Source: Oricola indica
Lineage (GTDB): Bacteria > Pseudomonadota > Alphaproteobacteria > Rhizobiales > Rhizobiaceae
NCBI RefSeq assembly: GCF_019966595.1
Contig: NZ_JAINFJ010000007.1
Coordinates: 62,001-126,000, forward strand
DNA: 64,000 nucleotides
Direction of reading: 5' to 3'
Within the stretch, counting starts at the first letter, position 1. Each line of letters starts with the position of its first letter. Both the position numbers and the translations under genes were made by a program. The notes below the pieces were generated by a model. It was not told the origin of the DNA, did no database searches, and worked only from the letters and a program-made list of their open reading frames with translations. Of the stretch, positions 1-64,000 are shown in pieces.

Positions 1-772
1 TCAAAGGACGAACCGCATTGTATGCGTTCAGGAACGCCTGGCTCTTGGTGATGTTGAACGCGTGATCGCGCTCGAAACACCAGGCGTTCAGGCAAACGGC
101 GATATCGTAGGCGAACGCGTCATTGCAGGCGAAATAGAAGTCGATGAAGCCGGACAGGCTGTCGCCAAGGAAAAAGACATTGTCCGGGAACAGATCGGCG
201 TGGACGACGCCTTGCGGCAGTTCGCGGGGCCATTCCGCTTCCAGCCGGTCGAGCAAGGCCTCGGTTTCCGGGATCAGCTTCGGATCGATCGCATCGGCAT
301 GCGCGCGCGATTTTTCCCAAAGCGGCCGCCAGTCCTCCAAGGTCAGTCCGTTCCGGCGCTTCAACGCGAAGTCCTCGCCGGCAAGGTGCATTTCCGCCAG
401 CCCCCGCCCGACTTCGGCACAATGCATCGGTTGCGGCCGGCGCAGCCAGATACCTTCCAGAAATGTCACCATCGCGGCGGGCCGGCCGGCAAGTTCGCCC
501 AGCATGGCGCCGTCGCGGCGATGAACCGGCAACGGGCAGGACACGCCGCGCTCGGCCAGATGCTGCATGAGACCGAGGAAAAACGGCAGGTCATCCCGGT
601 TCACCCGCTTTTCGTAAAGCGTCAGGATAAACTGGCCCGACGTGGTGTGAACGAGGAAGTTGGAGTTCTCGACGCCTTCGGCGATGCCGCGATAGGACTG
701 CAGGTCGCCCACATCGTATTCGGCCAGAAAGCTTCCGAGTTCGGCTTCGGTAATATCGGTATAGACAGCCAT
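1..772 (-). CDS. thrB: Homoserine kinase ThrB (C-terminus beyond the window)
   Basis: Phosphorylates L-homoserine with ATP in threonine synthesis, in the cytoplasm. The 257 visible residues start [16 protein letters not shown] and include the aminoglycoside-phosphotransferase-fold catalytic loop [13 protein letters not shown] and a following IDFYFA metal-site segment, as in the APH-like ThrB of rhizobia rather than the GHMP-type ThrB of enterics. The frame is open to base 1, so roughly the last 60-70 residues lie outside. It begins 3 bp after the ispH stop, so it is the promoter-distal gene of the same minus-strand run; rnhA usually follows in relatives. Confidence 0.93.
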
Positions 773-775
773 TCG

Positions 776-1789
776 TCAGTCGCCGCTTCCATTGAGAAAA
801 GCCATGTCGGCGGTTTCGAGCGGCGTATCGCGCAGATCGCGCATGACGGGAAAATTCTCCGTCTCCTCGACCGTGAGCGCGATGTCGACCGTCACGTCGA
901 ACCGGTCGCGGAAGGCATCGATGATTTCCTCGACTACGATCTCCGGGGCCGAGGCGCCAGCCGATATTCCGATGGCGGAGACGCCATCCATGCGATCCCA
1001 GTCTATCTCTCCGGCGCGCTGGACAAGCGTTGCGTCTGCCGCGCCGTGCTTGCGCGCGACCTCGACGAGGCGGCGCGAATTGGAGGAGTTCGGCGCGCCG
1101 ACGATCAGGAACATATCCGTGTCCGGCGCCGCTTTCTTCACCGCTTCCTGGCGATTGGTCGTGGCGTAGCAGATCGATTCTGAGGATGGCGCTGTCAGCT
1201 TCGGAAAGCGTCTTTCCAGCGCCGCGACGATATCGGCGGTGTCATCGACCGACAGTGTGGTCTGCGTGACAAAACCGAGGTTCTCCTCGTCGGGCACGGC
1301 GAGGCCTGCAACCTGTTCGACAGTCTCAACGAGCGTTACGGCTCCGGGCTCGAGTTGGCCCATTGTCCCCACGACCTCCGGGTGGCCCGCATGTCCGATC
1401 AGGAGAACATGACGCCCCAAGCGCTGGTGGCGCATCGCCTGCTTGTGAACCTTCGAGACCAGCGGACAGGTCGCGTCGAGATAGAACATGTGCCTGTTCT
1501 CGGCGTCGGCGGGCACGGATTTGGGTACGCCATGCGCCGAGAAGACCACCGGCCGTTCGTCGCGATGTTCGGCGGGAATGTCCGAAAGCTCCTGCACGAA
1601 CACGGCGCCACGTTCACGCAGCCCGTCGACGACAAAACGGTTATGCACGATCTCGTGCCGGACATAGACCGGCGCGCCGTATTTCTTGAGCGCCAGAACG
1701 ACGATCTGGATCGCCCGGTCGACGCCGGCACAAAAGCCACGCGGCTCGCAAAGGCGGATCGTCAGCGGTGGCTTTACGGGGGCGTTCAT
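776..1789 (-). CDS. ispH: 4-hydroxy-3-methylbut-2-enyl diphosphate reductase IspH
   Basis: Last step of the MEP pathway: a [4Fe-4S] enzyme reducing HMBPP to IPP and DMAPP. The 337-residue product carries the three cluster cysteines in conserved contexts, [12 protein letters not shown] (C20), LDATCPLV (C108) and [11 protein letters not shown] (C207), plus VFSAHGVPK and GHAGHPEV. The start at MNAPVKPP is chosen because family members begin about 15-20 residues before the first cluster cysteine and a GGA lies 8 bases upstream; the open frame extends further but has no family similarity there. It sits between surf1 and thrB, matching the rhizobial cox-ispH-thrB order. ispE is also in this window. 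Confidence 0.95.
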
Positions 1790-1836
1790 TCGGGTCATCC
1801 GGTTCGATGCCGATTTGGAAGCCAGGGCACAGCTTG

Positions 1837-2586
1837 TCAAGGCTGGCGCAGCCTGCGCCACAGGAAGACCCCCGACACGGCGAGCAGAGCCGCCGCCAGT
1901 CCGTACCACGTCACCACATATTGCAGGTGGTTGTTCGGGAGGTCGATATTCGTGATGCCGCCGATCGGCAGTTTCGACGGATCGGCTTGCGGCCCGGCAT
2001 CGACGAAGAGCGGCACGATCGTTTCGCCGTCGAGCTCCGCTGCGGCCGTCATGGCCGCAAGATCCTTCCAGTAATACTCATTCTTCGCCGGATCGTTTTC
2101 CGGCACGAGGAAGCCCGGCTTGTCATCGAGCGGCAGGCGGGCAAGGCCGGTTATTGCCTGCTCGCCTTCCGGCCGGCTATCCGGACGCGTGGCGGGGTCC
2201 TTGCGGTCATAGGGCACGAAGCCACGATTGACGAAAAGGATCTCTCCGTTGTCCAGTCTGAGGGGTTGATAGACGTTCCAGCCGGAGGCGCCCTTCCACG
2301 TCGAAAGCACGTGCTGCTCGGTATCCGGCAGGAACGTTCCGCCAAGAGAGACCGGCAGGTACTCGATATCCTCTCCCGAGCGCATCATGGTCAGCGCCTC
2401 AGACAGTGGCACGGCCTCCGCGTGGATGCGTTGATCGATTGTCGCGAGCAGCCCTTCTTTCCAAGCCAGCCTGCGAACCTGCCAGTTTCCGAGGGAAACC
2501 AGGATGGCAAGCGAAACCAGTGTCGATACAACAAGAACCCAAGGAAAGCGGTTCGCCTTCTCGGCCCCGGTGTTTCCGGAGGTCAA
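1837..2586 (-). CDS. SURF1-family cytochrome oxidase assembly protein
   Basis: Inner-membrane assembly factor for aa3 oxidase, thought to help insert haem a into subunit I. The 249 residues have the SURF1 layout: an N-terminal membrane helix (about 15-37), a periplasmic domain with the [12 protein letters not shown] and VNRGFVP signatures, a YYWKDL motif, and a C-terminal helix (about 222-242) ending in arginines. It lies 72 bp after ctaE and 47 bp before ispH on the same strand. Many rhizobia have a DUF983 gene between ctaE and surf1; none is present here. Confidence 0.92.
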
Positions 2587-2658
2587 ATTCTTCTCCTCAA
2601 AAACGAAGGGGCGATCCTGACGACCGCCCCCTCCGCAATTTGTATCCGTCCCGGATCG

Positions 2659-3534
2659 TCAATGCGCGATCGGTGCGCCCCACGATCCCCAGACATAGAT
2701 CACGAGGAACAGGAACAGCCAGACGACGTCAACGAAATGCCAGTACCAGGCGGCGGCCTCGAAGCCGAAATGCTGCTTGGGCGTGAAATCACCGGCCAGC
2801 GCCCGGAAAAAGCAGACCAGAAGGAAGATCGTTCCGACCAGCACGTGGAAGCCATGGAAGCCCGTCGCCATGAAGAAGGTCGCGCCATAAAGCGAGCCCG
2901 TGAACGAATAGGGCGCATGAATATATTCGTAGGCCTGCACGCTGGAGAACAGGATGCCGAGCACGATCGTCAGCGCCAATCCCCATTTCAGGCCGCTGCG
3001 GTCGTCGTGCAAGAGTGCATGGTGCGCCCAGGTGACCGTGGTGCCGGAAAGAAGCAGGATAACCGTGTTGTAGAGCGGCAGGTGCAGCGGATCGAGCACT
3101 TCCAGGCCAGCCGGCGGCCATGTTCCGCCGGTGTATTCGAGGCGCATGACCTGAATTGCCTCGTCATAGAACAGGCTGGCGTCGAAGACGGCCCAGAACC
3201 AGGCAACGAAGAACATGACCTCCGAGGCGATGAACATGATCATGCCATAGCGCAGGTGAAGCGAGACCACCTTGGTATGATGCCCCTGATGGGCTTCCTT
3301 GATCGTGTCGCCCCACCAGCCGAACATCGTGTAGAGCACGATCAGAAGGCCGATGAAGAACACCCAGGGATTGTCCAGCGGAATACCGAGCAGGCCGAAC
3401 TCATTGCCCTGCAGGGACTGCATCCAGCCGATACCGCCAATCGCCATCACCAAAGCGCCGATCGAGCCGAAGAGCGGCCAGGGACTCGGATCAATGATGT
3501 GATAATCGTGATGTTTGGTGTGTGCGTCGGCCAT
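2659..3534 (-). CDS. ctaE: Cytochrome c oxidase subunit III
   Basis: Structural subunit III of the aa3-type terminal oxidase, which stabilises subunit I and the proton uptake path. The 291 residues show seven hydrophobic helices and classic subunit III segments: HDYHIIDPSPWPLFGS at the N-terminus, EVMFFVAWFWAVFDASL, a HAL-containing loop, TGFHGFHVLVGTIFL and AAAWYWHFVDVVWLFLF near the end. It follows ctaG by 14 bp in the oxidase operon and precedes surf1. Confidence 0.96.
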   Translation of the reverse strand: MADAHTKHHDYHIIDPSPWPLFGSIGALVMAIGGIGWMQSLQGNEFGLLGIPLDNPWVFFIGLLIVLYTMFGWWGDTIKEAHQGHHTKVVSLHLRYGMIMFIASEVMFFVAWFWAVFDASLFYDEAIQVMRLEYTGGTWPPAGLEVLDPLHLPLYNTVILLLSGTTVTWAHHALLHDDRSGLKWGLALTIVLGILFSSVQAYEYIHAPYSFTGSLYGATFFMATGFHGFHVLVGTIFLLVCFFRALAGDFTPKQHFGFEAAAWYWHFVDVVWLFLFLVIYVWGSWGAPIAH

Positions 3535-3548
3535 GTGGCTATCCCCGG

Positions 3549-4151
3549 TTACTGTATTGTTCGCGTGACGTCCGCGCCGATGTTTGATTGCGCGACAGGC
3601 TTCGGTTCGTCAACTGGAAAGAAGGTGTAGGAAAGCGTCAGCGTATCGATGTCCTTCAGTTCCTCGGATTTCAAGATGTCCGGGTCGATGAAGAACACGA
3701 TGGGCATGTCGGCGGTTTCGCCTGGAACAAGCGTCTGCTCCGTGAAGCAGAAACACTCGATCTTGTTGAAGTAGGCGCCCGCCGACTGCGGAGTCACGTT
3801 GAATGTTGCCGTGCCCGTTATTGTCTGGGCCGAATTGTTGTGCGCCGTGTAGCCAACCTGCATGGTTTCGCCGATCTTCAATTCGACCTGGCGTTGGTTT
3901 GGCTTGAAATCCCAGTTCACGCCTGCGGTATTTGCGTCGAAACGAACCTTGATCGTTTGGTCGAGGACCTGGATCCCCGCCGTCTGCGCGCGCTGCGTCG
4001 TGCCGCCATAGCCGGTCACCTGGCAGAAAAGGCGATAGAGCGGCACCGAAGCGTAAGCCATGCCGACCATGCCGACGGCAATGCCGAGACCGATCGCGGC
4101 GATCAGACCGTTGCGGCGGCTACTCTTCGATTGTGCGGTTGCCTGGGTCAT
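3549..4151 (-). CDS. ctaG: Cytochrome c oxidase assembly protein CtaG/Cox11
   Basis: Membrane-anchored periplasmic copper chaperone that delivers copper to the CuB site of subunit I. The 200-residue product has one N-terminal helix (about 14-34), then the Cox11 domain with LFCQVTGYGGTTQRA and the copper-binding pair in IECFCFTEQ (C133, C135). The ATG at 4151 is taken because upstream sequence of the longer open frame is the antisense of the CoxF gene. It starts 7 bp after the CoxF-like ORF, so translation is probably coupled. Confidence 0.95.
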   Translation of the reverse strand: MTQATAQSKSSRRNGLIAAIGLGIAVGMVGMAYASVPLYRLFCQVTGYGGTTQRAQTAGIQVLDQTIKVRFDANTAGVNWDFKPNQRQVELKIGETMQVGYTAHNNSAQTITGTATFNVTPQSAGAYFNKIECFCFTEQTLVPGETADMPIVFFIDPDILKSEELKDIDTLTLSYTFFPVDEPKPVAQSNIGADVTRTIQ

Positions 4152-4158
4152 CAATGCC

Positions 4159-4323
4159 TCACAGAGAACGGTCGAAGAGCGAGGCGCCCATCTTGGCCCA
4201 TGAGCCGACATAGATGATAACGACGAAAGCCGCGAGGACGAGGCCGAGAGCGACAGAGCGGCGGCGCTGCGCCTTCTTCTGCGCATCGGTCATCTCGACC
4301 GTATCCTGCTTGTTTTCGGCCAT
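4159..4323 (-). CDS. Small CoxF-like membrane protein of the oxidase operon
   Basis: A 54-residue single-pass protein: a charged N-terminus (MAENKQDTVEMTDAQKKAQ, then RRR) followed by one hydrophobic helix (about residues 24-40). It fills the ctaB-ctaG interval with 5 and 7 bp spacing, exactly where rhizobia and other alphaproteobacteria carry a small unassigned ORF often labelled CoxF. Position, size and topology support the call. Its biochemical role is not known; assembly or stability of the oxidase is inferred from operon position only. Confidence 0.82.
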   Translation of the reverse strand: MAENKQDTVEMTDAQKKAQRRRSVALGLVLAAFVVIIYVGSWAKMGASLFDRSL

Positions 4324-4328
4324 CGCGA

Positions 4329-5258
4329 TCACCCCGCCAGCACTTTCATGACAAGCGCTTCGCCCAGTAATACCGAGAACAGGGAAGCAAGGTAGACGAG
4401 CGAGAAGCCGAACAGCTTCTTGGCCGGAACCATAGTGGCATCGCCATCGGGCATGCGCCAGACAGCAATGGCATGGCGAAGGAAATTGAGCCCGAGCAGG
4501 ATGGAAACAGCTCCGTAGACAGGCCCCGCCAGACCGAGCGGCCAAGGCGATACGGCGACTACGGCCAACACCAGCGAATAGGCGACGATCTGAAGCTTGG
4601 TATGGCGCTCGCCCGCGACGTTCGGCAGCATCGGCACCTTGGCCATGTCGTAGTCGCGCAGCTTGAATAGCGCCAGCGCCCAGAAATGCGGCGGCGTCCA
4701 CAGAAAGATGATCAGGAACAGGACGACGCTTTCCAGGCTAATTCCGCCAGTCACAGCCGCCCAACCGATCATGGGAGGAAACGCGCCGGCCGCGCCGCCA
4801 ATAACGATGTTCTGCGGCGTGGAACGCTTCAGCCACATCGTATAGATGACGGCGTAAAAGAAGATCGTAAAGGCGAGCAGTCCGCCGGCAACCCAGTTGG
4901 TCAGCGTGCCAAGCGTCAGCACCGAAAAGACAGACAGGACCAGGCCGAACGCCAGCGCCTCGCCACCGGCGATCCGGCCGGCGGGAATCGGACGCTTCTT
5001 CGTGCGCGTCATGACGGCGTCGATATCGGCGTCGTACCACATGTTCAACGCGCCCGATGCGCCGCCGCCCACGGCGATCGCCAGGATGGCGATCAATGCG
5101 ATCAACGGATTGATCGAGCCGGGTGCGAGCATCATGCCGACAAAGGCCGTGAACACGACCAGCGACATCACGCGCGGCTTGAGCAGCGCGAAGTAGTCTC
5201 CGGGCATCGCCTCGGAGATGCGCGCCTCGTTGCTCTGGATGTTTTCGACTAACGCCAT
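4329..5258 (-). CDS. ctaB: Protohaem IX farnesyltransferase (haem O synthase)
   Basis: UbiA-superfamily inner-membrane enzyme that attaches a farnesyl group to haem B to give haem O, the precursor of haem A for the aa3 oxidase. The 309 residues include [19 protein letters not shown], the Asp-rich prenyl-diphosphate site [19 protein letters not shown] (N72 onwards) and the second loop [15 protein letters not shown]. Several hydrophobic helices run through the length. It lies between ctaD and the CoxF-like ORF on the same strand. Confidence 0.96.
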
Positions 5259-5377
5259 TCTGTCCAGTCCGGTCCCGTCGGGCTTTTCACCCTACTTGTC
5301 GGCCACAGGAGACCTTTTTGTGCAGTTGCCCGGAGCAATGCGCCGGGCAACCAGTTTCTCGTTTCTTGCCGCCGGTC

Positions 5378-7950
<2,573 letters not shown>

Positions 7951-8381
7951 GTTGTTAACTCCCAATCATCGCGCGGCCGTTGCCTCGGCTGCGCCGGACG
8001 GAAAAGAGCCCGTCTTTGACCTGTATCAATCACAGACCGCTTTTACGCGCAACTGAAACACAAGTCGAAACCGTGCGTCATTTTGCGCGTCGAAGGGCCG
8101 CAACACGGGGGCTTATTGGCGATATTGACCTGTTTGCCAAGTCGTCACCGCGACAAAAAAACGCGCATGCCATGATTTCGACCAGAAAGCATGTGTGAAG
8201 CTCTCCCAAGGGTCGGGATATGAGAATGTGAGGGTTCGAATTCCCGCTCCCGGGGCTCGTTCCCTTTCACTGCGGCCTGCGATAAAAGAGCGGACCGAAT
8301 CGACCAGCCGAGGTGATTTTCGCCGAATCAGGTGAAACACAGCCTTGCCGATAGACGATCGACACCGGACGGGAAACTCTG
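7951..8381. other. Divergent intergenic region between ctaC and the ialB-like gene
   Basis: About 430 bp with no convincing gene. It must hold the promoter of the minus-strand oxidase operon and that of the plus-strand IalB-family gene. The only clear element is a FixK/FNR-type palindrome at 8016-8029. Open frames crossing the region are in shadow of neighbouring genes and have no recognisable content. Confidence 0.7.
8016..8029. promoter_or_regulatory. FixK/FNR-type binding site upstream of ctaC
   Basis: The sequence TTGAC-CTGT-ATCAA fits the TTGAY-N4-RTCAA consensus of alphaproteobacterial FixK/FnrL regulators at every defined position. It ends 66 bp upstream of the chosen ctaC start. Whether it activates or represses depends on the unknown transcription start. 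Confidence 0.6.
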
Positions 8382-9155
8382 ATGGCCGCCGACATGACTG
8401 ATAAAACGATGCAGCACACAAACGACCGATTTCAGCGCGGACAAAAAACCGGCCACGGAAAACTGCGCGTGATCGCGGCCGGCTTTGCGCTGATGCTCGG
8501 GGCCGCCGGCTATCTTGCCCATGACCACCTGACACAACCGGCCGATAGCCAAACGGCCTCGACCAATCGGGGCATGGACGCCGGTTATATGCGGACGGCC
8601 CGGGAAGTCGCGTCGGTCGGTCCGATCGATCTCGGCACGGGCGCGCCGCTGCAGACCCGCAAGCCGGATCCGGAACCCGTAGATGGTGTGAAAGTCGCGC
8701 AGGTCGGCGCGGGAGGTTCGATCCAGCCCTCCAACGTGCGCGCCACGCATGGCGCATGGTCAATCGTCTGCGACCTGCCGCCAGGTGCAACCAACGAGCA
8801 ATGCGTGCTCATGCAGAATGTCGTGGCTGCCGACCGCGAGGAATTCGGCTTGTCCGTGGTGGTCCTGAAGACTGCCGACAAGAAGGCCCGGATCCTGCGC
8901 GTTCTCGCTCCGCTCGGCGTTCTGCTGCCGAACGGGCTTGGCCTCAATATCGACGGCAATGACATCGGCCGCGCATATTTCGTTCGCTGCTTCACCGATG
9001 GCTGCTATGCCGAAGTGATCCTCGAAGACACGCTGATCAAGGCATTGTCGGAAGGCAATAGCGCCACATTCTACGTCTTCCAGACACCCGAGGAAGGCAT
9101 CGGCATCCCCGTCGATCTCACCGGCTTTACCGACGGATACCGGGCGCTGCCCTGA
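8382..9155 (+). CDS. Invasion-associated locus B (IalB) family protein
   Basis: A 257-residue protein with an N-terminal membrane anchor or uncleaved signal (about 28-46, after a basic segment), a low-complexity linker to about residue 115, and a C-terminal IalB domain: WSIVCDLPPGATNEQCVLMQ, a hydrophobic strand LGVLLPNGLGLNIDG, and the paired cysteines FVRCFTDGCYAEV. IalB of Bartonella promotes erythrocyte invasion, but the family is widespread in free-living rhizobia, where its role is unclear, so no virulence function is implied. It is followed by short inverted repeats and then tldD. Confidence 0.85.
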   Translation: MAADMTDKTMQHTNDRFQRGQKTGHGKLRVIAAGFALMLGAAGYLAHDHLTQPADSQTASTNRGMDAGYMRTAREVASVGPIDLGTGAPLQTRKPDPEPVDGVKVAQVGAGGSIQPSNVRATHGAWSIVCDLPPGATNEQCVLMQNVVAADREEFGLSVVVLKTADKKARILRVLAPLGVLLPNGLGLNIDGNDIGRAYFVRCFTDGCYAEVILEDTLIKALSEGNSATFYVFQTPEEGIGIPVDLTGFTDGYRALP

Positions 9156-9183
9156 TCCCGGGCGACAACGGTTGTCCCCTCGC

Positions 9184-9209
9184 CTCACGACGCCTAAATG
9201 AGTCGTGAG
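9184..9209 (+). other. Inverted repeat just before the tldD ribosome-binding site
   Basis: CTCACGAC and GTCGTGAG form a perfect 8-bp stem with a 10-base loop. An ATG in the loop region (9198) is in frame with tldD, but the AAAGGA-spaced ATG at 9225 is the better start. No U-run follows, so it may be a weak terminator of the upstream gene or a leader structure. Confidence 0.4.
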
Positions 9210-9224
9210 ACGAAAGGACTGTCC

Positions 9225-10652
9225 ATGCCCGCCGATTCCATTCCCGACCTGATCAACGCCTTCGATGTGCCGAAGGAGACGCTGCAAGGCGTCGTCGCCG
9301 ATGCGCTGGAAAAAGCCGACGACGGCGAGCTGTTCGTCGAGCACCGCGAATCCGAACAATTGATGTTCGACAATGGACGCCTGAAGACCGGGTCTTTCAA
9401 TACCGGACGCGGCTTCGGCCTGCGCTCGGTCGCCGGCGATGCCGTCGGTTACGCCGAATCCGGCGAACTTTCGCTAGCAGCACTGAAACGCGCGGCGGAC
9501 GCGGTTGGCGCGGTGACCACCGGCTATTCGGGCAAGTATTCCGACGCACCCCAGGGCACGAACCGCAAGCTCTACGGCGACGCCAACCCGATCGGCGAGC
9601 CTTCCTTCGAGACGAAGGTCAAGTTGCTGACCGAGATCGATGCCTACCTGAGGGCGAAGGATCCGCGTGTTCGCCAGGTCAGCGCGTCGCTGGCCGCTTC
9701 ATGGCAGGTGGTGGAAATCCTGCGTGCCGACGGCCATTTCGCCAAGGACGTGCGGCCGCTGACCCGCGTCAACATCTCGGTCATCGTCGGTGACGGCGAC
9801 CGGCAGGAGAGCGGCTCGCATGGCATGGGCGGCCGACAGGAATTCGGCGAATTCATCGCCACCGACACCTGGAAGCACGGCGCCGACCAGGCGTTGCGGC
9901 AGGCACTGGTCAATCTCGACGCGAAACCCGCCCCGGCCGGCACATTCGACATCGTGCTCGGCGCTGGCTGGCCGGGCGTGATGTTGCACGAGGCCGTCGG
10001 CCACGGCCTTGAGGGCGATTTCAACCGCAAGGGCACCTCCGCATTCGCCGGATTGATGGGCGAACAGGTCGCGGCGAAGGGCGTCACTGTCGTCGATGAC
10101 GGTACGATCGAAAACCGGCGCGGCTCTCTTTCTATCGACGACGAGGGGACACCGTCTGGCTACAACGTACTGATCGAGGACGGCAAACTCGTCGGCTACA
10201 TGCAGGACCGGCAAAACGCGCGCCTGATGGGCGTCAAGCCGACCGGCAACGGACGCCGCGAATCCTACGCTCACGTGCCGATGCCGCGCATGACCAACAC
10301 CTACATGCTCGGCGGCGACAAGAGCCCGGAGGAAATCATCGCTTCGGTCGACAAGGGCATTTACGCGGTCTCGTTCGGCGGCGGCCAGGTCGACATCACC
10401 TCCGGCAAGTTCGTCTTCGGCTGCACCGAGGCCTACATGATCGAGAACGGCAAGGTGACGTATCCGGTCAAGGGCGCGATGCTGATCGGAAACGGCCCTG
10501 ACGCCATGCACCGCGTCTCCATGGTCGGAAACGACATGGCACTCGATACCGGTATCGGCATGTGTGGAAAGGCCGGACAGGGCGTGCCCGTCGGCGTCGG
10601 CCAGCCGCATTTGCGCATGGATCAGATGACGGTCGGCGGCACCGAGCGCTAA
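9225..10652 (+). CDS. tldD: Metalloprotease TldD
   Basis: TldD forms a heterodimeric zinc protease with TldE/PmbA that trims peptides such as microcin B17 and CcdA. The 475-residue product has the HExxxH metal motif MLHEAVGHGLEG (H255, E256, H260), RVNISVIVGD, and the C-terminal GMCGKAGQGVPVGVGQPH segment. The start at MPADSIPD is set by AAAGGA 6 bases upstream. No pmbA is present in this window. The last 63 bp (10591-10653) are repeated with 7 mismatches at 12425-12487, on the far side of the reverse transcriptase gene, so the present 3' end may have been supplied by the insert. Confidence 0.95.
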   Translation: MPADSIPDLINAFDVPKETLQGVVADALEKADDGELFVEHRESEQLMFDNGRLKTGSFNTGRGFGLRSVAGDAVGYAESGELSLAALKRAADAVGAVTTGYSGKYSDAPQGTNRKLYGDANPIGEPSFETKVKLLTEIDAYLRAKDPRVRQVSASLAASWQVVEILRADGHFAKDVRPLTRVNISVIVGDGDRQESGSHGMGGRQEFGEFIATDTWKHGADQALRQALVNLDAKPAPAGTFDIVLGAGWPGVMLHEAVGHGLEGDFNRKGTSAFAGLMGEQVAAKGVTVVDDGTIENRRGSLSIDDEGTPSGYNVLIEDGKLVGYMQDRQNARLMGVKPTGNGRRESYAHVPMPRMTNTYMLGGDKSPEEIIASVDKGIYAVSFGGGQVDITSGKFVFGCTEAYMIENGKVTYPVKGAMLIGNGPDAMHRVSMVGNDMALDTGIGMCGKAGQGVPVGVGQPHLRMDQMTVGGTER

Positions 10653-10653
10653 G
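10591..10653 (+). repeat. Left copy of the duplicated tldD tail
   Basis: This is the functional 3' end of tldD. It matches 12425-12487 at 56 of 63 positions, with the first 20 and last 20 or so bases nearly identical. The differences fall mostly at codon third positions and leave the encoded tail unchanged except Gln to Ala. The similarity ends right after the stop codon. Confidence 0.92.
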
Positions 10654-10655
10654 GC

Positions 10656-10714
10656 TACCTTTTTAGGTAAAGACCAATATCGACCTGAGGTCCATCCCAC
10701 GGCATTGACATGCC
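10656..10714 (+). other. Short inverted repeats in the leader of the reverse transcriptase gene
   Basis: Within 60 bp there are two hairpins: TACCT-TTTT-AGGTA just after the tldD stop, and GGCAT-TGAC-ATGCC at 10701-10714. A palindrome TATTGCAATA follows at about 10738-10747. They could be the tldD terminator, part of the insert boundary, or a short structured RNA in front of the reverse transcriptase. There is too little sequence to decide. Confidence 0.35.
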
Positions 10715-10763
10715 AAAACTACAAATGCGACCGTGCCTATTGCAATAGCTAAAGGCCTTACTT

Positions 10764-12386
10764 GTGTCGTTAAGTAGATCAAAGCGGTTTAGTTTGCTGC
10801 TGGAAAGAGGGATGTTTCCGGAAGAACTCCCCCCGCCGTTCGTGACCTATAAACTTGCTAGATACAGGGAAAGCATCCTAGCTTGCTGGAATCCGCTGCA
10901 AGCCCCAAAGCCCTTCAACTTCGAATCATATTCGTATCCGCGGCTTGGACGTCAAAGACGTCGTTTGGCCGTCGTAAATCCGATTCCTCAAACCCTGTTA
11001 TGCGATCTGATATCGAGGAATTGGCAGGAGATCTATAAACACATTTCTACATCTCAAGTTTCACTCGATACACCAACAATTCTTGACGACGCTGAGCGAG
11101 CGGTGCCTAAGCCCGATTTCGATTTTATTGCATTAAAGAGACTGGATGTCGGCTCTACATACAATCACATCTTGCTGTCAGACATTTCTCGTTTCTATGG
11201 GACAATATACACCCATGTAATCCCATGGGCTTTGCATGGAAAAGATTGGTGCAAAGCCAATCTCCATACTCAGGCGCTAGCTAATAGCTTGGGAGAGAAA
11301 CTGGATCGCCACTTGCGAAAAGGTCAGGATAACCAGACGCTTGGCATCCCAGTAGGACCAGATACTTCGCGGATAATTTCAGAAATTGTCGCCGTGTCTA
11401 TCGAAAAAGGATTTCTCGCCTCCGAGGGAGTCACAGCTGAACAAGTTTTTCGTTATGTTGACGACTGGTTCATTGGATATGATACGGCCGGTGAGGCGGA
11501 AGACGCCATCGCTTTTCTTTCAAGTTCGTCCCTTAAGTTCGAGCTTGAGTTGAACCACGAAAAAACACGAATTATCGAACCGATGGATTCGCTCCAGGAA
11601 CTGTGGCCATCAGATATCCGGAGCACTGTAGTTAGGAACACTGTCAAGTCACAAGCTTACGACCTACAAACATTTTTTACTAAAGCATTCAATTACTCGA
11701 CGAATTATCCAAATGAGAATGTTTTATTCTATGCTATAAAATTAGCCAGGTCATTTACTATTAGAAACGAAAACACCGAGATTTTTGAAAACTATCTACT
11801 GCGAGCCGCGCGAGCCAATCAAACAACGATTCCTATAGTAACGCAAATTTTAGCCACCAACCATCAACGCCCAGAAGCTTCACAACAAAAAATCCGCAAG
11901 TTTATTCACGATACCATACAACGTTGCGCTCCAGTTGGCTTTCATGGTGAAATCGCGTGGGTCTTATTTCTTGCAAAAAGCTTAGAAATAACAATCGAGG
12001 AAGCCACTATAAATTTGGTATCTAAATTGGAGAGTTCAGTTTGCGCTCTTCTAACTCTCGACTTAAGGAATAAAGGGCTCATAAAAGGGAATGTTGATAC
12101 TGCATTCTGGTCTTCATTTATGAATCCTGACTCGCTACATTCATCAATGTGGCTGCTCGCTTACGAAGCGGACTTAAAAAACTGGCTTCCATCTCCTTTG
12201 AATCACGTTAGCAATCATACACATTTTAGTGTTTTAAAGTCTAAAAACGTAGAATTTTACGATTCCAGCAAACTTATAGAAAGCAAAGAAGAGTCTGTAG
12301 CGAGAGAATTCAAAGTTGTTAACAGAAAAATAGAGAAGTCTAGATTGAAAAACATACTTTATTATCTATCACAGAGATCAATCTAA
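10764..12386 (+). CDS. Defence-type reverse transcriptase (DRT/Abi-like, group unassigned)
   Basis: A 540-residue protein with a reverse transcriptase core and a long alpha-helical C-terminal half. Visible motifs are LSDISRFYGTIYTHVIPWALHGK (motif A, D140), GQDNQTLGIPVGPDTSRII (motif B, 187-205), FRYVDDWFIGYD (catalytic YVDD, 231-234) and LNHEKTRI (264-270). The absence of a maturase or group II intron signature, the 'IPWALHGK' and 'GPDTSRIISE' segments and the helical tail resemble UG/Abi antiphage enzymes (DRT systems, AbiA/AbiK-like); I cannot assign a DRT type by eye. Translation starts at GTG with AAAGG 8 bases upstream. Its GC is far below that of its neighbours (28% in a hand-counted 60-bp line). 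It stands alone between duplicated tldD tails, with no integrase. Confidence 0.88.
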   Translation: MSLSRSKRFSLLLERGMFPEELPPPFVTYKLARYRESILACWNPLQAPKPFNFESYSYPRLGRQRRRLAVVNPIPQTLLCDLISRNWQEIYKHISTSQVSLDTPTILDDAERAVPKPDFDFIALKRLDVGSTYNHILLSDISRFYGTIYTHVIPWALHGKDWCKANLHTQALANSLGEKLDRHLRKGQDNQTLGIPVGPDTSRIISEIVAVSIEKGFLASEGVTAEQVFRYVDDWFIGYDTAGEAEDAIAFLSSSSLKFELELNHEKTRIIEPMDSLQELWPSDIRSTVVRNTVKSQAYDLQTFFTKAFNYSTNYPNENVLFYAIKLARSFTIRNENTEIFENYLLRAARANQTTIPIVTQILATNHQRPEASQQKIRKFIHDTIQRCAPVGFHGEIAWVLFLAKSLEITIEEATINLVSKLESSVCALLTLDLRNKGLIKGNVDTAFWSSFMNPDSLHSSMWLLAYEADLKNWLPSPLNHVSNHTHFSVLKSKNVEFYDSSKLIESKEESVAREFKVVNRKIEKSRLKNILYYLSQRSI

Positions 12387-12424
12387 TATATTAATTCTAC
12401 TCTCTGAATGTTGAAAATTCGCTT

Positions 12425-12487
12425 TCGGCGTCGGCCAGCCGCATCTCCGGATGGACGCGATGACGGTTGGCGGCACCGAGCGCTAAG
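12425..12487 (+). repeat. Right copy of the tldD tail (orphan 3' end)
   Basis: It reads in frame as GVGQPHLRMDAMTVGGTER and a TAA stop, i.e. the last 19 residues of TldD, with no start or upstream gene body. The matching end of tldD lies 1,834 bp upstream. It is probably the ancestral tldD 3' end, stranded when the insert arrived with its own tail; the reverse assignment cannot be excluded. Confidence 0.9.
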
Positions 12488-12495
12488 CTCTCTCC

Positions 12496-12834
12496 TTAGT
12501 CGTCTATCGTTGCGGGCGGGCGGACTGTTTCCGGCAGGAAATGGCCTATATCGTCCCACATGTCCTGGATCCCGCCCAGGACAGTGATGTTGCTTTCATG
12601 CGTCGTGCCGAGAGCGACAACCCGGCGCAAAGCCGAGACGTCGAGTACCGCGAAACGCCGCGCGACATGGCCTATGGCATGGGCGCATTCGCTTATCAGG
12701 AAGGCGATTTCGTCGTCATCGGCGATTTCTCCGCGCCATGCTTCGGCCGCGCCAAGACTTGCGTCGAGTGCAGCGCGGATCTCATCGAGCGATTCCGAAT
12801 GGATCGCGATACCCGCCAAGTCTGCCGGCTTCAT
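12496..12834 (-). CDS. Small hypothetical protein
   Basis: A 112-residue predicted cytoplasmic protein starting MKPADLAGIAIHSESLDE and ending PPATIDD, with no family that I recognise. It is acidic and mostly helical, with one fairly hydrophobic middle segment (DDEIAFLISECAHAIGHVARRFAVLDV). Its GC is like the chromosome rather than the adjacent reverse transcriptase insert. It converges on the stranded tldD tail with 8 bp between them, so it is probably the original downstream neighbour of tldD. An overlapping plus-strand open frame (12541-13047) looks less protein-like. Confidence 0.6.
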   Translation of the reverse strand: MKPADLAGIAIHSESLDEIRAALDASLGAAEAWRGEIADDDEIAFLISECAHAIGHVARRFAVLDVSALRRVVALGTTHESNITVLGGIQDMWDDIGHFLPETVRPPATIDD

Positions 12835-13043
12835 TGGACGATCTCCGATTTCGGTCCGTTTCCGGGAAACAATAAGCAGCCGATCGCGGTGTTGTCGTCA
12901 AGCAAACGAAGGAGGCTCTCGGCGCAAGGCTGCTCAGAAATTTCCTTGTTCGGGCGACGCGGTCATGGTCCGTGCGATCGATCCGGTGCGCGACATGCTG
13001 AAGGCGTTCGTCGAAGATATCTGACGCGGCCGGCCAAGCGGGA

Positions 13044-13072
13044 TTGACCTCGCTCGCGCTTGTGCCTATATG
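13044..13072 (+). promoter_or_regulatory. Sigma70-type promoter of tRNA-Glu
   Basis: TTGACC (-35) and TATATG (-10) are separated by exactly 17 bp, and the -10 ends 16 bp before the mature tRNA 5' end. This is the clearest housekeeping promoter in the window. Confidence 0.75.
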
Positions 13073-13088
13073 CGCCTCTTCCGCGCAC

Positions 13089-13163
13089 GCTCCCATCGTC
13101 TAGCGGTTAGGACGCCGCCCTCTCACGGCGGAAACAGGGGTTCGATTCCCCTTGGGAGTACCA
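13089..13163 (+). tRNA. tRNA-Glu (anticodon CUC)
   Basis: All four arms can be folded: the acceptor pairs GCTCCCA with TGGGAGT (first pair G-U), the anticodon stem CCGCC/GGCGG encloses loop CTCTCAC with anticodon CTC, and the T arm carries GGTTCGATTCC. The discriminator A is followed by an encoded CCA at 13161-13163. It decodes GAG. The gene stands alone behind its own promoter. Confidence 0.95.
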
Positions 13164-13389
13164 GCGATTTCCATCACTTGGCCGATCATCTCTGCTCTAT
13201 GTGCAGCATTCGCGGAACGTCGCGATGGAACCCGGTGCTTGGATTCACCCATCACAATCGGTCATCGATGATCGGCCGCAGACACCCCACATTGAATAGC
13301 ACCGAGTTTGACAGACGCCCTCGATGCTCACCTTCAGCTGTCGTTCGAACCCGATGGGTGATTCGCTGAGGCCGATTCGCTCGCGTGAA

Positions 13390-13419
13390 ATGACCGGGCA
13401 GAACGCCCTGCCCGGTCAT
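13390..13419 (-). terminator. Hairpin after the GNAT gene
   Basis: A perfect 12-bp stem (ATGACCGGGCAG with its complement) around a 6-base loop, 4 bp beyond the stop of the acetyltransferase. The U-run is short (TTT), so termination strength is uncertain. Confidence 0.65.
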
Positions 13420-13423
13420 GCGC

Positions 13424-13876
13424 TCAACCCTTGAGCATCAGAACTGCATTCTCGAAGGGGTAGCCAAAATCATCCACATCGCGCCGGGAAACCTCCTCGA
13501 ATCCGAGAGCGGCATAGAAGTGAAGGGCCTGTTCGTTCCGGGTGTAGACTTCGAGCGACAGCTCGCTCTTGCGTTCAAGAGCATGGGCAATCAGCTTGCG
13601 GCCAACGCCTTGGCCCTGCCAGTTCGGTTCTATGAAAATCGCGCCGATGAAACTGCCCAACAGGCTGATGAAACCCACCGGCTCGCCCGCATGACAGGCG
13701 ACCCAGGTCTCTGATTTCGGGAGGTACTCGTCCTCGATCAACGGCCGCTGCTCCAGAAGCCTTGGCCGACCGATAAACGGATGCGCTCTCAGAGATGCGT
13801 CGAGCCAGATGCCTGACAGTTTTTCGGTGTCCGCTGCCGCGTCAAACGGCCGGATTATTACGTCCTGGTTCTCCAT
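13424..13876 (-). CDS. GNAT-family N-acetyltransferase
   Basis: A 150-residue acetyl-CoA-dependent N-acetyltransferase. The acetyl-CoA loop is visible as IEPNWQGQGVGRKLIAHAL (the Q/RxxGxG/A motif), preceded by GFISLLGSFIGAIFIE and followed by LEVYTRNEQALHFYAALGFEEV, the typical strand-helix end of GNAT folds. The start at MENQDVII is supported by GGAG 5 bases upstream; a longer frame to 13900 has no such signal. Substrate cannot be inferred; the sequence resembles small YjaB/RimI-like enzymes. It is monocistronic and followed by a strong hairpin. Confidence 0.88.
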   Translation of the reverse strand: MENQDVIIRPFDAAADTEKLSGIWLDASLRAHPFIGRPRLLEQRPLIEDEYLPKSETWVACHAGEPVGFISLLGSFIGAIFIEPNWQGQGVGRKLIAHALERKSELSLEVYTRNEQALHFYAALGFEEVSRRDVDDFGYPFENAVLMLKG

Positions 13877-14359
13877 GAGAACTCCATAGAATTCATGCAC
13901 AATTGGATCGGCACACGCGGTGCCGAGCGATTCCGCTCCATGCGGTTCAATCCAAGCCTCTGTGCATCAAGCTCCTTCCATGGACTCGTCGCACCCATAT
14001 CAGTTGGCCCGAGGCTGTCAATAAACGCACGGGGCTCAGGGCTTCGTGCCGCTGTCACGGCCTCTTTCGGAGGAGCCATAGCTGCATGACGCCACAAGAT
14101 CCGAGCGGCATGAAATGGCATTCAGACGGGGCTGATCAGCGATAGTGGAGCGTGCTTGCGGACAGTTCCTCGCACAATCCTGGGAACTTCCGGCCGGGCG
14201 GTTTACAGCGCGATGGATGCCGCGTTAGCCTCGCGTCGTAATCGGAACGTCAATCTCCGTTTGCGGAATAGCAACCGGCTGTCAAACCCGCCAGCCTGAT
14301 GCAAAAAACACAATATCGGCAAAGCTTAAGCAATGCCTCACATATGACGGGGAGAGCCA
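13877..14359. other. Intergenic stretch between the GNAT gene and uspA
   Basis: About 480 bp of divergent spacer. Short open frames on both strands (for example 13858-14121 minus) have no start signal, domain or convincing composition. It presumably holds promoters for both flanking genes, but no confident -35/-10 pair or operator was seen. Confidence 0.6.
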
Positions 14360-14779
14360 ATGTATCACAAAATCATGGTGCCCGTGGACCTCGCGCACGC
14401 CGACAAGCTGGCGCAGGCGCTCGACACGGCGGCTAATCTTTCTTCACTCTACAAGGTGCCGGTGACCTATGTCGGCGTCACGGCGTCGACGCCCGGCCCG
14501 ATGGCCCACAATCCGGCGGAGTACGAGCAAAAGCTCTTGGCATTCGCGAAGGAGCAGGCCGAACGGCATGGCATCGAGACCCACGGCAAAACCGTGGTCA
14601 GTCACGACCCGGCCGCCGAGCTCGACGACGCGCTGGTCAAGGCCGTTCACGAGACAAAAAGCGATCTCGTGGTCATGGCGACGCATATCCCGAATGTCGC
14701 CGATCACGTCTGGCCTTCGAATGGCGGCCGCCTGGCAACGCATACCGACGCATCGGTTTTCCTCGTTCGCCCGAGCTGA
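14360..14779 (+). CDS. Universal stress protein UspA family
   Basis: A 139-residue single UspA domain: the N-terminal strand YHKIMVPVDLA with its conserved Asp, a central Rossmann-like core, and the C-terminal LVVMATHI and ATHTDASVFLVRP strand. The usual GxxGS/T ATP loop is altered (HIPNVADHVWPSNGGRLA), so nucleotide binding is uncertain. GGGAG lies 6 bases before the ATG. It precedes the BCCT transporter by 47 bp, and the two are likely co-transcribed; pairing of UspA with osmolyte carriers suggests a stress link. Confidence 0.9.
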   Translation: MYHKIMVPVDLAHADKLAQALDTAANLSSLYKVPVTYVGVTASTPGPMAHNPAEYEQKLLAFAKEQAERHGIETHGKTVVSHDPAAELDDALVKAVHETKSDLVVMATHIPNVADHVWPSNGGRLATHTDASVFLVRPS

Positions 14780-14826
14780 TCCGGCGAATTTCAACAACAC
14801 TCAAAACATAAACGGGAGGAAATCCC

Positions 14827-16461
14827 ATGAGCGACACTTCCACCGGCATTCCGGAACCCGAGGGTGACGCGGGCCTGATCGAAACCGATTACGAAATCGG
14901 TCAGGACAACATCGAAGCACAGATCGGGCCGTTCGGCCTCGATATCCACAACCCCGTCTTCGCGGTTTCGGCCGGCGTAATCGTATTGTTCGTCGTCGTG
15001 GCGCTGATCTTTCCGCAGCAGGCTGCGGATTTCTTCGGCTGGCTGCGTCCGGCACTGACGAGCACATTCGACTGGGTATTCCTGCTGGCCGGCAATATCT
15101 TCGTGATCTTCACGGTGGCGCTGATCTTCACGCCCTACGGCTCGATCCGGCTTGGCGGCAAGGAAGCGACGCCGGACTATAGCTATATCGGCTGGTTCGC
15201 GATGCTGTTCGCCGCCGGCATGGGTATCGGGCTGATGTTCTTCGGCGTGCTCGAGCCGGTCTACCACATGGCGATCAGCCAGCCGCTCGGCACCCCCTCG
15301 CCCTTCGATGCGGACGGCGTCCTCATTCCGGAGAATGTCGAGGCGGCCCGGCAGATGGGCCTCGCGGCGACAATCTATCACTGGGGCCTGCATCCATGGG
15401 CGATCTATGCCGTTCTGGCGCTGGCGCTCGCACTGTTCAGCTACAACAAGGGCCTGCCGCTTTCCGTGCGCTCGGCCTTCTACCCGATCCTCGGCGAGCG
15501 CGTCTGGGGCTGGTGGGGCCACATCATCGATATCCTGGCGGTCTTCGCGACCCTGTTTGGTCTCACAACGTCGCTCGGTATCGGCGCGCAACAGGCCAAT
15601 GCCGGTCTGGAACATGTCTTTGGCATTCCGAACAACCTGACCGTGCAGGTCATCCTGATCATCGGCATTACGTCGATCGCTCTGGTTTCGGTGGTCCGCG
15701 GCCTCGACGGCGGCGTCAAGGTGCTCAGCGAGATCAACATGGCGATCGCCGCACTGCTGTTGATCTTCGTGTTCCTGGTTGGCCCGACCGCCACGATCGT
15801 CTCGGATTTCGGCAAAGGCCTCGTCGCATACATCGTCGACCTGCCTGCCCTGTCGAACCCGTTCGGTCGCGAGGATACCGGCTACATGCAGGGCTGGACG
15901 TCCTTCTACTGGGCATGGTGGATTTCGTGGTCGCCCTTCGTCGGCATGTTCATCGCCCGCGTGTCGCGCGGCCGCACCGTACGGGAGTTCATCATCTGCG
16001 TGTTGCTGATCCCGTCACTGGTCTGCGTCATGTGGATGGCCGTCTTCGGCGGCACCGCGATCGACCAGGTCCTGACAAGCCCGGAGACGAGCGCGGTGAA
16101 AGCCAATGTGATCGACAGCTACTCGCCGGAACTGTCGCTCTTCGCCATGCTGGAAGGTCTGCCGCTTGCCGGGCTCACCTCCTTCATCGGCGTCGTGCTG
16201 GTGATCGTCTTCTTCGTCACCTCGTCGGACTCCGGTTCGCTGGTGATCGATACGATCACGGCCGGCGGCAAGGTGGACGCACCGGTTCCGCAGCGCGTGT
16301 TCTGGGCGAGCTTCGAGGGCTTGGTGGCCATCGTGCTGCTGCTCGGCGGAGGATTGACGGCGCTACAGGCGATGGTCATTTCAACCGGCCTGCCCTTCAC
16401 GCTGGTGCTGCTGGCGATGTGTTGGGCGATATTCCAGGGGCTTCGAAGCGAACCCCGATAA
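14827..16461 (+). CDS. BCCT-family betaine/carnitine/choline transporter
   Basis: A 544-residue, twelve-helix secondary transporter of the inner membrane that takes up quaternary ammonium osmolytes with Na+ or H+. Family motifs are AAGMGIGLMFFGVLEPVYH (helix 3 glycine stretch), IYHWGLHPWAIYA, and the signature TSFYWAWWISWSPFVGMFIARVSRGRT read in two parts across helix 8. The N-terminal 35 residues are acidic and the C-terminal tail is short, unlike osmosensing BetP with its long basic tail. GGGAGGA stands 6 bases before the start. A strong terminator follows. Confidence 0.93.
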   Translation: MSDTSTGIPEPEGDAGLIETDYEIGQDNIEAQIGPFGLDIHNPVFAVSAGVIVLFVVVALIFPQQAADFFGWLRPALTSTFDWVFLLAGNIFVIFTVALIFTPYGSIRLGGKEATPDYSYIGWFAMLFAAGMGIGLMFFGVLEPVYHMAISQPLGTPSPFDADGVLIPENVEAARQMGLAATIYHWGLHPWAIYAVLALALALFSYNKGLPLSVRSAFYPILGERVWGWWGHIIDILAVFATLFGLTTSLGIGAQQANAGLEHVFGIPNNLTVQVILIIGITSIALVSVVRGLDGGVKVLSEINMAIAALLLIFVFLVGPTATIVSDFGKGLVAYIVDLPALSNPFGREDTGYMQGWTSFYWAWWISWSPFVGMFIARVSRGRTVREFIICVLLIPSLVCVMWMAVFGGTAIDQVLTSPETSAVKANVIDSYSPELSLFAMLEGLPLAGLTSFIGVVLVIVFFVTSSDSGSLVIDTITAGGKVDAPVPQRVFWASFEGLVAIVLLLGGGLTALQAMVISTGLPFTLVLLAMCWAIFQGLRSEPR

Positions 16462-16469
16462 GGATCGAA

Positions 16470-16499
16470 GAAGGCCGCGGTGATCCCGCGGCCTTTTTC
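16470..16499 (+). terminator. Rho-independent terminator after the BCCT gene
   Basis: AGGCCGCGG pairs with CCGCGGCCT around a 5-base loop, followed by a run of T. It sits between convergent genes and may also serve the ATP-grasp gene, whose stop is at 16502. Confidence 0.9.
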
Positions 16500-16501
16500 A
16501 T

Positions 16502-18016
16502 TTACGCGGCACCGCATTCACGGTCGAGAATGGCGACCATTGCCTGGTAGAGTTCCTCCGCGTCCTTCCTGCTGCGGCCGACGCAGACCGCCCCCAGCTT
16601 GCCGAACTGCGAAAGCGCGCCGATCAGGTGAAAGACCACACCGGTCTGGGTCGCGCCGTGGAAATGTATGCCGTTTCGAACGGCGATATCGATCAGGTCC
16701 TCGGGCAGAAGCCCCCGGTAGCAATCCGATTCCAGATTGTCGGTCGCATAGTAGTAGCGCGGCTCGCCCTGCGGCGTATTGAACAGGCCCGTCGCGGAAT
16801 CGTAAGCACCATCGGTCAGATACTGCAGCATGATGAAGGGATGCGTCGTGCCGCCCTTGCGCAGGTTGATCTCGATCGCATAGTGCTTCCAGCCATCCCC
16901 CTCGCGCACGGAAATGAAATCGACGGCGAAGCGACCGAGCACGCCCTGTCTCGACAAGGCTTTCGCGGCTTTCAATCCTTCGGCCTGCACCTCGAGACGA
17001 TAGGCCTCGTCGGCCGGAAACAGCGCGCCCAGAAATTCCTGGTCGGTCAGTCCGCCGAGAACCTGGTCATGCGTTGAGATTGCTTCCACCTCACCCGCGG
17101 GATCGATGCGGAACTGCGCCGATGGCGAGCGCTTGTCCTCTCCCTCCACGAAAGCCTCGACGATGCCTCCCATCTCGTGGAACTTGGAGCGATACACATT
17201 CCAGTCGACATCATGAGCGCCGAACTCCATTTGCGGCAGATGCGCGGCGATCCACTCCTCGGTGCCGCTCTCGGGACAACCGTCGAAGCGGAACGTGGCA
17301 TTCCCTTCCCCGGAAAAACCCTCGTTGAACTTCACGACGGCACGCCGCAATTGCGGATTGCGCCGTTTCAGTTCCGCAAGCGAGGAAACGATATCCTTCT
17401 CGCTGTCCAGATCCTCGAAGCCGTCCGGCATCAGCACGCCGGCTTCACGAAAGAGCTTGCGCCCCCCGCTTTTCGAACCAAGCGGCAGCAGTTCCGGATC
17501 GCAGCCATAGATCGGGATATCGAGTTCGAGAGCGAGCCGCCGTTCGATATCGGAGACGGTATAACAGGCCATGTGGGCGAGCGAACTGTCGCCGAGCGAC
17601 GCGCGAATGCGCTTCATGAGGCGTGGCCGTTCGAGGATCTTCTCCGTCAGCGACCTGTCGGACGTATCCTGGCAGTTGAGAAGCGTGAGCCTCTCGCGCG
17701 CATGGCGGTGCGGGACGCCTTCCAGAAGGTGGAGATAGTAATCGATCGTCGCCTCGGCGATCGGTGCGCTCGTGACATAGACGACCCGCGTCTCGGGCAT
17801 GCGCAACAGGAACAGGAGACACAGCAGGCGTTCCTCGTAATGCGGGACGCCGGCAATGCGGGCCAGAACCTCGTTGTCGAGCGACAGGCTTGGTACGATC
17901 AGGACCGTGCGCGGAAGAAGGTGGTCGGGAAAAACACGCTCGTAGATGCGAACAAGGCGTTTCTGCAATTCGCGGAAGGCTTCGGTGTCGCCGGGTTCCG
18001 TGAATCCTTGCGCCAT
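16502..18016 (-). CDS. ATP-grasp peptide ligase, PGM1-like
   Basis: A 504-residue protein resembling the peptide ligase PGM1 of pheganomycin biosynthesis and its many unstudied relatives. The N-terminal half (about 1-180) is Rossmann-like (VLIVPSLSLDNEVLARIAG, VVYVTSAPI). The ATP-grasp core has VVKFNEGFSGEGNATF (229-239 loop), RFAVDFISV (362-370) and the metal-binding IEINLRKGGTTHPF (381-394). The C-terminal part carries ATDNLESDCYRGLLPEDLIDI. Such enzymes join a carboxylate to an amine through an acyl phosphate. Substrate here is unknown. GGAGG lies 5 bases before the ATG. A small acidic protein gene precedes it by 24 bp. Confidence 0.78.
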   Translation of the reverse strand: MAQGFTEPGDTEAFRELQKRLVRIYERVFPDHLLPRTVLIVPSLSLDNEVLARIAGVPHYEERLLCLLFLLRMPETRVVYVTSAPIAEATIDYYLHLLEGVPHRHARERLTLLNCQDTSDRSLTEKILERPRLMKRIRASLGDSSLAHMACYTVSDIERRLALELDIPIYGCDPELLPLGSKSGGRKLFREAGVLMPDGFEDLDSEKDIVSSLAELKRRNPQLRRAVVKFNEGFSGEGNATFRFDGCPESGTEEWIAAHLPQMEFGAHDVDWNVYRSKFHEMGGIVEAFVEGEDKRSPSAQFRIDPAGEVEAISTHDQVLGGLTDQEFLGALFPADEAYRLEVQAEGLKAAKALSRQGVLGRFAVDFISVREGDGWKHYAIEINLRKGGTTHPFIMLQYLTDGAYDSATGLFNTPQGEPRYYYATDNLESDCYRGLLPEDLIDIAVRNGIHFHGATQTGVVFHLIGALSQFGKLGAVCVGRSRKDAEELYQAMVAILDRECGAA

Positions 18017-18040
18017 CGACTCCTCCCCCCTGCCCGGTCC

Positions 18041-18259
18041 TCAGGCGCCGGATGCGGGCGGCGTGCGCCCACGCTTCTGGAATTCGGCGTTCAGGCGCTC
18101 CTCGAAGTCCACCAGATCCTGCGGCATCGGCTGACCGGTGGCCTTCATCTGCATCAATTCAAGATGGATCTGCTCCAGCAATTCATGATCGTCCTCCGGC
18201 TGGTTCTCCATGTCGTTGAACAGCATGTTGAGCCGTGTGATCAGTCCTTCGAACGCCAT
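18041..18259 (-). CDS. Small acidic helical protein upstream of the ATP-grasp ligase
   Basis: A 72-residue product, MAFEGLITRLNMLFND at the start and TPPASGA at the end, rich in Glu, Asp, Gln and Leu and probably helical throughout its middle. The ATG at 18259 is preferred over GTG at 18265 because GCGAG precedes it at proper spacing. No family recognised. The 24-bp gap to the ATP-grasp gene implies co-expression, so it could be a substrate, carrier or regulator of that ligase; this is inference from position only. Confidence 0.72.
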   Translation of the reverse strand: MAFEGLITRLNMLFNDMENQPEDDHELLEQIHLELMQMKATGQPMPQDLVDFEERLNAEFQKRGRTPPASGA

Positions 18260-18330
18260 TTTCACTCGCCTTGGTCAGTGGTTGCAGGAAATCAGTAGCA
18301 TCGACGCACGCGCATGGGAATTGTCCCGGA

Positions 18331-19332
18331 TCAAGCATCCGCCGGAAGCGACGCCATGACTTGCGCCGCGATCTCGAACGATCTCAGTCGTGCCTGATGG
18401 TCATGGATCTGTCCGGTCAGGATCAGTTCCTCCGGTTCGTAACGTTCAACGAAGCCGAGAAGCGCCTTGCGAACCGTCTCGGGCGAGCCGACGGCCGTGA
18501 CGGAGAGCGCCTCGTCCACCATCTCGCGCAGTTGCACGGTGAGAAGTTCGTCCAGATTGTCGACCGGGCGCGGCAGCGGGCCGGGCATGCCGGTTCGCAA
18601 CCGCGCAAAGGCCAGTTGCATGGACGTACGCAGGAATGCCCCTTCTTCGTCCGTCGGTGCAGCGAAAACATTCACCGCAAGCATGAAATGCGGACGGTCG
18701 AGATATTGCGACGGCCGGAAAGTCCGGCGGTAGACCTCGATCGCCTGTTCCAGTGCCGCCGGTGCAAAATGCGATGCGAAGGCATAGGGGAGCCCGAGAT
18801 GCGCGGCGAGTTGCGCGCCGTAAAGGCTCGAACCAAGGATCCAGACCGGTACATGCGTGCCTGCGCCGGGGATGGCGCGGACACGGCCACCGCCGGGCGG
18901 TTCGTCCTCGAAATAGCCCATCAGTTCGACGACATCGTTGGGAAATCCGTCGGCCTGATCGAGACCGCGGCGCAAGGCCCGGGCGGTCGCCATGTCGGTT
19001 CCCGGTGCGCGCCCCAGCCCCAGGTCGATGCGATCCGGATAGAGCGTTGCGAGCGTGCCGAACTGCTCTGCTATGACCAACGGCGCATGGTTCGGCAGCA
19101 TGACGCCACCCGCGCCGACACGGATCGTCTTCGTCCCATTGGCGACATGACCGATCAGCACGGATGTGGCTGCACTCGCGATGCCGGGTGAATTGTGGTG
19201 CTCGGCCAGCCAGAAGCGCCGGTAGCCCCACTCTTCCGCATGGCGCGCGAGATCGAGCGTGTTATCGAGCGCATCGGCGGCGCTGTGGCCATCGGGGATC
19301 GGGGAAAGATCGAGGACGGAAATCGGAATCAT
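18331..19332 (-). CDS. LLM-class flavin-dependent oxidoreductase
   Basis: A 333-residue bacterial-luciferase-like protein using FMNH2 or F420-type flavin. The MsnO8/YhbW-like features are [14 protein letters not shown] at the start, [63 protein letters not shown] and the active-loop region [26 protein letters not shown]. The start at the second of two adjacent ATGs is chosen because GGAG lies 6 bases ahead, and this avoids overlap with the upstream NAT gene (stop at 19349). Substrate unknown. Confidence 0.9.
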
Positions 19333-19348
19333 CATCCGCTCCAATGGT

Positions 19349-20170
19349 TCAAACGGCGAGCCGTTCCACACGGCCCAGTGTTTCGAGACGCCGCCAGATC
19401 TGTTCGGTGAGCGAACGGTCGACGGGCAAGGCGAATTCTTCGGTCATAACGTCGTGCAGGTCGTCGAGCGAACCGACAGCGCGCTTCGCCACGCCGTCGC
19501 GGTTCTCGATGCGCAACGCCGTGTTCAACAGGCTGACGCGGCCATCCGAACGGTGGCGGCTGAGCATGAGGTTGGATGGAAACGGGGCCCTCTCCCATCG
19601 CGCGGTAACGAAATTCGCCGCCTCGATATCCGCATCGCGCACCGAGGCGCGGTCGAAACCGTAGAGCGAAAACCAGCCTTCCGGCGTAAGGCGCTCCAGA
19701 ACCAGTTCACCCGCGTCTTCGTCCTCGCGCAGCCGGTAGTCGCCGGACGGAGCAGACTGGGTCTCGCGGGTACCGGTTCGCAGCGGAACGGATGCCCCGG
19801 CCCCGCCAAATCCGGTATCGGCCAGCCATTCCTCGCCATCGATGCTGACAAGCCAGGCAAGATGACTGCGATTGGCGCCCTGCGCCGCGCCGTTCCTCAC
19901 GCGTGCCATGACACGCCGCGCAACGAATCCGACATCGCCAAGCGCCGCACCGAAAAGCGTGTTCACCTCGAAACAATACCCGCCCCGCCGGTGTTCGACG
20001 ACTTTTCCGAAAATGCCCGATATCGATACATCGGGGACGATGCCGAGCAACGGATCGATATTCTCGAACGTGACGGCATTCATCTGCGCCGATTGCAGCA
20101 CGCGAAGCCCGTTCGCGTCGGGCGCCGGTTTCTCGATGCCAAGTCGCCGGTAGTAGTTGTCGAAATCCAT
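19349..20170 (-). CDS. Arylamine N-acetyltransferase
   Basis: Transfers acetyl from acetyl-CoA to arylamines or hydrazines through a cysteine intermediate. The 273 residues contain the full Cys-His-Asp triad in family context: [10 protein letters not shown] (C66), SHLAWLV (H103) and WLADTGFGG (D118). The N-terminal [10 protein letters not shown] and ENIDPLLG also match the family. The next gene starts 16 bp downstream of its stop, so it probably leads a two-gene unit with the flavin oxidoreductase. Confidence 0.94.
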
Positions 20171-20325
20171 GGAACACCCGAATACGCTTCGAAACCGCTA
20201 TTTGGAGATTTATGACCGGCGTTGCAATTGTCAGGAGAGGCTAATCCAATCCGTGGCCGGGTGTTTAAATCGATTGTCCTGACGCCTATCTAACGCGTTC
20301 CCTCCATAGACCGGCCGAGCTCTTC

Positions 20326-21252
20326 ATGGCGCCTCTTATTTCCATAGACCGACTCACCAAGACCTACGACGGCGGCTTCCAGGCGCTCAAGGGTGTCTCG
20401 ATGACCATCGAAAAGGGCGAAATCATAGCCCTGCTCGGGCCGAACGGCGCCGGCAAGACGACAATGATCTCGATCATCTGCGGTATCGCCCGCGCGACCT
20501 CGGGCACGGTGACGGTCGATGGAGACGATACCGTCAAAGACTATCGCAAGACCCGCGCGCGAATCGGGCTTGTACCGCAGGAACTGACGACCGACCAGTT
20601 CGAGACGGTCCATGCCACGGTCACCTATTCGCGCGGTCTCTTCGGCAAGCGGCCGAAACCCGAGTACATCGAATGGGTGCTGAAGGAATTGTCGCTTTGG
20701 GAAAAGCGCGACGAGAAGGTTGGCACACTGTCCGGCGGAATGAAGCGTCGCCTGCTGATCGCCAAGGCCCTGTCTCACGAACCCGACATCCTGTTTCTCG
20801 ACGAACCCTCCGCCGGCGTCGATGTCAGCCTCCGCAAGGACATGTGGAACACGGTCCGCAAGCTGCGCGAAAGTGGCGTCACCATCATCCTGACGACCCA
20901 CTACATCGAGGAGGCGGAGGAAATGGCCGACCGCATCGCGGTGATCCGCAATGGCGAGATCATCGTGGTCGAGGACAAGGCCGAATTGATGCGCAAGCTC
21001 GGCCAAAAGGACATAACGCTGACCTTGGCGAAACCGATCGACGCGATCCCGGAAAGCGTCTCGGACTACAATCTCACGCTTTCCGAGGACGGACGCCAGC
21101 TGACCTACTCCTTCATGACCACCAGCGAACGCACGGGCATAACCCGCCTGCTGACGACGCTGGCGGATGAAGGCATCCGCTTCTCCGACGTCGATACACG
21201 GAAGAGTTCGCTCGAAGACATCTTCGTCTCTCTGGTGGAGGAAAACGCATGA
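20326..21252 (+). CDS. ABC transporter ATP-binding protein (ABC-2 exporter)
   Basis: A 308-residue ATPase with Walker [10 protein letters not shown] (38-46), Q-loop VPQE, signature LSGGMKRR (135-142), Walker B DILFLDEP (154-161) and the H-loop [11 protein letters not shown]. The C-terminal 80 residues form the accessory domain seen in drug, polysaccharide and Nod-factor exporters, ending [13 protein letters not shown]. The stop overlaps the permease start by 4 bases, so the two are coupled. The substrate is not evident. Confidence 0.93.
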
Positions 21253-22010
21253 ACCTGCTCGCTGTCTGGGCCATCTATCGATACGAAATGGCGCGCTGGT
21301 TCCGCACGCTCTTCCAGAGCGTCGTCTCTCCGGTCGTGTCGACATCCCTCTATTTCGTCGTCTTCGGTGCCGCCATCGGGTCGCGCATCACGGAGGTGGA
21401 AGGCGTTTCCTATGGCGCGTTCCTCGTTCCCGGCGTCATCATGCTGAACCTGTTAACCCAGAGCGTGACGAATGCCGCGTTCGGAATCTATTTTCCGAAA
21501 TTCGTCGGCACGATCTACGAGATATTGTCGGCGCCCATCTCCTATTTCGAGATCGTGCTGGGCTATGTCGGCGCGGCGGCGACCAAGGCGACGATCCTCG
21601 GCCTTATCATTCTCGCCACGGCCAGCCTGTTCGTAGACCTGCATATCGCGCACCCGTTCGCGATGGCGGCCTTCCTGCTGCTCACCGCGATCACCTTCTC
21701 GCTGCTCGGCTTCATCATCGGCATATGGGCGGACAGTTTCGAGAAACTGCAGATCGTACCGCTGCTGGTCATCACGCCGCTGGTCTTCCTCGGCGGCAGC
21801 TTCTACTCGATCTCGATGCTGCCGGAGTTCTGGCAGAAGGTGACGCTGTTCAACCCGGTGCTGTATCTGATCAGCGGGTTCCGGTGGAGTTTCTACGAGA
21901 TTTCCGACGTTTCCGTCACCGTCAGCCTTGCGATGATCGGCCTCTTCCTTGTCATATGCATGTCGGCCGTCTGGTGGATCTTCAGGACGGGCTACCGGCT
22001 GAAAAGCTGA
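21249..22010 (+). CDS. ABC-2 type permease
   Basis: A 253-residue inner-membrane protein with six hydrophobic helices and the ABC-2 family pattern: [27 protein letters not shown] at the start (coupling region then helix 1), [11 protein letters not shown] and [33 protein letters not shown] near the end. It resembles the YadH/NodJ branch of export permeases. It starts inside the last codons of the ATPase gene (ATGA overlap), and together they should form a two-plus-two exporter. Confidence 0.92.
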
Positions 22011-22041
22011 ACGGAGACGGCCCCGGCAAGAAAAGGTGCAC

Positions 22042-22734
22042 ATGAAACTCGTGGTCCTCACCGGTGCGGGCATATCCGCTGAGAGCGGGGTGTCCACCTT
22101 CCGCGATCCGGACGGCGTCTGGATGAAAATGGATCCGATGAAACTGGCGACGCCGGAGGCATTCGCGGCCGATCCGGCGCTTGTCCACGGCTTCTACAAT
22201 GCCCGCAGGGCTCAGTTGCGCGAGGTCGAGCCGAATGCCGCGCATCGGGCGCTTGCCCAACTCGAACGGAAGCTGGGCAACGATTTCATGCTGGTGACGC
22301 AGAATGTCGATGACCTGCATGAACGCGGCGGATCCCGCGATGTCGTGCATATGCACGGACAGCTTCAACAGGCATGGTGCCGCAGCTGCGACACAAGAAT
22401 CAGCTGGGATGAAGACCTGTCGACCGGGACCGAGTGCCCGAATTGCGGTTCGGCCGGTCGCTTGCGCCCGGACATCGTCTGGTTCGGCGAAATGCCCTAC
22501 CGGATGGACGAGATCCTCGGTGCGCTCGACACGTGTGACATGTTCGTCGCCATAGGAACGAGCGGCGCGGTTTACCCCGCCGCGGGCTTCGTCGAGATTG
22601 CCGCCAATGCCGGCGCCGAAACGCTGGAACTCAATCTGCAACCCTCCGAAGGCACCCGTCTCTTCGACGACTTCCGCCACGGACCGGCAACCGGGATCGT
22701 GCCGGCTTTCGTGGACGAGATCCTTGCCAGGTGA
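22042..22734 (+). CDS. cobB: NAD-dependent protein deacylase, CobB-type sirtuin
   Basis: A 230-residue class III sirtuin removing acyl groups from lysines with NAD+. Visible are the NAD loop GAGISAESGVSTFRDPDG (8-25), QNVDDLHERGG, the catalytic His in VVHMHG (H105) and a zinc ribbon CRSC...CPNC (C113, C116, C132, C135). The YxxR pair in FYNARRAQ (Y52, R55) is the feature linked to desuccinylase/demalonylase activity in Sirt5 and E. coli CobB. The ATG is preceded by AAAAGG 5 bases away; a GTG two codons earlier is less likely. Confidence 0.94.
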   Translation: MKLVVLTGAGISAESGVSTFRDPDGVWMKMDPMKLATPEAFAADPALVHGFYNARRAQLREVEPNAAHRALAQLERKLGNDFMLVTQNVDDLHERGGSRDVVHMHGQLQQAWCRSCDTRISWDEDLSTGTECPNCGSAGRLRPDIVWFGEMPYRMDEILGALDTCDMFVAIGTSGAVYPAAGFVEIAANAGAETLELNLQPSEGTRLFDDFRHGPATGIVPAFVDEILAR

Positions 22735-22735
22735 A

Positions 22736-22772
22736 CGCGATCGGGACTGACGCGACAATCCCGTCGATCGCG
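22736..22772. terminator. Imperfect hairpin between convergent cobB and pdxH
   Basis: CGCGATC-GGGA pairs with TCCC and GATCGCG across a three-base bulge, in the 60-bp gap where the two genes converge. There is no clear U-run, so a bidirectional terminator role is only suggested. Confidence 0.4.
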
Positions 22773-22794
22773 GTTGCCACGGCCATCGTGCTGC

Positions 22795-23415
22795 TCAGGG
22801 ATAAAACCGGGTTCTGGTCCACGGTGCGGTTTCCGTTTCGCGGCGGAAGATCACCCGGTCATGCAGCCGAAACGCGCCGTCCTTCCAGAATTCGATATAG
22901 ACGGGCGCGATGCGAAAGCCCGACCAGTGGGGCGGACGCGGGATCTCGCCGACGGCATATTTGGCCGTGAATTTTGCGACTTCCTTTTCCAGCGCGAAGC
23001 GGCTTTCCAGCGGACGGGACTGCTTCGACGCCCATGCTCCAATGCGACTGCCACGCGCACGTGACGCGAAGTAGGCGTCCGCCTCGGCATCGTCGACGAC
23101 CGTGACGGCCCCGCGCAGCCGCACCTGACGGCGCAACGACTTCCAGTGAAAACACATCGCCGCCTTCTTCGTGGCGAGGATTTCCTCACCCTTCTGGCTC
23201 TCGAAGTTGGTGTAGAAGACGAAACCGTCCTCGTCATAGTCCTTCAAAAGGACCATGCGCACATTCGGCAACCCGTCGGAATCGACGGTTGCAAGCGATG
23301 TCGCATTGGGGTCGTTGATTTCGGATTTCTTTGCTTCTTCCAGCCATTCGCCAAACAGGGCGAACGGGTCCTCGCGGGTGGTGAAGTCAGGATTTGTTAA
23401 CTCTACGGGCGCCAT
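22795..23415 (-). CDS. pdxH: Pyridoxamine 5'-phosphate oxidase
   Basis: FMN enzyme that oxidises pyridoxamine or pyridoxine 5'-phosphate to pyridoxal 5'-phosphate. The 206 residues are of usual length, with [28 protein letters not shown] (FMN and substrate contacts), [35 protein letters not shown] and the C-terminal signature [12 protein letters not shown]...WTRTRFYP. It is divergent from the lipoprotein gene with 48 bp between starts. Confidence 0.96.
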
Positions 23416-23463
23416 AATCTCTCCCGGGACATGCGGTTATAACCGCAGATGAGTGATTGATTG

Positions 23464-23982
23464 ATGCGTCATGTGTTGCACACAAACGGAGCTTTCGCGC
23501 AAGCGCTTGACGCCCGTATTGCATCCGGTGCCCGGTTTCTGGCGATGGGTTTGACCGCCTTGGCGCTGACCGGCTGCAGCATGACCGGCAAGGGACTGGA
23601 CGAAGCCACCGTCGGCGCGATCGCTATCGTTGACGATTCGGTTGCCGTCACTGCCGATCCCTTCAAGAAAGCCACCGACCTGGAAGGCGTGGAACGCGAC
23701 AGGCTGCTGGACGAAGACACGATCCGGAACGCGGTGACGTCGGTGGATCTGAAAACCCGAGACGGCGGGCCTTTGGCCTGGGCCAACCAGTCGACCGGTT
23801 CCAAGGGCGAAATCACCGATATTCGGCAGCGCAAGGTCGCCGGCCAGACCTGCCGCAGCTTCAACGCGACGCGGCAATCCTATGACGGCGTGACGCTCTA
23901 TGAGGGTGACCTGTGCCTCGATCGCCGCACCGGCTGGTGGACGCGGATACTCGCCCCGGCGGGATCGCGCGGCGATGTCTGA
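23464..23982 (+). CDS. Putative outer-membrane lipoprotein, RT0821/Lpp0805-like
   Basis: A 172-residue exported protein. A basic, longish N-region leads to a hydrophobic core and a lipobox ALTGC (Cys 38). The mature part has repeated acidic segments and a C-terminal block with GQTCRSFNATRQSYDGVTLYEGDLCLD, which resembles the C-terminal domain of the Rickettsia 17-kDa-antigen-related RT0821/Lpp0805 surface proteins common in rhizobia. Function of this group is unknown. A TTG directly precedes the ATG and is ignored. Confidence 0.75.
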   Translation: MRHVLHTNGAFAQALDARIASGARFLAMGLTALALTGCSMTGKGLDEATVGAIAIVDDSVAVTADPFKKATDLEGVERDRLLDEDTIRNAVTSVDLKTRDGGPLAWANQSTGSKGEITDIRQRKVAGQTCRSFNATRQSYDGVTLYEGDLCLDRRTGWWTRILAPAGSRGDV

Positions 23983-24072
23983 TCCGTCGCGATTTCCGGG
24001 CAAACATCTGGAATTTCCCATATTTAATCGCCATATGCTGAACAACTACAGTTGAAACAGCGCAAGAGTGCC

Positions 24073-25026
24073 ATGAGAGACCCGTATGCTGTGCTCGGCG
24101 TCGCAAAGACGGCCAGCGCATCCGAAATAAAATCTGCGTACCGCAAGCTCGCCAAGAAGTATCACCCGGACGCAAACAAGGACGATCCGAAAGCGCAGGA
24201 GCGCTTCACGGAGGCTTCGCGCGCCTATGAGATTCTCGGCGACGAAGCCAAACGCAAGCAGTTCGACCGCGGCGAGATAGACGCCGAGGGCCGCGAGACC
24301 TTCCAGGGTTTTGGCGGTGGCAACCCCTATACAGCCTATGACGGCTTCGATGCGCGCGGCGGACCCGGCGGGTTCGAGTTCCGTTCCGGCGGCCAAGGCC
24401 CGACAGAAGACATTCTGAGCGAATTGTTCGGATCCGCCTTTGGCGGTGGCGCACGGCAGTCCGGCCCGTTTTCGGGTTTCGGCAGGACCGGTGGCGCCGG
24501 TGCACGCCAGACGAAAGCGCAGCCGCCCAAGGGCAAGGATATCGAAGCCGACCTCGCCGTGACGCCCGCCGACCTTATGGGCGAGCGAAAGGCGCGACTG
24601 ACCCTGCCTGACGGACGGACGGTCGCCGTTTCCATTCCGCAAGGGGCGACCGACGGCCAGGTCATCCGCCTGAAAGGCCAGGGATTGGCCGGACCGGCAG
24701 GACATCGCGGCGACTTTCTCGCGAAGATTCGCCTCAAGCAGGCCGATGGCGCGCGGGTCGAAGGCGCCAATATCGTCATGGATGTCGAGGTGCCGCTGGA
24801 AACCGCAATCGTCGGCGGCAAGGTTCCGCTGACCATGCCCGATGGCAAGAAAATCGCCCTGACGGTCCCGGCCTGGTCCTCCTCCGGGCAGACGATGCGC
24901 GTCAAGGGCAAAGGGCTCCCGCGCGCGAAATCCGGCCATGGCGACCTGCTTGCAGTGCTGCAAATCCAGCTCCCGGATGAAAAACGCGAGGCGCTGGAGG
25001 CGCTTTTCCGCAAGACCGAGGTTTGA
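24073..25026 (+). CDS. DnaJ/CbpA-type co-chaperone
   Basis: A 317-residue J-domain protein: [20 protein letters not shown] begins the J domain (1-66, HPD at 31-33), followed by a Gly/Phe-rich linker ([12 protein letters not shown] to GAGARQTK) and the two beta-rich substrate-binding domains typical of DnaJ C-terminal regions ([34 protein letters not shown]). The cysteine zinc fingers of canonical DnaJ are absent, which makes it CbpA-like. It should stimulate DnaK ATPase activity. The next gene is fabI, about 105 bp downstream. Confidence 0.93.
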
Positions 25027-25131
25027 CGTCCGGCTTGTGGGTCCAATGCCTTCTAGCTTGATGGACCGAAATTGCTGTGCGATATGCTCGCCCGAGAAAG
25101 ACAATATCTTTATCTTTTCGGGATGACAGCC

Positions 25132-25944
25132 ATGACCACAGGTTCGGGCCTCATGAAGGGCAAGCGGGGCCTTATCATCGGCCTCGCAAACAACAAGTCG
25201 ATCGCCTGGGGCATTGCGAAATCCTGCGCGGACCAAGGTGCCGAACTGGCATTCACCTATCAGGGCGATGCACTGCGGAAACGCGTCGAGCCGCTGGCCG
25301 GTGAACTGAACGCAATCGTCTGCGGCCATTGCGACGTGACCGAGCCGGATACGATCGAGGCGGTGTTCTCGCATCTCGAAAAGACCTGGGGTCGGCTCGA
25401 TTTCCTCGTTCATGCGGTCGCGTTCTCCGACAAGGACGAATTGACGGGACGCTATGTCGATACGACGCGTGAAAACTTCGCGCGCACGATGGACATCTCC
25501 GTCTATTCGCTGACCGCCGTCGCGAAACGCGCCGAACCGCTGATGACCAATGGCGGCTCCATCCTGACGCTGACCTATTACGGCGCCGAGAAGGTGATGC
25601 CGCATTACAACGTGATGGGCGTCGCGAAGGCCGGGCTCGAGGCGAGCGTGCGCTATCTCGCTGCGGACCTCGGACCGTCCGGCATCCGCGTCAACGCCCT
25701 GTCGGCCGGGCCGATCAAGACGCTCGCGGCATCGGGGATCGGCGACTTCCGCTATATCCTCAGGTGGAACGAGTACAACTCGCCGATGCGCAAGACGGTG
25801 ACGACCGACGAGGTGGGCGATTCCGCGCTCTATCTCCTGAGCGACCTGTCACGCGCCGTGACGGGCGAAGTGCATCACGTCGATTCGGGCTACCATGTCG
25901 TCGGCATGAAGGCGGTCGACGCGCCGGATATCACCAAGGACTGA
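25132..25944 (+). CDS. fabI: Enoyl-[acyl-carrier-protein] reductase FabI
   Basis: NADH-dependent last step of the fatty-acid elongation cycle and the target of triclosan. The 270-residue SDR protein has the FabI-type cofactor loop GLANNKSIAWGIAK, HAVAFSDKDEL, and the catalytic pair in YNVMGVAK (Y159, K166, six apart). The C-terminal segment ALYLLSDLSRAVTGEVHHVDSGYHVVG is typical. In-frame ATGs occur at 25123 and 25132; the latter is preferred by alignment to rhizobial FabI lengths, though neither has a strong ribosome-binding site. Confidence 0.95.
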   Translation: MTTGSGLMKGKRGLIIGLANNKSIAWGIAKSCADQGAELAFTYQGDALRKRVEPLAGELNAIVCGHCDVTEPDTIEAVFSHLEKTWGRLDFLVHAVAFSDKDELTGRYVDTTRENFARTMDISVYSLTAVAKRAEPLMTNGGSILTLTYYGAEKVMPHYNVMGVAKAGLEASVRYLAADLGPSGIRVNALSAGPIKTLAASGIGDFRYILRWNEYNSPMRKTVTTDEVGDSALYLLSDLSRAVTGEVHHVDSGYHVVGMKAVDAPDITKD

Positions 25945-25973
25945 CTGGCGCAGTATCACGGGGCAATTTCGCG

Positions 25974-26576
25974 ATGACAGGCACGACGCTGCCGAGATTC
26001 TACATGATCCGGCACGGCGAGACCGAATGGAATCGGGAGCGCCGATACCAGGGCAAGGCGGATATACCGCTCAATGACACCGGACGGGGCCAGGCGGCGG
26101 GAAACGGCAGATACCTCGCCTCGCTTCCGATCGACTGGAAAGACTGGAGTTTCGTCGCGAGCCCGCTTTCGCGCGCGGTGGAGACGACACGGATCATCCG
26201 CACCGAACTCGGCCTTGATCCCGACGAATTCCGCACCGATGAGCGACTGATGGAGGTGAGTTTCGGAGAATGGGAGCGCAAGCTCCATTCCGAACTGCTT
26301 CAGGAATATCCGGACGCGATGGCGGCCCGCGATCGCAGCAAATGGGATCATGTTCCGCCCGGCGGCGAGAGCTATGCGCAGGCCGTGAACCGCGTCCGCG
26401 ACTTTTTCGATGGGTTGGACGCGCAGACCGTGATCGTCTGCCACGGCGGCATCATTCGCGCGACCCGGTATCTTGTCGAAGGTCCCGGCGATGGCACCCT
26501 CGCCGATGGCCATGTCCCGCAGGACCGGGTCTACCGGTACGACGGACAGGACGGCGTCTGGGTCGGGCTGGACTGA
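25974..26576 (+). CDS. Histidine phosphatase family protein (phosphoglycerate-mutase-like)
   Basis: A 200-residue branch-1 histidine phosphatase: MIRHGETEWNRERRYQGKADIPLN holds the phospho-accepting His (H14) and the RHGxTxWN signature. SPLSRAVETTRII supplies the phosphate-pocket Arg, and VIVCHGGIIRATRYL the second His. It could be a phosphoglycerate mutase homologue, an alpha-ribazole phosphatase-like enzyme or a general sugar phosphatase; these cannot be separated by eye. It starts 29 bp after fabI. Confidence 0.88.
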   Translation: MTGTTLPRFYMIRHGETEWNRERRYQGKADIPLNDTGRGQAAGNGRYLASLPIDWKDWSFVASPLSRAVETTRIIRTELGLDPDEFRTDERLMEVSFGEWERKLHSELLQEYPDAMAARDRSKWDHVPPGGESYAQAVNRVRDFFDGLDAQTVIVCHGGIIRATRYLVEGPGDGTLADGHVPQDRVYRYDGQDGVWVGLD

Positions 26577-26702
26577 AGCGCCTCGGGTCTCGAACGGCCA
26601 AAACCTGTCCCCATACGCTCTTGGAGTTTCCCGCTTCGACAGGACGCGGCTTCTCATTTCGCGAATGCTGCTCTAGAAGGTCGTCACGAACGGAATTTCC
26701 TC

Positions 26703-27797
26703 ATGTCGCATAACACTTTCGGCCATCTTTTCCGCGTCACCACCTGGGGCGAAAGCCACGGTATCGCGCTGGGCTGCGTGATCGACGGTTGCCCGCCCGG
26801 CATCGCGTTCACGGAGGCCGAAGTCCAGGCGTATCTCGACAAACGCAAACCGGGCCAATCGAAATTCACGACACAGCGCCGGGAAGCCGACGCGGTCCGG
26901 GTTCTTTCGGGCGTCATGCCGCAGGAAGACGGCGAGACGCTTGTCACCACGGGTACGCCCGTCTGCATGATGATCGAGAACACCGACCAGCGGTCGAAGG
27001 ATTATTCCGACATCGCCCAGCGCTACCGGCCAGGTCATGCGGACTTCACCTACGACAAGAAATACGGCATCCGCGATTATCGCGGCGGAGGCAGGTCTTC
27101 GGCGCGGGAAACCGCCGCGCGCGTGGCCGCCGGCGCATTGGCGCGAAAGATCGTGCCTGGGCTTTCGGTGCGCGCGGCGCTGGTCTCTATGGGTACAAAG
27201 GAAATCGACCGCGCGAAATGGGATTGGGAAGAGGTGGATCGCAATCCGTTCTTCACGCCCGATGCGGACGCGGCCGAGGCTTTCGCGGACTATCTCGGCG
27301 AAATCCGGAAGACCGGCTCGTCCGTCGGCGCGGTGGTCGAAGTCGTGGCCGAGGGTGTCCCGGCAGGGCTCGGCGCGCCAATCTACGCCAAGCTCGATCA
27401 GGATATCGCTTCCGGGCTGATGTCGATCAACGCGGTCAAAGGCGTCGAGATCGGCAACGGGTTCGAAGCCGGGCGCATCCGCGGCGAGGACAATGCCGAC
27501 GAAATCCGTATCGACGAATATGGCAACCCGGCCTTCCTCTCCAACAATGCCGGCGGCATCCTTGGTGGCATTTCAACCGGGCAGCCCGTCGTCGCGCGTT
27601 TCGCCGTCAAACCCACCTCCTCCATCCTGACGCCGACCCGGTCCATCACGGCCGACGGCGAGGAGACCGAGGTCGTGACAAAAGGACGCCACGATCCGTG
27701 CGTCGGCATTCGCGCGGTACCGATCGGAGAGGCAATGGTTGCCTGCGCCATCGCCGATCATTATCTGCGGCACAGGGGCCAGACCGGCCGTATTTGA
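26703..27797 (+). CDS. aroC: Chorismate synthase
   Basis: Converts 5-enolpyruvylshikimate 3-phosphate to chorismate with reduced FMN, the end of the shikimate pathway. The 364-residue product has all three family signatures: [18 protein letters not shown] (N-terminal), [29 protein letters not shown] (central), and [17 protein letters not shown] (C-terminal), with [16 protein letters not shown]. RibB follows with 8 bp between, so the two are probably co-transcribed. Confidence 0.97.
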
Positions 27798-27805
27798 GGA
27801 TTTCA

Positions 27806-28894
27806 ATGGCATACGATCAGGCAAGGGTCATCGAGGCGCTGCGCGCTTTCGAGCGTGGTGAAATCGTCGTCGTCATGGACGATGACGGACGCGAGAACGA
27901 GGGCGACCTGATCGTTGCCGCGGTTCACACGACGCCGGAGAAGATGGCCTTCATCGTTCGGCACACGTCCGGCATCGTCTGCGCGCCGATGACCCGCGAG
28001 GACGCCAAGCGGCTCAATCTGGCGCCGATGGTGGCCGAGAACGACGCGCCGCACGCCACTGCGTTCACCGTGACCGTCGATTACAAGCACGGCACCACGA
28101 CGGGAATTTCCGCCGACGACCGCACCATGACCGTGCGCAACCTCGCCAATCCGAATGCCGGCGCGCCGGATTTCGTGCGTCCCGGCCATATCTTCCCGCT
28201 CGTGGCGCGGGAGGGCGGCGTCCTGATGCGGTCGGGTCATACCGAGGCCGCCGTCGATCTCTGCAAGCTTGCCGGTCTGCCCCAGGTCGGAGTGATCTGC
28301 GAACTGGTCAATGACGACGGTACCGTGATGCGCGGACCACAGGTGACCGCCTTCGCACAGGAACACGGTCTCAAGCAGATCAATGTCGCGGACCTGATCA
28401 ATTACCGCCAGCGCAAGGAAACGCTGATTGAACTGGTCGAGACATTCGACCTCGAGACCACGGTCGGGCCAGCGAAGGCGTATTCCTACACGCTTCCCTG
28501 GGATCCGATGCATCATCTCGCCGTCGTCTATGGCGACATTCGCGACGGTGTGGACATACCCGTGCGGCTGCATCTGGAATCGGTCGTCGACGATGTCTTC
28601 GGCAAGGAAAAGATGGTCTCTGCCGTGATGCAACGAATGGCCGACGAGGGACGCGGCGTTGTGGTCTATCTTCGAGAGGGTTCCGTCGGCGTCGGCAAGT
28701 CAGCGGGTCGCCGCTTGCCGGAGGAGCATATGGAGGCGCAGGATCGGGAAGCCGAGTGGCGGGAAATCGGTCTCGGCGCGCAGATCCTGAAAGATCTCGG
28801 GATAGGCTCGATCAAACTCTACTCCACCAGGGAGCGACACTATGTGGGGCTCGAAGGCTTCGGAATCCGGATATCGTCTACTGAAATTCTGTAA
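27806..28894 (+). CDS. ribB: 3,4-dihydroxy-2-butanone 4-phosphate synthase with degenerate RibA-like domain (RibBX type)
   Basis: The N-terminal ~205 residues are a complete DHBP synthase (riboflavin pathway, from ribulose 5-phosphate): [81 protein letters not shown]. The remaining ~155 residues align in position with GTP cyclohydrolase II, but the zinc-binding cysteines expected after VRLHLESV are missing ([10 protein letters not shown] instead of a GDxxxSxRCDCG pattern), so cyclohydrolase activity is very unlikely. RibBX proteins of this kind are known in Hyphomicrobiales; another RibA must supply GTP cyclohydrolase II. Its end overlaps the next gene by 53 bp. Confidence 0.93.
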
Positions 28895-29852
28895 CGGCGC
28901 GGCTCTTGCCGTTTTCCTGACGCTCGGCGCGGGTTCGGGCGCACACGCGGTCGAGTTGTTCGAGCTCGATCTTCCCGCACCGATCACCGCAATCCGGAAA
29001 TCCGCCGACGGCGCTTACATCGCGCTTGGACAGGAAACCTTCCGCCTTGTGAGCTGCGACCGGCCCGAAGGCGTTTGTCTGTCAACGGCAGCGCCCGAAG
29101 CCAGGCGGCCGAAACCGTCAGGCGCCCTTCCCGACGGCGGCATGGACGTGGCAGAGGACGGCGATATCCGCAGGGCATGGTATGGAGCACCGACCAACCG
29201 TTACGCCCATGGTGTTCTCGGCGACGCGACCGAAGGCGGCGCCCTGATCGCAATCGATGAAAGCGGCCGGGAAATCAGGTTCGACCTGCCGGAGAGCCAG
29301 GTCTTCGAGGACCTGACGCCACGCATCCATGACCTCGACGGTGACGGCTCGAACGAGGTCGTCACGATACGCTCTTCAAAAACCGGCGGGTCGGCGGTTG
29401 CGATCTACGGGCTGCGCGACGGCCAACTCGTCGAACTCGGCGCAAGCAGCGAGAATGGACGTCCGAATCGCTGGCTCAATATCGCCGGCATCGTTCCCGA
29501 CGGATCCGGCGCGGCCACCCTCTATGCCGTGCGCACACCGCATATCGGCGGGCGATTGTTCTCGCTCGCCTATGCGAATGACACGATCACCGAGAAGAAC
29601 GATATCGCCGGCGACGTCTCGAACCACGTCATCGGCTCGCGCGATCTCGGCCTGTCCGCGGTATCGGACTTCGACGGCGACGGGAATCCCGATCTCGTCC
29701 TTCCTTCCCAGGACCGTATGCGGCTGCGCTTTCCGCTGTCGAACCTGCCGGACATCGCCCTGCCCGGCCCGATCGACAGGTCCATCGCCGTCGTCGGAGG
29801 ACGGATTGTGACTGTCACGCAGGATGACCGTCTGCTGGTGGTCGCCCCCTGA
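28842..29852 (+). CDS. Secreted FG-GAP/VCBS-like beta-propeller protein
   Basis: A 336-residue protein with a signal peptide (hydrophobic stretch around residues 17-35, cleavage near AHA-VE). Two calcium-binding-type repeats are visible, IHDLDGDGSNEVVTI and VSDFDGDGNPDLVLPS, typical of FG-GAP/VCBS propellers, and the spacing suggests further degenerate blades. It is likely periplasmic, of unknown role. GGGAG lies 7 bases before the ATG, inside the 3' end of ribB, so the 53-bp coding overlap appears real rather than a mis-called start. Confidence 0.82.
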   Translation: MWGSKASESGYRLLKFCNGAALAVFLTLGAGSGAHAVELFELDLPAPITAIRKSADGAYIALGQETFRLVSCDRPEGVCLSTAAPEARRPKPSGALPDGGMDVAEDGDIRRAWYGAPTNRYAHGVLGDATEGGALIAIDESGREIRFDLPESQVFEDLTPRIHDLDGDGSNEVVTIRSSKTGGSAVAIYGLRDGQLVELGASSENGRPNRWLNIAGIVPDGSGAATLYAVRTPHIGGRLFSLAYANDTITEKNDIAGDVSNHVIGSRDLGLSAVSDFDGDGNPDLVLPSQDRMRLRFPLSNLPDIALPGPIDRSIAVVGGRIVTVTQDDRLLVVAP

Positions 29853-29858
29853 CCGGTT

Positions 29859-29874
29859 TGTGACATCTGTCACA
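29859..29874. promoter_or_regulatory. CRP-like palindromic operator
   Basis: TGTGACATCTGTCACA is a perfect 16-bp palindrome and fits the TGTGA-N6-TCACA core recognised by CRP-family proteins. It is 60 bp upstream of the membrane protein start at 29934. Confidence 0.5.
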
Positions 29875-29933
29875 TCGCAATGTCCCTCGGCGCCTAGTGT
29901 TGGCCGCAGTCACAAACCGAAGGGGCAATCGCC

Positions 29934-30887
29934 ATGTGGGACTTTTCCATCGCAAAAACCTTGTCGATTCTCGGCCGCACGATGCCGTTCATCCTGCTCA
30001 GGATGGCGGTCTATTTCGGCATCACCTTCGCCTATATCATCGCGACCGGGGCGGGAGCCGGTGTCGGTTACGGTATCGGGCAGATCGGCAGCGAACCGGG
30101 ATCCTTCGCGGTCTGGGGCGGGATCGCCGGTTTCGGTATCGTCTCCGCCATCGTCTACTGGATCCGCGAATACATTCTCTACATGGTCAAGGCCGGCCAC
30201 ATCGCGGTCATGGTCGAACTGATTGACGGCGAACCGCTGCCGGAAGGGCAGATCGCGCACGCGCAGGAAACGGTGAAGGAACGGTTCGGCGAAGCCAACA
30301 TCCTGTTTGCGCTTGACCAGCTCATCAAAGGCGTGATTCGCGCGATCACCGGCCTGCTCGGCGGCGTCGCGGCCTTCCTGCCGATCCCGGGGCTGAACGC
30401 CCTTGTCGGTTTCATCAACGGCATCATCCGAATGTCGCTGACCTATGTCGACGAGGTGATCCTCGGCTACAATATCCGCATCGGCAGCACCAATCCGTGG
30501 GAGACATCGCGGCACGCGCTGGTGCTCTACGCGCAGAACGGTACGCACATGATCAAGAATGCCGTGTGGCTGACCGCGATCATGTGGCTCTTCTCGCTCT
30601 TCGTCTTCCTGATCATGCTCGTTCCCGCCGGATTGCTGGTCTATCTCGTCCCCGGTTCGGCAACCGGCTACGGATTCGTCTTCGCGATCCTTCTCGCCTG
30701 GTCTTTCAAGGCCGCGATCATGGAACCCTTCGCCATTGCCGCACTGCTGCAAGTCTACTTCAAGCGCATCGAGGGACAGGTTCCGGATCCGGAATGGGAC
30801 CGCAAGCTGGCCGGCGCATCGGGCAAGTTCCGCGACCTGACGGAAAAGGCGAAGGAAGCGTTCGGCGGCCGTCCTGTCGCCCAATAA
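29934..30887 (+). CDS. Polytopic membrane protein of unknown function
   Basis: A 317-residue inner-membrane protein. Hydrophobic segments are seen near residues 17-45 (with a glycine-rich YIIATGAGAGVGYGIGQ), 55-82, 128-150, 155-165, 210-235 and 240-262. The C-terminal 50 residues are charged and probably cytoplasmic (RIEGQVPDPEWDRKLAGASGKFRDLTEKAKEAF, read in part). I recognise no named family; homologues are probably annotated as hypothetical. It has AGGGG before its ATG and a CRP-like palindrome upstream. Confidence 0.82.
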   Translation: MWDFSIAKTLSILGRTMPFILLRMAVYFGITFAYIIATGAGAGVGYGIGQIGSEPGSFAVWGGIAGFGIVSAIVYWIREYILYMVKAGHIAVMVELIDGEPLPEGQIAHAQETVKERFGEANILFALDQLIKGVIRAITGLLGGVAAFLPIPGLNALVGFINGIIRMSLTYVDEVILGYNIRIGSTNPWETSRHALVLYAQNGTHMIKNAVWLTAIMWLFSLFVFLIMLVPAGLLVYLVPGSATGYGFVFAILLAWSFKAAIMEPFAIAALLQVYFKRIEGQVPDPEWDRKLAGASGKFRDLTEKAKEAFGGRPVAQ

Positions 30888-30942
30888 CAACATTCTTTCA
30901 GGGACGGATGGCATGGCCGGACATTGATGATACAAACCGGCC

Positions 30943-31872
30943 ATGACTACCCGTCTCTATTCGCACGACATCTTTCTCGATCACCTCACGCCCCCCGGCC
31001 ATCCGGAACGGCCGGACCGGATCAGGGCTGTCTCTGAAGCCCTTGGGCTGGAGTTCTTCGATTCGCTGGACCGGGTCGATGCACCCCGCGGCGATGCGGA
31101 GACCATTCGCTACGCCCATCCCGAAGACTACGTCACCCGCGTGATGGCGCAGATTCCCGAAGAGGGTATTGCGCGCATCGACGCCGACACCTGCGTCAGC
31201 CCGAAAAGCTACGAGGTCGCGCTGCATGCGCTCGGCGCGGCGAACGCCGCGGTTGACGACGTCTTCGCGCAGGCAGTGTCGAACGTCTTCGTCGCGGCGA
31301 GACCGCCCGGCCACCATGCCGAAAAGAATACGGCCATGGGGTTCTGCCTGTTCAACACGGCAGCCATCGCAGCGCGTCACGCGCAGAGGCAACACGGCGC
31401 CGAGCGTGTCGCGATCGTCGATTGGGACGTCCATCACGGCAATGGCACGCAGGACATATTCTGGGACGACGCCTCCGTACTTTATTGCTCGACCCACCAG
31501 ATGCCGCTCTATCCGGGTACGGGCGCAAAGGGCGAGACGGGCGAGCATGGCACGATCTGCAATGCGCCGCTTCGTCCGCAGGATACCGGCGACCAGTTCC
31601 GCGCCGCGTTCAAGGAGCGCGTGCTGACCGCGCTGGACGATTTCCAACCCGACCTGATCATCATTTCCGCCGGCTTCGATGCGCATCACCGCGATCCGCT
31701 GGCCGAGATCAATCTGGTTGAGGACGATTTCGACTGGGCGACCGGCAAGCTGATGGATGCCGCCGGACGCCACTGCAACGACCGTCTCGTCAGCCTGCTG
31801 GAGGGCGGTTACGATCTGAAGGGCCTGGCGGCATCGACCGCCGCCCATGTTTTGCGACTGATGCGAGGATAG
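30943..31872 (+). CDS. Histone-deacetylase-superfamily amidohydrolase
   Basis: A 309-residue zinc hydrolase of the arginase/deacetylase fold, most likely an acetylpolyamine amidohydrolase or related deacetylase. Key segments are HPERPDRIRAV, the active-site tandem histidines in ARPPGHHAEKNTAMGFCLFN, the zinc ligands in VDWDVHHGNGTQDIF, SAGFDAHHRDPLAE and the terminal EGGYDLKGLA. It precedes xseB by 3 bp, the arrangement usual in rhizobia. Confidence 0.92.
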   Translation: MTTRLYSHDIFLDHLTPPGHPERPDRIRAVSEALGLEFFDSLDRVDAPRGDAETIRYAHPEDYVTRVMAQIPEEGIARIDADTCVSPKSYEVALHALGAANAAVDDVFAQAVSNVFVAARPPGHHAEKNTAMGFCLFNTAAIAARHAQRQHGAERVAIVDWDVHHGNGTQDIFWDDASVLYCSTHQMPLYPGTGAKGETGEHGTICNAPLRPQDTGDQFRAAFKERVLTALDDFQPDLIIISAGFDAHHRDPLAEINLVEDDFDWATGKLMDAAGRHCNDRLVSLLEGGYDLKGLAASTAAHVLRLMRG

Positions 31873-31875
31873 ACC

Positions 31876-32127
31876 ATGGCGGACGCCCCGACCCACGCCG
31901 ACGTGAAGGACATGAATTTCGAGACGGCGCTCCAGCAGCTCGAATCCATCGTCGACCAGCTCGAACGCGGAGACGTTCCTCTCGACAAATCCATCGAGAT
32001 CTACGAACGCGGCGAGGCGCTGCGCAATCGCTGCGACGCGCTGCTTAAGGCCGCCGAAGCCAAGATCGAGAAGATCAAGCTCACGCGCGAAGGCAAGCCG
32101 GCAGGGACAGAGCCGCTGGACGGGTAG
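31876..32127 (+). CDS. xseB: Exodeoxyribonuclease VII small subunit
   Basis: An 83-residue helical subunit that multimerises with XseA to degrade single-stranded DNA. The family core is clear: [54 protein letters not shown] (in parts), with the LExIVxxLExG motif. It is separated from the upstream deacetylase gene by 3 bp. In many rhizobia dxs follows; here a pirin gene does. Confidence 0.95.
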
Positions 32128-32217
32128 GCTTCATTCGGCGAACGCTGTGTCGCTCTTGATTGAAATGGGCGCGGCCTCTCCCATTTGCCTTCCTGACGAA
32201 ACACACGGAGGCGGAGC

Positions 32218-33138
32218 ATGAGCTTCTTTCCCGGAAACGACCCCGAGGCCGGCGACGCCTTCGCCTGCGACGCGATTGAAACCCTGATCATACCGAAAGT
32301 GTCCGACATCGGCGGCTTCGAGGTGCGGCGCGCCCTGCCCTCGTTGAAACGCAAGCTGGTCGGTCCATTCATCTTCTTCGACCGGATGGGACCGGCCACC
32401 TTCAAGCCCGGCGAGGCCATCGACGTGCGCCCGCACCCGCATATCGGGCTGTCCACCGTTACCTATCTCTATGATGGCGCCATCCGCCACCGCGACAGTC
32501 TCGGCACCGAGATGGTCATCGCGCCGGGCGACATCAACCTGATGACGGCCGGGCGCGGCATCGTCCATTCGGAGCGTTCGCCGGAGGAGACCCGCGCGAC
32601 CGGAAGGCGCATGTCCGGCCTGCAGACATGGCTGGCGCTTCCCGACGACAAGGAAGAGATCGCGCCCACTTTTGAAAACACCGCGGCCGCAGCAATGGGC
32701 ATCGTCGAGGACGGCAAGGCGCATGCGCGCGTTTTGATCGGTTCGTTTCACGGCGCGTCATCGCCGGTCGCTCAGTATTCCGACACGCTCTATGTCGATA
32801 TCACCCTGCCGGCCAATGGCGAGATCGAAATTCCTGCCGAAGCTGAAGAGCGCGCCATCTATGTGTCGGAGGGCGAGATCGAGATCGCCGGGGACGTATT
32901 CGCGCCGGATCAGCTGCTGGTCTTCCGGCCGGGCGACAGGATCGTCGTTCGGTCGGCGCGCGGCGCGTCCTTCATGCTGTTCGGCGGCGCGTCGCTCGGC
33001 TCGCGGCGTTATATCTGGTGGAACTTCGTCTCCTCCTCGCGCGAGCGCATTGAGCAGGCCAAGGAAGAATGGAAAAGCCGCCGCTTCGACATCGTGCCGG
33101 GCGACGAAGAAGAGTATATCCCGCTGCCGGAACGGTGA
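32218..33138 (+). CDS. Pirin family protein
   Basis: A 306-residue double-cupin protein. The pirin metal site is visible in DVRPHPHIGLSTVTYLYDGAIRHRDSLG and GRGIVHSERSPEE, and the domain boundary near ARVLIGSFHGASSPV. The C-terminal FGGASLGSRRYIWWNFVSSSRERIEQAKEEW block is typical. Bacterial pirins include quercetinases and modulators of metabolism; the role here is open. GGAGG lies shortly before the ATG. It occupies the xseB-tlyA interval where dxs normally sits. Confidence 0.93.
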   Translation: MSFFPGNDPEAGDAFACDAIETLIIPKVSDIGGFEVRRALPSLKRKLVGPFIFFDRMGPATFKPGEAIDVRPHPHIGLSTVTYLYDGAIRHRDSLGTEMVIAPGDINLMTAGRGIVHSERSPEETRATGRRMSGLQTWLALPDDKEEIAPTFENTAAAAMGIVEDGKAHARVLIGSFHGASSPVAQYSDTLYVDITLPANGEIEIPAEAEERAIYVSEGEIEIAGDVFAPDQLLVFRPGDRIVVRSARGASFMLFGGASLGSRRYIWWNFVSSSRERIEQAKEEWKSRRFDIVPGDEEEYIPLPER

Positions 33139-33282
33139 CGCCGGGCCACTGTCTTAACCCGTAGTTCACCCTGTCCTTTAGCTCAGGGCTTACCTTCTTT
33201 ATTTTCCAAAGACTTACCGCGTTTCTTTGCGCCGAAATAACCCGCCTTCCCTAGAGTCTCCGCAGCAACGGGGAAGGTGGCT

Positions 33283-33636
33283 ATGTACTTCAATGACACG
33301 CTGAAAACAGCGGTCGTGTTCGCTTTTCTGGGAGCCGCGACGATCGCGGCCCCGGTCACGGGGGCAAACGCTGAACCGCAATTCGACAAGAAACTGGCCA
33401 AGGTGCTCGCCGACAAGGCAGCAGCGATGCTCGGCGACCTGCGCGGCGGATACACGCTTGAAGACGGAGCCGGACTGGCGCCTGAGGAAGAAGAGACGGG
33501 CTGGTTTAACCAGCGCTCGCACGACGACAGCGCCATGCTGATCGCACCCTATGTCGACCGGACGACGACGAGCTCGATCGAGACCGATGCCTGGCTGTTG
33601 CCGCGCACGGACATCCGTGTCGTCTATACCGGCTGA
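33283..33636 (+). CDS. Small secreted hypothetical protein
   Basis: A 117-residue product with a signal peptide (about 1-30, ending near GANA-EP) and no known domain. The mature part is short, with a Lys/Ala-rich helix, an acidic EEEET cluster and a C-terminal LLPRTDIRVVYTG. The ATG at 33283 has GGGAAGG 5 bases upstream, better than a GTG two codons earlier. It lies between the pirin gene and tlyA. Confidence 0.7.
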   Translation: MYFNDTLKTAVVFAFLGAATIAAPVTGANAEPQFDKKLAKVLADKAAAMLGDLRGGYTLEDGAGLAPEEEETGWFNQRSHDDSAMLIAPYVDRTTTSSIETDAWLLPRTDIRVVYTG

Positions 33637-33660
33637 CACAATCCATTGACCTTGCGTGCA

Positions 33661-33706
33661 TGATTGTCATTGCCAACGCGCGCGTCGCGCGGCAATGACA
33701 TGATCA
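33661..33706 (+). other. Long hairpin overlapping the tlyA start
   Basis: TGTCATTGCC at 33665-33674 and its exact complement at 33691-33700 enclose a GC-rich inner stem GCGCG/CGCGC with a three-base loop; flanking TGAT bases extend the pairing. The candidate start codons at 33700 and 33706 lie at or just past its right foot, and no good ribosome-binding site is visible outside it. Confidence 0.55.
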
Positions 33707-34461
33707 TGACCTCTCAGGATAATTCGCAACGCGCCCGTCTTGACCAGTTGCTGGTTGATACAGGCGCGTTCGCATCGCGCTCTCGTGCGAGAGACGCGAT
33801 CCTTCGCGGCGCGGTCCGCATCGCCGGACAGGCAGCCTCCAAACCGGGCCAGATGGTTTCGTCGGACAGCCCGATCGATATCGACGATCCGGCGCGGAAC
33901 TACGTCTCGCGGGCGGCGCTGAAGCTGAAAGCCGCGCTGGAGCATTTCAACCTCTCGCCAAAAGGCCGGACGGCTCTGGATATCGGCGCGTCGACCGGGG
34001 GCTTTACCCAGGTCCTGCTGGAAGACGGCGCGGCGCATGTCATCGCCGTCGATGTCGGCCATGGCCAGATGGATGCCGGCCTCGCCGCAGACCCGCGCGT
34101 CACGAGTATCGAGGGCCTGAACGCCCGCGATCTCGATCTCGTCCATTTGCAGGGCGAACATCCGCGGTTCATCGTTTCCGATGTGAGCTTCATCTCGCTG
34201 AAGCTTGCCCTGCCTTCAGCGCTTTCACTTGCCGCGCCGGGCGCGGAAGCGGTGCTGCTGGTCAAGCCTCAGTTCGAGGTCGGACGCGCGAGAATAGGCA
34301 AGGGCGGGCTTGTTTCGCGCGAGGATGCCGAGCGTTGCTCCCGTGATCTCGCCCAGTGGCTGTCGGACCAGCCGGGCTGGCGCGTTCTGGGTCTCCATCC
34401 CTCCCCGATTTCAGGCGGCGACGGAAATGCCGAATTCCTCCTCGCTGGGAGGAAAGCATGA
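33700..34461 (+). CDS. tlyA: TlyA-family rRNA 2'-O-methyltransferase/haemolysin homologue
   Basis: A 253-residue protein with an S4 RNA-binding domain (RARLDQLLVDTGAFASRSRARDAILRGAVRI) followed by an FtsJ-like methyltransferase: LDIGASTGGFTQVLLEDGA (SAM loop), VIAVDVGHGQMD, FIVSDVSFISLKLALP and LVKPQFEVGR. Mycobacterial TlyA 2'-O-methylates 16S and 23S rRNA. ATGs at 33700 and 33706 are both possible. A long hairpin covers the start region. The last codons overlap the next gene (ATGA). Confidence 0.93.
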   Translation: MIMTSQDNSQRARLDQLLVDTGAFASRSRARDAILRGAVRIAGQAASKPGQMVSSDSPIDIDDPARNYVSRAALKLKAALEHFNLSPKGRTALDIGASTGGFTQVLLEDGAAHVIAVDVGHGQMDAGLAADPRVTSIEGLNARDLDLVHLQGEHPRFIVSDVSFISLKLALPSALSLAAPGAEAVLLVKPQFEVGRARIGKGGLVSREDAERCSRDLAQWLSDQPGWRVLGLHPSPISGGDGNAEFLLAGRKA

Positions 34462-35732
34462 GCCGGACCGCAACCCTGACGATCGACGAACTCGGTCTGC
34501 GCGGCGACGGTATCGCCAAGACAGACACCGGACAGATTTTCGTGCCCTATTCGCTTCCCGGCGAAACCGTGACCGCGATCGCGGATGGCAAGCGCGCCGC
34601 GCTTCTCTCCGTCCGGACACCTTCGCCCGACCGTATAGAACCCGTCTGTGCGCATTTCGAGACCTGCGGCGGCTGTTCTCTCCAGCACCTGAGCGAAGAA
34701 GCCTACCGTGTCTGGAAAGCCGGCCTACTCGAAAAGGCGCTTTCCGCACACGGTATCGATACGACGAAGATCAAGCCCGCCCAGTTCTGCGACCCGCATA
34801 CAAGGCGGCGCGCGGTGTTCTCCGCGATCAGAACAGAAAAGGGTATTCAGCTCGGCTTTCAGCAGGCTGCCAGCAACCATGTCGTCGATCTCGACGAATG
34901 CCATGTCGTCACGCCGGAAATATTCGGCGCGCGCGCAGCCATGAAGGAGCTGCTTGCAGCCTTTCTGCCGACCGCGAAAACCGTGCATGTGACCGTCAAC
35001 CAGACACTTGCCGGCCTCGATCTCGCCGTGGATGGAAAGATCGAACCGGGGGATGTCGAAAAGCGCGCGGCGGCCGACAAGCTTCGCGCGCTCGGTTTTG
35101 CCCGGCTGACCGTCAACGGGGAAGTGATCCTTGCGCCGAGACGGCCGGTAGTCGAGTTCGGCGATGTGGTCGTCGCACCGCCGCCGGGCGCGTTCCTGCA
35201 GGCCGTGCCCGCGATGGAGGAGGCCATGGCTGGCCTTGTCACCGCGCACATGGCCAAGTGCAAGCGGGTCGCCGACCTCTATGCAGGCTGCGGCACCTTC
35301 GCATTGCGGCTTGCCAAGGGCTCGACCGTGCATGCAGTGGAAGGTGACGGCCCGGCACTCGCCGCGCTCGACCGGGCGTTTCGCGACAATTCCGACAAGC
35401 GGCTGAAGCCCGTGACGACCGAGCGGCGCGACCTCGTGCGCCGGCCGATGACAGCGCACGATCTCAGGATTTTCGACGGCGTCGTCTTCGATCCTCCGCG
35501 CGCGGGCGCCGAGGCGCAGGCACGCGAGATCGCGGCATCCACCGTTCGCCGCGTGGCCGCAATATCCTGCAATCCCGAGACTTTAGCCCGCGATCTTTCG
35601 ATTCTGATTCAGGCGGGTTTCAAGTTGAAATCGGTGACGCCGATCGACCAGTTCATCTGGACGCCACATCTCGAAGCCGTCGCGTTGCTCGAACGGACAG
35701 GCGGAAAAAAGCGTCACTGGTCGGACATGTAG
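34458..35732 (+). CDS. RumA/RlmD-like 23S rRNA (uracil-5-) methyltransferase with Fe-S cluster
   Basis: A 424-residue SAM-dependent RNA m5U methyltransferase. The N-terminal TRAM-like segment LGLRGDGIAKTDTGQIFVPYSLPGE is followed by a [4Fe-4S] site CAHFETCGGCSLQH (C64, C70, C73) with a fourth cysteine at DECHVV (C148). The C-terminal domain has DLYAGCGTF (SAM), FDPPRAG and the nucleophile in ISCNPETLARD (C371). The target uridine is not determinable; relatives modify 23S U747 or U1939. The start overlaps tlyA by 4 bases with GGAGG upstream. Confidence 0.93.
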   Translation: MSRTATLTIDELGLRGDGIAKTDTGQIFVPYSLPGETVTAIADGKRAALLSVRTPSPDRIEPVCAHFETCGGCSLQHLSEEAYRVWKAGLLEKALSAHGIDTTKIKPAQFCDPHTRRRAVFSAIRTEKGIQLGFQQAASNHVVDLDECHVVTPEIFGARAAMKELLAAFLPTAKTVHVTVNQTLAGLDLAVDGKIEPGDVEKRAAADKLRALGFARLTVNGEVILAPRRPVVEFGDVVVAPPPGAFLQAVPAMEEAMAGLVTAHMAKCKRVADLYAGCGTFALRLAKGSTVHAVEGDGPALAALDRAFRDNSDKRLKPVTTERRDLVRRPMTAHDLRIFDGVVFDPPRAGAEAQAREIAASTVRRVAAISCNPETLARDLSILIQAGFKLKSVTPIDQFIWTPHLEAVALLERTGGKKRHWSDM

Positions 35733-35738
35733 GCCGGA

Positions 35739-36488
35739 CTATTTCTTGCGCGCCATGAACGCCATGAAGGCTTCGCGCGCCTCGTCCGATTTCAGCCTCT
35801 GCAAAAAGAGTTCGCCTTCCTCGCGGATGCGATCGAGCACGGGCTCACGCGGCCCCTTGACCAGTTTCTTGGCCAGTTGGAGTGCCTCCGGCGGTTTGGC
35901 GGCGAATGCCTCGGCGGCCGCGATGACCTCCGCCTCGAGCGCTTCCGGCTCGGCGATCTTCCAGATCAGTCCGGCATCGAGCGCCTGTTCGGCGGAGAAT
36001 CCCTCGCCCATTGCGAGCAGCGCAAAAGCGCGTTGATGGCCCATGATCTGCGGCGCGATCAGACTGGATGCGGCTTCCGGCACGAGGCCGAGATCTGTGA
36101 ATGGCGTTTTGAACAACGAGCCGGGCGTCGCGAAGGTCATGTCGCAATGCAGGTGGATCGTCGTACCGATGCCGATGGCCAAGCCATCCACACCCGACAC
36201 GATCGGCTTCCGCGCGCTGGCGAGCGCGACCAGGAAGTCGAACACATCCTTGCCATGGTCTCCGCCGGTGGCGACCGCCAGGAAATCCTGCATGTCGTTG
36301 CCGGAGGAGAACGCGCCGGGCGCGCCGAGAAAAACATGCACGCGCACGTCGTCGTCGGCATCTCCGGCGCGCAGGGCGGAGGCCATCCGGTCATACATGG
36401 CGCGCGTGATCGCGTTCTTCTTGTCCGGACGGTTCAGCCGGATAAGCTGAATAGCGCCCCGGCGCTCGACGATAATATGGTCGGACAT
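35739..36488 (-). CDS. Enoyl-CoA hydratase/isomerase family protein
   Basis: A 249-residue crotonase-fold protein: IQLIRLNRPDKKNAITRAMYDRM, the oxyanion-hole segment GAPGAFSSGNDMQDF, KPIVSGVDGLAIGIGTTIHLHCDMTFA and FTDLGLVPEAASSLIAPQIMG. The second-loop Glu of hydratases is present (VPEAAS). It could hydrate enoyl-CoA or act as an isomerase. It lies 10 bp after the acyl-CoA dehydrogenase, and both probably respond to the same operator. It converges with the RNA methyltransferase gene, 6 bp apart. Confidence 0.92.
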   Translation of the reverse strand: MSDHIIVERRGAIQLIRLNRPDKKNAITRAMYDRMASALRAGDADDDVRVHVFLGAPGAFSSGNDMQDFLAVATGGDHGKDVFDFLVALASARKPIVSGVDGLAIGIGTTIHLHCDMTFATPGSLFKTPFTDLGLVPEAASSLIAPQIMGHQRAFALLAMGEGFSAEQALDAGLIWKIAEPEALEAEVIAAAEAFAAKPPEALQLAKKLVKGPREPVLDRIREEGELFLQRLKSDEAREAFMAFMARKK

Positions 36489-36498
36489 ACTGGCCTCC

Positions 36499-38274
36499 TC
36501 AGGCGATCAGGAATTTGCCGGCAGCAGCCAGGCTGTCTGAGCCCGCTTCGACGGTCATGCGAAGCCCGGCCGTCTCGCCGGCCAGGTTTTCGGCGAAGAA
36601 CCGGCACAGTGCAGCCCGTTCCTCGTTTTCGCCGTCAGTCAGCGCGGAAGTGGCGAGATAGACACCGCCCGCGGCCAGTCCGAACAAGCGGAGATAAGGT
36701 GTCGCTCCGGCCAGTGCGCCGGCCATGTCACCTTCTTTCAACATTCGAGCGAGCGCATCCGTCGCGGCGCGAAGGTCCGCTACCGACGCCTTCAGCCGTT
36801 CCGCAGACTGACCGAATGCCGGATTGTTGGACGCGGCGAGATCGGCCAGCACCGCATCGAGCTCATCGAGGTATGACCCGACGCAGGCACCGTCCGATTG
36901 CGGCAGCTTGCGCGTCACGAGGTCGATCGCCTGGATGCCGTTGGTTCCCTCGTAGATCTGGGCGATACGCGCGTCGCGCATGTAGATCGCCGCGCCCGTC
37001 TCCTCGATATAGCCCATCCCGCCATGCACCTGCACGCCGATCGAGGCCACCTGAGAGCCGATATCGGTCGAGAACGCCTTTGCGACAGGGGTCAGCAGGC
37101 TCGCCCTCTCGTGCCAGGCGCGCGCCTCGTCGCCATCGTGGACTCGCGCCATGTCGATCGCATGCGCGCAGGCGAGGCAGATCGATCGCGCCATCTGGGT
37201 CAGTGCGCCCATGGTCAGGAGATCGCGCTGGATATCGGGATGGAGAACGATCGGGCTCATGCCCTCGCCGGTCCAGCCCGGTGCGCGCCCCTGGCGGCGT
37301 TCATTGGCATATTCCACGGCCTTCTGTCGCGCTGCTTCCGCGACGGCCACACCTTCGACACCGACGGCCAGGCGGGCATTGTTCATCATCGTGAACATGC
37401 AGTTGAGGCCACGATTTTCCTCGCCGACCAGCCAGCCGATCGCGCCCGGCTCGTCGCCGAACTTGCCGTCTCCGTAAATCATGGTGCAGGTCGGCGAAAC
37501 ATGGATGCCGAGCTTGTGCTCGATGGCGTTGCACCAGACATCGTTGCGCGCGCCGAGCGACCCGTCCTCATTGACGAGAAATTTCGGCACGAGGAACAAA
37601 GAGATGCCACGCGTTCCGGCAGGCGCGTCCGGCAGGCGGGCGAGCACCAGATGGACGATGTTGTCCGTCATGTCGTGTTCGCCGTAGGTGATGAAGATCT
37701 TCTGCCCGAAAATCCGGTAGGTGCCGTCGCCGACGGGTTCCGCGCGGCTGCGAAGGGCGCCGACATCGGAGCCGGCCTGCGGCTCGGTCAGGTTCATGGT
37801 CCCGGTCCACTCGCCCGATACGAGTTTCGGAAGATACTTTGCTTTCAACGCGTCGGTCGCATGCGCCTCGAGCGCCTCGATCGCGCCCATCGTCAGGGTC
37901 GATGCCAGTCCGAAACCCATCGACCCGGAATTCCACATTTCCGCGACCGCCATGGCGAGCATCGTCGGCAAATTCTGGCCGCCATATTCGGCATCGGCGG
38001 CAAGGCTGTTCCAGCCGCCCGCCGTCCAGCTGCGAAAGAGATCGACATAGCCATCGGGCATGGTCACGACCCCATCGGCGCAGCGTGCGCCCTGCCGGTC
38101 GCCCGGGATGTGCAACGGCGCGATTTCCTCCGTCGCGAAACGGCCCGCTTCCTCAAGGATCGCATCGACGAGATCCTCGCTCAGATCGCCGAAGCGGCCA
38201 TCGGCAAGCGCGGCCGAAAGGCCCGCGACCGATTTCAACGTGTGGGCAATTTCGCTGACTGGGGCTTTGTACAT
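36499..38274 (-). CDS. Acyl-CoA dehydrogenase (DmdC-like, ~600 residues)
   Basis: A 591-residue FAD enzyme introducing an alpha-beta double bond in acyl-CoAs. Domain layout: N-terminal MYKAPVSEIAHTLKSVAGL, the middle NLTEPQAGSDVGALRSRAEP and QKIFITYGEHDMTDNIVHLVLAR, then VQVHGGMGYIEETGAAIYMRDARIAQIYEGTNGIQAIDLVTRKL (read in parts), and an extra C-terminal domain. The length and extra domain match the DmdC/AidB-side group, which includes methylmercaptopropionyl-CoA dehydrogenases; true substrate unknown. The ATG at 38274 has GGGAGGGA just ahead. Tandem LiuR-like sites lie about 67-101 bp upstream. Confidence 0.93.
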   Translation of the reverse strand: MYKAPVSEIAHTLKSVAGLSAALADGRFGDLSEDLVDAILEEAGRFATEEIAPLHIPGDRQGARCADGVVTMPDGYVDLFRSWTAGGWNSLAADAEYGGQNLPTMLAMAVAEMWNSGSMGFGLASTLTMGAIEALEAHATDALKAKYLPKLVSGEWTGTMNLTEPQAGSDVGALRSRAEPVGDGTYRIFGQKIFITYGEHDMTDNIVHLVLARLPDAPAGTRGISLFLVPKFLVNEDGSLGARNDVWCNAIEHKLGIHVSPTCTMIYGDGKFGDEPGAIGWLVGEENRGLNCMFTMMNNARLAVGVEGVAVAEAARQKAVEYANERRQGRAPGWTGEGMSPIVLHPDIQRDLLTMGALTQMARSICLACAHAIDMARVHDGDEARAWHERASLLTPVAKAFSTDIGSQVASIGVQVHGGMGYIEETGAAIYMRDARIAQIYEGTNGIQAIDLVTRKLPQSDGACVGSYLDELDAVLADLAASNNPAFGQSAERLKASVADLRAATDALARMLKEGDMAGALAGATPYLRLFGLAAGGVYLATSALTDGENEERAALCRFFAENLAGETAGLRMTVEAGSDSLAAAGKFLIA

Positions 38275-38340
38275 GAATCCCTCCCGAACGACTCGCGGCA
38301 ACGACCGGCTTCCAACCGATGCAGGCAGCGCTAAATTCTT

Positions 38341-38375
38341 TTTACGTAAACGTCAATATTTCACGTTCACGTCAA
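38341..38375. promoter_or_regulatory. Two tandem LiuR/MerR-like operator sites
   Basis: TTTACGTAAACGTCAA (38341-38356) and TTCACGTTCACGTCAA (38360-38375) are two copies of a TT-ACGT-nnACGT-CAA pattern 19 bp apart. This is close to the palindrome bound by LiuR-type MerR regulators of branched-chain and fatty-acyl-CoA catabolism. They lie in the divergent region between the acyl-CoA dehydrogenase and the S49 peptidase gene. Confidence 0.55.
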
Positions 38376-38462
38376 CAAGCACGATATTCCCGGAAGCCAT
38401 GTTGCACGCGCCGACGGCGTACATACATAGTTGGTGAAGCGAAACCAGCGAGTATTTATTCC

Positions 38463-39338
38463 GTGGCATCCGATCTCAAACGTCTCCTCCCGAAACGCTT
38501 CCGTCGCGAAGGACCCGTGATCCCGGTTGTGCGGCTCCACGGCATGATCGCTGCCGGCAGTTCGCCGATGGCGCAGCGGATCTCGCTGGCCACCACAGCC
38601 ACGATGATCGAAAAGGCATTTGACGACAAGCGCGCGCCCGCGGTCGCCTTCAGCGTCAACTCGCCCGGCGGATCGCCCGCCCAGTCGCGGTTGATCTTCA
38701 AACGCATTCGCGACCTCGCGGAAGAAAAGAACAAACGCGTTCTTGTCTTCACCGAAGACGTGGCGGCGTCCGGCGGGTACATGATCGCAGTTGCCGGCGA
38801 CGAGATCATTGCGGACCCCTCCTCCGTCATCGGCTCGATCGGCGTGATTTCCGCCGGGTTCGGTTTTGTCGATGCGATCGGCAAGCTCGGAATCGAGCGC
38901 CGGGTTCACACCGCCGGCCAGAACAAGTCCATCCTCGACCCGTTCCAGCCGGAAAAGGAAGAGGACGTGGAGCGGCTGAAAGCGCTGCAACTCGACATTC
39001 ACAAGGTTTTCATCGACCTGGTGAAAGCGCGGCGCGGCGACAAGCTGGCCGATAATCCCGACCTCTTCACCGGCGCATTCTGGACGGGCGAAAAAGCCAG
39101 GGAACTGGGACTGGTCGATCACATCGGCGACATGCGTTCCTTCCTGAAGGCGCGCTTCGGCGACAAGACGGAGTTGCGCCTTGTCCAACCGCAGCGCAAT
39201 CTGTTCGGACGCAGGCAGGCGGCCGGTGTCATTTCCGGTCTTGCCGGCATCGACGCCGAGACGCTTTCGGCGTCGGCCGCCAACGGGCTCGCCGGAGCGT
39301 TCGAGGAGCGCGCCCTGTGGGCGCGATACGGATTGTAG
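38463..39338 (+). CDS. S49-family serine peptidase (SppA/SohB-like, GTG start)
   Basis: A 291-residue signal-peptide-peptidase-like enzyme: VIPVVRLHGMIAAG, AVAFSVNSPGGSPAQSRLI (oxyanion), EDVAASGGYMIAVAGDEIIADPSSVIGSIGVISAGF (nucleophile Ser and fold core, in parts) and AFWTGEKARELGLVDHIGD. No signal peptide or helix is obvious at the N-terminus. The GTG at 38463 gives the family length; the open frame runs further upstream but crosses the operator region. A small membrane protein gene follows 26 bp downstream. Confidence 0.9.
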   Translation: MASDLKRLLPKRFRREGPVIPVVRLHGMIAAGSSPMAQRISLATTATMIEKAFDDKRAPAVAFSVNSPGGSPAQSRLIFKRIRDLAEEKNKRVLVFTEDVAASGGYMIAVAGDEIIADPSSVIGSIGVISAGFGFVDAIGKLGIERRVHTAGQNKSILDPFQPEKEEDVERLKALQLDIHKVFIDLVKARRGDKLADNPDLFTGAFWTGEKARELGLVDHIGDMRSFLKARFGDKTELRLVQPQRNLFGRRQAAGVISGLAGIDAETLSASAANGLAGAFEERALWARYGL

Positions 39339-39364
39339 GCAACACCCGGCAGGGGGAGAACGAA

Positions 39365-39556
39365 ATGCCGCAATTGCTGTTCATAGCCGCCGTCGCAGCG
39401 GTCGGGGTCATCGGTTACCGCGCCTTTGTGAAAGAGGCCGAGAAAGTTTCTGCGCGGGTGCGCCGCGCCGAGAAAGAGCAGGAAACCGGAGCCGTCGGAA
39501 CGCTTGTCGAAGACCGGGAGACCGGCGAATACCGGGTCGTGAAGCCGGACGAATAG
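39365..39556 (+). CDS. Small membrane protein downstream of the S49 peptidase
   Basis: A 63-residue protein with one N-terminal helix (LLFIAAVAAVGVIGYRAFV) and a charged cytoplasmic tail rich in Lys, Glu and Arg, ending YRVVKPDE. GGGAG lies 6 bases before the ATG. Rhizobial genomes often have such an ORF beside the S49 peptidase; its role is unknown. It closes the transcription unit, with a terminator right after the stop. Confidence 0.8.
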   Translation: MPQLLFIAAVAAVGVIGYRAFVKEAEKVSARVRRAEKEQETGAVGTLVEDRETGEYRVVKPDE

Positions 39557-39558
39557 AT

Positions 39559-39590
39559 AAAGGGCGGCCCAAAGACCGCCCTTTCCGTTT
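39559..39590 (+). terminator. Terminator after the S49 peptidase unit
   Basis: AAAGGGCGG pairs with CCGCCCTTT across an 8-base loop, directly after the stop at 39556. The A/T ends would allow action in both directions for the convergent gene at 39606. Confidence 0.8.
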
Positions 39591-39605
39591 CCACCGGCGT
39601 CGCGA

Positions 39606-40004
39606 TCAGCGCATGATCGCCGGGTTCGGGCAGTAGTAGACCTCGTTGGTCGGCAGCAGCACATAGCAGTCCCGCACGGCGACCTTTTGTCCACCGACCA
39701 TCTTGTAGGTCAGTTCACACGAGCAATCATCCTTCGATGAGGCCACGCGTCTCGGCGGCGTCCAGGGCGTGCAGTCGATGGCCGCGACGCTGGCTGTACC
39801 AGGCCTGCACGGAGGCAACTTCTGTTGTTGCGGGCCCTTGTCGCTGATCGAGTTGCCGGGCTCCTTGTAGGTCTGCTTTTGCAGTTGTTGAGCCTCTGCC
39901 GAGGACAGGCCGGCAGCGACTTCCGCACCGATCGTGGTAACGGCGAGGCCGGGAATGAGAATGGCCAGTGCAAGCGTTTTGCGGATATTCAATGCGATGG
40001 TCAT
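39606..40004 (-). CDS. Secreted hypothetical protein with C-terminal cysteines
   Basis: A 132-residue exported protein: signal peptide MTIALNIRKTLALAILIPGLAV with cleavage probably near SSAEA, a Gln/Pro-rich linker, then a compact C-terminal part with six cysteines (PPCRPG, AIDCTPW, DDCSCEL, RDCYVL, YYCPNP), suggesting disulphides in the periplasm. The ATG at 40004 has AGGA 7 bases upstream. No family recognised. Confidence 0.75.
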   Translation of the reverse strand: MTIALNIRKTLALAILIPGLAVTTIGAEVAAGLSSAEAQQLQKQTYKEPGNSISDKGPQQQKLPPCRPGTASVAAIDCTPWTPPRRVASSKDDCSCELTYKMVGGQKVAVRDCYVLLPTNEVYYCPNPAIMR

Positions 40005-40214
40005 GACGTTTTCCTTTCGGTTCAAGTTTCAGCCCCGAACTTTCGGTCGGCGCCCCGTCAAAGCGGGACCACGGCTGCCTGAAAGTTGACCTGATCTTGC
40101 GTTTTTCCGGTTGGAGCTTCTGTGCCACTGCGCACAGGACCGGACATTCCGCCGCTCTTGACCGCTGGTGACCGTCATGCAACGGAAGCGCCGACCCGTC
40201 AGAAGGCCAAATCA

Positions 40215-41168
40215 ATGACCGCGCACACCACTATCGATACACTACATCCCACCCGCTCGTTCCAGGGTCTGATCCTGACCCTGCACAACTACTGGGCGTC
40301 GCATGGTTGCGTCGTGTTGCAGCCTTACGACATGGAGGTCGGCGCAGGCACATTCCATCCGGCGACGACGTTGCGCTCGCTCGGCCCGAAATCGTGGAAA
40401 GCGGCCTATGTGCAGCCGTCGCGACGGCCGACGGACGGCCGCTATGGCGAAAACCCGAACCGGCTTCAGCACTATTACCAGTACCAGGTCATCCTGAAGC
40501 CCTCGCCGCCGGACCTTCAGGACCTTTATCTGGGATCACTGAAAGCGATCGGGCTCGATCCGCTGCTGCATGACATCCGTTTCGTCGAGGACGACTGGGA
40601 AAGCCCGACGCTCGGCGCGTGGGGGCTGGGCTGGGAGTGCTGGTGCGACGGGATGGAGGTCTCGCAGTTCACCTATTTCCAGCAGGTCTGCGGCATCGAA
40701 TGCGCGCCGGTATCGGGCGAACTGACCTACGGGCTGGAGCGGCTGGCGATGTATGTGCAGGGCGTCGACAATGTCTACGACCTGAACTTCAACGGCCAGG
40801 AAGGCGAAGACAAGATCACCTATGGCGACGTCTTCCTGCAGGCCGAACAGGAATATTCGCGGCACAATTTCGAATATGCCGATACGGCGATGCTGCTGAA
40901 ACATTTCGAAGATGCAGAGAAGGAATGCGAAGCGCTGCTCAAGGCAGGCGCGCCGGATGGCGATTCCAACGAACGCCTGCACAAATGCGTGCTGCCGGCC
41001 TACGACCAGTGCATCAAGGCGTCCCACGTCTTCAACCTGCTCGACGCGCGCGGCGTGATCTCGGTCACCGAGCGGCAGAGCTACATCCTCAAGGTCCGCA
41101 ACCTGTCGCGCCAATGCGGCGAGGCGTTTCTTCTGACCGAGGCCGGCGGCGTGAACTACTCGGGCTGA
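40215..41168 (+). CDS. glyQ: Glycyl-tRNA synthetase alpha subunit
   Basis: Catalytic subunit of the bacterial alpha2-beta2 glycyl-tRNA synthetase. The 317-residue product has [44 protein letters not shown] (in parts), [32 protein letters not shown] and [22 protein letters not shown], all diagnostic. AAGG stands 8 bases before the ATG. Its partner glyS begins 4.8 kb downstream; lemA and a DUF2207 gene commonly lie between them in rhizobia, but the AT-rich gene at 42015 is extra. Confidence 0.97.
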
Positions 41169-41190
41169 GGGCTATCGGCGAGAGCCGTGA

Positions 41191-41220
41191 AGCCGCTCCG
41201 ACCGTTTCCGTCGAGCGGCT
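41191..41220. terminator. Inverted repeat after glyQ
   Basis: AGCCGCTC and GAGCGGCT form an 8-bp stem with a 14-base loop, between the convergent glyQ and GYD-domain genes. There is no U-run; it is a weak terminator candidate. Confidence 0.4.
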
Positions 41221-41240
41221 CCACTGTTTGCGACCTGCGC

Positions 41241-41570
41241 TTATCCGGCCGACTTGAACGCGGATGCGAGTTCGCCCGCCTTTTTCTGCGCGGTCAGGAA
41301 CTCGGCGCTCGTATAGGCGCGCACCGTCTTGAGGTTGGACACCGTTCCCGAAGCCCCGGCCACCATCAGCGCGGGAACCAGGTTCGCGCTGTCATCGGTA
41401 TCCACAAGCAGCATGAAATCGCTGTCCCCGCTCGTGATGTAGTAGCTGGTCATCTTTCCGCCGGCGGCTTCGACAAGCGAGCGCGTTGCGGCTTCTCGAT
41501 CCGAGGGATTGGCGATCATCCCCTTCATTGCGGCTGCGGTATAGTTCCCGGTGATTACGAATTGCGGCAT
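41241..41570 (-). CDS. GYD-domain protein
   Basis: A 109-residue protein of the GYD family, small alpha/beta ferredoxin-like proteins of unknown function: PQFVITGNYTAAAMKGMIANPSDREAA, MTSYYITSGDSDFMLLVDTDDSANLVPALMVAGASG (in parts) and TVRAYTSAEFL. The GYD motif is here TSGDSD. It is convergent with glyQ and alone on this strand. Confidence 0.88.
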   Translation of the reverse strand: MPQFVITGNYTAAAMKGMIANPSDREAATRSLVEAAGGKMTSYYITSGDSDFMLLVDTDDSANLVPALMVAGASGTVSNLKTVRAYTSAEFLTAQKKAGELASAFKSAG

Positions 41571-42014
41571 TTTCAGCCCTCCCTTTTCAATATGATTTCG
41601 TTGTCGAAAGCTCCGTTTTTCTCTTCAGACCACGGCGAAACATCATAACACCGAAAGATCACCTTCCCTAACGGAATGTTGAATGGGTGCCAAACCGCCG
41701 TCGCGCCGGCACGATCACCGGCGGAAGGCTGTTCATCTTGGCGAAGCTGCAAATGGCAGGCGGGCCTCAATGTCCGGCGAAGCGGTGCGCCGGCGCACCG
41801 AACTGGCCTGAAGGCTCGTGCTCACGCGCGGGCCAGGACGAGGAAAACGCAATCCGGGCGCTGCCCGTTATGCCGGACGCCATCGACGGCGTGAAGAAAC
41901 GGCATAAGCGCTATAGAATTAACCTTTGTTAATAGAACGGAAAATTGCCTACCGTCTATTTATGATCTATGAGATTAATATTGGAAAACCCAAATCTAAT
42001 ACTCGGTTGTAAAA
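41571..42014. other. Intergenic stretch with a composition step and a large palindrome
   Basis: About 440 bp. The first 340 are GC-rich with no convincing gene; an open frame at 41687-41932 on the plus strand shows no domain. They contain an 18-bp perfect palindrome at 41783-41800. From about 41911 the sequence turns AT-rich, starting with ATTAAC-CTTT-GTTAAT (41918-41933), which marks the left edge of the AT-rich island. Confidence 0.6.
41783..41800. repeat. 18-bp perfect palindrome
   Basis: CGGTGCGCC followed immediately by its reverse complement. It is gene-free and 210 bp upstream of the AT-rich gene. It could be an operator or a chance GC palindrome. Confidence 0.6.
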
Positions 42015-42881
42015 ATGGCGGATAAAAAATCGAACCCATCGAGTGAACCAACTGCGGCAAAGGAATGCTTTGTTATAATGCCGATTTCCGATGCGGAGGG
42101 ATATCCAGCCGGTCACTTCACCGAAGTCTATAGCGAATTGATAAAACCTGCTGTCGAAAGCGCCGGGTATACCCCGACACGAGCTGACGAAGTTGTTTCC
42201 TCCAACATGATTCATATCGACGTGATATCTAAGATTGTTCATGCAGACCTTTGCGTTTGCGATCTTTCTTCGAAGAACCCTAATGTAATGTTCGAATATG
42301 GAATACGCCAAGCTTTTGATAAACCTACCGTATTAATTAAGGACACAAGCACAACTAGAATATTTGATCTTTCCGGTTTCCGAGATATCGAATATGATAC
42401 ATCACTTCGCGTTGGAAATATACTAAAGAAGCGAAACGAAATTAAGGATGCAATATTAGAAACTATTCAAAATCAAGGAACAGATGGAAATGTCTTCTCC
42501 CTAGTATCACTTCTAGGCTTAGCCAACGCCGCACAAATCCCAACATCCAACGCAGACCCAGAGGCGGCTCAGTTTCAAATAATAATGAAGCAAATCAGCG
42601 CTCTTCAAGAAATAATAAATTCTAAAATTATTTCAAATGATTCAAATTATCTACAAAAACATCGAAATAAAACACAACCTCTTGGTTCGCAAGATTACAC
42701 TCATATTTATGACGGAAATTTACAGGTAAGCATTAATAGAGAAATGTCTAAAGTTAAAATATTTGATACAAATAGTAAAAAGATTTACAATCTTAATATG
42801 CTTGATAAAATTCCCATTGAATTAGAGGGAAAATTATCAAGAGAAATTATCCAAGAAATATACAATACATTACTCCCGTAG
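42015..42881 (+). CDS. TIR/nucleoside-deoxyribosyltransferase-like protein (candidate defence effector)
   Basis: A 288-residue protein unlike its neighbours in composition (a hand-counted 60-bp line at 42601 is 18% GC). Residues 18-130 match the pattern of bacterial TIR-like or NDT-like NAD/nucleoside-acting domains: CFVIMPISDAEG, LIKPAVESAGYTPTRADEV, DVISKIVHADLCVCDLSSKNPNVMFEYGIRQAF and DKPTVLIKD, with E94 where the catalytic Glu is expected. The rest (about 135-288) is helical and Asn/Lys-rich with no known domain. Domains of this type occur in antiphage systems that deplete NAD or modify nucleotides; function here is inferred. It ends 11 bp before the VOC gene. Confidence 0.75.
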   Translation: MADKKSNPSSEPTAAKECFVIMPISDAEGYPAGHFTEVYSELIKPAVESAGYTPTRADEVVSSNMIHIDVISKIVHADLCVCDLSSKNPNVMFEYGIRQAFDKPTVLIKDTSTTRIFDLSGFRDIEYDTSLRVGNILKKRNEIKDAILETIQNQGTDGNVFSLVSLLGLANAAQIPTSNADPEAAQFQIIMKQISALQEIINSKIISNDSNYLQKHRNKTQPLGSQDYTHIYDGNLQVSINREMSKVKIFDTNSKKIYNLNMLDKIPIELEGKLSREIIQEIYNTLLP

Positions 42882-42892
42882 AAAAAACCACC

Positions 42893-43267
42893 ATGACCGC
42901 ACACGGCATCGTCCACTGGACCGAATTGAACACGCATGACGCCGACAAGGCGATGAAGTTCTATGGCGAAACACTTGGCTGGACCTTCGACGCCATGCCG
43001 ATGGGCGGCGACGCGCCTTACTACCTCATCTCGTCCGAGGGCGAGACGATCGCCGGCATCTTCACCTTGACCGGCTGGAAGCTCATGATGGTTCCGGAGC
43101 ACTGGTTCACCTATTTCTCGGTCGATGATGTCGATGCCCGCGTCGAGAAGGCGAAGGCGGCCGGCGGCCGGCTCATCCGCGAACCGATGAACATTCCCAA
43201 CATTGGCCGCGTCGCAATCGTCAAGTCCGCGTCGGGCTCGGTTTCGGGCTGGATCACCCCCGGCTGA
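42893..43267 (+). CDS. VOC-family (glyoxalase/bleomycin-resistance fold) protein
   Basis: A 124-residue single vicinal-oxygen-chelate module: HGIVHWTELNTHDADKAMKFYGETLGWTFD (metal-ligand strand and helix), YYLISSEGETIAGIF, HWFTYFSVDDVDARVEKAKAAGG, IPNIGRVAIVKSASGSVSGWITPG (parts). It is of the type often called glyoxalase-like, with no substrate assignable. No good ribosome-binding site precedes its ATG; the preceding AT-rich gene ends only 11 bp upstream, so its original leader may have been replaced. Confidence 0.88.
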   Translation: MTAHGIVHWTELNTHDADKAMKFYGETLGWTFDAMPMGGDAPYYLISSEGETIAGIFTLTGWKLMMVPEHWFTYFSVDDVDARVEKAKAAGGRLIREPMNIPNIGRVAIVKSASGSVSGWITPG

Positions 43268-43357
43268 AATGGGGATCATTGGCCTGACGCGCCCGCAACG
43301 GCTTCATTCCGCTTACGGATTGGGCTAGTCTCCGAGCGTCCAACAGGAGACCTTCGC

Positions 43358-43921
43358 ATGTCCAGCAGCATGATTATTCTGGCGATCGTTGTCGCCGTGG
43401 CCGGCTATGTCATGGTCACCTACAACGCGCTGGTGCGTGTCCGTCAGATGGTCCAGGAGGCATGGAGCGGTATCGACGTGCAGCTGAAGCGGCGCGCCGA
43501 CCTGATCCCGAACCTCGTCGAGACGGTGAAAGGCTATGCCAGCCACGAGAAGGAGACGCTTGAAAAGGTCACCGAGATGCGCACCCGCGCACAAAACGTG
43601 CCGGCGGGTGACGTGGCCGGGCGCGCCGCGGCCGAAGGCATGCTCTCGCAGGCGCTCGGCCGGCTGATGGCCGTCGCCGAAGCCTATCCCGACCTCAAGG
43701 CGAACGAGAATTTCCGCGACCTGCAAGGCACGCTGGAAACACTGGAAAGCGAGATCCAGATGGCCCGGCGCTGTTACAACGGCTCGGCGCGCGAGCTGAA
43801 CGTGAAGGTCGAGAGCTTCCCGTCCAATCTGGTCGCGAACAATTTCGGCTTCGCCAAGGCGGACTATTTCGAACTGGAGGATCCGTCGGATCGCGAGACG
43901 CCCGACGTCAAGTTCAATTGA
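43358..43921 (+). CDS. LemA family protein
   Basis: A 187-residue membrane-anchored coiled-coil protein. One N-terminal helix (5-22) is followed by the LemA core: [95 protein letters not shown] (in parts) and [15 protein letters not shown]. Function is unclear in general. Its TGA stop overlaps the TTG start of the DUF2207 gene, indicating coupling. Confidence 0.95.
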
Positions 43922-45870
43922 CCCGCATCGAAACAACCGTACTGCGCAGAGTTCTCGCGCTGTTCGTCCTGCTTGCCTCATCCGCGATTACATTGGCCGC
44001 GGAGGAAATCCTGCTGTTTCGCAGCGACGTCGATGTCAGCCGGGACGGCGACTTCCTCGTCACCGAGACGATCAGGGTCAATGCGGAGGGCCGCAATATC
44101 CGGCGCGGCATCTATCGCGACTTTCCGGTCACCTTCGAGGACGCCAACGGCAACACGGCCCGGAACGGTTTCGAACTGATTTCGGCGACCCGCGACGGAC
44201 GCGAGGAAACCACTCGTGTCGTCGAGGGCGGAACGTTCGTGCGCGTCTATCTGGGCCAGGAGGACGTCTTCCTTTCGCCCGGCGTCCACACCTACGAACT
44301 GACCTATCGGACAGACCGTCAGGTCCGTTTCTTCGACGATCACGACGAGGTCTACTGGAATGCCACCGGCACCGAGTGGATCTTCCCGATCCGAAAGGCC
44401 TTCGCGGTGATCACCTTGCCCGAGGGCGCCGATGTGAGCGAGACGGAGGTCTATACCGGCGGATACGGAGCGACGTCGCATAACGCCAGTTCGACACTTT
44501 CGGCAGGCAGCAACGCCGTAACCTTCGAAACCACGCAGCCGCTCGGCCCGCGCGAAGGGCTGACCGTCGTCGTTGCCTTTCAGAAGGGTGTTATCGCCGA
44601 ACCGAGCGATGAGCAGAAATTCGCCTGGTATATCCGCGACAATCTCGGCACGCTGATCGCCGTCGGCGGGCTGACGCTGGTTCTGCTCTACTATTTCTGG
44701 GCATGGGTCCGTGTCGGACGCGATCCGCCGGGCGGCGTCGTCGTGCCGCGTTGGGACCTGCCGCAGGGCGTCTCACCGGCGCTGACGCACTACATCTCGA
44801 ACAAGGGCCTGAAGAAAGGCGGCTTTCCGGCCATCTCGGCCGCGGCGATCAATCTCGCGGTCCAGGGCTATCTCGTGCTGGAGGATATCGGCGAGACAAT
44901 CACCATACGCCGCACGCAAAAGCCGATTGCGGGCGCGAAGTTCCCCGTCGGCGAGGCGGCGCTGCTCAACAAGATTGCCGGCTATGGCGGTTCCCTCACC
45001 GTCTCCAAGGCAACGGGCACGAAGGTGAAATCGCTCGCCTCCAAGTTCAAATCCGCGATGGAGAAGGAACACCGCTCGGTGTTCTACAAGTTCAATATCG
45101 GCTGGATCGTACCGGGCGCCATCCTGTCGATCGTGACGATCATCGCCACCCTCGCCCTGGGTCGCTTGAGCGACGCGACGATCGGCTTCGCCGTCCCGGC
45201 CGGCATCATCGGCATCGTCTTCACCATCCTGGCGATCAATCTCGGAAAACGCGCCCGTTCCGGTTTCGGCGGCAAACTGCAGCTCGTCATGATGCTGTTC
45301 TTCGTCGGCGCCTTCGTCGTCAATTCCGGACTGTTCACCGCATCCGGTCTCATCGATGTACTGGACAAGCCGCTTCTTGTCGGCGCACTGGCGACACTGG
45401 TCATGCTCAACGTGCTGTTCTTCTTCCTGATGGGCGCGCCGACGAAGCTCGGCGCACAGCGGTCCGACGAGATAGAGGGGCTGAAGCGGTACCTGACCGT
45501 CGCCGAGAAAGACCGCATGAACATGGCCGGCGCGCCGAAAATGTCGCCGCAACACTATGAGAAGCTGCTTCCCTACGCCGTCGCGCTCGATGTCGAGGAT
45601 CAGTGGTCGAAGGCGTTCCAGACATGGCTGGCAACCGCCGTGGCGGCGGGTGCGGCGGCAGCCGTCGCCTATCACGGGCCCGGCTGGTATCGCGGCAGCG
45701 GCCCGTTCGACACCGGGCGCGTCGGCGACACGCTGGGCGGCCTCGCCGGCTCCATGTCGGACAGCTTCACCGCCTCGCTACCGCAGCCGAAATCCTCGTC
45801 GTCGGGCTTTTCTGGCGGTGGCGGCTTTTCCGGCGGCGGCGGCGGTGGTGGCGGCGGAGGCGGCTGGTAG
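43918..45870 (+). CDS. DUF2207 membrane protein (TTG start)
   Basis: A 650-residue protein with a signal peptide or anchor ([19 protein letters not shown]), an N-terminal extracytoplasmic DUF2207 domain ([49 protein letters not shown]), a helix near 245-265, more helices near 385-490, and a Gly-rich end (GFSGGG repeats then poly-Gly and Trp). This glycine tail is characteristic of the family that pairs with LemA. The TTG at 43918 overlaps the lemA stop as TTGA; no ATG fits. Role unknown, possibly envelope or metal related. Confidence 0.9.
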
Positions 45871-45971
45871 GCCGCAAATGCGCCTGACCGCGTGACATCG
45901 CAACGCGGGCTTGCTATTCGCCCCGCGACAGCCCTTTCCGATCATACTTTTCCGATTACGCCGGACCCACC

Positions 45972-48272
45972 ATGCCAGACCTCCTGCTCGAACTCTTCTG
46001 CGAAGAAATCCCCGCCCGCATGCAGCGCAAGGCGGCGGGCGATCTGAGGAAAGCCGTCACGGACGCGCTGGTCGATGCCGGTCTGACCTATGAGGGCGCG
46101 CGCGAATACTGGACGCCGCGCCGCCTGGCGCTCGACCTGCGCGGCCTGACCGCCCGGTCGGCCGATATCACGGAGGAGCGAAAGGGGCCGCGTACCGACG
46201 CGCCGGAAAAGGCCGTCGCCGGCTTCCTGCGCGGCGCCGGGCTTTCCTCGGTCGATGAGGCGGAAATCCGCACGGACCCCAAGAAGGGCGATTTCTATGT
46301 CGCGGTGATCAAGAAGGCCGGCCGCGACGCCGAGGAGATCATCGCCGACATCATGCCCGGCATCATCCGCAACTTCCCCTGGCCGAAATCGATGCGCTGG
46401 GGCAAGGCATCGCGCGAGCCCGGTTCGCTGCGCTGGGTGCGGCCGCTGCAGTCGATCCTGTGCACCTTCGGACCGGAAACCGAGGAGACGAAAGTCATCG
46501 CCTTCGAGGTCGACGGGATCGTCGCCGGCAACGTCACGCGCGGCCACCGCTTCCACGCGCCTGAACCGATCACGGTCCGCCGTTTCGAGGATTACGTCTC
46601 GAGCCTGGAAAAGGCGCATGTCGTCCTCGACGCGGAACGCCGCAAGGACATCATCGCGACGGACGCGCGCAACCTCGCTTTCGCGCAGGGCGTCGAGCTG
46701 GTCGAGGATGACGGGCTGCTGGAGGAAGTGTCCGGGCTGGTCGAATGGCCTGTCGTGCTGATGGGCGAATTCGAGCGGGATTATCTGGAAATCCCCGACG
46801 AAGTGGTGCGGCTGACCATCAAGACCAACCAGAAGTGCTTCGTCTGCCGCGATCCGGAGACGCAGCAGCTCACCAATCGCTTCATCCTCGTCGCCAACAT
46901 CGATGCATCCGACGGCGGCAAGGAGATCGTCCACGGCAATGGCAAGGTCGTGCGCGCCCGCCTGTCCGATGCGCTGCATTTCTGGAAGACCGACCAGTCC
47001 GACCTGCCCGACCTCGGCGAATTGACCGCCTCGGCGGAGAAATTCGGCCTCGACCTCAAGAAGCCGCTCGACCAGCGCATGGCGAAGCTCGACCGGCTGA
47101 ACGTGACGTTCCACGCCAAGCTCGGCACGCAGGGCGAGCGCGTCGCGCGTATCGCGAAACTGGCCGAGGAGCTGGCCCCCAAGGTCGGCGCGGAGTCAAA
47201 AGACGCCCGTCGCGCCTCGCTGCTCGCCAAGGCGGACTTGACCACCGAGGTGGTCGGCGAGTTCCCAGAGGTTCAGGGCGCGATGGGCCGCATCTATGCT
47301 GAACGGCAGAACGAAGACCCCGACGTCGCGAAAGCCATCGAGGACCACTACAAGCCGCTCGGCCCGACCGACGATGCCCCGACCGACCCGGTTGCCATCG
47401 CGGTCGCACTAGCCGACAAGCTCGACACGCTCACCGGCTTCTGGGCCATCGACGAGAAGCCGACGGGTTCGAAGGACCCCTATGCGCTGCGCCGCGCCGC
47501 GCTGGGCGTGATCCGGATTTTGCTGGAGAATAAGATACGACTACAAATTGGCTCCACTCTTAATTTCGCAGCGGAGGATGTGGCGGACCACATTCGAGAT
47601 CCTCGCCTTGATCGCGAATTTAAGATTGCAGGCGAACTCGAAGCAAGTCTTGGCGGGGACTCGCTTATGGATCAGGTCATTGAGCGGGATCTCGCAAAAA
47701 ACGCTGAAACATTTGAGGGCTCTGATGAAGTTCGCAGCAAGATTCTGAATGACCTCCTCTCCTTCTTCCATGACCGCCTGAAGGTCTATCTCCGCGATTC
47801 CGGCGCGCGTCACGATCTGATCGACGCGATCCTGTCGCCGGAAGACGATGACCTTCTGATCGTCGTGCGCAAGGTCGAGGCGCTCGGTGCGATGCTCGAC
47901 ACCGAGGCCGGCGCGAACCTGCTGGCGGGCACCAAGCGCGCGCTGAATATCCTCGCGGCGGAGGAAAAGAAGGACGGCGAAGGTGCGTTTGACGGCGCGA
48001 TCGACAAGTCTCTCCTGAGCGAACCTGCCGAGCGCGAACTCGCCAATGTTCTCGAAGCCGTCTCCGGCCATGTCGATGCGCATATCGCGAAAGAGGAATA
48101 TGCGGAGGCGTTTGCCGCGCTGTCGGAACTGCGTCCCGCCGTCGATGCCTTCTTCGAGGGCGTGATGGTCAATGCGGACGACCCGGCCGTCCGCGTCAAT
48201 CGGCTGCGGCTTCTCTCTTCGCTGCGCGCGACGACACGCAAGCTCGCCGATTTCTCGAAGATCGCCGGCTAG
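45972..48272 (+). CDS. glyS: Glycyl-tRNA synthetase beta subunit
   Basis: tRNA-binding subunit of the alpha2-beta2 enzyme. The 766-residue product starts [24 protein letters not shown] and contains [28 protein letters not shown] (parts), [48 protein letters not shown] and the HD-like C-terminal [24 protein letters not shown]. Residues about 515-595 (bases 47521-47760) differ in codon use and GC from both sides and seem extra compared with typical rhizobial GlyS of about 700 residues. The frame is intact throughout. Confidence 0.95.
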
Positions 48273-48396
48273 CGCAATTCAGGTCCTGGCAGAAACATCA
48301 GCATCGGAATGCGCGTTCGAGCCGAAGGCGAGAGGCTGCGCATTGTGATTCTATTGCAACCTGAAATGCACTAAGCCCGGTTCGATCCCCCGAAAC

Positions 48397-48425
48397 GAAA
48401 ACGCCCGCGACTGGCGCGGGCGCTT
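48397..48425 (-). terminator. Terminator after the acidic secreted protein gene
   Basis: CGCCCGCG and CGCGGGCG form an 8-bp stem around a 5-base loop; read on the minus strand it is followed by TTTT. It lies 23 bp beyond the stop at 48448. Confidence 0.8.
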
Positions 48426-48447
48426 TCGCTGCCGTGTTGCCTTTGGA

Positions 48448-48918
48448 TCAGCGAAGCAGGTCCGCATCGCTAAGGATGTTGTCCTCGATCGTCCGCTCGA
48501 TGATGAAATCCTCGACGGCCGTGTCGCTCGTATCCAGCTCCCGGAGACGATCCTCGATGCGCTGCTCGATCGGCGAGGTGGACGCGGTCTGGTCGTCGTC
48601 GAAATCCTCGTCGTCCTCTTCCTCGTCCGCGTCCTGATCGGTCGATGCCTGATCCGCGTTTTGCAGGTCCGGCGAGGTCGGATCGGTCGTGGACGCATCG
48701 ATCTGCCCCGGATTGTCACCGCCATTGATGACGGTCATGTCGATGCTGCCCGGCGACGGCGCGAGATAGACCTTCGGCGTGGTGGTGTTGTCGAATTCGA
48801 CGAAAAGCACCGACGGAAAAGCCGGGTCTTCCTCGATCACATAATCGGCGTGGGCCGGCGCGGATGCGAGCAAGGCGGCCGCGCAGGTCGCGGATGCGAA
48901 AATACCAAATCTGCTCAT
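48448..48918 (-). CDS. Secreted highly acidic hypothetical protein
   Basis: A 156-residue exported protein. The signal peptide MSRFGIFASATCAAALLASAPAHA is clear, with cleavage after AHA. The mature part has a small N-terminal beta-like region (SVLFVEFDNTTTPKVYLAPSPG), a Thr/Ser/Asp linker and a very acidic run (DEEEDDEDFDDD), then a helical end. It is probably periplasmic, perhaps cation-binding; no family recognised. The start at 48918 is favoured by the signal peptide and GGAAC upstream. Confidence 0.75.
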   Translation of the reverse strand: MSRFGIFASATCAAALLASAPAHADYVIEEDPAFPSVLFVEFDNTTTPKVYLAPSPGSIDMTVINGGDNPGQIDASTTDPTSPDLQNADQASTDQDADEEEDDEDFDDDQTASTSPIEQRIEDRLRELDTSDTAVEDFIIERTIEDNILSDADLLR

Positions 48919-49058
48919 GTTTTCGTTCCCCGTTTTCTCATCACCCAGCCGGAACCGTAGCAAAACCGTCTTGAAGCGCCGTTTTGGATTTCGCTCAAAT
49001 TTTAACGGCCGCCGCCGGGCCGTTGCACGCGCCCGGATCGGGGTGTAGCAGTCGCGCC

Positions 49059-50051
49059 ATGGAACCGATGCCGAAACAGCGGGTGTGCCGCATCCTGAAG
49101 GCGGGCGAAGACGCCCTGCGCGAGGCGCGTGCGGCGCTGCTTGCCGGCGAGGTCGTCGCGATCCCCACGGAGACGGTTTACGGTCTTGCCGCCGACGCGA
49201 CCAATGGCCCGGCGGTAGCGCGGATTTTCGAGTCGAAACAACGCCCTTCCTTCAATCCGCTCATCTGCCACGTGACCGGCATCGCGATGGCCAAACGCTT
49301 CGCATCCTTCGATCCCTTGTCACGCAAACTGGCCGACGCTTTCTGGCCCGGAGCGCTGACACTGGTACTGCCGCTCAGGGACGATCACGCCATTCATCCG
49401 CTTGTGACGGCAGGGCTCGATACGGTCGCGGTGCGCGCGCCGCAGGGCTTCGGCGCGGAGCTGATCGCGGCTGTCGGCCGGCCCCTCGCCGCGCCCAGCG
49501 CCAACCGGTCCGGACGGATCAGCCCGACGACGGCACAGGCCGTGGCGGACAGTCTCGGCGACGCGATCCCGCTGGTGATCGATGGCGGTCCGACGGCCGT
49601 CGGCGTCGAATCCACAATCGTGAAGGTCGATGGCGAGACGGTCCGGCTGCTTCGTCCGGGCGGCGTCGCCGCAGAGGAGATCGAGGCCGTGGTCGGACGC
49701 AGCCTGGTGCGCGCCGAGGCGAATGCAGCGATCCAGGCACCCGGAATGCTCGCCTCGCATTACGCGCCCCGCGCACAAATGCGCCTCAATGCCGATCATG
49801 TCGCGCCGGGAGAGGCGCTGCTCGGTTTCGGGCCGGTGCGCATCGCGGGCGCGAACGCCGCGAAAGAGGTCCTCGTCTTGTCGGAGGCCGCCGACATGAA
49901 GGAGGCAGCCTCCAATCTGTTCGAATTCATGAGCCGGCTGGACGCCGCCGGCGCAACGACCATCGCTGTCGAGCCGATCCCTTCGAGCGGGCTCGGAGAG
50001 GCGATCAACGACCGCCTGGCGCGGGCGGCCGCACCCAGGGGAGAAAAATGA
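49059..50051 (+). CDS. L-threonylcarbamoyladenylate synthase (Sua5/TsaC)
   Basis: Makes threonylcarbamoyl-AMP from threonine, bicarbonate and ATP, the first step of tRNA t6A37 formation. The 330-residue protein has a YrdC domain (LLAGEVVAIPTETVYGLAADA, KQRPSFNPLICHV, FWPGALTLVLP, RPLAAPSANRSGRISPTTA, IDGGPTAVGVESTIVKV) plus a C-terminal Sua5 domain after the APGMLASHYAPRA linker, so it is the long Sua5 type. ATG at 49059 is chosen; 49068 is possible. The stop overlaps the next start (ATGA). Confidence 0.94.
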   Translation: MEPMPKQRVCRILKAGEDALREARAALLAGEVVAIPTETVYGLAADATNGPAVARIFESKQRPSFNPLICHVTGIAMAKRFASFDPLSRKLADAFWPGALTLVLPLRDDHAIHPLVTAGLDTVAVRAPQGFGAELIAAVGRPLAAPSANRSGRISPTTAQAVADSLGDAIPLVIDGGPTAVGVESTIVKVDGETVRLLRPGGVAAEEIEAVVGRSLVRAEANAAIQAPGMLASHYAPRAQMRLNADHVAPGEALLGFGPVRIAGANAAKEVLVLSEAADMKEAASNLFEFMSRLDAAGATTIAVEPIPSSGLGEAINDRLARAAAPRGEK

Positions 50052-51457
50052 AGACGGATCTGATCAAGCGCCTTGTCGAAATCTGCGGCGAAAACAACGT
50101 CCTGACCGATGATGCGGACACCGCGCCTTATCTAAAGGAATGGCGTGGCCGGTGGACCGGCAAGACAGCCGCCGTCGTCAAACCCGGTTCGACGGCGGAG
50201 GTTGCCGCGATCCTGAAGCTTGCCAACGAGACGAAGACTCCGGTGGTTCCGCAAGGCGGTAATACCGGGCTGGTCGGCGGGCAGATACCCGACAAGAGCG
50301 GTGACGAGATCGTCCTGTCGACCTCCCGGCTGAACCGCATCCGCGAGATCGACCCCGCCGGCAACACGATCACGGTGGAGTCCGGTGTCGTGTTGCAGGC
50401 GGTGCAGGAAGCCGCCGAAGAGGCGGGACGCTTCTTTCCACTGTCGCTCGGCTCGCAAGGGTCCTGCCAGGTCGGCGGAAACCTCTCCACCAATGCCGGC
50501 GGAACCGGCGCGCTCGCCCATGGCGTGGCCCGCGACCTCTGTGTCGGTCTCGAAGTCGTGCTGCCGACGGGCGAGGTCCTCGACGATCTCAACAAGCTCA
50601 AGAAGGACAATACAGGTTACAACCTGCGCAACCTGTTCATCGGTGCGGAAGGCACGCTCGGCGTCATCACCGCCGCGGTCCTGAAACTGTTTCCGAAGCC
50701 CGCCGGCCGGGCCACGGCCTTTGTCGCCCTTCCCTCTCCTGAGGAAGCGCTGGCCCTTTTCGACCGGGCGCGCAATTCCGCCGGAACCGGTCTCACCGCC
50801 TTCGAACTGATGGCGCGGATCGGCGTCGATTTCACGACGCGGCATGTGCCTGACGTGCGCGATCCGCTGTCGACGCATTATCCATGGTACGTGCTGATGG
50901 AAATCTCGTCGGGGATTTCGGAAGAAGATGCACGCGCCACGCTGGATGGCGTGCTGGAACACGGCATGGAGCACGGGCTGATCCTCGACGGCGCCATCGC
51001 CGAGAGCTTTCAGCAGCGCGCCGATTTCTGGCGGTTGCGGGAGGGCATGTCGGAAAGCCAGATACCGGAAGGCGGCTCGATCAAGCACGACGTTTCGGTC
51101 CCGGTCGACCGTGTCCCCGATTTCCTCGCCGAAGCGGACAAGGCGGTTCTGGCAATCGAGCCGGGATCGCGCATCTGCGCCTTCGGCCATGTCGGCGACG
51201 GCAACATCCATTACAACATTTCCCAGCCCGTCGGCGCCGACAAGGCGGTGTTCCTGACGCTGACCGAGGTGATCACCCCCGCGGTCCACGCGATCGTGGG
51301 CAAGCATGGCGGCTCGATATCGGCGGAGCATGGAATCGGCCAGATGAAGCGGGGCGAACTGGCCGAGGTCAAGTCTCCGGTCGCGCTCGATCTGATGCGG
51401 CGCATCAAGAAGGACTTCGATCCGGAAGGGATCATGAATCCCGGCAAGGTGATCTGA
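50048..51457 (+). CDS. FAD-binding oxidoreductase (GlcD / D-2-hydroxyglutarate dehydrogenase-like)
   Basis: A 469-residue flavoprotein of the VAO family. The FAD domain shows VVPQGGNTGLVGGQIP, ITVESGVVLQAVQEAAEEAG, LGSQGSCQVGGNLSTNAGGTGALAHG and NLRNLFIGAEGTLGVITAA. The C-terminal substrate domain has FGHVGDGNIHYNISQP and SAEHGIGQMKRGELAEVKSPVALDLMRRIKKDFDPEGIMNPGKV (in parts), typical of D-2-hydroxyacid dehydrogenases. Likely oxidises a D-2-hydroxy acid such as D-2-hydroxyglutarate or D-lactate. Coupled to the tsaC-type gene by a 4-base overlap. Confidence 0.92.
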   Translation: MKTDLIKRLVEICGENNVLTDDADTAPYLKEWRGRWTGKTAAVVKPGSTAEVAAILKLANETKTPVVPQGGNTGLVGGQIPDKSGDEIVLSTSRLNRIREIDPAGNTITVESGVVLQAVQEAAEEAGRFFPLSLGSQGSCQVGGNLSTNAGGTGALAHGVARDLCVGLEVVLPTGEVLDDLNKLKKDNTGYNLRNLFIGAEGTLGVITAAVLKLFPKPAGRATAFVALPSPEEALALFDRARNSAGTGLTAFELMARIGVDFTTRHVPDVRDPLSTHYPWYVLMEISSGISEEDARATLDGVLEHGMEHGLILDGAIAESFQQRADFWRLREGMSESQIPEGGSIKHDVSVPVDRVPDFLAEADKAVLAIEPGSRICAFGHVGDGNIHYNISQPVGADKAVFLTLTEVITPAVHAIVGKHGGSISAEHGIGQMKRGELAEVKSPVALDLMRRIKKDFDPEGIMNPGKVI

Positions 51458-51703
51458 GACCCGCGCCAAAATTGTGCCGTTGCGGGACTCGTCCGCATTT
51501 GAAACTGCATGATTCCAATTTGCTAACCATTTAAAAGATCAGCCTTTTTTAACGCTGTTTCTTAGCTCGTAGTCAGGGCACACCGTCTAGTGTGACATCC
51601 AAGCCGGCCGCCAGAACAACAATAATGGCCGGTGAACAGGGAACGAGGGACGCAGAGGCGAAAACGCCCGCAACTCTCAGGATGAACAGACGAGGCGTCA
51701 AAC

Positions 51704-52267
51704 ATGGCTACTGGTGCGCAACCGGTATGGGCCGGGCATGAATTCAGGCTCGACCCGGCAAAACTCCCGCAGAAACTGGTCTATGCGACCCGCAACGCCG
51801 CAGGCGATGTGGACATAACCGTGAACCAGAACGGCTGCGTGCTGAAACGCCAACTGGATGTCTCCGGCCTGCCGCTCAACATAGCCCTGCCGGTCAACGC
51901 CTTCTCCGGCGTCGCCGCGCGGGCCATGTATACCGGCCCGGAAAACGTTCTGGTCACGCTGGAACTGATGCATCACGATCCGGAACTTTGCGTGCCGCTC
52001 TTCGTCGGTCACGACCTCGAAGGCATCGCCAGGGACTGGCAGACATGGTCAGACCTTCTCGGCCTTCCGATGCTGATCGTCGACGAGGATGGCGTTACGC
52101 GTACGCTCGACGAAAGCGCGCGGAACGTCATCAAGGACAAGAGCCATGCGCGCCGGCACCACGCGATGTTCACCGAACGCCGCCCGCGCTTCCTCGCGCG
52201 TCGCCGCATGGGCACGCTCGGATGCCGTATGGTGCTCGACGGCGTCGAGATCATCGCGCGGGACTGA
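51704..52267 (+). CDS. DUF6101 family protein
   Basis: A 187-residue cytoplasmic protein that I match by pattern to the DUF6101 family of Hyphomicrobiales: HEFRLDPAKLPQKLVYATRN, LNIALPVNAFSGVAARAM, VTLELMHHDPELCVPLF and the C-terminal RHHAMFTERRPRFLARRRMGTLG. The C-terminal third is strongly basic. The function is not known. It is alone, with about 245 bp of upstream sequence and a convergent ubiA 3 bp downstream. Confidence 0.8.
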   Translation: MATGAQPVWAGHEFRLDPAKLPQKLVYATRNAAGDVDITVNQNGCVLKRQLDVSGLPLNIALPVNAFSGVAARAMYTGPENVLVTLELMHHDPELCVPLFVGHDLEGIARDWQTWSDLLGLPMLIVDEDGVTRTLDESARNVIKDKSHARRHHAMFTERRPRFLARRRMGTLGCRMVLDGVEIIARD

Positions 52268-52270
52268 GCT

Positions 52271-53239
52271 TCAGGCGGCCAGTGCGCCGGCCAGGATGCC
52301 GGCAAAGATGAGCCAACCCACCACCGTGTTCGCCTTGAACAGTTTCAGGCACTGATCCGCATCGTCGATATCGAGGGTGCGGATCTGCCAGAGCATGTGC
52401 CCGGCTGCCGCCACGAGGCCGACAAAAGCGAGCAGCGGAAGGCCGGCCGCCCAAAAAGCTCCGCCGATCAGGAGGAGCGAGCCGGAATAGAGACCGAAGA
52501 GCCACGGCTTGGTGTTCTCGCCGAAAAGCCGCGCCGTCGAGCGGACGCCGACAAGCGCGTCGTCTTCCTTGTCCTGATGGGCATAGATCGTGTCGTAACC
52601 GATCACCCACAAAATCGAGCCGAGATAGAGCAGTGCCGGCGCCAGCGAAACCGAGCCGTAGATCGCGGCCCAGCCCATCCATGCGCCCCAGGAAAAGGCA
52701 AGTCCCAGAGTCAGTTGCGGCCAGTCGGTGATGCGCTTCATGAACGGGTAAACAGCGACCACGAGCAGCGAAAGAATGCCGAAGCCGATGGCAAAAAGGT
52801 TGAACTGGATCAGCACCAGGAAGCCGACAAGCGCCTGGCTCACGAGGAAAATCCAGGCCTGCCGGCGGGATACCTGTCCGGACGGCAGCGGGCGCGACCG
52901 GGTGCGCGCCACCTGGTCGTCGATCTTCTGGTCCACGAGATCGTTATAGGTGCAGCCCGCGCCGCGCATCGCGACCGCGCCGATCAAAAACAGGGCGAGA
53001 TGCCAGGGGTCGGGAAACGGAGCGAAGGTCAGCGCCGTGTTTCCCGCGCCGGCAAGCCCCGCCATCGCCGCCGACCACCAGCATGGCCACAGCAACAGCC
53101 ACCAGCCGATCGGACGGTCCCAGCGCGCCAGCTGGGCATAGGGCCAGTGGCGGCGCGGCAGCGCGCGATAGACCCAATGGCCCGACGGCGCATCGGCGAC
53201 CCGGCCCTGACTTCCACGCGACTGGATGGTGTCCTGCAT
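52271..53239 (-). CDS. ubiA: 4-hydroxybenzoate octaprenyltransferase
   Basis: Membrane prenyltransferase joining the polyprenyl tail to 4-hydroxybenzoate in ubiquinone synthesis. The 322-residue, multi-helix protein has [19 protein letters not shown], the first Asp motif [29 protein letters not shown] (N99, D100, D103, D107, in parts) and the second [22 protein letters not shown]. The polyprenyl synthase in this window could make its co-substrate. The start at MQDTIQSRG is preferred over a longer frame that runs across the purD leader. Confidence 0.95.
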
Positions 53240-53346
53240 GGCCGCACTGGTGACAAGCCTGCGGACAAAGGTCAAGGGTCGGGCCCTGCGGCTTGACCGC
53301 GCGCGGCCCAGACCGTACCGCAACCGCATCGAAGACGGAGCGGACC

Positions 53347-54627
53347 ATGAATGTTTTGCTGATCGGATCGGGCGGACGCGAACACGCGCTGGCGGCGAAA
53401 CTGGCGGCCTCCCCTCTCCTCAAGACGCTGTTCTGCGCGCCGGGCAATCCGGGTATCGCGGACGTGGCCCAATGTGTCGTTCTAGACGTGACTGACCATG
53501 GCAAGGTGGTGGATTTCTGCCGCGTCAACGGCATCGGCCTCGTCGTCGTCGGCCCGGAGGCGCCGCTGGTGGACGGGCTCGCGGATTCATTGAAAGCGGT
53601 GGGCATCCCGGTTTTCGGTCCGAGCGCGGCCGCCGCTCAACTTGAGGGCTCCAAAGCCTTCACAAAGGCGCTGTGCGACCGGATGGACATCCCGACCGCG
53701 GCATACGGGCGGTTCAACAATGCGCCGAAGGCAAAGAACCACGTTCGCCAGCAAGGCGCCCCGATCGTCATCAAGGCCGACGGGCTCGCCGCCGGCAAGG
53801 GCGTGACCGTGGCCATGACGCTGGAGGAGGCCTTCGCGGCAATCGAGGATTGTTTCGAGGGCGCTTTCGGCGATGCGGGTGCGGAAGTCGTGGTCGAGGA
53901 GTTCCTGGAAGGCGAGGAAGCGTCCTTCTTCTGCATTTGCGACGGCGAGACCGCCCTGCCCCTGACGACCGCGCAGGACCACAAGCGCGTCGGCGAAGGC
54001 GATACGGGGCCGAATACCGGCGGCATGGGTGCCTACTCGCCGGCTTCGATCATGTCCGATGCGCTGATCGAGCAAACGATGGAGAGCATCATCCGGCCCA
54101 CGATGCGCGGCATGGCGGAACAGGGCATGCCATTTACAGGCATTCTCTATGCCGGGCTGATGCTGACCGGTTCCGGCCCCAAGCTGATCGAATACAATGT
54201 CCGCTTCGGCGATCCGGAATGCCAGGTGATCATGCCGCGGCTGAAGGACGATCTGCTCGTCCTGATGAAAGCGGCCGCGGACGGCGTATTGTCATCGATG
54301 GGCGTGCATTGGCGCGACGAGGCGGCCGCCACCGTCGTGATGTGCGCACCGGGCTATCCCGCCTCGGCCAAAAAGGGATCCGTCATCTCGCTGCCCAGGG
54401 CGATCGACCTGCCGGAAGGCGTCACGATCTATCACGCCGGAACGGCAAAAAAGGGCGATGATCTCGTCGCCAATGGCGGCCGCGTCCTGAACGTCACCGC
54501 AACGGGCAAGACCGTTACCGCCGCTCTTGAAACGGCCTATCAGGCAGTCGACCTGATCGAGTGGCCGGAAGGCTTCTGCCGCCGCGATATCGGCTGGCGG
54601 GAGATCGCGCGGGAAAAGGAAGAGTAG
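53347..54627 (+). CDS. purD: Phosphoribosylamine-glycine ligase
   Basis: ATP-grasp enzyme of purine synthesis that joins glycine to phosphoribosylamine. The 426 residues include [98 protein letters not shown] and [19 protein letters not shown]. All functional segments are intact. It is divergent from ubiA with 107 bp between starts. Confidence 0.97.
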
Positions 54628-54657
54628 GCAAGTCTCCGAACCGAATCCGCGATTTCC

Positions 54658-54671
54658 TTGTCTTAGATCAA
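54658..54671. promoter_or_regulatory. Near-consensus FixK/FNR site before the DUF6455 gene
   Basis: TTGTC-TTAG-ATCAA differs from TTGAY-N4-RTCAA at one defined base. It ends 57 bp before the DUF6455 start. On its own it is weak evidence, but it is the second such box in the window. Confidence 0.4.
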
Positions 54672-54728
54672 AGAAGAACGCGCGAACGGCTGCAATTCTT
54701 TCGACATCGAATTCGAAAGGAATGTATT

Positions 54729-54983
54729 ATGGGACTGTTGGCGAACATTGGCAAAAGAATGGACCGTCAGGCTCACCTGATGGGTGCGATGATGAAGCGC
54801 CTTGACGTTGATATTGAGTCGGTCGGCCTTGAGGGTGACGGCGCAAGGCTGCAATCCGCCGCCCGTTCCTGCCTTCTGTGCCGCAACAGCGATGTTTGCG
54901 AGCGCTGGCTTGAGGGCGCGGGAGATACCGCACCCGATTTTTGCCGAAACTCCCAGTTGTTCGCCCTGCACCGCAAATCGTGA
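54729..54983 (+). CDS. DUF6455 family small cysteine-rich protein
   Basis: An 84-residue protein with conserved cysteines CLLCRNSDVCERWL and DFCRNSQ, matching the DUF6455 pattern seen in rhizobia and Rhodobacterales. The Cx2Cx4C plus a later Cys suggests metal or cluster binding, but this is not demonstrated. AAAGGAA precedes its ATG. A FixK/FNR-like box lies upstream, in line with oxygen or redox control. It ends 1 bp before the stop of the convergent methyltransferase gene. Confidence 0.8.
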   Translation: MGLLANIGKRMDRQAHLMGAMMKRLDVDIESVGLEGDGARLQSAARSCLLCRNSDVCERWLEGAGDTAPDFCRNSQLFALHRKS

Positions 54984-54984
54984 A

Positions 54985-55779
54985 CTACTGCCAGGGATTG
55001 AGCGCTGCCTTTCCATTCGTGATCGCATAGGCCCTCGCGGTGACCTTCCTGCCGCCGTCATCCTCATGCAGGAACAATGGCGGCGCCAACTCCATGGGCT
55101 TTCGGCTTCCCTTGATGCCGGAAACGACGATACGGATTGCCGGTTTCGATGCGCGGGGATGGATCGGCAGAACCGAAATCGCTCCGTAACGGCGCTTCAT
55201 CGCCTCCAGTATCTCGACCACCGATTGCGGCCGCGCGATGATCGACAGTCCCGCGCCCGGCCGCGCGATGGCGCATGCGGTCTTGATCCAGCGGGTGAGA
55301 AGGTCCGGCCGCATGACATGCGCGCCGGCCTTTTCCGGATCAGGCGTGGCCCTGTCTCTCGGGTCGTTGAAGGGCGGATTGGCGATCACCCAGTCATGGC
55401 GTTCCCGCGGCAGGCCGGCGGCTTCCCGCGCCTTGCCGTCAAGCGAAACATCAGCCTCGATCACCTGCGCCCGGTCTCTCAGATGCTCGTTGCCTTCAAG
55501 CGCCAGCCCAGCGCGAGCGCATGCGGCCATCAGCGGAGATTTCTCGTAGAGCACCGCGGTCGCCCGAGGGTAGCGGTCGAGGGCGGCAAAGGCCGCCGCA
55601 CCCGCCCCGGCGCCGAGATCGGCAAGCGTGCCGGAGAAGCCGTCAGGTAGGCTTGCCGCCAAGATCATCGCGTCGATGCCGGATCTGTGCGCGCCCTTTG
55701 CAGGCTGGACGAGGCGGAAGCCGTCGCGATGAAACGCATCGATGGTCGTCTCGATGCCGTCTATAACCGGCCCGGCCAT
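54985..55779 (-). CDS. N6-adenine-type methyltransferase (TrmN6-like)
   Basis: A 264-residue SAM methyltransferase: AFHRDGFRLVQPAKGAHRSGIDAMILAAS at the start, LADLGAGAGAAAFAAL (SAM loop), and the catalytic NPPF in DWVIANPPFNDPRDRATP, typical of enzymes acting on exocyclic amino groups, closest in layout to tRNA1(Val) A37 N6-methyltransferase. The target is not certain. It follows the DUF2007 gene by 7 bp, so the two are probably co-transcribed. Confidence 0.88.
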   Translation of the reverse strand: MAGPVIDGIETTIDAFHRDGFRLVQPAKGAHRSGIDAMILAASLPDGFSGTLADLGAGAGAAAFAALDRYPRATAVLYEKSPLMAACARAGLALEGNEHLRDRAQVIEADVSLDGKAREAAGLPRERHDWVIANPPFNDPRDRATPDPEKAGAHVMRPDLLTRWIKTACAIARPGAGLSIIARPQSVVEILEAMKRRYGAISVLPIHPRASKPAIRIVVSGIKGSRKPMELAPPLFLHEDDGGRKVTARAYAITNGKAALNPWQ

Positions 55780-55786
55780 ATGCCGG

Positions 55787-56008
55787 TCAGCCTTTCAGTT
55801 CATTTTCGAGACCGGCATCGCGGAGAATTCGGCGCGCCTGCTCGATGCGATCGGCATCGACGAGAACGCGGCGCGGAAGGATGCCGAGCGAACCGTCCAT
55901 GATCGACATGTTCTCATCGGCGACGAGAACCCCGATCCCCGCCTCGCGCATCAGCGACTCGACAAAAGACAGCGTGACGGGGTTGTTTGTACGCAACAGT
56001 TCTTCCAT
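55787..56008 (-). CDS. DUF2007 domain protein
   Basis: A 73-residue protein: MEELLRTNNPVTLSFVESLMREAGIGVLVADENMSIMDGSLGILPRRVLVDADRIEQARRIL (in parts), the standard DUF2007 (putative signal-transducing) pattern, found widely beside polyprenyl synthase genes in rhizobia. Longer open frame upstream is rejected because the family starts at MEELL and GGGGG precedes this ATG. It is divergent from the polyprenyl synthase gene. Confidence 0.9.
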   Translation of the reverse strand: MEELLRTNNPVTLSFVESLMREAGIGVLVADENMSIMDGSLGILPRRVLVDADRIEQARRILRDAGLENELKG

Positions 56009-56150
56009 GACCCCCTGATAGGCCGCGCGGCGCGGCGCTACAAGATTTCTTCGCCGTTCTGTTGAAAACGAAGAGCCTAACGCGCCAATTCGCCGCTTGC
56101 CCGCCAAAAGCGGAATTCATAATGTGGCCCCGCAATCTGGAGACTTAGTT

Positions 56151-57167
56151 TTGGGCGTCGTCGTAGCACTGGGTGAAAACAAGAAGGAACCGGCGGGAAT
56201 CAGTGATCTCGTCGATCTCGTCGCAAACGGCATGCAGCGGGTCAACGAACTGATCCTCTCCAAGGCCGGCTCCGATGTGGAGATGATTCCGGAAGTCGCC
56301 AACCACCTGATTTCGTCCGGCGGCAAGCGCCTTCGTCCGATGATCACTCTCGCCGCCGCCGACATGTTCGGCTACAGCGGCGAAGGCCATGTGAAGCTGG
56401 CGACCAGCGTCGAATTCATGCATACGGCGACACTCCTGCACGACGATGTCGTCGATGAGAGCGACATGCGCCGCTCCAAGCCGACCGCCCGCATGATCTG
56501 GGGCAACCAGGCGAGCGTCCTGGTGGGCGATTTCCTGCTCGGCCAGGCCTTCAAGATGATGGTGGAAGTCGGATCGCTCGACGCGCTGGACGTTCTTTCC
56601 TCCGCGGCTTCGGTGATCGCCGAAGGCGAGGTCATGCAGCTCGCCGCAGCCAAGAACCTCGAAACCACCGAGGACGAATATCTCGCGGTCATCAAGGCGA
56701 AGACGGCGGCACTTTTCTCGGCCGCGGCCGAGGTCGGCCCGATCATCGCCAATGCCTCCAAATCGGATCGTGCGGCACTGCGTTCCTACGGCCTCAATCT
56801 CGGCCTTGCTTTCCAGTTGGTGGACGATGCGCTCGACTATGGCGGCAACGCGAAAGACCTCGGCAAGAACACGGGCGACGACTTCCGCGAGGGCAAGATC
56901 ACGCTTCCGGTGGTACTCGCCTACCGGCGCGGCACGGATACCGAGCGCGCATTCTGGAAGAACGCTATCGAGAACGGCGAGAACAACGACGCAGCCCTCG
57001 AGGAAGCCCGTGGCATGATGCTGAAATACGGTGCCTTGCCGGACACGATCCAGCGCGCGCGCCATTTCGGCGAGATCGCGCGCGACGCTCTGGCGCCGCT
57101 CAAACCGTCACCGCAGAAGAACGCACTTCTCGACGTGGTCGAGTTCTGCATCTCGCGGATCAACTGA
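56151..57167 (+). CDS. Polyprenyl (octaprenyl/decaprenyl) diphosphate synthase (TTG start)
   Basis: A 338-residue trans-isoprenyl diphosphate synthase making the ubiquinone side chain. It has GGKRLRPMITLAAADMFGY, the first Asp-rich motif LLHDDVVDESDMRR, GDFLLGQAFKMMV, and the second motif FQLVDDALDYGG with the following KNTGDDFREGKITLPVV. The TTG at 56151 is chosen because rhizobial homologues start (M)GVV and GGAG lies 8 bases upstream; the only upstream ATG in the region is too far. Chain length is not readable from sequence. Confidence 0.93.
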   Translation: MGVVVALGENKKEPAGISDLVDLVANGMQRVNELILSKAGSDVEMIPEVANHLISSGGKRLRPMITLAAADMFGYSGEGHVKLATSVEFMHTATLLHDDVVDESDMRRSKPTARMIWGNQASVLVGDFLLGQAFKMMVEVGSLDALDVLSSAASVIAEGEVMQLAAAKNLETTEDEYLAVIKAKTAALFSAAAEVGPIIANASKSDRAALRSYGLNLGLAFQLVDDALDYGGNAKDLGKNTGDDFREGKITLPVVLAYRRGTDTERAFWKNAIENGENNDAALEEARGMMLKYGALPDTIQRARHFGEIARDALAPLKPSPQKNALLDVVEFCISRIN

Positions 57168-57280
57168 CCGGCGCGCCGGCCGATCCGGCCACGTTGCGCG
57201 GACACCATAAAAAGGCCATTCTCGCACGGTGATTTGGTGCGCGAACGCGCCATGAAACCGGCAACCCGGATTGGAATTCG

Positions 57281-59071
57281 ATGAAACGGTCCTTCGCACT
57301 CCCCGCCCTTCTTCTCGCCGCCGGCCTCGCGGCCTTCCCGGCATCGGCCGAGCGGGGACCGAAAGACCAGCTTAGCCCGGCCGATTCGCTGTCAGGCGCC
57401 TTCCTTGCGGCGGCGACCGCACGTGCCGAAAACGACTTCGATGCCGCCGTCACCTACTATACCGAAGCGCTTCGCTACGACCCGGACAATGCCGCCCTCC
57501 AGCAGGAGTTGCTGCTCGCGCTTATCACCAATGGCGAGTTCGACGAGGCCCTGCCGATCGCGGAGAAACTCAAGAAGGATCCCCAGATCGAGCGCGTTTC
57601 GCGCGTTGTTCTCGGTATCGAGGCGATCCGCTCGCGGCGCCTCCTCCTCGCCGACAGCGCCCTGATCCTGACCTTCGAAAGCGATCTGGAACGGCTCCTG
57701 ACCGGTGTGATGCGCTCCTGGGCGAAGCTCGGCGCGGGCGAACCCGACAATGCGCTCAAAACCATCGACTCACTCGAAGGGCCTGACTGGTTCGTTCTTT
57801 TCACCGCCTATCACGGGGCGCTCATCGCCGATGCGGCCGGGCGTGAGGATGACGCTATCGAGCGTTTCCGCTTCGGAATGGACAACACCGCCGGCGGCAG
57901 CGCCTCGCCGCAGACCTATATCCGGATGGCGGAAGCCTTTTCCGGTCTCCTCGCCCGTGAGGGCGAGATCGAGGAAGCCCGTTCCGTGCTCGACCGGGCT
58001 CTGGAGATCGCACCGGCCAATCCGGCGCTCCTGGCGCTGGCGCCGGAAGACGTCGATATCTCGCGCAAGGCATTGCGCATCGCCGATCCGGCATCCGGCG
58101 CCGCGGAGATTCTGTTCAATGTCGGCACCGCGATCAATCGCGACGGGGCCGAGAGTTTCGCAGCACTCTATCTGGAGATGGCGCGCGTGCTCGCGCCAAA
58201 AAATGCGCAGATCTATTTCGAACTCGGCGGAATTTCGGAGCGGCTCGGGCTGACCGAGCGCGCCATTTCCTACTACGAGCAAATTCCCGCGGATTCGTCC
58301 TACGGCCGGATCGCCCAATTGCAAAAGGGGCTGAACCTCGCGGATATCGACCGCAACGAGGAAGCAAAAGAAATCCTCGCGGCGGCCGTCGAGACCGACC
58401 CGGACGAATACAGGGGCTATCTCGCGCTGGGAGGCGTCTATGCCTCGCTCAAGGAGTACGAGGAAGCCGCAGCGCTCTACGAGCGCGCCATTGCCCATAT
58501 CGACACCTCGGACTCGACCTTCTGGCCGCTCTATTACCGCATGGGCATCGCCTATGAGCGCATCAAGCAGTGGGACAAGGCCGAAGCCGCGTTCAAGCAT
58601 GCGCTGGAACTGTCGCCCGACCAGCCGGATGTGCTCAACTATCTCGGCTATTCCTGGATCGACATGAACATCAATCTCGACGAAGGGCTCGAGATGATCC
58701 GCAAGGCGGTCGAGCGGCGACCGCGCGACGGCTATATCGTCGACTCCCTCGGATGGGTCTATTACCGGCTCGGACGCTTCGAGGAAGCGGTCACCGAACT
58801 GGAAAAGGCAACCGATCTGCGCCCCCGCGACGCCACGATCAACGATCACCTCGGTGATGCCTATTGGCGCGTCGGCCGGAAGCTGGAGGCCACCTATCAG
58901 TGGGAGCAGGCGCTCGGCATGGAGATCGAACCCGCCGATGCCGCGCACATCGAAGCGAAACTGGCCTCCAGCAAAACGCCGGGCGGCGAACCGCAGATCG
59001 CTGAGAGCCGTATCGACGATGGTGCGATGGGCAAGACCGCTGCGTCTCCTGATACCGGCAATGGCGGCTGA
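57281..59071 (+). CDS. Tetratricopeptide-repeat protein, secreted or membrane-associated
   Basis: A 596-residue protein with a signal peptide (ALPALLLAAGLAAFPASA) and TPR motifs spread over its length, clearest at the C-terminal end: YRGYLALGGVYASLKEYEEAAALYERAI, WPLYYRMGIAYERIKQWDKAEAAFKHALELSPDQ, and GYIVDSLGWVYYRLGRFEEAVTELEKATDLRPRD. Rhizobia often carry such a gene between the polyprenyl synthase and ispE. A scaffold role in the periplasm is likely; partners unknown. It precedes ispE by 29 bp. Confidence 0.9.
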   Translation: MKRSFALPALLLAAGLAAFPASAERGPKDQLSPADSLSGAFLAAATARAENDFDAAVTYYTEALRYDPDNAALQQELLLALITNGEFDEALPIAEKLKKDPQIERVSRVVLGIEAIRSRRLLLADSALILTFESDLERLLTGVMRSWAKLGAGEPDNALKTIDSLEGPDWFVLFTAYHGALIADAAGREDDAIERFRFGMDNTAGGSASPQTYIRMAEAFSGLLAREGEIEEARSVLDRALEIAPANPALLALAPEDVDISRKALRIADPASGAAEILFNVGTAINRDGAESFAALYLEMARVLAPKNAQIYFELGGISERLGLTERAISYYEQIPADSSYGRIAQLQKGLNLADIDRNEEAKEILAAAVETDPDEYRGYLALGGVYASLKEYEEAAALYERAIAHIDTSDSTFWPLYYRMGIAYERIKQWDKAEAAFKHALELSPDQPDVLNYLGYSWIDMNINLDEGLEMIRKAVERRPRDGYIVDSLGWVYYRLGRFEEAVTELEKATDLRPRDATINDHLGDAYWRVGRKLEATYQWEQALGMEIEPADAAHIEAKLASSKTPGGEPQIAESRIDDGAMGKTAASPDTGNGG

Positions 59072-59100
59072 CAACACCATTCCCCTGTCCGCCTGACGTC

Positions 59101-60000
59101 ATGGGTGAACCTGTCTGGATTGACGCGCCGGCGAAGATCAATCTCGCCCTGCACGTTACGGGCCAACGCCCGGACGGCTATCACCTGATCGAAACGCTCG
59201 CCGTTTTCGCGGATATCCGCGACCGGATCGCGGTTGCGCTTGCGGAGAAGGACGGTTTCGTTGTCGAAGGCCCGGAAGCCTCGGCGCTCGCCGGAGAGGA
59301 TCCGGCCAGCAATCTGGTGATCCGGGCACGCGATTTCCTGCGCGACATCGCAGACAAGGCCGGAATGACGGCCCCATCCGTCAATGTGCGGCTGGAAAAG
59401 AACCTGCCGACCGGTTCCGGAATAGGCGGAGGGTCCGCCGACGCGGCAGCGACATTGCGTGCCCTGTCGGCCTTGTGGTGCCTGGATGACCTCGAACAAA
59501 CGATCCGGGACCAGGCGGTGAGCCTGGGGGCCGACGTGCCGATGTGCCTGGCGTCAACGCCCCTTGTCGCGCGCGGAATCGGTGAGGACCTGGAGCCGCT
59601 TTCCGGCATGCCGGCGCTGGACATCCTGCTCGTCAATCCGCGCCGCCACATATCCACGCCGGCAGTCTTCAAGGCGCTGGATCGGAAAGACAACGCGCCC
59701 CTTCCGCAGGCCAATATCGCGTACGGCCCTCATGGTCTCGCGGACTGGCTCGCGCGCGAAAGCCGAAACGACCTCGAAGCGCCGTCCGTCCGGCTGACGC
59801 CAGCCATTGGAGACTGCCTTGTTGCGCTGGACGCGACCAATCCTCTTCTGGCGCGCATGTCCGGTTCCGGAGCGACCTGTTTTGCAATCTATCCCGACGG
59901 CGATACAGCACGCGATGCGGCGTCACGTCTCTTGCGCGACCACCCGGATTGGTGGATCAAGACGGGCAGAACTGGCCCCTCAGGGAGAGAAGGCGAATGA
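59101..60000 (+). CDS. ispE: 4-diphosphocytidyl-2-C-methyl-D-erythritol kinase
   Basis: GHMP kinase of the MEP pathway. The 299-residue product has DAPAKINLALHVTGQRPDGYHLIETL (catalytic Lys 12 and substrate loop), the ATP-binding glycine loop LPTGSGIGGGSADAAATL (102-119), GADVPMCLAS and the C-terminal MSGSGATCFAIY. Its last bases overlap moaB (ATGA). ispH, from the same pathway, is at the other end of the window. Confidence 0.95.
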   Translation: MGEPVWIDAPAKINLALHVTGQRPDGYHLIETLAVFADIRDRIAVALAEKDGFVVEGPEASALAGEDPASNLVIRARDFLRDIADKAGMTAPSVNVRLEKNLPTGSGIGGGSADAAATLRALSALWCLDDLEQTIRDQAVSLGADVPMCLASTPLVARGIGEDLEPLSGMPALDILLVNPRRHISTPAVFKALDRKDNAPLPQANIAYGPHGLADWLARESRNDLEAPSVRLTPAIGDCLVALDATNPLLARMSGSGATCFAIYPDGDTARDAASRLLRDHPDWWIKTGRTGPSGREGE

Positions 60001-60554
60001 GCCGCATCGACGAAAGCCGCCCATTCATACCGGTGCGCATCGCCGTACTGACGGTTTCCGACACACGTTCGCTGGAGGACGACAAGTCGGGAGCGACGCT
60101 TGCGGCACGTATCGAAAAGGCCGGCCACATCCTTGTGGACCGCGCCATTGTCACCGACGACCGCGACACGATAGCCGGCAAGGTTTCGGACTGGGCCTAC
60201 AGCCCTGATATCGAGGCTATCATCACCACCGGCGGGACCGGTTTCACCGGCCGCGACGTGACCCCGGAAGCGCTGGAACCGCTTTTCGAGAAACGCATGG
60301 ACGGATTTTCCGCCCTGTTTCACCGGATCTCCTTCGACAAGATCGGCACATCCACCATCCAGTCGCGGGCGACAGCCGGACTGATGCACCAGACCTTCGT
60401 CTTCGTGTTGCCCGGTTCCCCGGGCGCCTGCAAGGACGCCTGGGATGGTATTCTGGAGCCACAGTTCGACTATCGCCACATGCCCTGCAATTTCGTGGAG
60501 ATCATGCCGCGCCTCGACGAGCACCTGCGGCGCGGCGGCGGAAAATCCGCCTAG
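59997..60554 (+). CDS. moaB: Molybdenum cofactor biosynthesis protein MoaB
   Basis: A 185-residue MogA/MoaB-fold protein, probably the molybdopterin adenylyltransferase used in molybdenum cofactor synthesis. Visible are VRIAVLTVSDTRSLEDDKSG, DRAIVTDDRDTI, ITTGGTGFTGRDVTPEAL (77-94, the MPT-binding loop), and VFVLPGSPGACKDAW. The start is inside the ispE stop codon region (ATGA). It converges on the next gene with a 4-base overlap. Confidence 0.94.
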   Translation: MSRIDESRPFIPVRIAVLTVSDTRSLEDDKSGATLAARIEKAGHILVDRAIVTDDRDTIAGKVSDWAYSPDIEAIITTGGTGFTGRDVTPEALEPLFEKRMDGFSALFHRISFDKIGTSTIQSRATAGLMHQTFVFVLPGSPGACKDAWDGILEPQFDYRHMPCNFVEIMPRLDEHLRRGGGKSA

Positions 60555-61078
60555 GCTTTCGGCTTCGGCGGCATCGCGATTTCCGACTTGACCGGCCGAA
60601 GCGCCAGACCGCGCACGAGATCCTCGGCGTTTACCGCCCCGTCGGCCAGATTGGCCAGCGCCTGGGTTTTCGAGATCAGCAATCCACGTGACAGTGGGCC
60701 GCGCCTGCCCGTGATCGGGAAGAACACCCGCGACAGCCAATTGCCGGTTTTCGCCGGCGTAAAGCATGCGGCGGAAGCATCGGGTCGCATGATGTGATCC
60801 ATCACGGCTCCGTTCCATCCATCCGCGAGCCGCGCGCCCGGCTCGATCACGATCAGCCAGTCGCCGCGGGCGCCGGATACGATGTCACGCAGAGGCGTCC
60901 CCGCCTCGACCGCGTTGCACCCGGCGGCATCCGCGATGGATGCCGTCGAATCGGTCGATGCGGCATCGACAACGATCACTTCCGAGATGTGCCCCTCGAT
61001 CGCGTCATGCACCAATGGCGCCAGCGAATGCGCCAACAGATGTGCCTGATTGTGCGTGAAAAAAAGGATTGTGACCAT
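60551..61078 (-). CDS. Small glycosyltransferase family 2-like protein
   Basis: A 175-residue GT-A-type fold: TILFFTHNQAHLLAHSLAPLV, VSEVIVVDAASTDSTASIADAAG-like (ISEVIVVDAASTDSTAS) and GDWLIVIEPGARLADGW in the position of the nucleotide-sugar and metal site. It is shorter than typical GT2 enzymes, lacks a clear DxD and ends with a basic Pro/Lys tail, so it may be a degenerate or specialised member. It overlaps the moaB stop by 4 bases, convergently. Confidence 0.78.
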   Translation of the reverse strand: MVTILFFTHNQAHLLAHSLAPLVHDAIEGHISEVIVVDAASTDSTASIADAAGCNAVEAGTPLRDIVSGARGDWLIVIEPGARLADGWNGAVMDHIMRPDASAACFTPAKTGNWLSRVFFPITGRRGPLSRGLLISKTQALANLADGAVNAEDLVRGLALRPVKSEIAMPPKPKA

Positions 61079-61220
61079 CGTTCCCCCAATGCCGCTTGCT
61101 TAGAGCCTGTCGCGCCCGGAATGCAAGCGATCCGAATTTTGTTCTTGTATTGTTCTCTTTTTGCGAATAGGAATAAAGTCATCGAACGAAGCGATTCCAT
61201 GACCCTCCGGGAGACATGAG

Positions 61221-62384
61221 ATGGACGTGATTGCAGCAGCAGACAGGACGGCATTTTCGGGTTCGGCCGAACAGGGCACCGACAACGCGAATCGGTTGAT
61301 CGCGCGGTCCGGATTGCGCGAACACGAGCACCGGACGCGCGGCCGTGCGAGCGCGGTCAATCCGTCGGGACGGTTCGAGCCGCTTTCCCGAAACGTCTTC
61401 GACGATGGCTGGAACAGCTTCGAGGATTTGCCGCCCTTCAAGACGGAGGTGCAGACCGAGCATGCGCGCACGATCATCACGCGCAACACCTCGCCGGACA
61501 TTTCCTTCGACAGGTCGATCAATCCCTATCGCGGTTGCGAGCATGGCTGCGTCTACTGCTTCGCACGGCCGACCCATGCCTATATGGGGTTGTCGGCGGG
61601 CATCGATTTCGAGGCGAAACTGTTCGCCAAACCGGACGCGGCGAAGCTCCTGGAAAAGGAGATCACGAAGCCGGGCTACAAGGTGAAGTCGATCGCCATC
61701 GGCACCAACACCGATCCCTATCAGCCGATCGAGCGCGACTGGATGCTCATGCGCTCCATTCTCGAGGTCCTCGAGCGGCACAATCACCCCGTCGGCCTCG
61801 TCACCAAGTCGCATCTGGTCACCCGCGACGCGGACATACTGGCGCGTATGGCCGAAAAGGGCCTCGCCAAGGTGGCGCTATCGGTGACCACCATGGATCG
61901 AAGGCTGGCGCGCACGATGGAACCGCGGGCTTCGACACCGTCGAAGCGGCTAGAGGCGATCCGCATTCTCACGGATCAGGGCATTCCCACATCGGCGATG
62001 GTTGCGCCGATCATCCCGGGGCTCAACGACCATGAGATCGAGAAGATCCTCGATGCCGTCGCCGGCATGGGCGCACGCGAGGCTGGCTACGTGCTTTTGC
62101 GCCTGCCGCTGGAAGTGGCGCCCGTCTTCAAGGAATGGCTTCTGCGCCATTACCCGGAACGCTACCGGCACGTCCTGTCGCTGATTCGCTCGATGCGCGG
62201 CGGCAAGGATTACGACGCCGAGTGGGGAAAGCGCATGCGCGGGACCGGCCCCTATGCCTGGCAGATCGCCCGCCGCTTCGAACTGGCGAGCAAGCGTCTC
62301 GGGCTGAACGCCACCCGCCTGAAATTGCGCACCGACCTGTTCGAACCACCGAAACCGGAGAGTGAGCAACTCAGTCTCCTGTAA
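61221..62384 (+). CDS. PA0069-family radical SAM protein
   Basis: A 387-residue radical SAM enzyme of the Rv2578c/PA0069 group. The cluster motif CEHGCVYCFARPTHAYMGLSAG (read in parts: C106, C110, C113) is followed by GTNTDPYQPIERDW, VTKSHLVTRDADIL and PIIPGLNDHEIEKIL. DNA photoproduct lyase-like fold relatives exist, but the substrate of this group is unknown. It is preceded by a gene-poor, AT-rich spacer and followed by a strong hairpin. Confidence 0.93.
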   Translation: MDVIAAADRTAFSGSAEQGTDNANRLIARSGLREHEHRTRGRASAVNPSGRFEPLSRNVFDDGWNSFEDLPPFKTEVQTEHARTIITRNTSPDISFDRSINPYRGCEHGCVYCFARPTHAYMGLSAGIDFEAKLFAKPDAAKLLEKEITKPGYKVKSIAIGTNTDPYQPIERDWMLMRSILEVLERHNHPVGLVTKSHLVTRDADILARMAEKGLAKVALSVTTMDRRLARTMEPRASTPSKRLEAIRILTDQGIPTSAMVAPIIPGLNDHEIEKILDAVAGMGAREAGYVLLRLPLEVAPVFKEWLLRHYPERYRHVLSLIRSMRGGKDYDAEWGKRMRGTGPYAWQIARRFELASKRLGLNATRLKLRTDLFEPPKPESEQLSLL

Positions 62385-62385
62385 T

Positions 62386-62434
62386 CTGTCGGTCGGGCCG
62401 ACGTCCCCTCTCCATCCCCCGGCCCGCCCGACAG
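62386..62434 (+). terminator. Hairpin after the radical SAM gene
   Basis: A 15-bp stem with one mismatch (CTGTCGGTCGGGCCG with 62420-62434) around a 19-base loop, beginning just after the stop. There is no U-run, so it may be a processing or stability element. Confidence 0.5.
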
Positions 62435-62518
62435 TGTGACCCCGAACCGATGCCTGCCTGATCCACCCCGCCCGGATCCAGTGCACAACGGGGTCAAGGC
62501 AAAGGGAATCGGGAGAGC

Positions 62519-63232
62519 GTGACAGAGTTTCGTGGTATGTGTCGCCGCACCATGACCACCACGAACACGCCTCCCGGTTCTCTCCTGCTTCCGCTCGATG
62601 GCATCGAACTGCCGCCGGTGCCGGATTTCCGAATCGAGACAGGCTACTGGAACGATGGCCACCGACATGTGGCCGGCGCGGACGAAGCCGGACGAGGCCC
62701 GTTGGCGGGGCCGGTCGTCGCGGCGGCCGTCATCCTCGACCCGGAGGACGTACCGGACGGGCTGAACGACTCCAAGAAACTAACGGCACGCGACCGGGAC
62801 CGCCTGCATGACGAAATCATGCAGAAGGCCCTTGCGGTCAGCGTATCTAGCCGCTGTTCAAGTTCGATCGATGCGAGCAATATCCTGCAGGCGAGCCTCG
62901 CCGCGATGCACACCGCGGTCACGAGCCTGGCGCTCACGGCCGACAGCGCGCTGTTCGACGGGCGTGACATTCCACCCGGCCTGACGTTTCGCGCCCCGCC
63001 GCGCGCCGTGATCAAGGGCGACGGGCGGTCGCTGTCCATCGCCGCCGCCTCGATCATCGCCAAGGTAACGCGCGACCGCATGATGGTGCGGCTCGGCGCA
63101 TACCATCCGCAATACGGGCTGGAACGGCATATGGGCTATGCCTCGAAGGCACATCGCGACCAGATCGCCGCGCATGGCGGCGTGGCCCGTGTCCACCGCT
63201 TCACCTTCGCACCGCTCAGGCACAACGCATAA
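62519..63232 (+). CDS. rnhB: Ribonuclease HII
   Basis: Cleaves RNA in RNA-DNA hybrids, removing misinserted ribonucleotides. The RNase HII core is complete: HVAGADEAGRGPLAGPVVAAAVIL (catalytic Asp-Glu), LNDSKKLTARDRDRL, the central acidic FDGRDIPPG, VIKGDGRSLSIAAASIIAKVTRDRMM and YPxYGLExHxGY-like HPQYGLERHMGYASKAH. The start is uncertain: GTG at 62519 has GGGAG close by, while ATG at 62537 or 62552 would remove up to 11 residues outside the core. rnhB beside the F0 ATP synthase genes is usual in rhizobia. Confidence 0.93.
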   Translation: MTEFRGMCRRTMTTTNTPPGSLLLPLDGIELPPVPDFRIETGYWNDGHRHVAGADEAGRGPLAGPVVAAAVILDPEDVPDGLNDSKKLTARDRDRLHDEIMQKALAVSVSSRCSSSIDASNILQASLAAMHTAVTSLALTADSALFDGRDIPPGLTFRAPPRAVIKGDGRSLSIAAASIIAKVTRDRMMVRLGAYHPQYGLERHMGYASKAHRDQIAAHGGVARVHRFTFAPLRHNA

Positions 63233-63258
63233 AAAAGGCCGGGCTTTGCGCCCGGCCT
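63231..63258 (-). terminator. Terminator of the F0 ATP synthase operon
   Basis: AGGCCGGGC and GCCCGGCCT form a 9-bp stem with a TTTGC loop. On the minus strand it is followed by TTTTTT, and it lies 29 bp beyond the atpF stop, at the junction with convergent rnhB. Confidence 0.92.
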
Positions 63259-63287
63259 GATCGATTTGCTGGAGAAGCTCCGGCGCG

Positions 63288-63770
63288 TCAGTTCATCCGC
63301 GTCTTGACCTCGTCGAGGGACTGCTTGAACAGATCGGTCGCTGCCTTGCCGGAAACCTTCTCGCCAAGGATCTGCGTCGCGGCGGCCAGCGCCATGTCGA
63401 CAGCAGAGCCGCGGACTTCGTCCATGGCATCGGCTTCCGCCTGGGCGATCTTCTGCTCGGCCATTGCGGTACGACGGGTCACATATTCGTCCGTCTTCTG
63501 CTTCGCCTCGGCGGTGATCATCTCAGCCTCGCGCTTGGCCGCATCGACGATGTCGGAGGCTTCCTTCTCGGCTTCCTTGCGCTTCTTCTGGTATTCGGCC
63601 AGCAGGGCCTGCGCTTCTTCGCGCAGCTTGCGGGCTTCTTCCAGTTCGTTGCGGATCTTTTCCGCACGATTGTCGAGGGCAGTGGCGATCGTGCCCGGCA
63701 CCTTCATGTAGATGACGATACCGAGGAAGATGACGAGAGCGATCAGCGCCCAGAATGTTGCGTCTGCCAT
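63288..63770 (-). CDS. atpF: ATP synthase F0 subunit b
   Basis: Peripheral-stalk subunit of the F1F0 ATP synthase. The 160-residue product has one N-terminal membrane helix (FWALIALVIFLGIVIYM) and a long charged helix (AEKIRNELEEARKLREEAQALLAEYQKKRKEAEKEA, in parts) forming the dimeric coiled coil. Alphaproteobacteria carry two b-type genes; this is the promoter-distal b, 10 bp after the b' gene. The operon's terminator follows. Confidence 0.95.
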   Translation of the reverse strand: MADATFWALIALVIFLGIVIYMKVPGTIATALDNRAEKIRNELEEARKLREEAQALLAEYQKKRKEAEKEASDIVDAAKREAEMITAEAKQKTDEYVTRRTAMAEQKIAQAEADAMDEVRGSAVDMALAAATQILGEKVSGKAATDLFKQSLDEVKTRMN

Positions 63771-63780
63771 GGTGCCTTCC

Positions 63781-64000
63781 TTAGCCTTCCGACGCTTTCA
63801 GCGCCTTGTCGATCTCGGCCTTGGTCACAGAGCCGCCGATCAGCTGTGAAACGATGGCTTCCGTGGTTTCGCCGGCGATCGAGCCGACATCGGCCATGGC
63901 CTTGTCCCGGATCTGGGCGATACGTGCCTCGGCTTCGGAAAGCTGCTCGGCCAGTTTCTTTTCGACCTTCTGGCGCTCCGCTTCCGCCGCGGATTTGGCG
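63781..64000 (-). CDS. ATP synthase F0 subunit b' (N-terminus beyond the window)
   Basis: The last 72 codons are present: a charged coiled-coil segment ([19 protein letters not shown], then [19 protein letters not shown]) and the C-terminal [23 protein letters not shown] with a TAA stop. Composition and position directly before atpF match the b' (AtpF2/AtpG/AtpX) subunit of the alphaproteobacterial F0 operon. The membrane helix and most of the stalk lie outside the window. Confidence 0.9.

What the first reader, a model, noticed from the sequence alone, without database searches (positions are those of the whole stretch)
10591..12487. A defence-type reverse transcriptase sits between two copies of the tldD 3' end
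The last 63 bp of tldD (10591-10653) recur at 12425-12487 with 56 of 63 positions matching, in the same orientation and frame, including the stop codon. Between them lies a 1.77-kb low-GC segment holding a single UG/Abi-like reverse transcriptase. The mismatches are mostly synonymous, so the second copy looks like a diverged tldD tail from another strain rather than a fresh duplication. This is what a tail-restoring integration or homologous exchange at tldD would leave. It suggests the tldD 3' end as a cargo hotspot, with no integrase visible.
Basis: partly seen in the sequence, partly recalled or inferred. Interest (0 to 1): 0.85.

Follow-up and report, generated by a model that had tools for sequence, protein, structure and literature searches.

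The report
Defence gene inserted at tldD end
A bacterial anti-virus gene (a DRT6 reverse transcriptase) appears to have been swapped in next to the end of a housekeeping gene, leaving the displaced old gene end behind as a scar; a few related bacteria carry the same kind of scar beside other genes, so this spot may collect new genes without a dedicated insertion enzyme.

Summary
In detail: the last 63 bp of tldD recur 1,834 bp downstream (56/63), flanking a 1,771-bp, 42% GC insert with one gene, an intact DRT6 reverse transcriptase (PADLOC Drt6 561 bits; model closest to PDB 9wy8, hexameric DRT6, TM 0.87/0.95). The two tails look like alleles of a working tldD: 4 of 5 differing codons are synonymous. 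The genome has one tldD. Five congeners have one tail and no such RT.
The scar recurs: 4 more same-family genomes (5 of 282 with a detectable tail, window included; 297 searched) have displaced tldD tails 0.6-3.9 kb downstream, beside other cargo. In two species of one genus, two tail-plus-cargo units appear in opposite order. Clear copies end within 7 bp of the stop codon but start at different points (-37 to -182). A truncated DUF302 gene marks a non-homologous junction in the window.
Best reading: homology-facilitated illegitimate recombination. Incoming DNA pairs with tldD, joins illegitimately on the right, and displaces the old tail when that join falls inside tldD. A trans-acting integrase is not excluded. 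Enrichment over other genes is only suggestive (p 0.02; 0.06 without the window; 0.26 counting every background repeat).

The parts
9198..10652 (+). tldD (484 aa), complete; its last ~60 bp are the left tail
   Evidence: Pfam PmbA_TldD 1st/2nd/3rd domains; single full copy in the genome
10591..10653 (+). left tldD tail: the functional gene end, inferred to have come in with the RT
   Evidence: repeat D1; differs from the right copy at 7 nt, 5 codons, 4 synonymous
10654..10763 (+). 110-bp leader between the tldD stop and the RT start; no Rfam RNA there
   Evidence: sequence; Rfam scan of 10400-13200 at E<=0.1 matches only the tRNA position
10764..12386 (+). DRT6 (UG12-type, recalled label) reverse transcriptase, 540 aa, YVDD motif and helical C-terminal domain
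   Evidence: PADLOC Drt6 561.6 bits against Drt4 499.7; RVT_1; AlphaFold pLDDT 92.6, best PDB match 9wy8 hexameric DRT6
12387..12424 (.). 38-bp AT-rich stretch; the inferred illegitimate right junction lies at about 12424/12425
   Evidence: sequence; repeat begins at 12425
12425..12487 (+). right tldD tail: the displaced old gene end, inferred non-functional
   Evidence: repeat D1; lone tail hit in the own genome
12496..12834 (-). 112-aa orphan ORF, possible cargo of an earlier unit (right tail + this ORF)
   Evidence: 1 degraded 46% relative in 198 other family genomes; no Pfam, PADLOC or NCBIfam match
12915..13024 (+). decayed 3' remnant of the DUF302 gene that lies between tldD and tRNA-Glu in congeners; marks a non-homologous right junction of the earlier event
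   Evidence: alignment with L033-L036; the L034 gene matches Pfam DUF302
13089..13163 (+). tRNA-Glu (CTC), conserved right anchor of the variable interval in the genus
   Evidence: ARAGORN; matches in the five congeners

Best explanation
The tldD 3' end is an entry site for new genes, used by homologous recombination on one side and illegitimate joining on the other (homology-facilitated illegitimate recombination, HFIR). Incoming DNA from a relative carries the end of that relative's tldD plus whatever follows it. It pairs with the recipient's tldD (homologous left side, which leaves no scar) and its other end is joined at a non-homologous place. If the join falls downstream, native genes are replaced or cut (here DUF302). 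If it falls inside the recipient's own tldD, the old gene end is pushed to the right of the cargo and stays as a tail copy (here 63 bp). In the window at least two such events are stacked: first [tldD tail + 112-aa gene], joined inside DUF302; later [tldD tail + DRT6 RT], joined about 60 bp before the end of the old tldD. Shown: tail copies, allele-like divergence, absence of the RT from congeners, recurrence with other cargo, swapped unit order, truncated DUF302. Inferred: order of events, RecA dependence, route of DNA entry. The cargo is expected to act as a single-gene abortive-infection system like DRT4/DRT6; that function is inferred from homology.
For: (1) Displaced tails in 5 genomes including the window: G000, G130, G1038, G134 and G1017, among 282 with a tail of 297 searched (G1017's copy is 31 bp and rests on the DNA comparison). 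(2) The right edge of each of these copies lies within 7 bp of the end of the tldD stop codon, while left edges differ: -182 (G130), -150 (G134), -87 or by eye about -59 (G1038), -61 (window), -37 (G1017), counted from the end of the stop codon. That is expected if left edges are illegitimate junctions and right edges mark where different downstream cargo begins. (3) In genus g126, G130 reads tldD-A-tail-B and G1038 reads tldD-B-tail-A', each tail keeping its own stop codon (TGA with A, TAG with B). (4) The window's DUF302 gene is a truncated remnant joined to other sequence. (5) In G001 a 158-aa gene sits between the tldD stop (+8) and sequence that in G003 begins at +10, with no tail copy: by inference the same kind of insertion with the join just downstream. 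(6) No phage record carries the tail peptide. (7) HFIR is an established process, proposed for stacked gene arrays at Vibrio T6SS loci (PMC5361080, passages read) and for dimorphic loci in E. coli (PMC2884548, passages read).
Against: No second strain of the species was available, so the filled and empty site were never compared directly. A scan of tldD against the four congeners that aligned showed no clear recombinant tract, but about 15% divergence makes it insensitive. The window and G1038 copies begin at the same bases (TTCGGCGTCGGCCA), which a site-specific crossover would predict. Both window tails end in CGCTAAG, unlike the five congeners (CGG or CGA, then TAG), so donor and recipient must be close kin. 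A weak third copy in G130 ends 21 bp short of the stop-codon end. 0 of the 85 loci that were not chosen for a second tail has a clear tail copy. Enrichment over other genes is weak: 4/282 against 1/771 gives p 0.02, but p 0.26 if all five background repeats are counted, and p 0.06 without the window.
Confidence: 0.6

Rival explanations
1. Site-specific, tail-restoring integration: a tyrosine or serine recombinase (acting in trans, or lost) uses the tldD 3' end as attB; the cassette brings a replacement tail and the old tail becomes the right att half-site.
For: Gene end restored and old end displaced; right edge at the stop codon; the window and G1038 copies start at the same bases. A relative of this RT in a Sporomusaceae MAG (L105) lies between two copies (83 bp, 95%) of a stretch that begins with the rlmH 3' end, the site used by SCC elements (rlmH name and SCC site recalled). 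The genome does hold 9 tyrosine-recombinase-type hits elsewhere that could act in trans.
Against: Left edges of the copies differ by up to ~145 bp; no integrase noticed between the tails of the five genomes by reading the ORFs and the Pfam results of most of them; no PF00589 hit on the window contig; no tail peptide in phage records and no exact match of one degenerate tail pattern in viral contigs (that pattern also misses many true tails). Serine recombinases, and ccr in L105's genome, were not searched for.
Confidence: 0.22
2. Local tandem duplication of the tldD end followed by insertion of the RT between the copies and drift of the right copy.
For: Needs only common events; both tails share CGCTAAG.
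Against: 4 of 5 codon differences are synonymous although a dead copy should drift freely (random expectation 23% synonymous), and the Q/A difference is a natural variant in congeners. It does not explain swapped tail-plus-cargo order in G130 and G1038.
Confidence: 0.1
3. The RT itself drives its spread: a retro-mobile unit that copies the flanking gene tail.
For: A ~2-kb solo-RT unit is 86-95% identical in Nitratireductor, Devosia and Erythrobacter at different places.
Against: Only 1 of 70 RT relatives with sufficient flanks has a clear gene-end repeat around the RT (L105); in the other four tail-duplicated tldD loci the ORFs between the tails are not RTs.
Confidence: 0.03

Closest known systems
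DRT6 and DRT4 defence reverse transcriptases
   Same: Single-gene, Abi-type fold, YVDD active site; best model match is hexameric DRT6 9wy8
   Different: 32% identical to 9wy8 in the structural alignment; closest relative found 49% identical in its best segment. Activity untested
Homology-facilitated illegitimate recombination arrays, e.g. orphan immunity genes behind Vibrio T6SS effectors (PMC5361080, passages read)
   Same: New module enters behind a conserved anchor, old 3' material is pushed back, stacks build up, no integrase known
   Different: The anchor is a single-copy housekeeping gene, and the displaced piece is the end of that gene rather than an immunity gene
Defence hotspots between core genes (PMC10121019, PMC10250203: search listing with start of abstract only)
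   Same: Variable cargo between conserved neighbours
   Different: Here the entry event leaves a readable scar, the displaced gene end; cargo is small and mixed
SCC-type elements at rlmH (recalled)
   Same: Gene end repeated at both sides of cargo; an RT relative sits between such repeats in L105
   Different: SCC uses Ccr serine recombinases and a fixed site (recalled); tldD copies have variable left edges and no recombinase was found

Membership tests
DRT6 reverse transcriptase | Sequence family match better than to sister classes | tested here: met
   PADLOC Drt6 561.6 bits, Drt4 499.7. NCBIfam lists no Drt6 model for it; its Drt4 model scores 210.5, below that model's cut-off 450
DRT6 reverse transcriptase | Fold of a solved DRT6 | tested here: met
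   9wy8 rank 1, TM 0.87/0.95, 1.9 A; DRT4 and UG15 chains next at TM 0.76-0.79 by query length
DRT6 reverse transcriptase | Intact active site (YVDD and the conserved GIPVGPDTSR stretch) | tested here: met
   D233, D234, G194, G198 and D200 invariant in both alignments
DRT6 reverse transcriptase | Anti-phage activity and DNA product | not testable with these tools
   needs experiment
Site-specific integrative element with tail restoration | Recombinase in the element or nearby | tested here: not met
   insert holds only the RT; none of 9 PF00589 hits lies on the contig; serine recombinases not searched
Site-specific integrative element with tail restoration | Constant crossover point | tested here: inconclusive
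   left edges differ among the 5 genomes, but the window and G1038 seem to share one
Homology-facilitated illegitimate recombination | One homologous side, one non-homologous junction | tested here: inconclusive
   non-homologous joins seen in DUF302 and at the left edges of tail copies; the homologous side inside tldD could not be mapped
Homology-facilitated illegitimate recombination | RecA dependence, uptake of linear DNA | not testable with these tools
   needs experiment

The most novel reading that the evidence does not exclude
tldD tails are portable homology arms: units of [tldD tail + cargo] circulate within this bacterial family by general recombination alone, each new unit entering at the tldD stop codon and pushing older units back. 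This would be an integron-like cassette stack without an integrase, feeding defence and toxin-antitoxin genes into the chromosome.
Probability: 0.2. Interest if true: 0.75.

Novelty: new variant of a known kind. Interest (0 to 1): 0.45.

Why it matters
Defence genes often appear between core genes with no sign of how they got there. A displaced end of the anchoring gene is a readable scar of one route, integrase-free exchange, and gives a simple way to look for it: search for a second, diverged copy of a core gene's last 30-180 bp a few kb downstream. If it holds at strain level, integrase-less defence hotspots could be ordered and dated from such scars.

Tried and rejected
RT-driven mobility: the repeat test on RT relatives was given 79 of the 80 loci (L072, identical to L071, left out); 9 with a flank under 300 bp were dropped; 6 of the remaining 70 had a direct repeat at E<=1e-5 within 3 kb. 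One (L105) is a gene-end repeat; those in L097, L106, L129, L138 and L145 look like dispersed repeats or paralogues and were not pursued. With 4-kb flanks (37 loci) L098 also shows one, in a paralogous small gene. Solo-RT unit of L070/L071: no 10-bp direct repeat between its outer zones. Phage carriage of the tail: none in phages; 0 exact matches of one degenerate tail pattern in viral contigs; a search with other TldD peptides also found nothing there. The 4 plasmid hits (E about 9) are on 3.5-3.7 Mb Sinorhizobium records, one annotated tldD, probably chromosomes. Recombinant tract in tldD: no clear signal (locus L005 was mis-oriented there and its row must be ignored, so four congeners count). 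Which tail is native: the two tails are about equally close to the five congeners, undecided. Order-wide search: no second tail at E<=0.01 other than the window's in 152 tail-bearing of 297 genomes, but the window's tail as query is less sensitive there. L195, L222 and L229 gave weak plus-strand hits (8 of 90 loci on the plus strand, 5 of 90 on the minus-strand control at E<=5e-3), at a level also seen in the control, so they are not counted. One genome, G1043 (9% contamination), has two full tldD tails on different contigs and is not counted. ncRNA: none beside the tRNA.

Selection bias, stated plainly: L167-L170 were fetched because one search had shown second tails in their genomes; the other 85 fetched loci, 60 of them taken from the coordinates listed, have none. 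The fair count is 5 of 282, window included. The control (780 ORFs of at least 200 aa in fetched loci and window) used another method (DNA, at least 45 bits, within 4.5 kb) and includes loci around RTs and some tldD genes; 771 is my estimate of the non-tldD number. Family and genus of the G genomes are given by number only; that the family is Rhizobiaceae is my inference from genome sizes and neighbours and was not tested.
Full report
WHAT IS THERE. The 63-bp repeat is real: 10591-10653 and 12425-12487, 56 of 63, direct, 1,834 bp apart. The left copy is the end of the complete tldD (9198-10652; Pfam domains). The own genome has one full tldD, one distant paralogue and the lone second tail. Between the tails are 1,771 bp at 42% GC in a 61% GC window, with one gene, 10764-12386.

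THE CARGO. The 540-aa protein is a DRT6 reverse transcriptase. PADLOC Drt6 scores 561.6 bits, Drt4 499.7. The AlphaFold model (33-sequence alignment, pLDDT 92.6, pTM 0.90) matches 9wy8, 'hexameric DRT6', at TM 0.87/0.95, ahead of DRT4/UG15, AbiK and Abi-P2. The active-site aspartates are intact. A 2026 review describes DRT4 as a single-gene system that makes template-independent ssDNA, which becomes toxic when phage ORF55 protects it, and says ORF55 also activates DRT6 (PMC13213688, passages read). I infer the same kind of abortive defence here. The gene is rare: no match in the 5 congeners, and among 200 relatives 5 distant matches, the best-scoring at 30% identity; 5 of 384 other genomes of the class at E<=1e-30; 2 of 397 others of the phylum (the sets overlap). 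In the named genome collection 393 stretches encode relatives, of which the best 80 were kept; the closest are 43-49% identical (an alphaproteobacterial MAG, Tabrizicola, Phenylobacterium, Nitratireductor, Devosia, Erythrobacter, Thioclava). A solo-RT unit of about 2 kb is 86-95% identical in Nitratireductor, Devosia and Erythrobacter at different places, so such RTs can travel alone.

THE TAILS ARE ALLELES. Seven differences fall in five codons; four codons are synonymous and the fifth is Q/A, both found in congeners. A dead copy drifting since the insertion would not look like this. The two tails differ from each other by 7 of 60 and from the congeners' tails by 7 to 12 of 60, so the second allele comes from a near relative.

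THE SITE IN RELATIVES. The five congeners have one tail. Between tldD and tRNA-Glu all five have a DUF302 gene (Pfam-tested for L034 only) and different further genes: an NTP_transf_8-type nucleotidyltransferase with palindromic TTACAGACA motifs in front in L033 and L036, others elsewhere. In the window DUF302 is only a decayed 3' part (12915-13024), preceded by sequence with the 112-aa orphan gene. So the window appears to have lost native sequence and gained two foreign pieces.

THE SCAR RECURS. A 28-aa tail search of 297 family genomes found the tail in 282, window included. The 48 other genomes that by my reading had more than one hit were searched again so that every hit was listed; most second hits are weak (E 0.03-0.5) and elsewhere. 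Second tails downstream of tldD on the same strand were found in G130 (g126, 93% over 180 bp, with a weak third copy), G1038 (g126, 87% over 84 bp), G134 (g130, 84% over 152 bp) and G1017 (g47, 87% over 31 bp), besides the window. Between the tails: a cation-efflux gene, a MerR regulator and a RES-domain gene (G130); DUF3291 (G1038); a RES-domain gene (G134); NTP_transf_8 (G1017). After the copy in G1038 lies a DUF4268 protein matching PADLOC candidate PDC-S11 at 305 bits; the NTP_transf_8, RES and DUF3291 proteins tested have no PADLOC match. In an anchored, ungapped test over 90 loci these five score 15.5 to 56.5; the other 85 reach at most 12.5 and the minus-strand control 11.5. The G1017 unit, tail plus NTP_transf_8, aligns without a break to the same unit in congener G003 over 1,076 bp at 73%. 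RES-domain-type genes lie near tldD in 15 of the 90 loci.

ORDER SWAP. G1038 from -98 to +646 (its tldD end plus DUF3291) aligns to G130 at +2486 to +3234, which is G130's displaced tail plus DUF3291. G1038's displaced tail and the next 119 bp align to the real tldD end of G130 and what follows it (positions there are counted from the last codon). The stop codons follow the cargo: TAG with DUF3291 in both, TGA with the other unit in both. Beyond those bases the second unit differs: DUF4268 in G1038, cation efflux in G130. Each species thus has the other's unit in front of its own. This is what reciprocal import of tldD-linked DNA would leave.

MECHANISM. Right edges of the five copies lie within 7 bp of the stop-codon end, left edges range from -37 to -182. 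With a site-specific enzyme the left edge should be constant. With HFIR the left edge is wherever the free end of incoming DNA was joined; the right edge lies where the two alleles' downstream regions begin to differ, at the stop codon. HFIR also explains the cut DUF302 and the tail-less insertion at +8/+10 in G001. Kirchberger et al. proposed HFIR for stacked immunity genes (PMC5361080, passages), and PMC2884548 describes homology-assisted illegitimate joining for dimorphic loci (passages). Against this stands the shared start of the window and G1038 copies.

HOW STRONG. Among 780 control ORFs with a tail search by DNA, there were two tldD hits (window, L169) and five others, of which one (L113) looks like a gene-end copy. 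4/282 against 1/771: p 0.02; counting all five background repeats p 0.26; without the window p 0.06. I therefore call tldD a recurrent site, not a proven hotspot. In the RT relatives 1 of 70 loci shows a clear gene-end repeat around the RT (L105, rlmH by recall).

NOVELTY. A search for tldD with 'integration site' and 'genomic island' gave one paper, where tldD occurs once, in a table of plastic regions in Photorhabdus and Xenorhabdus. Searches on illegitimate recombination, defence islands and gene tails listed no title or abstract start reporting displaced core-gene ends at tldD; one search listed 20 of 12,812 papers and 10 of 106, and subscription papers are mostly not held. I rate this a new variant of a known kind: a known recombination process at a newly noticed anchor, with a DRT6 as cargo.

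Noticed in passing
L105 9380-11705: Sporomusaceae MAG: a DRT6-like RT between two copies (83 bp, 95%) of a stretch beginning with the 3' end of a gene I take to be rlmH, an SCC-like site, with an inverted repeat inside the copies.
   Followed up: partly
L070 9719-11843, L071 9726-11775, L073 9915-11760: Solo-RT unit of ~2 kb, 86-95% identical in Nitratireductor, Devosia and Erythrobacter, in different gene neighbourhoods; no direct repeats found at its ends.
   Followed up: partly
L033, L034, L036, L037, L170, downstream of tldD: Palindromic TTACAGACA...TGTCTGTAA motifs in front of an NTP_transf_8-type gene (L033, L036, L170) or without it (L034, L037); absent from the window.
   Followed up: partly
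L071 and L072: Identical 21.5-kb stretches at two places of one Devosia epidermidihirudinis contig, in opposite orientation: large inverted duplication or assembly artefact.
   Followed up: no
window 12496-12834: 112-aa orphan ORF with a degraded relative in 1 of 198 other family genomes and no family match.
   Followed up: partly
L167 about +3795..3851 from the tldD stop: Weak third tldD tail in G130, suggesting a stack of three units.
   Followed up: partly
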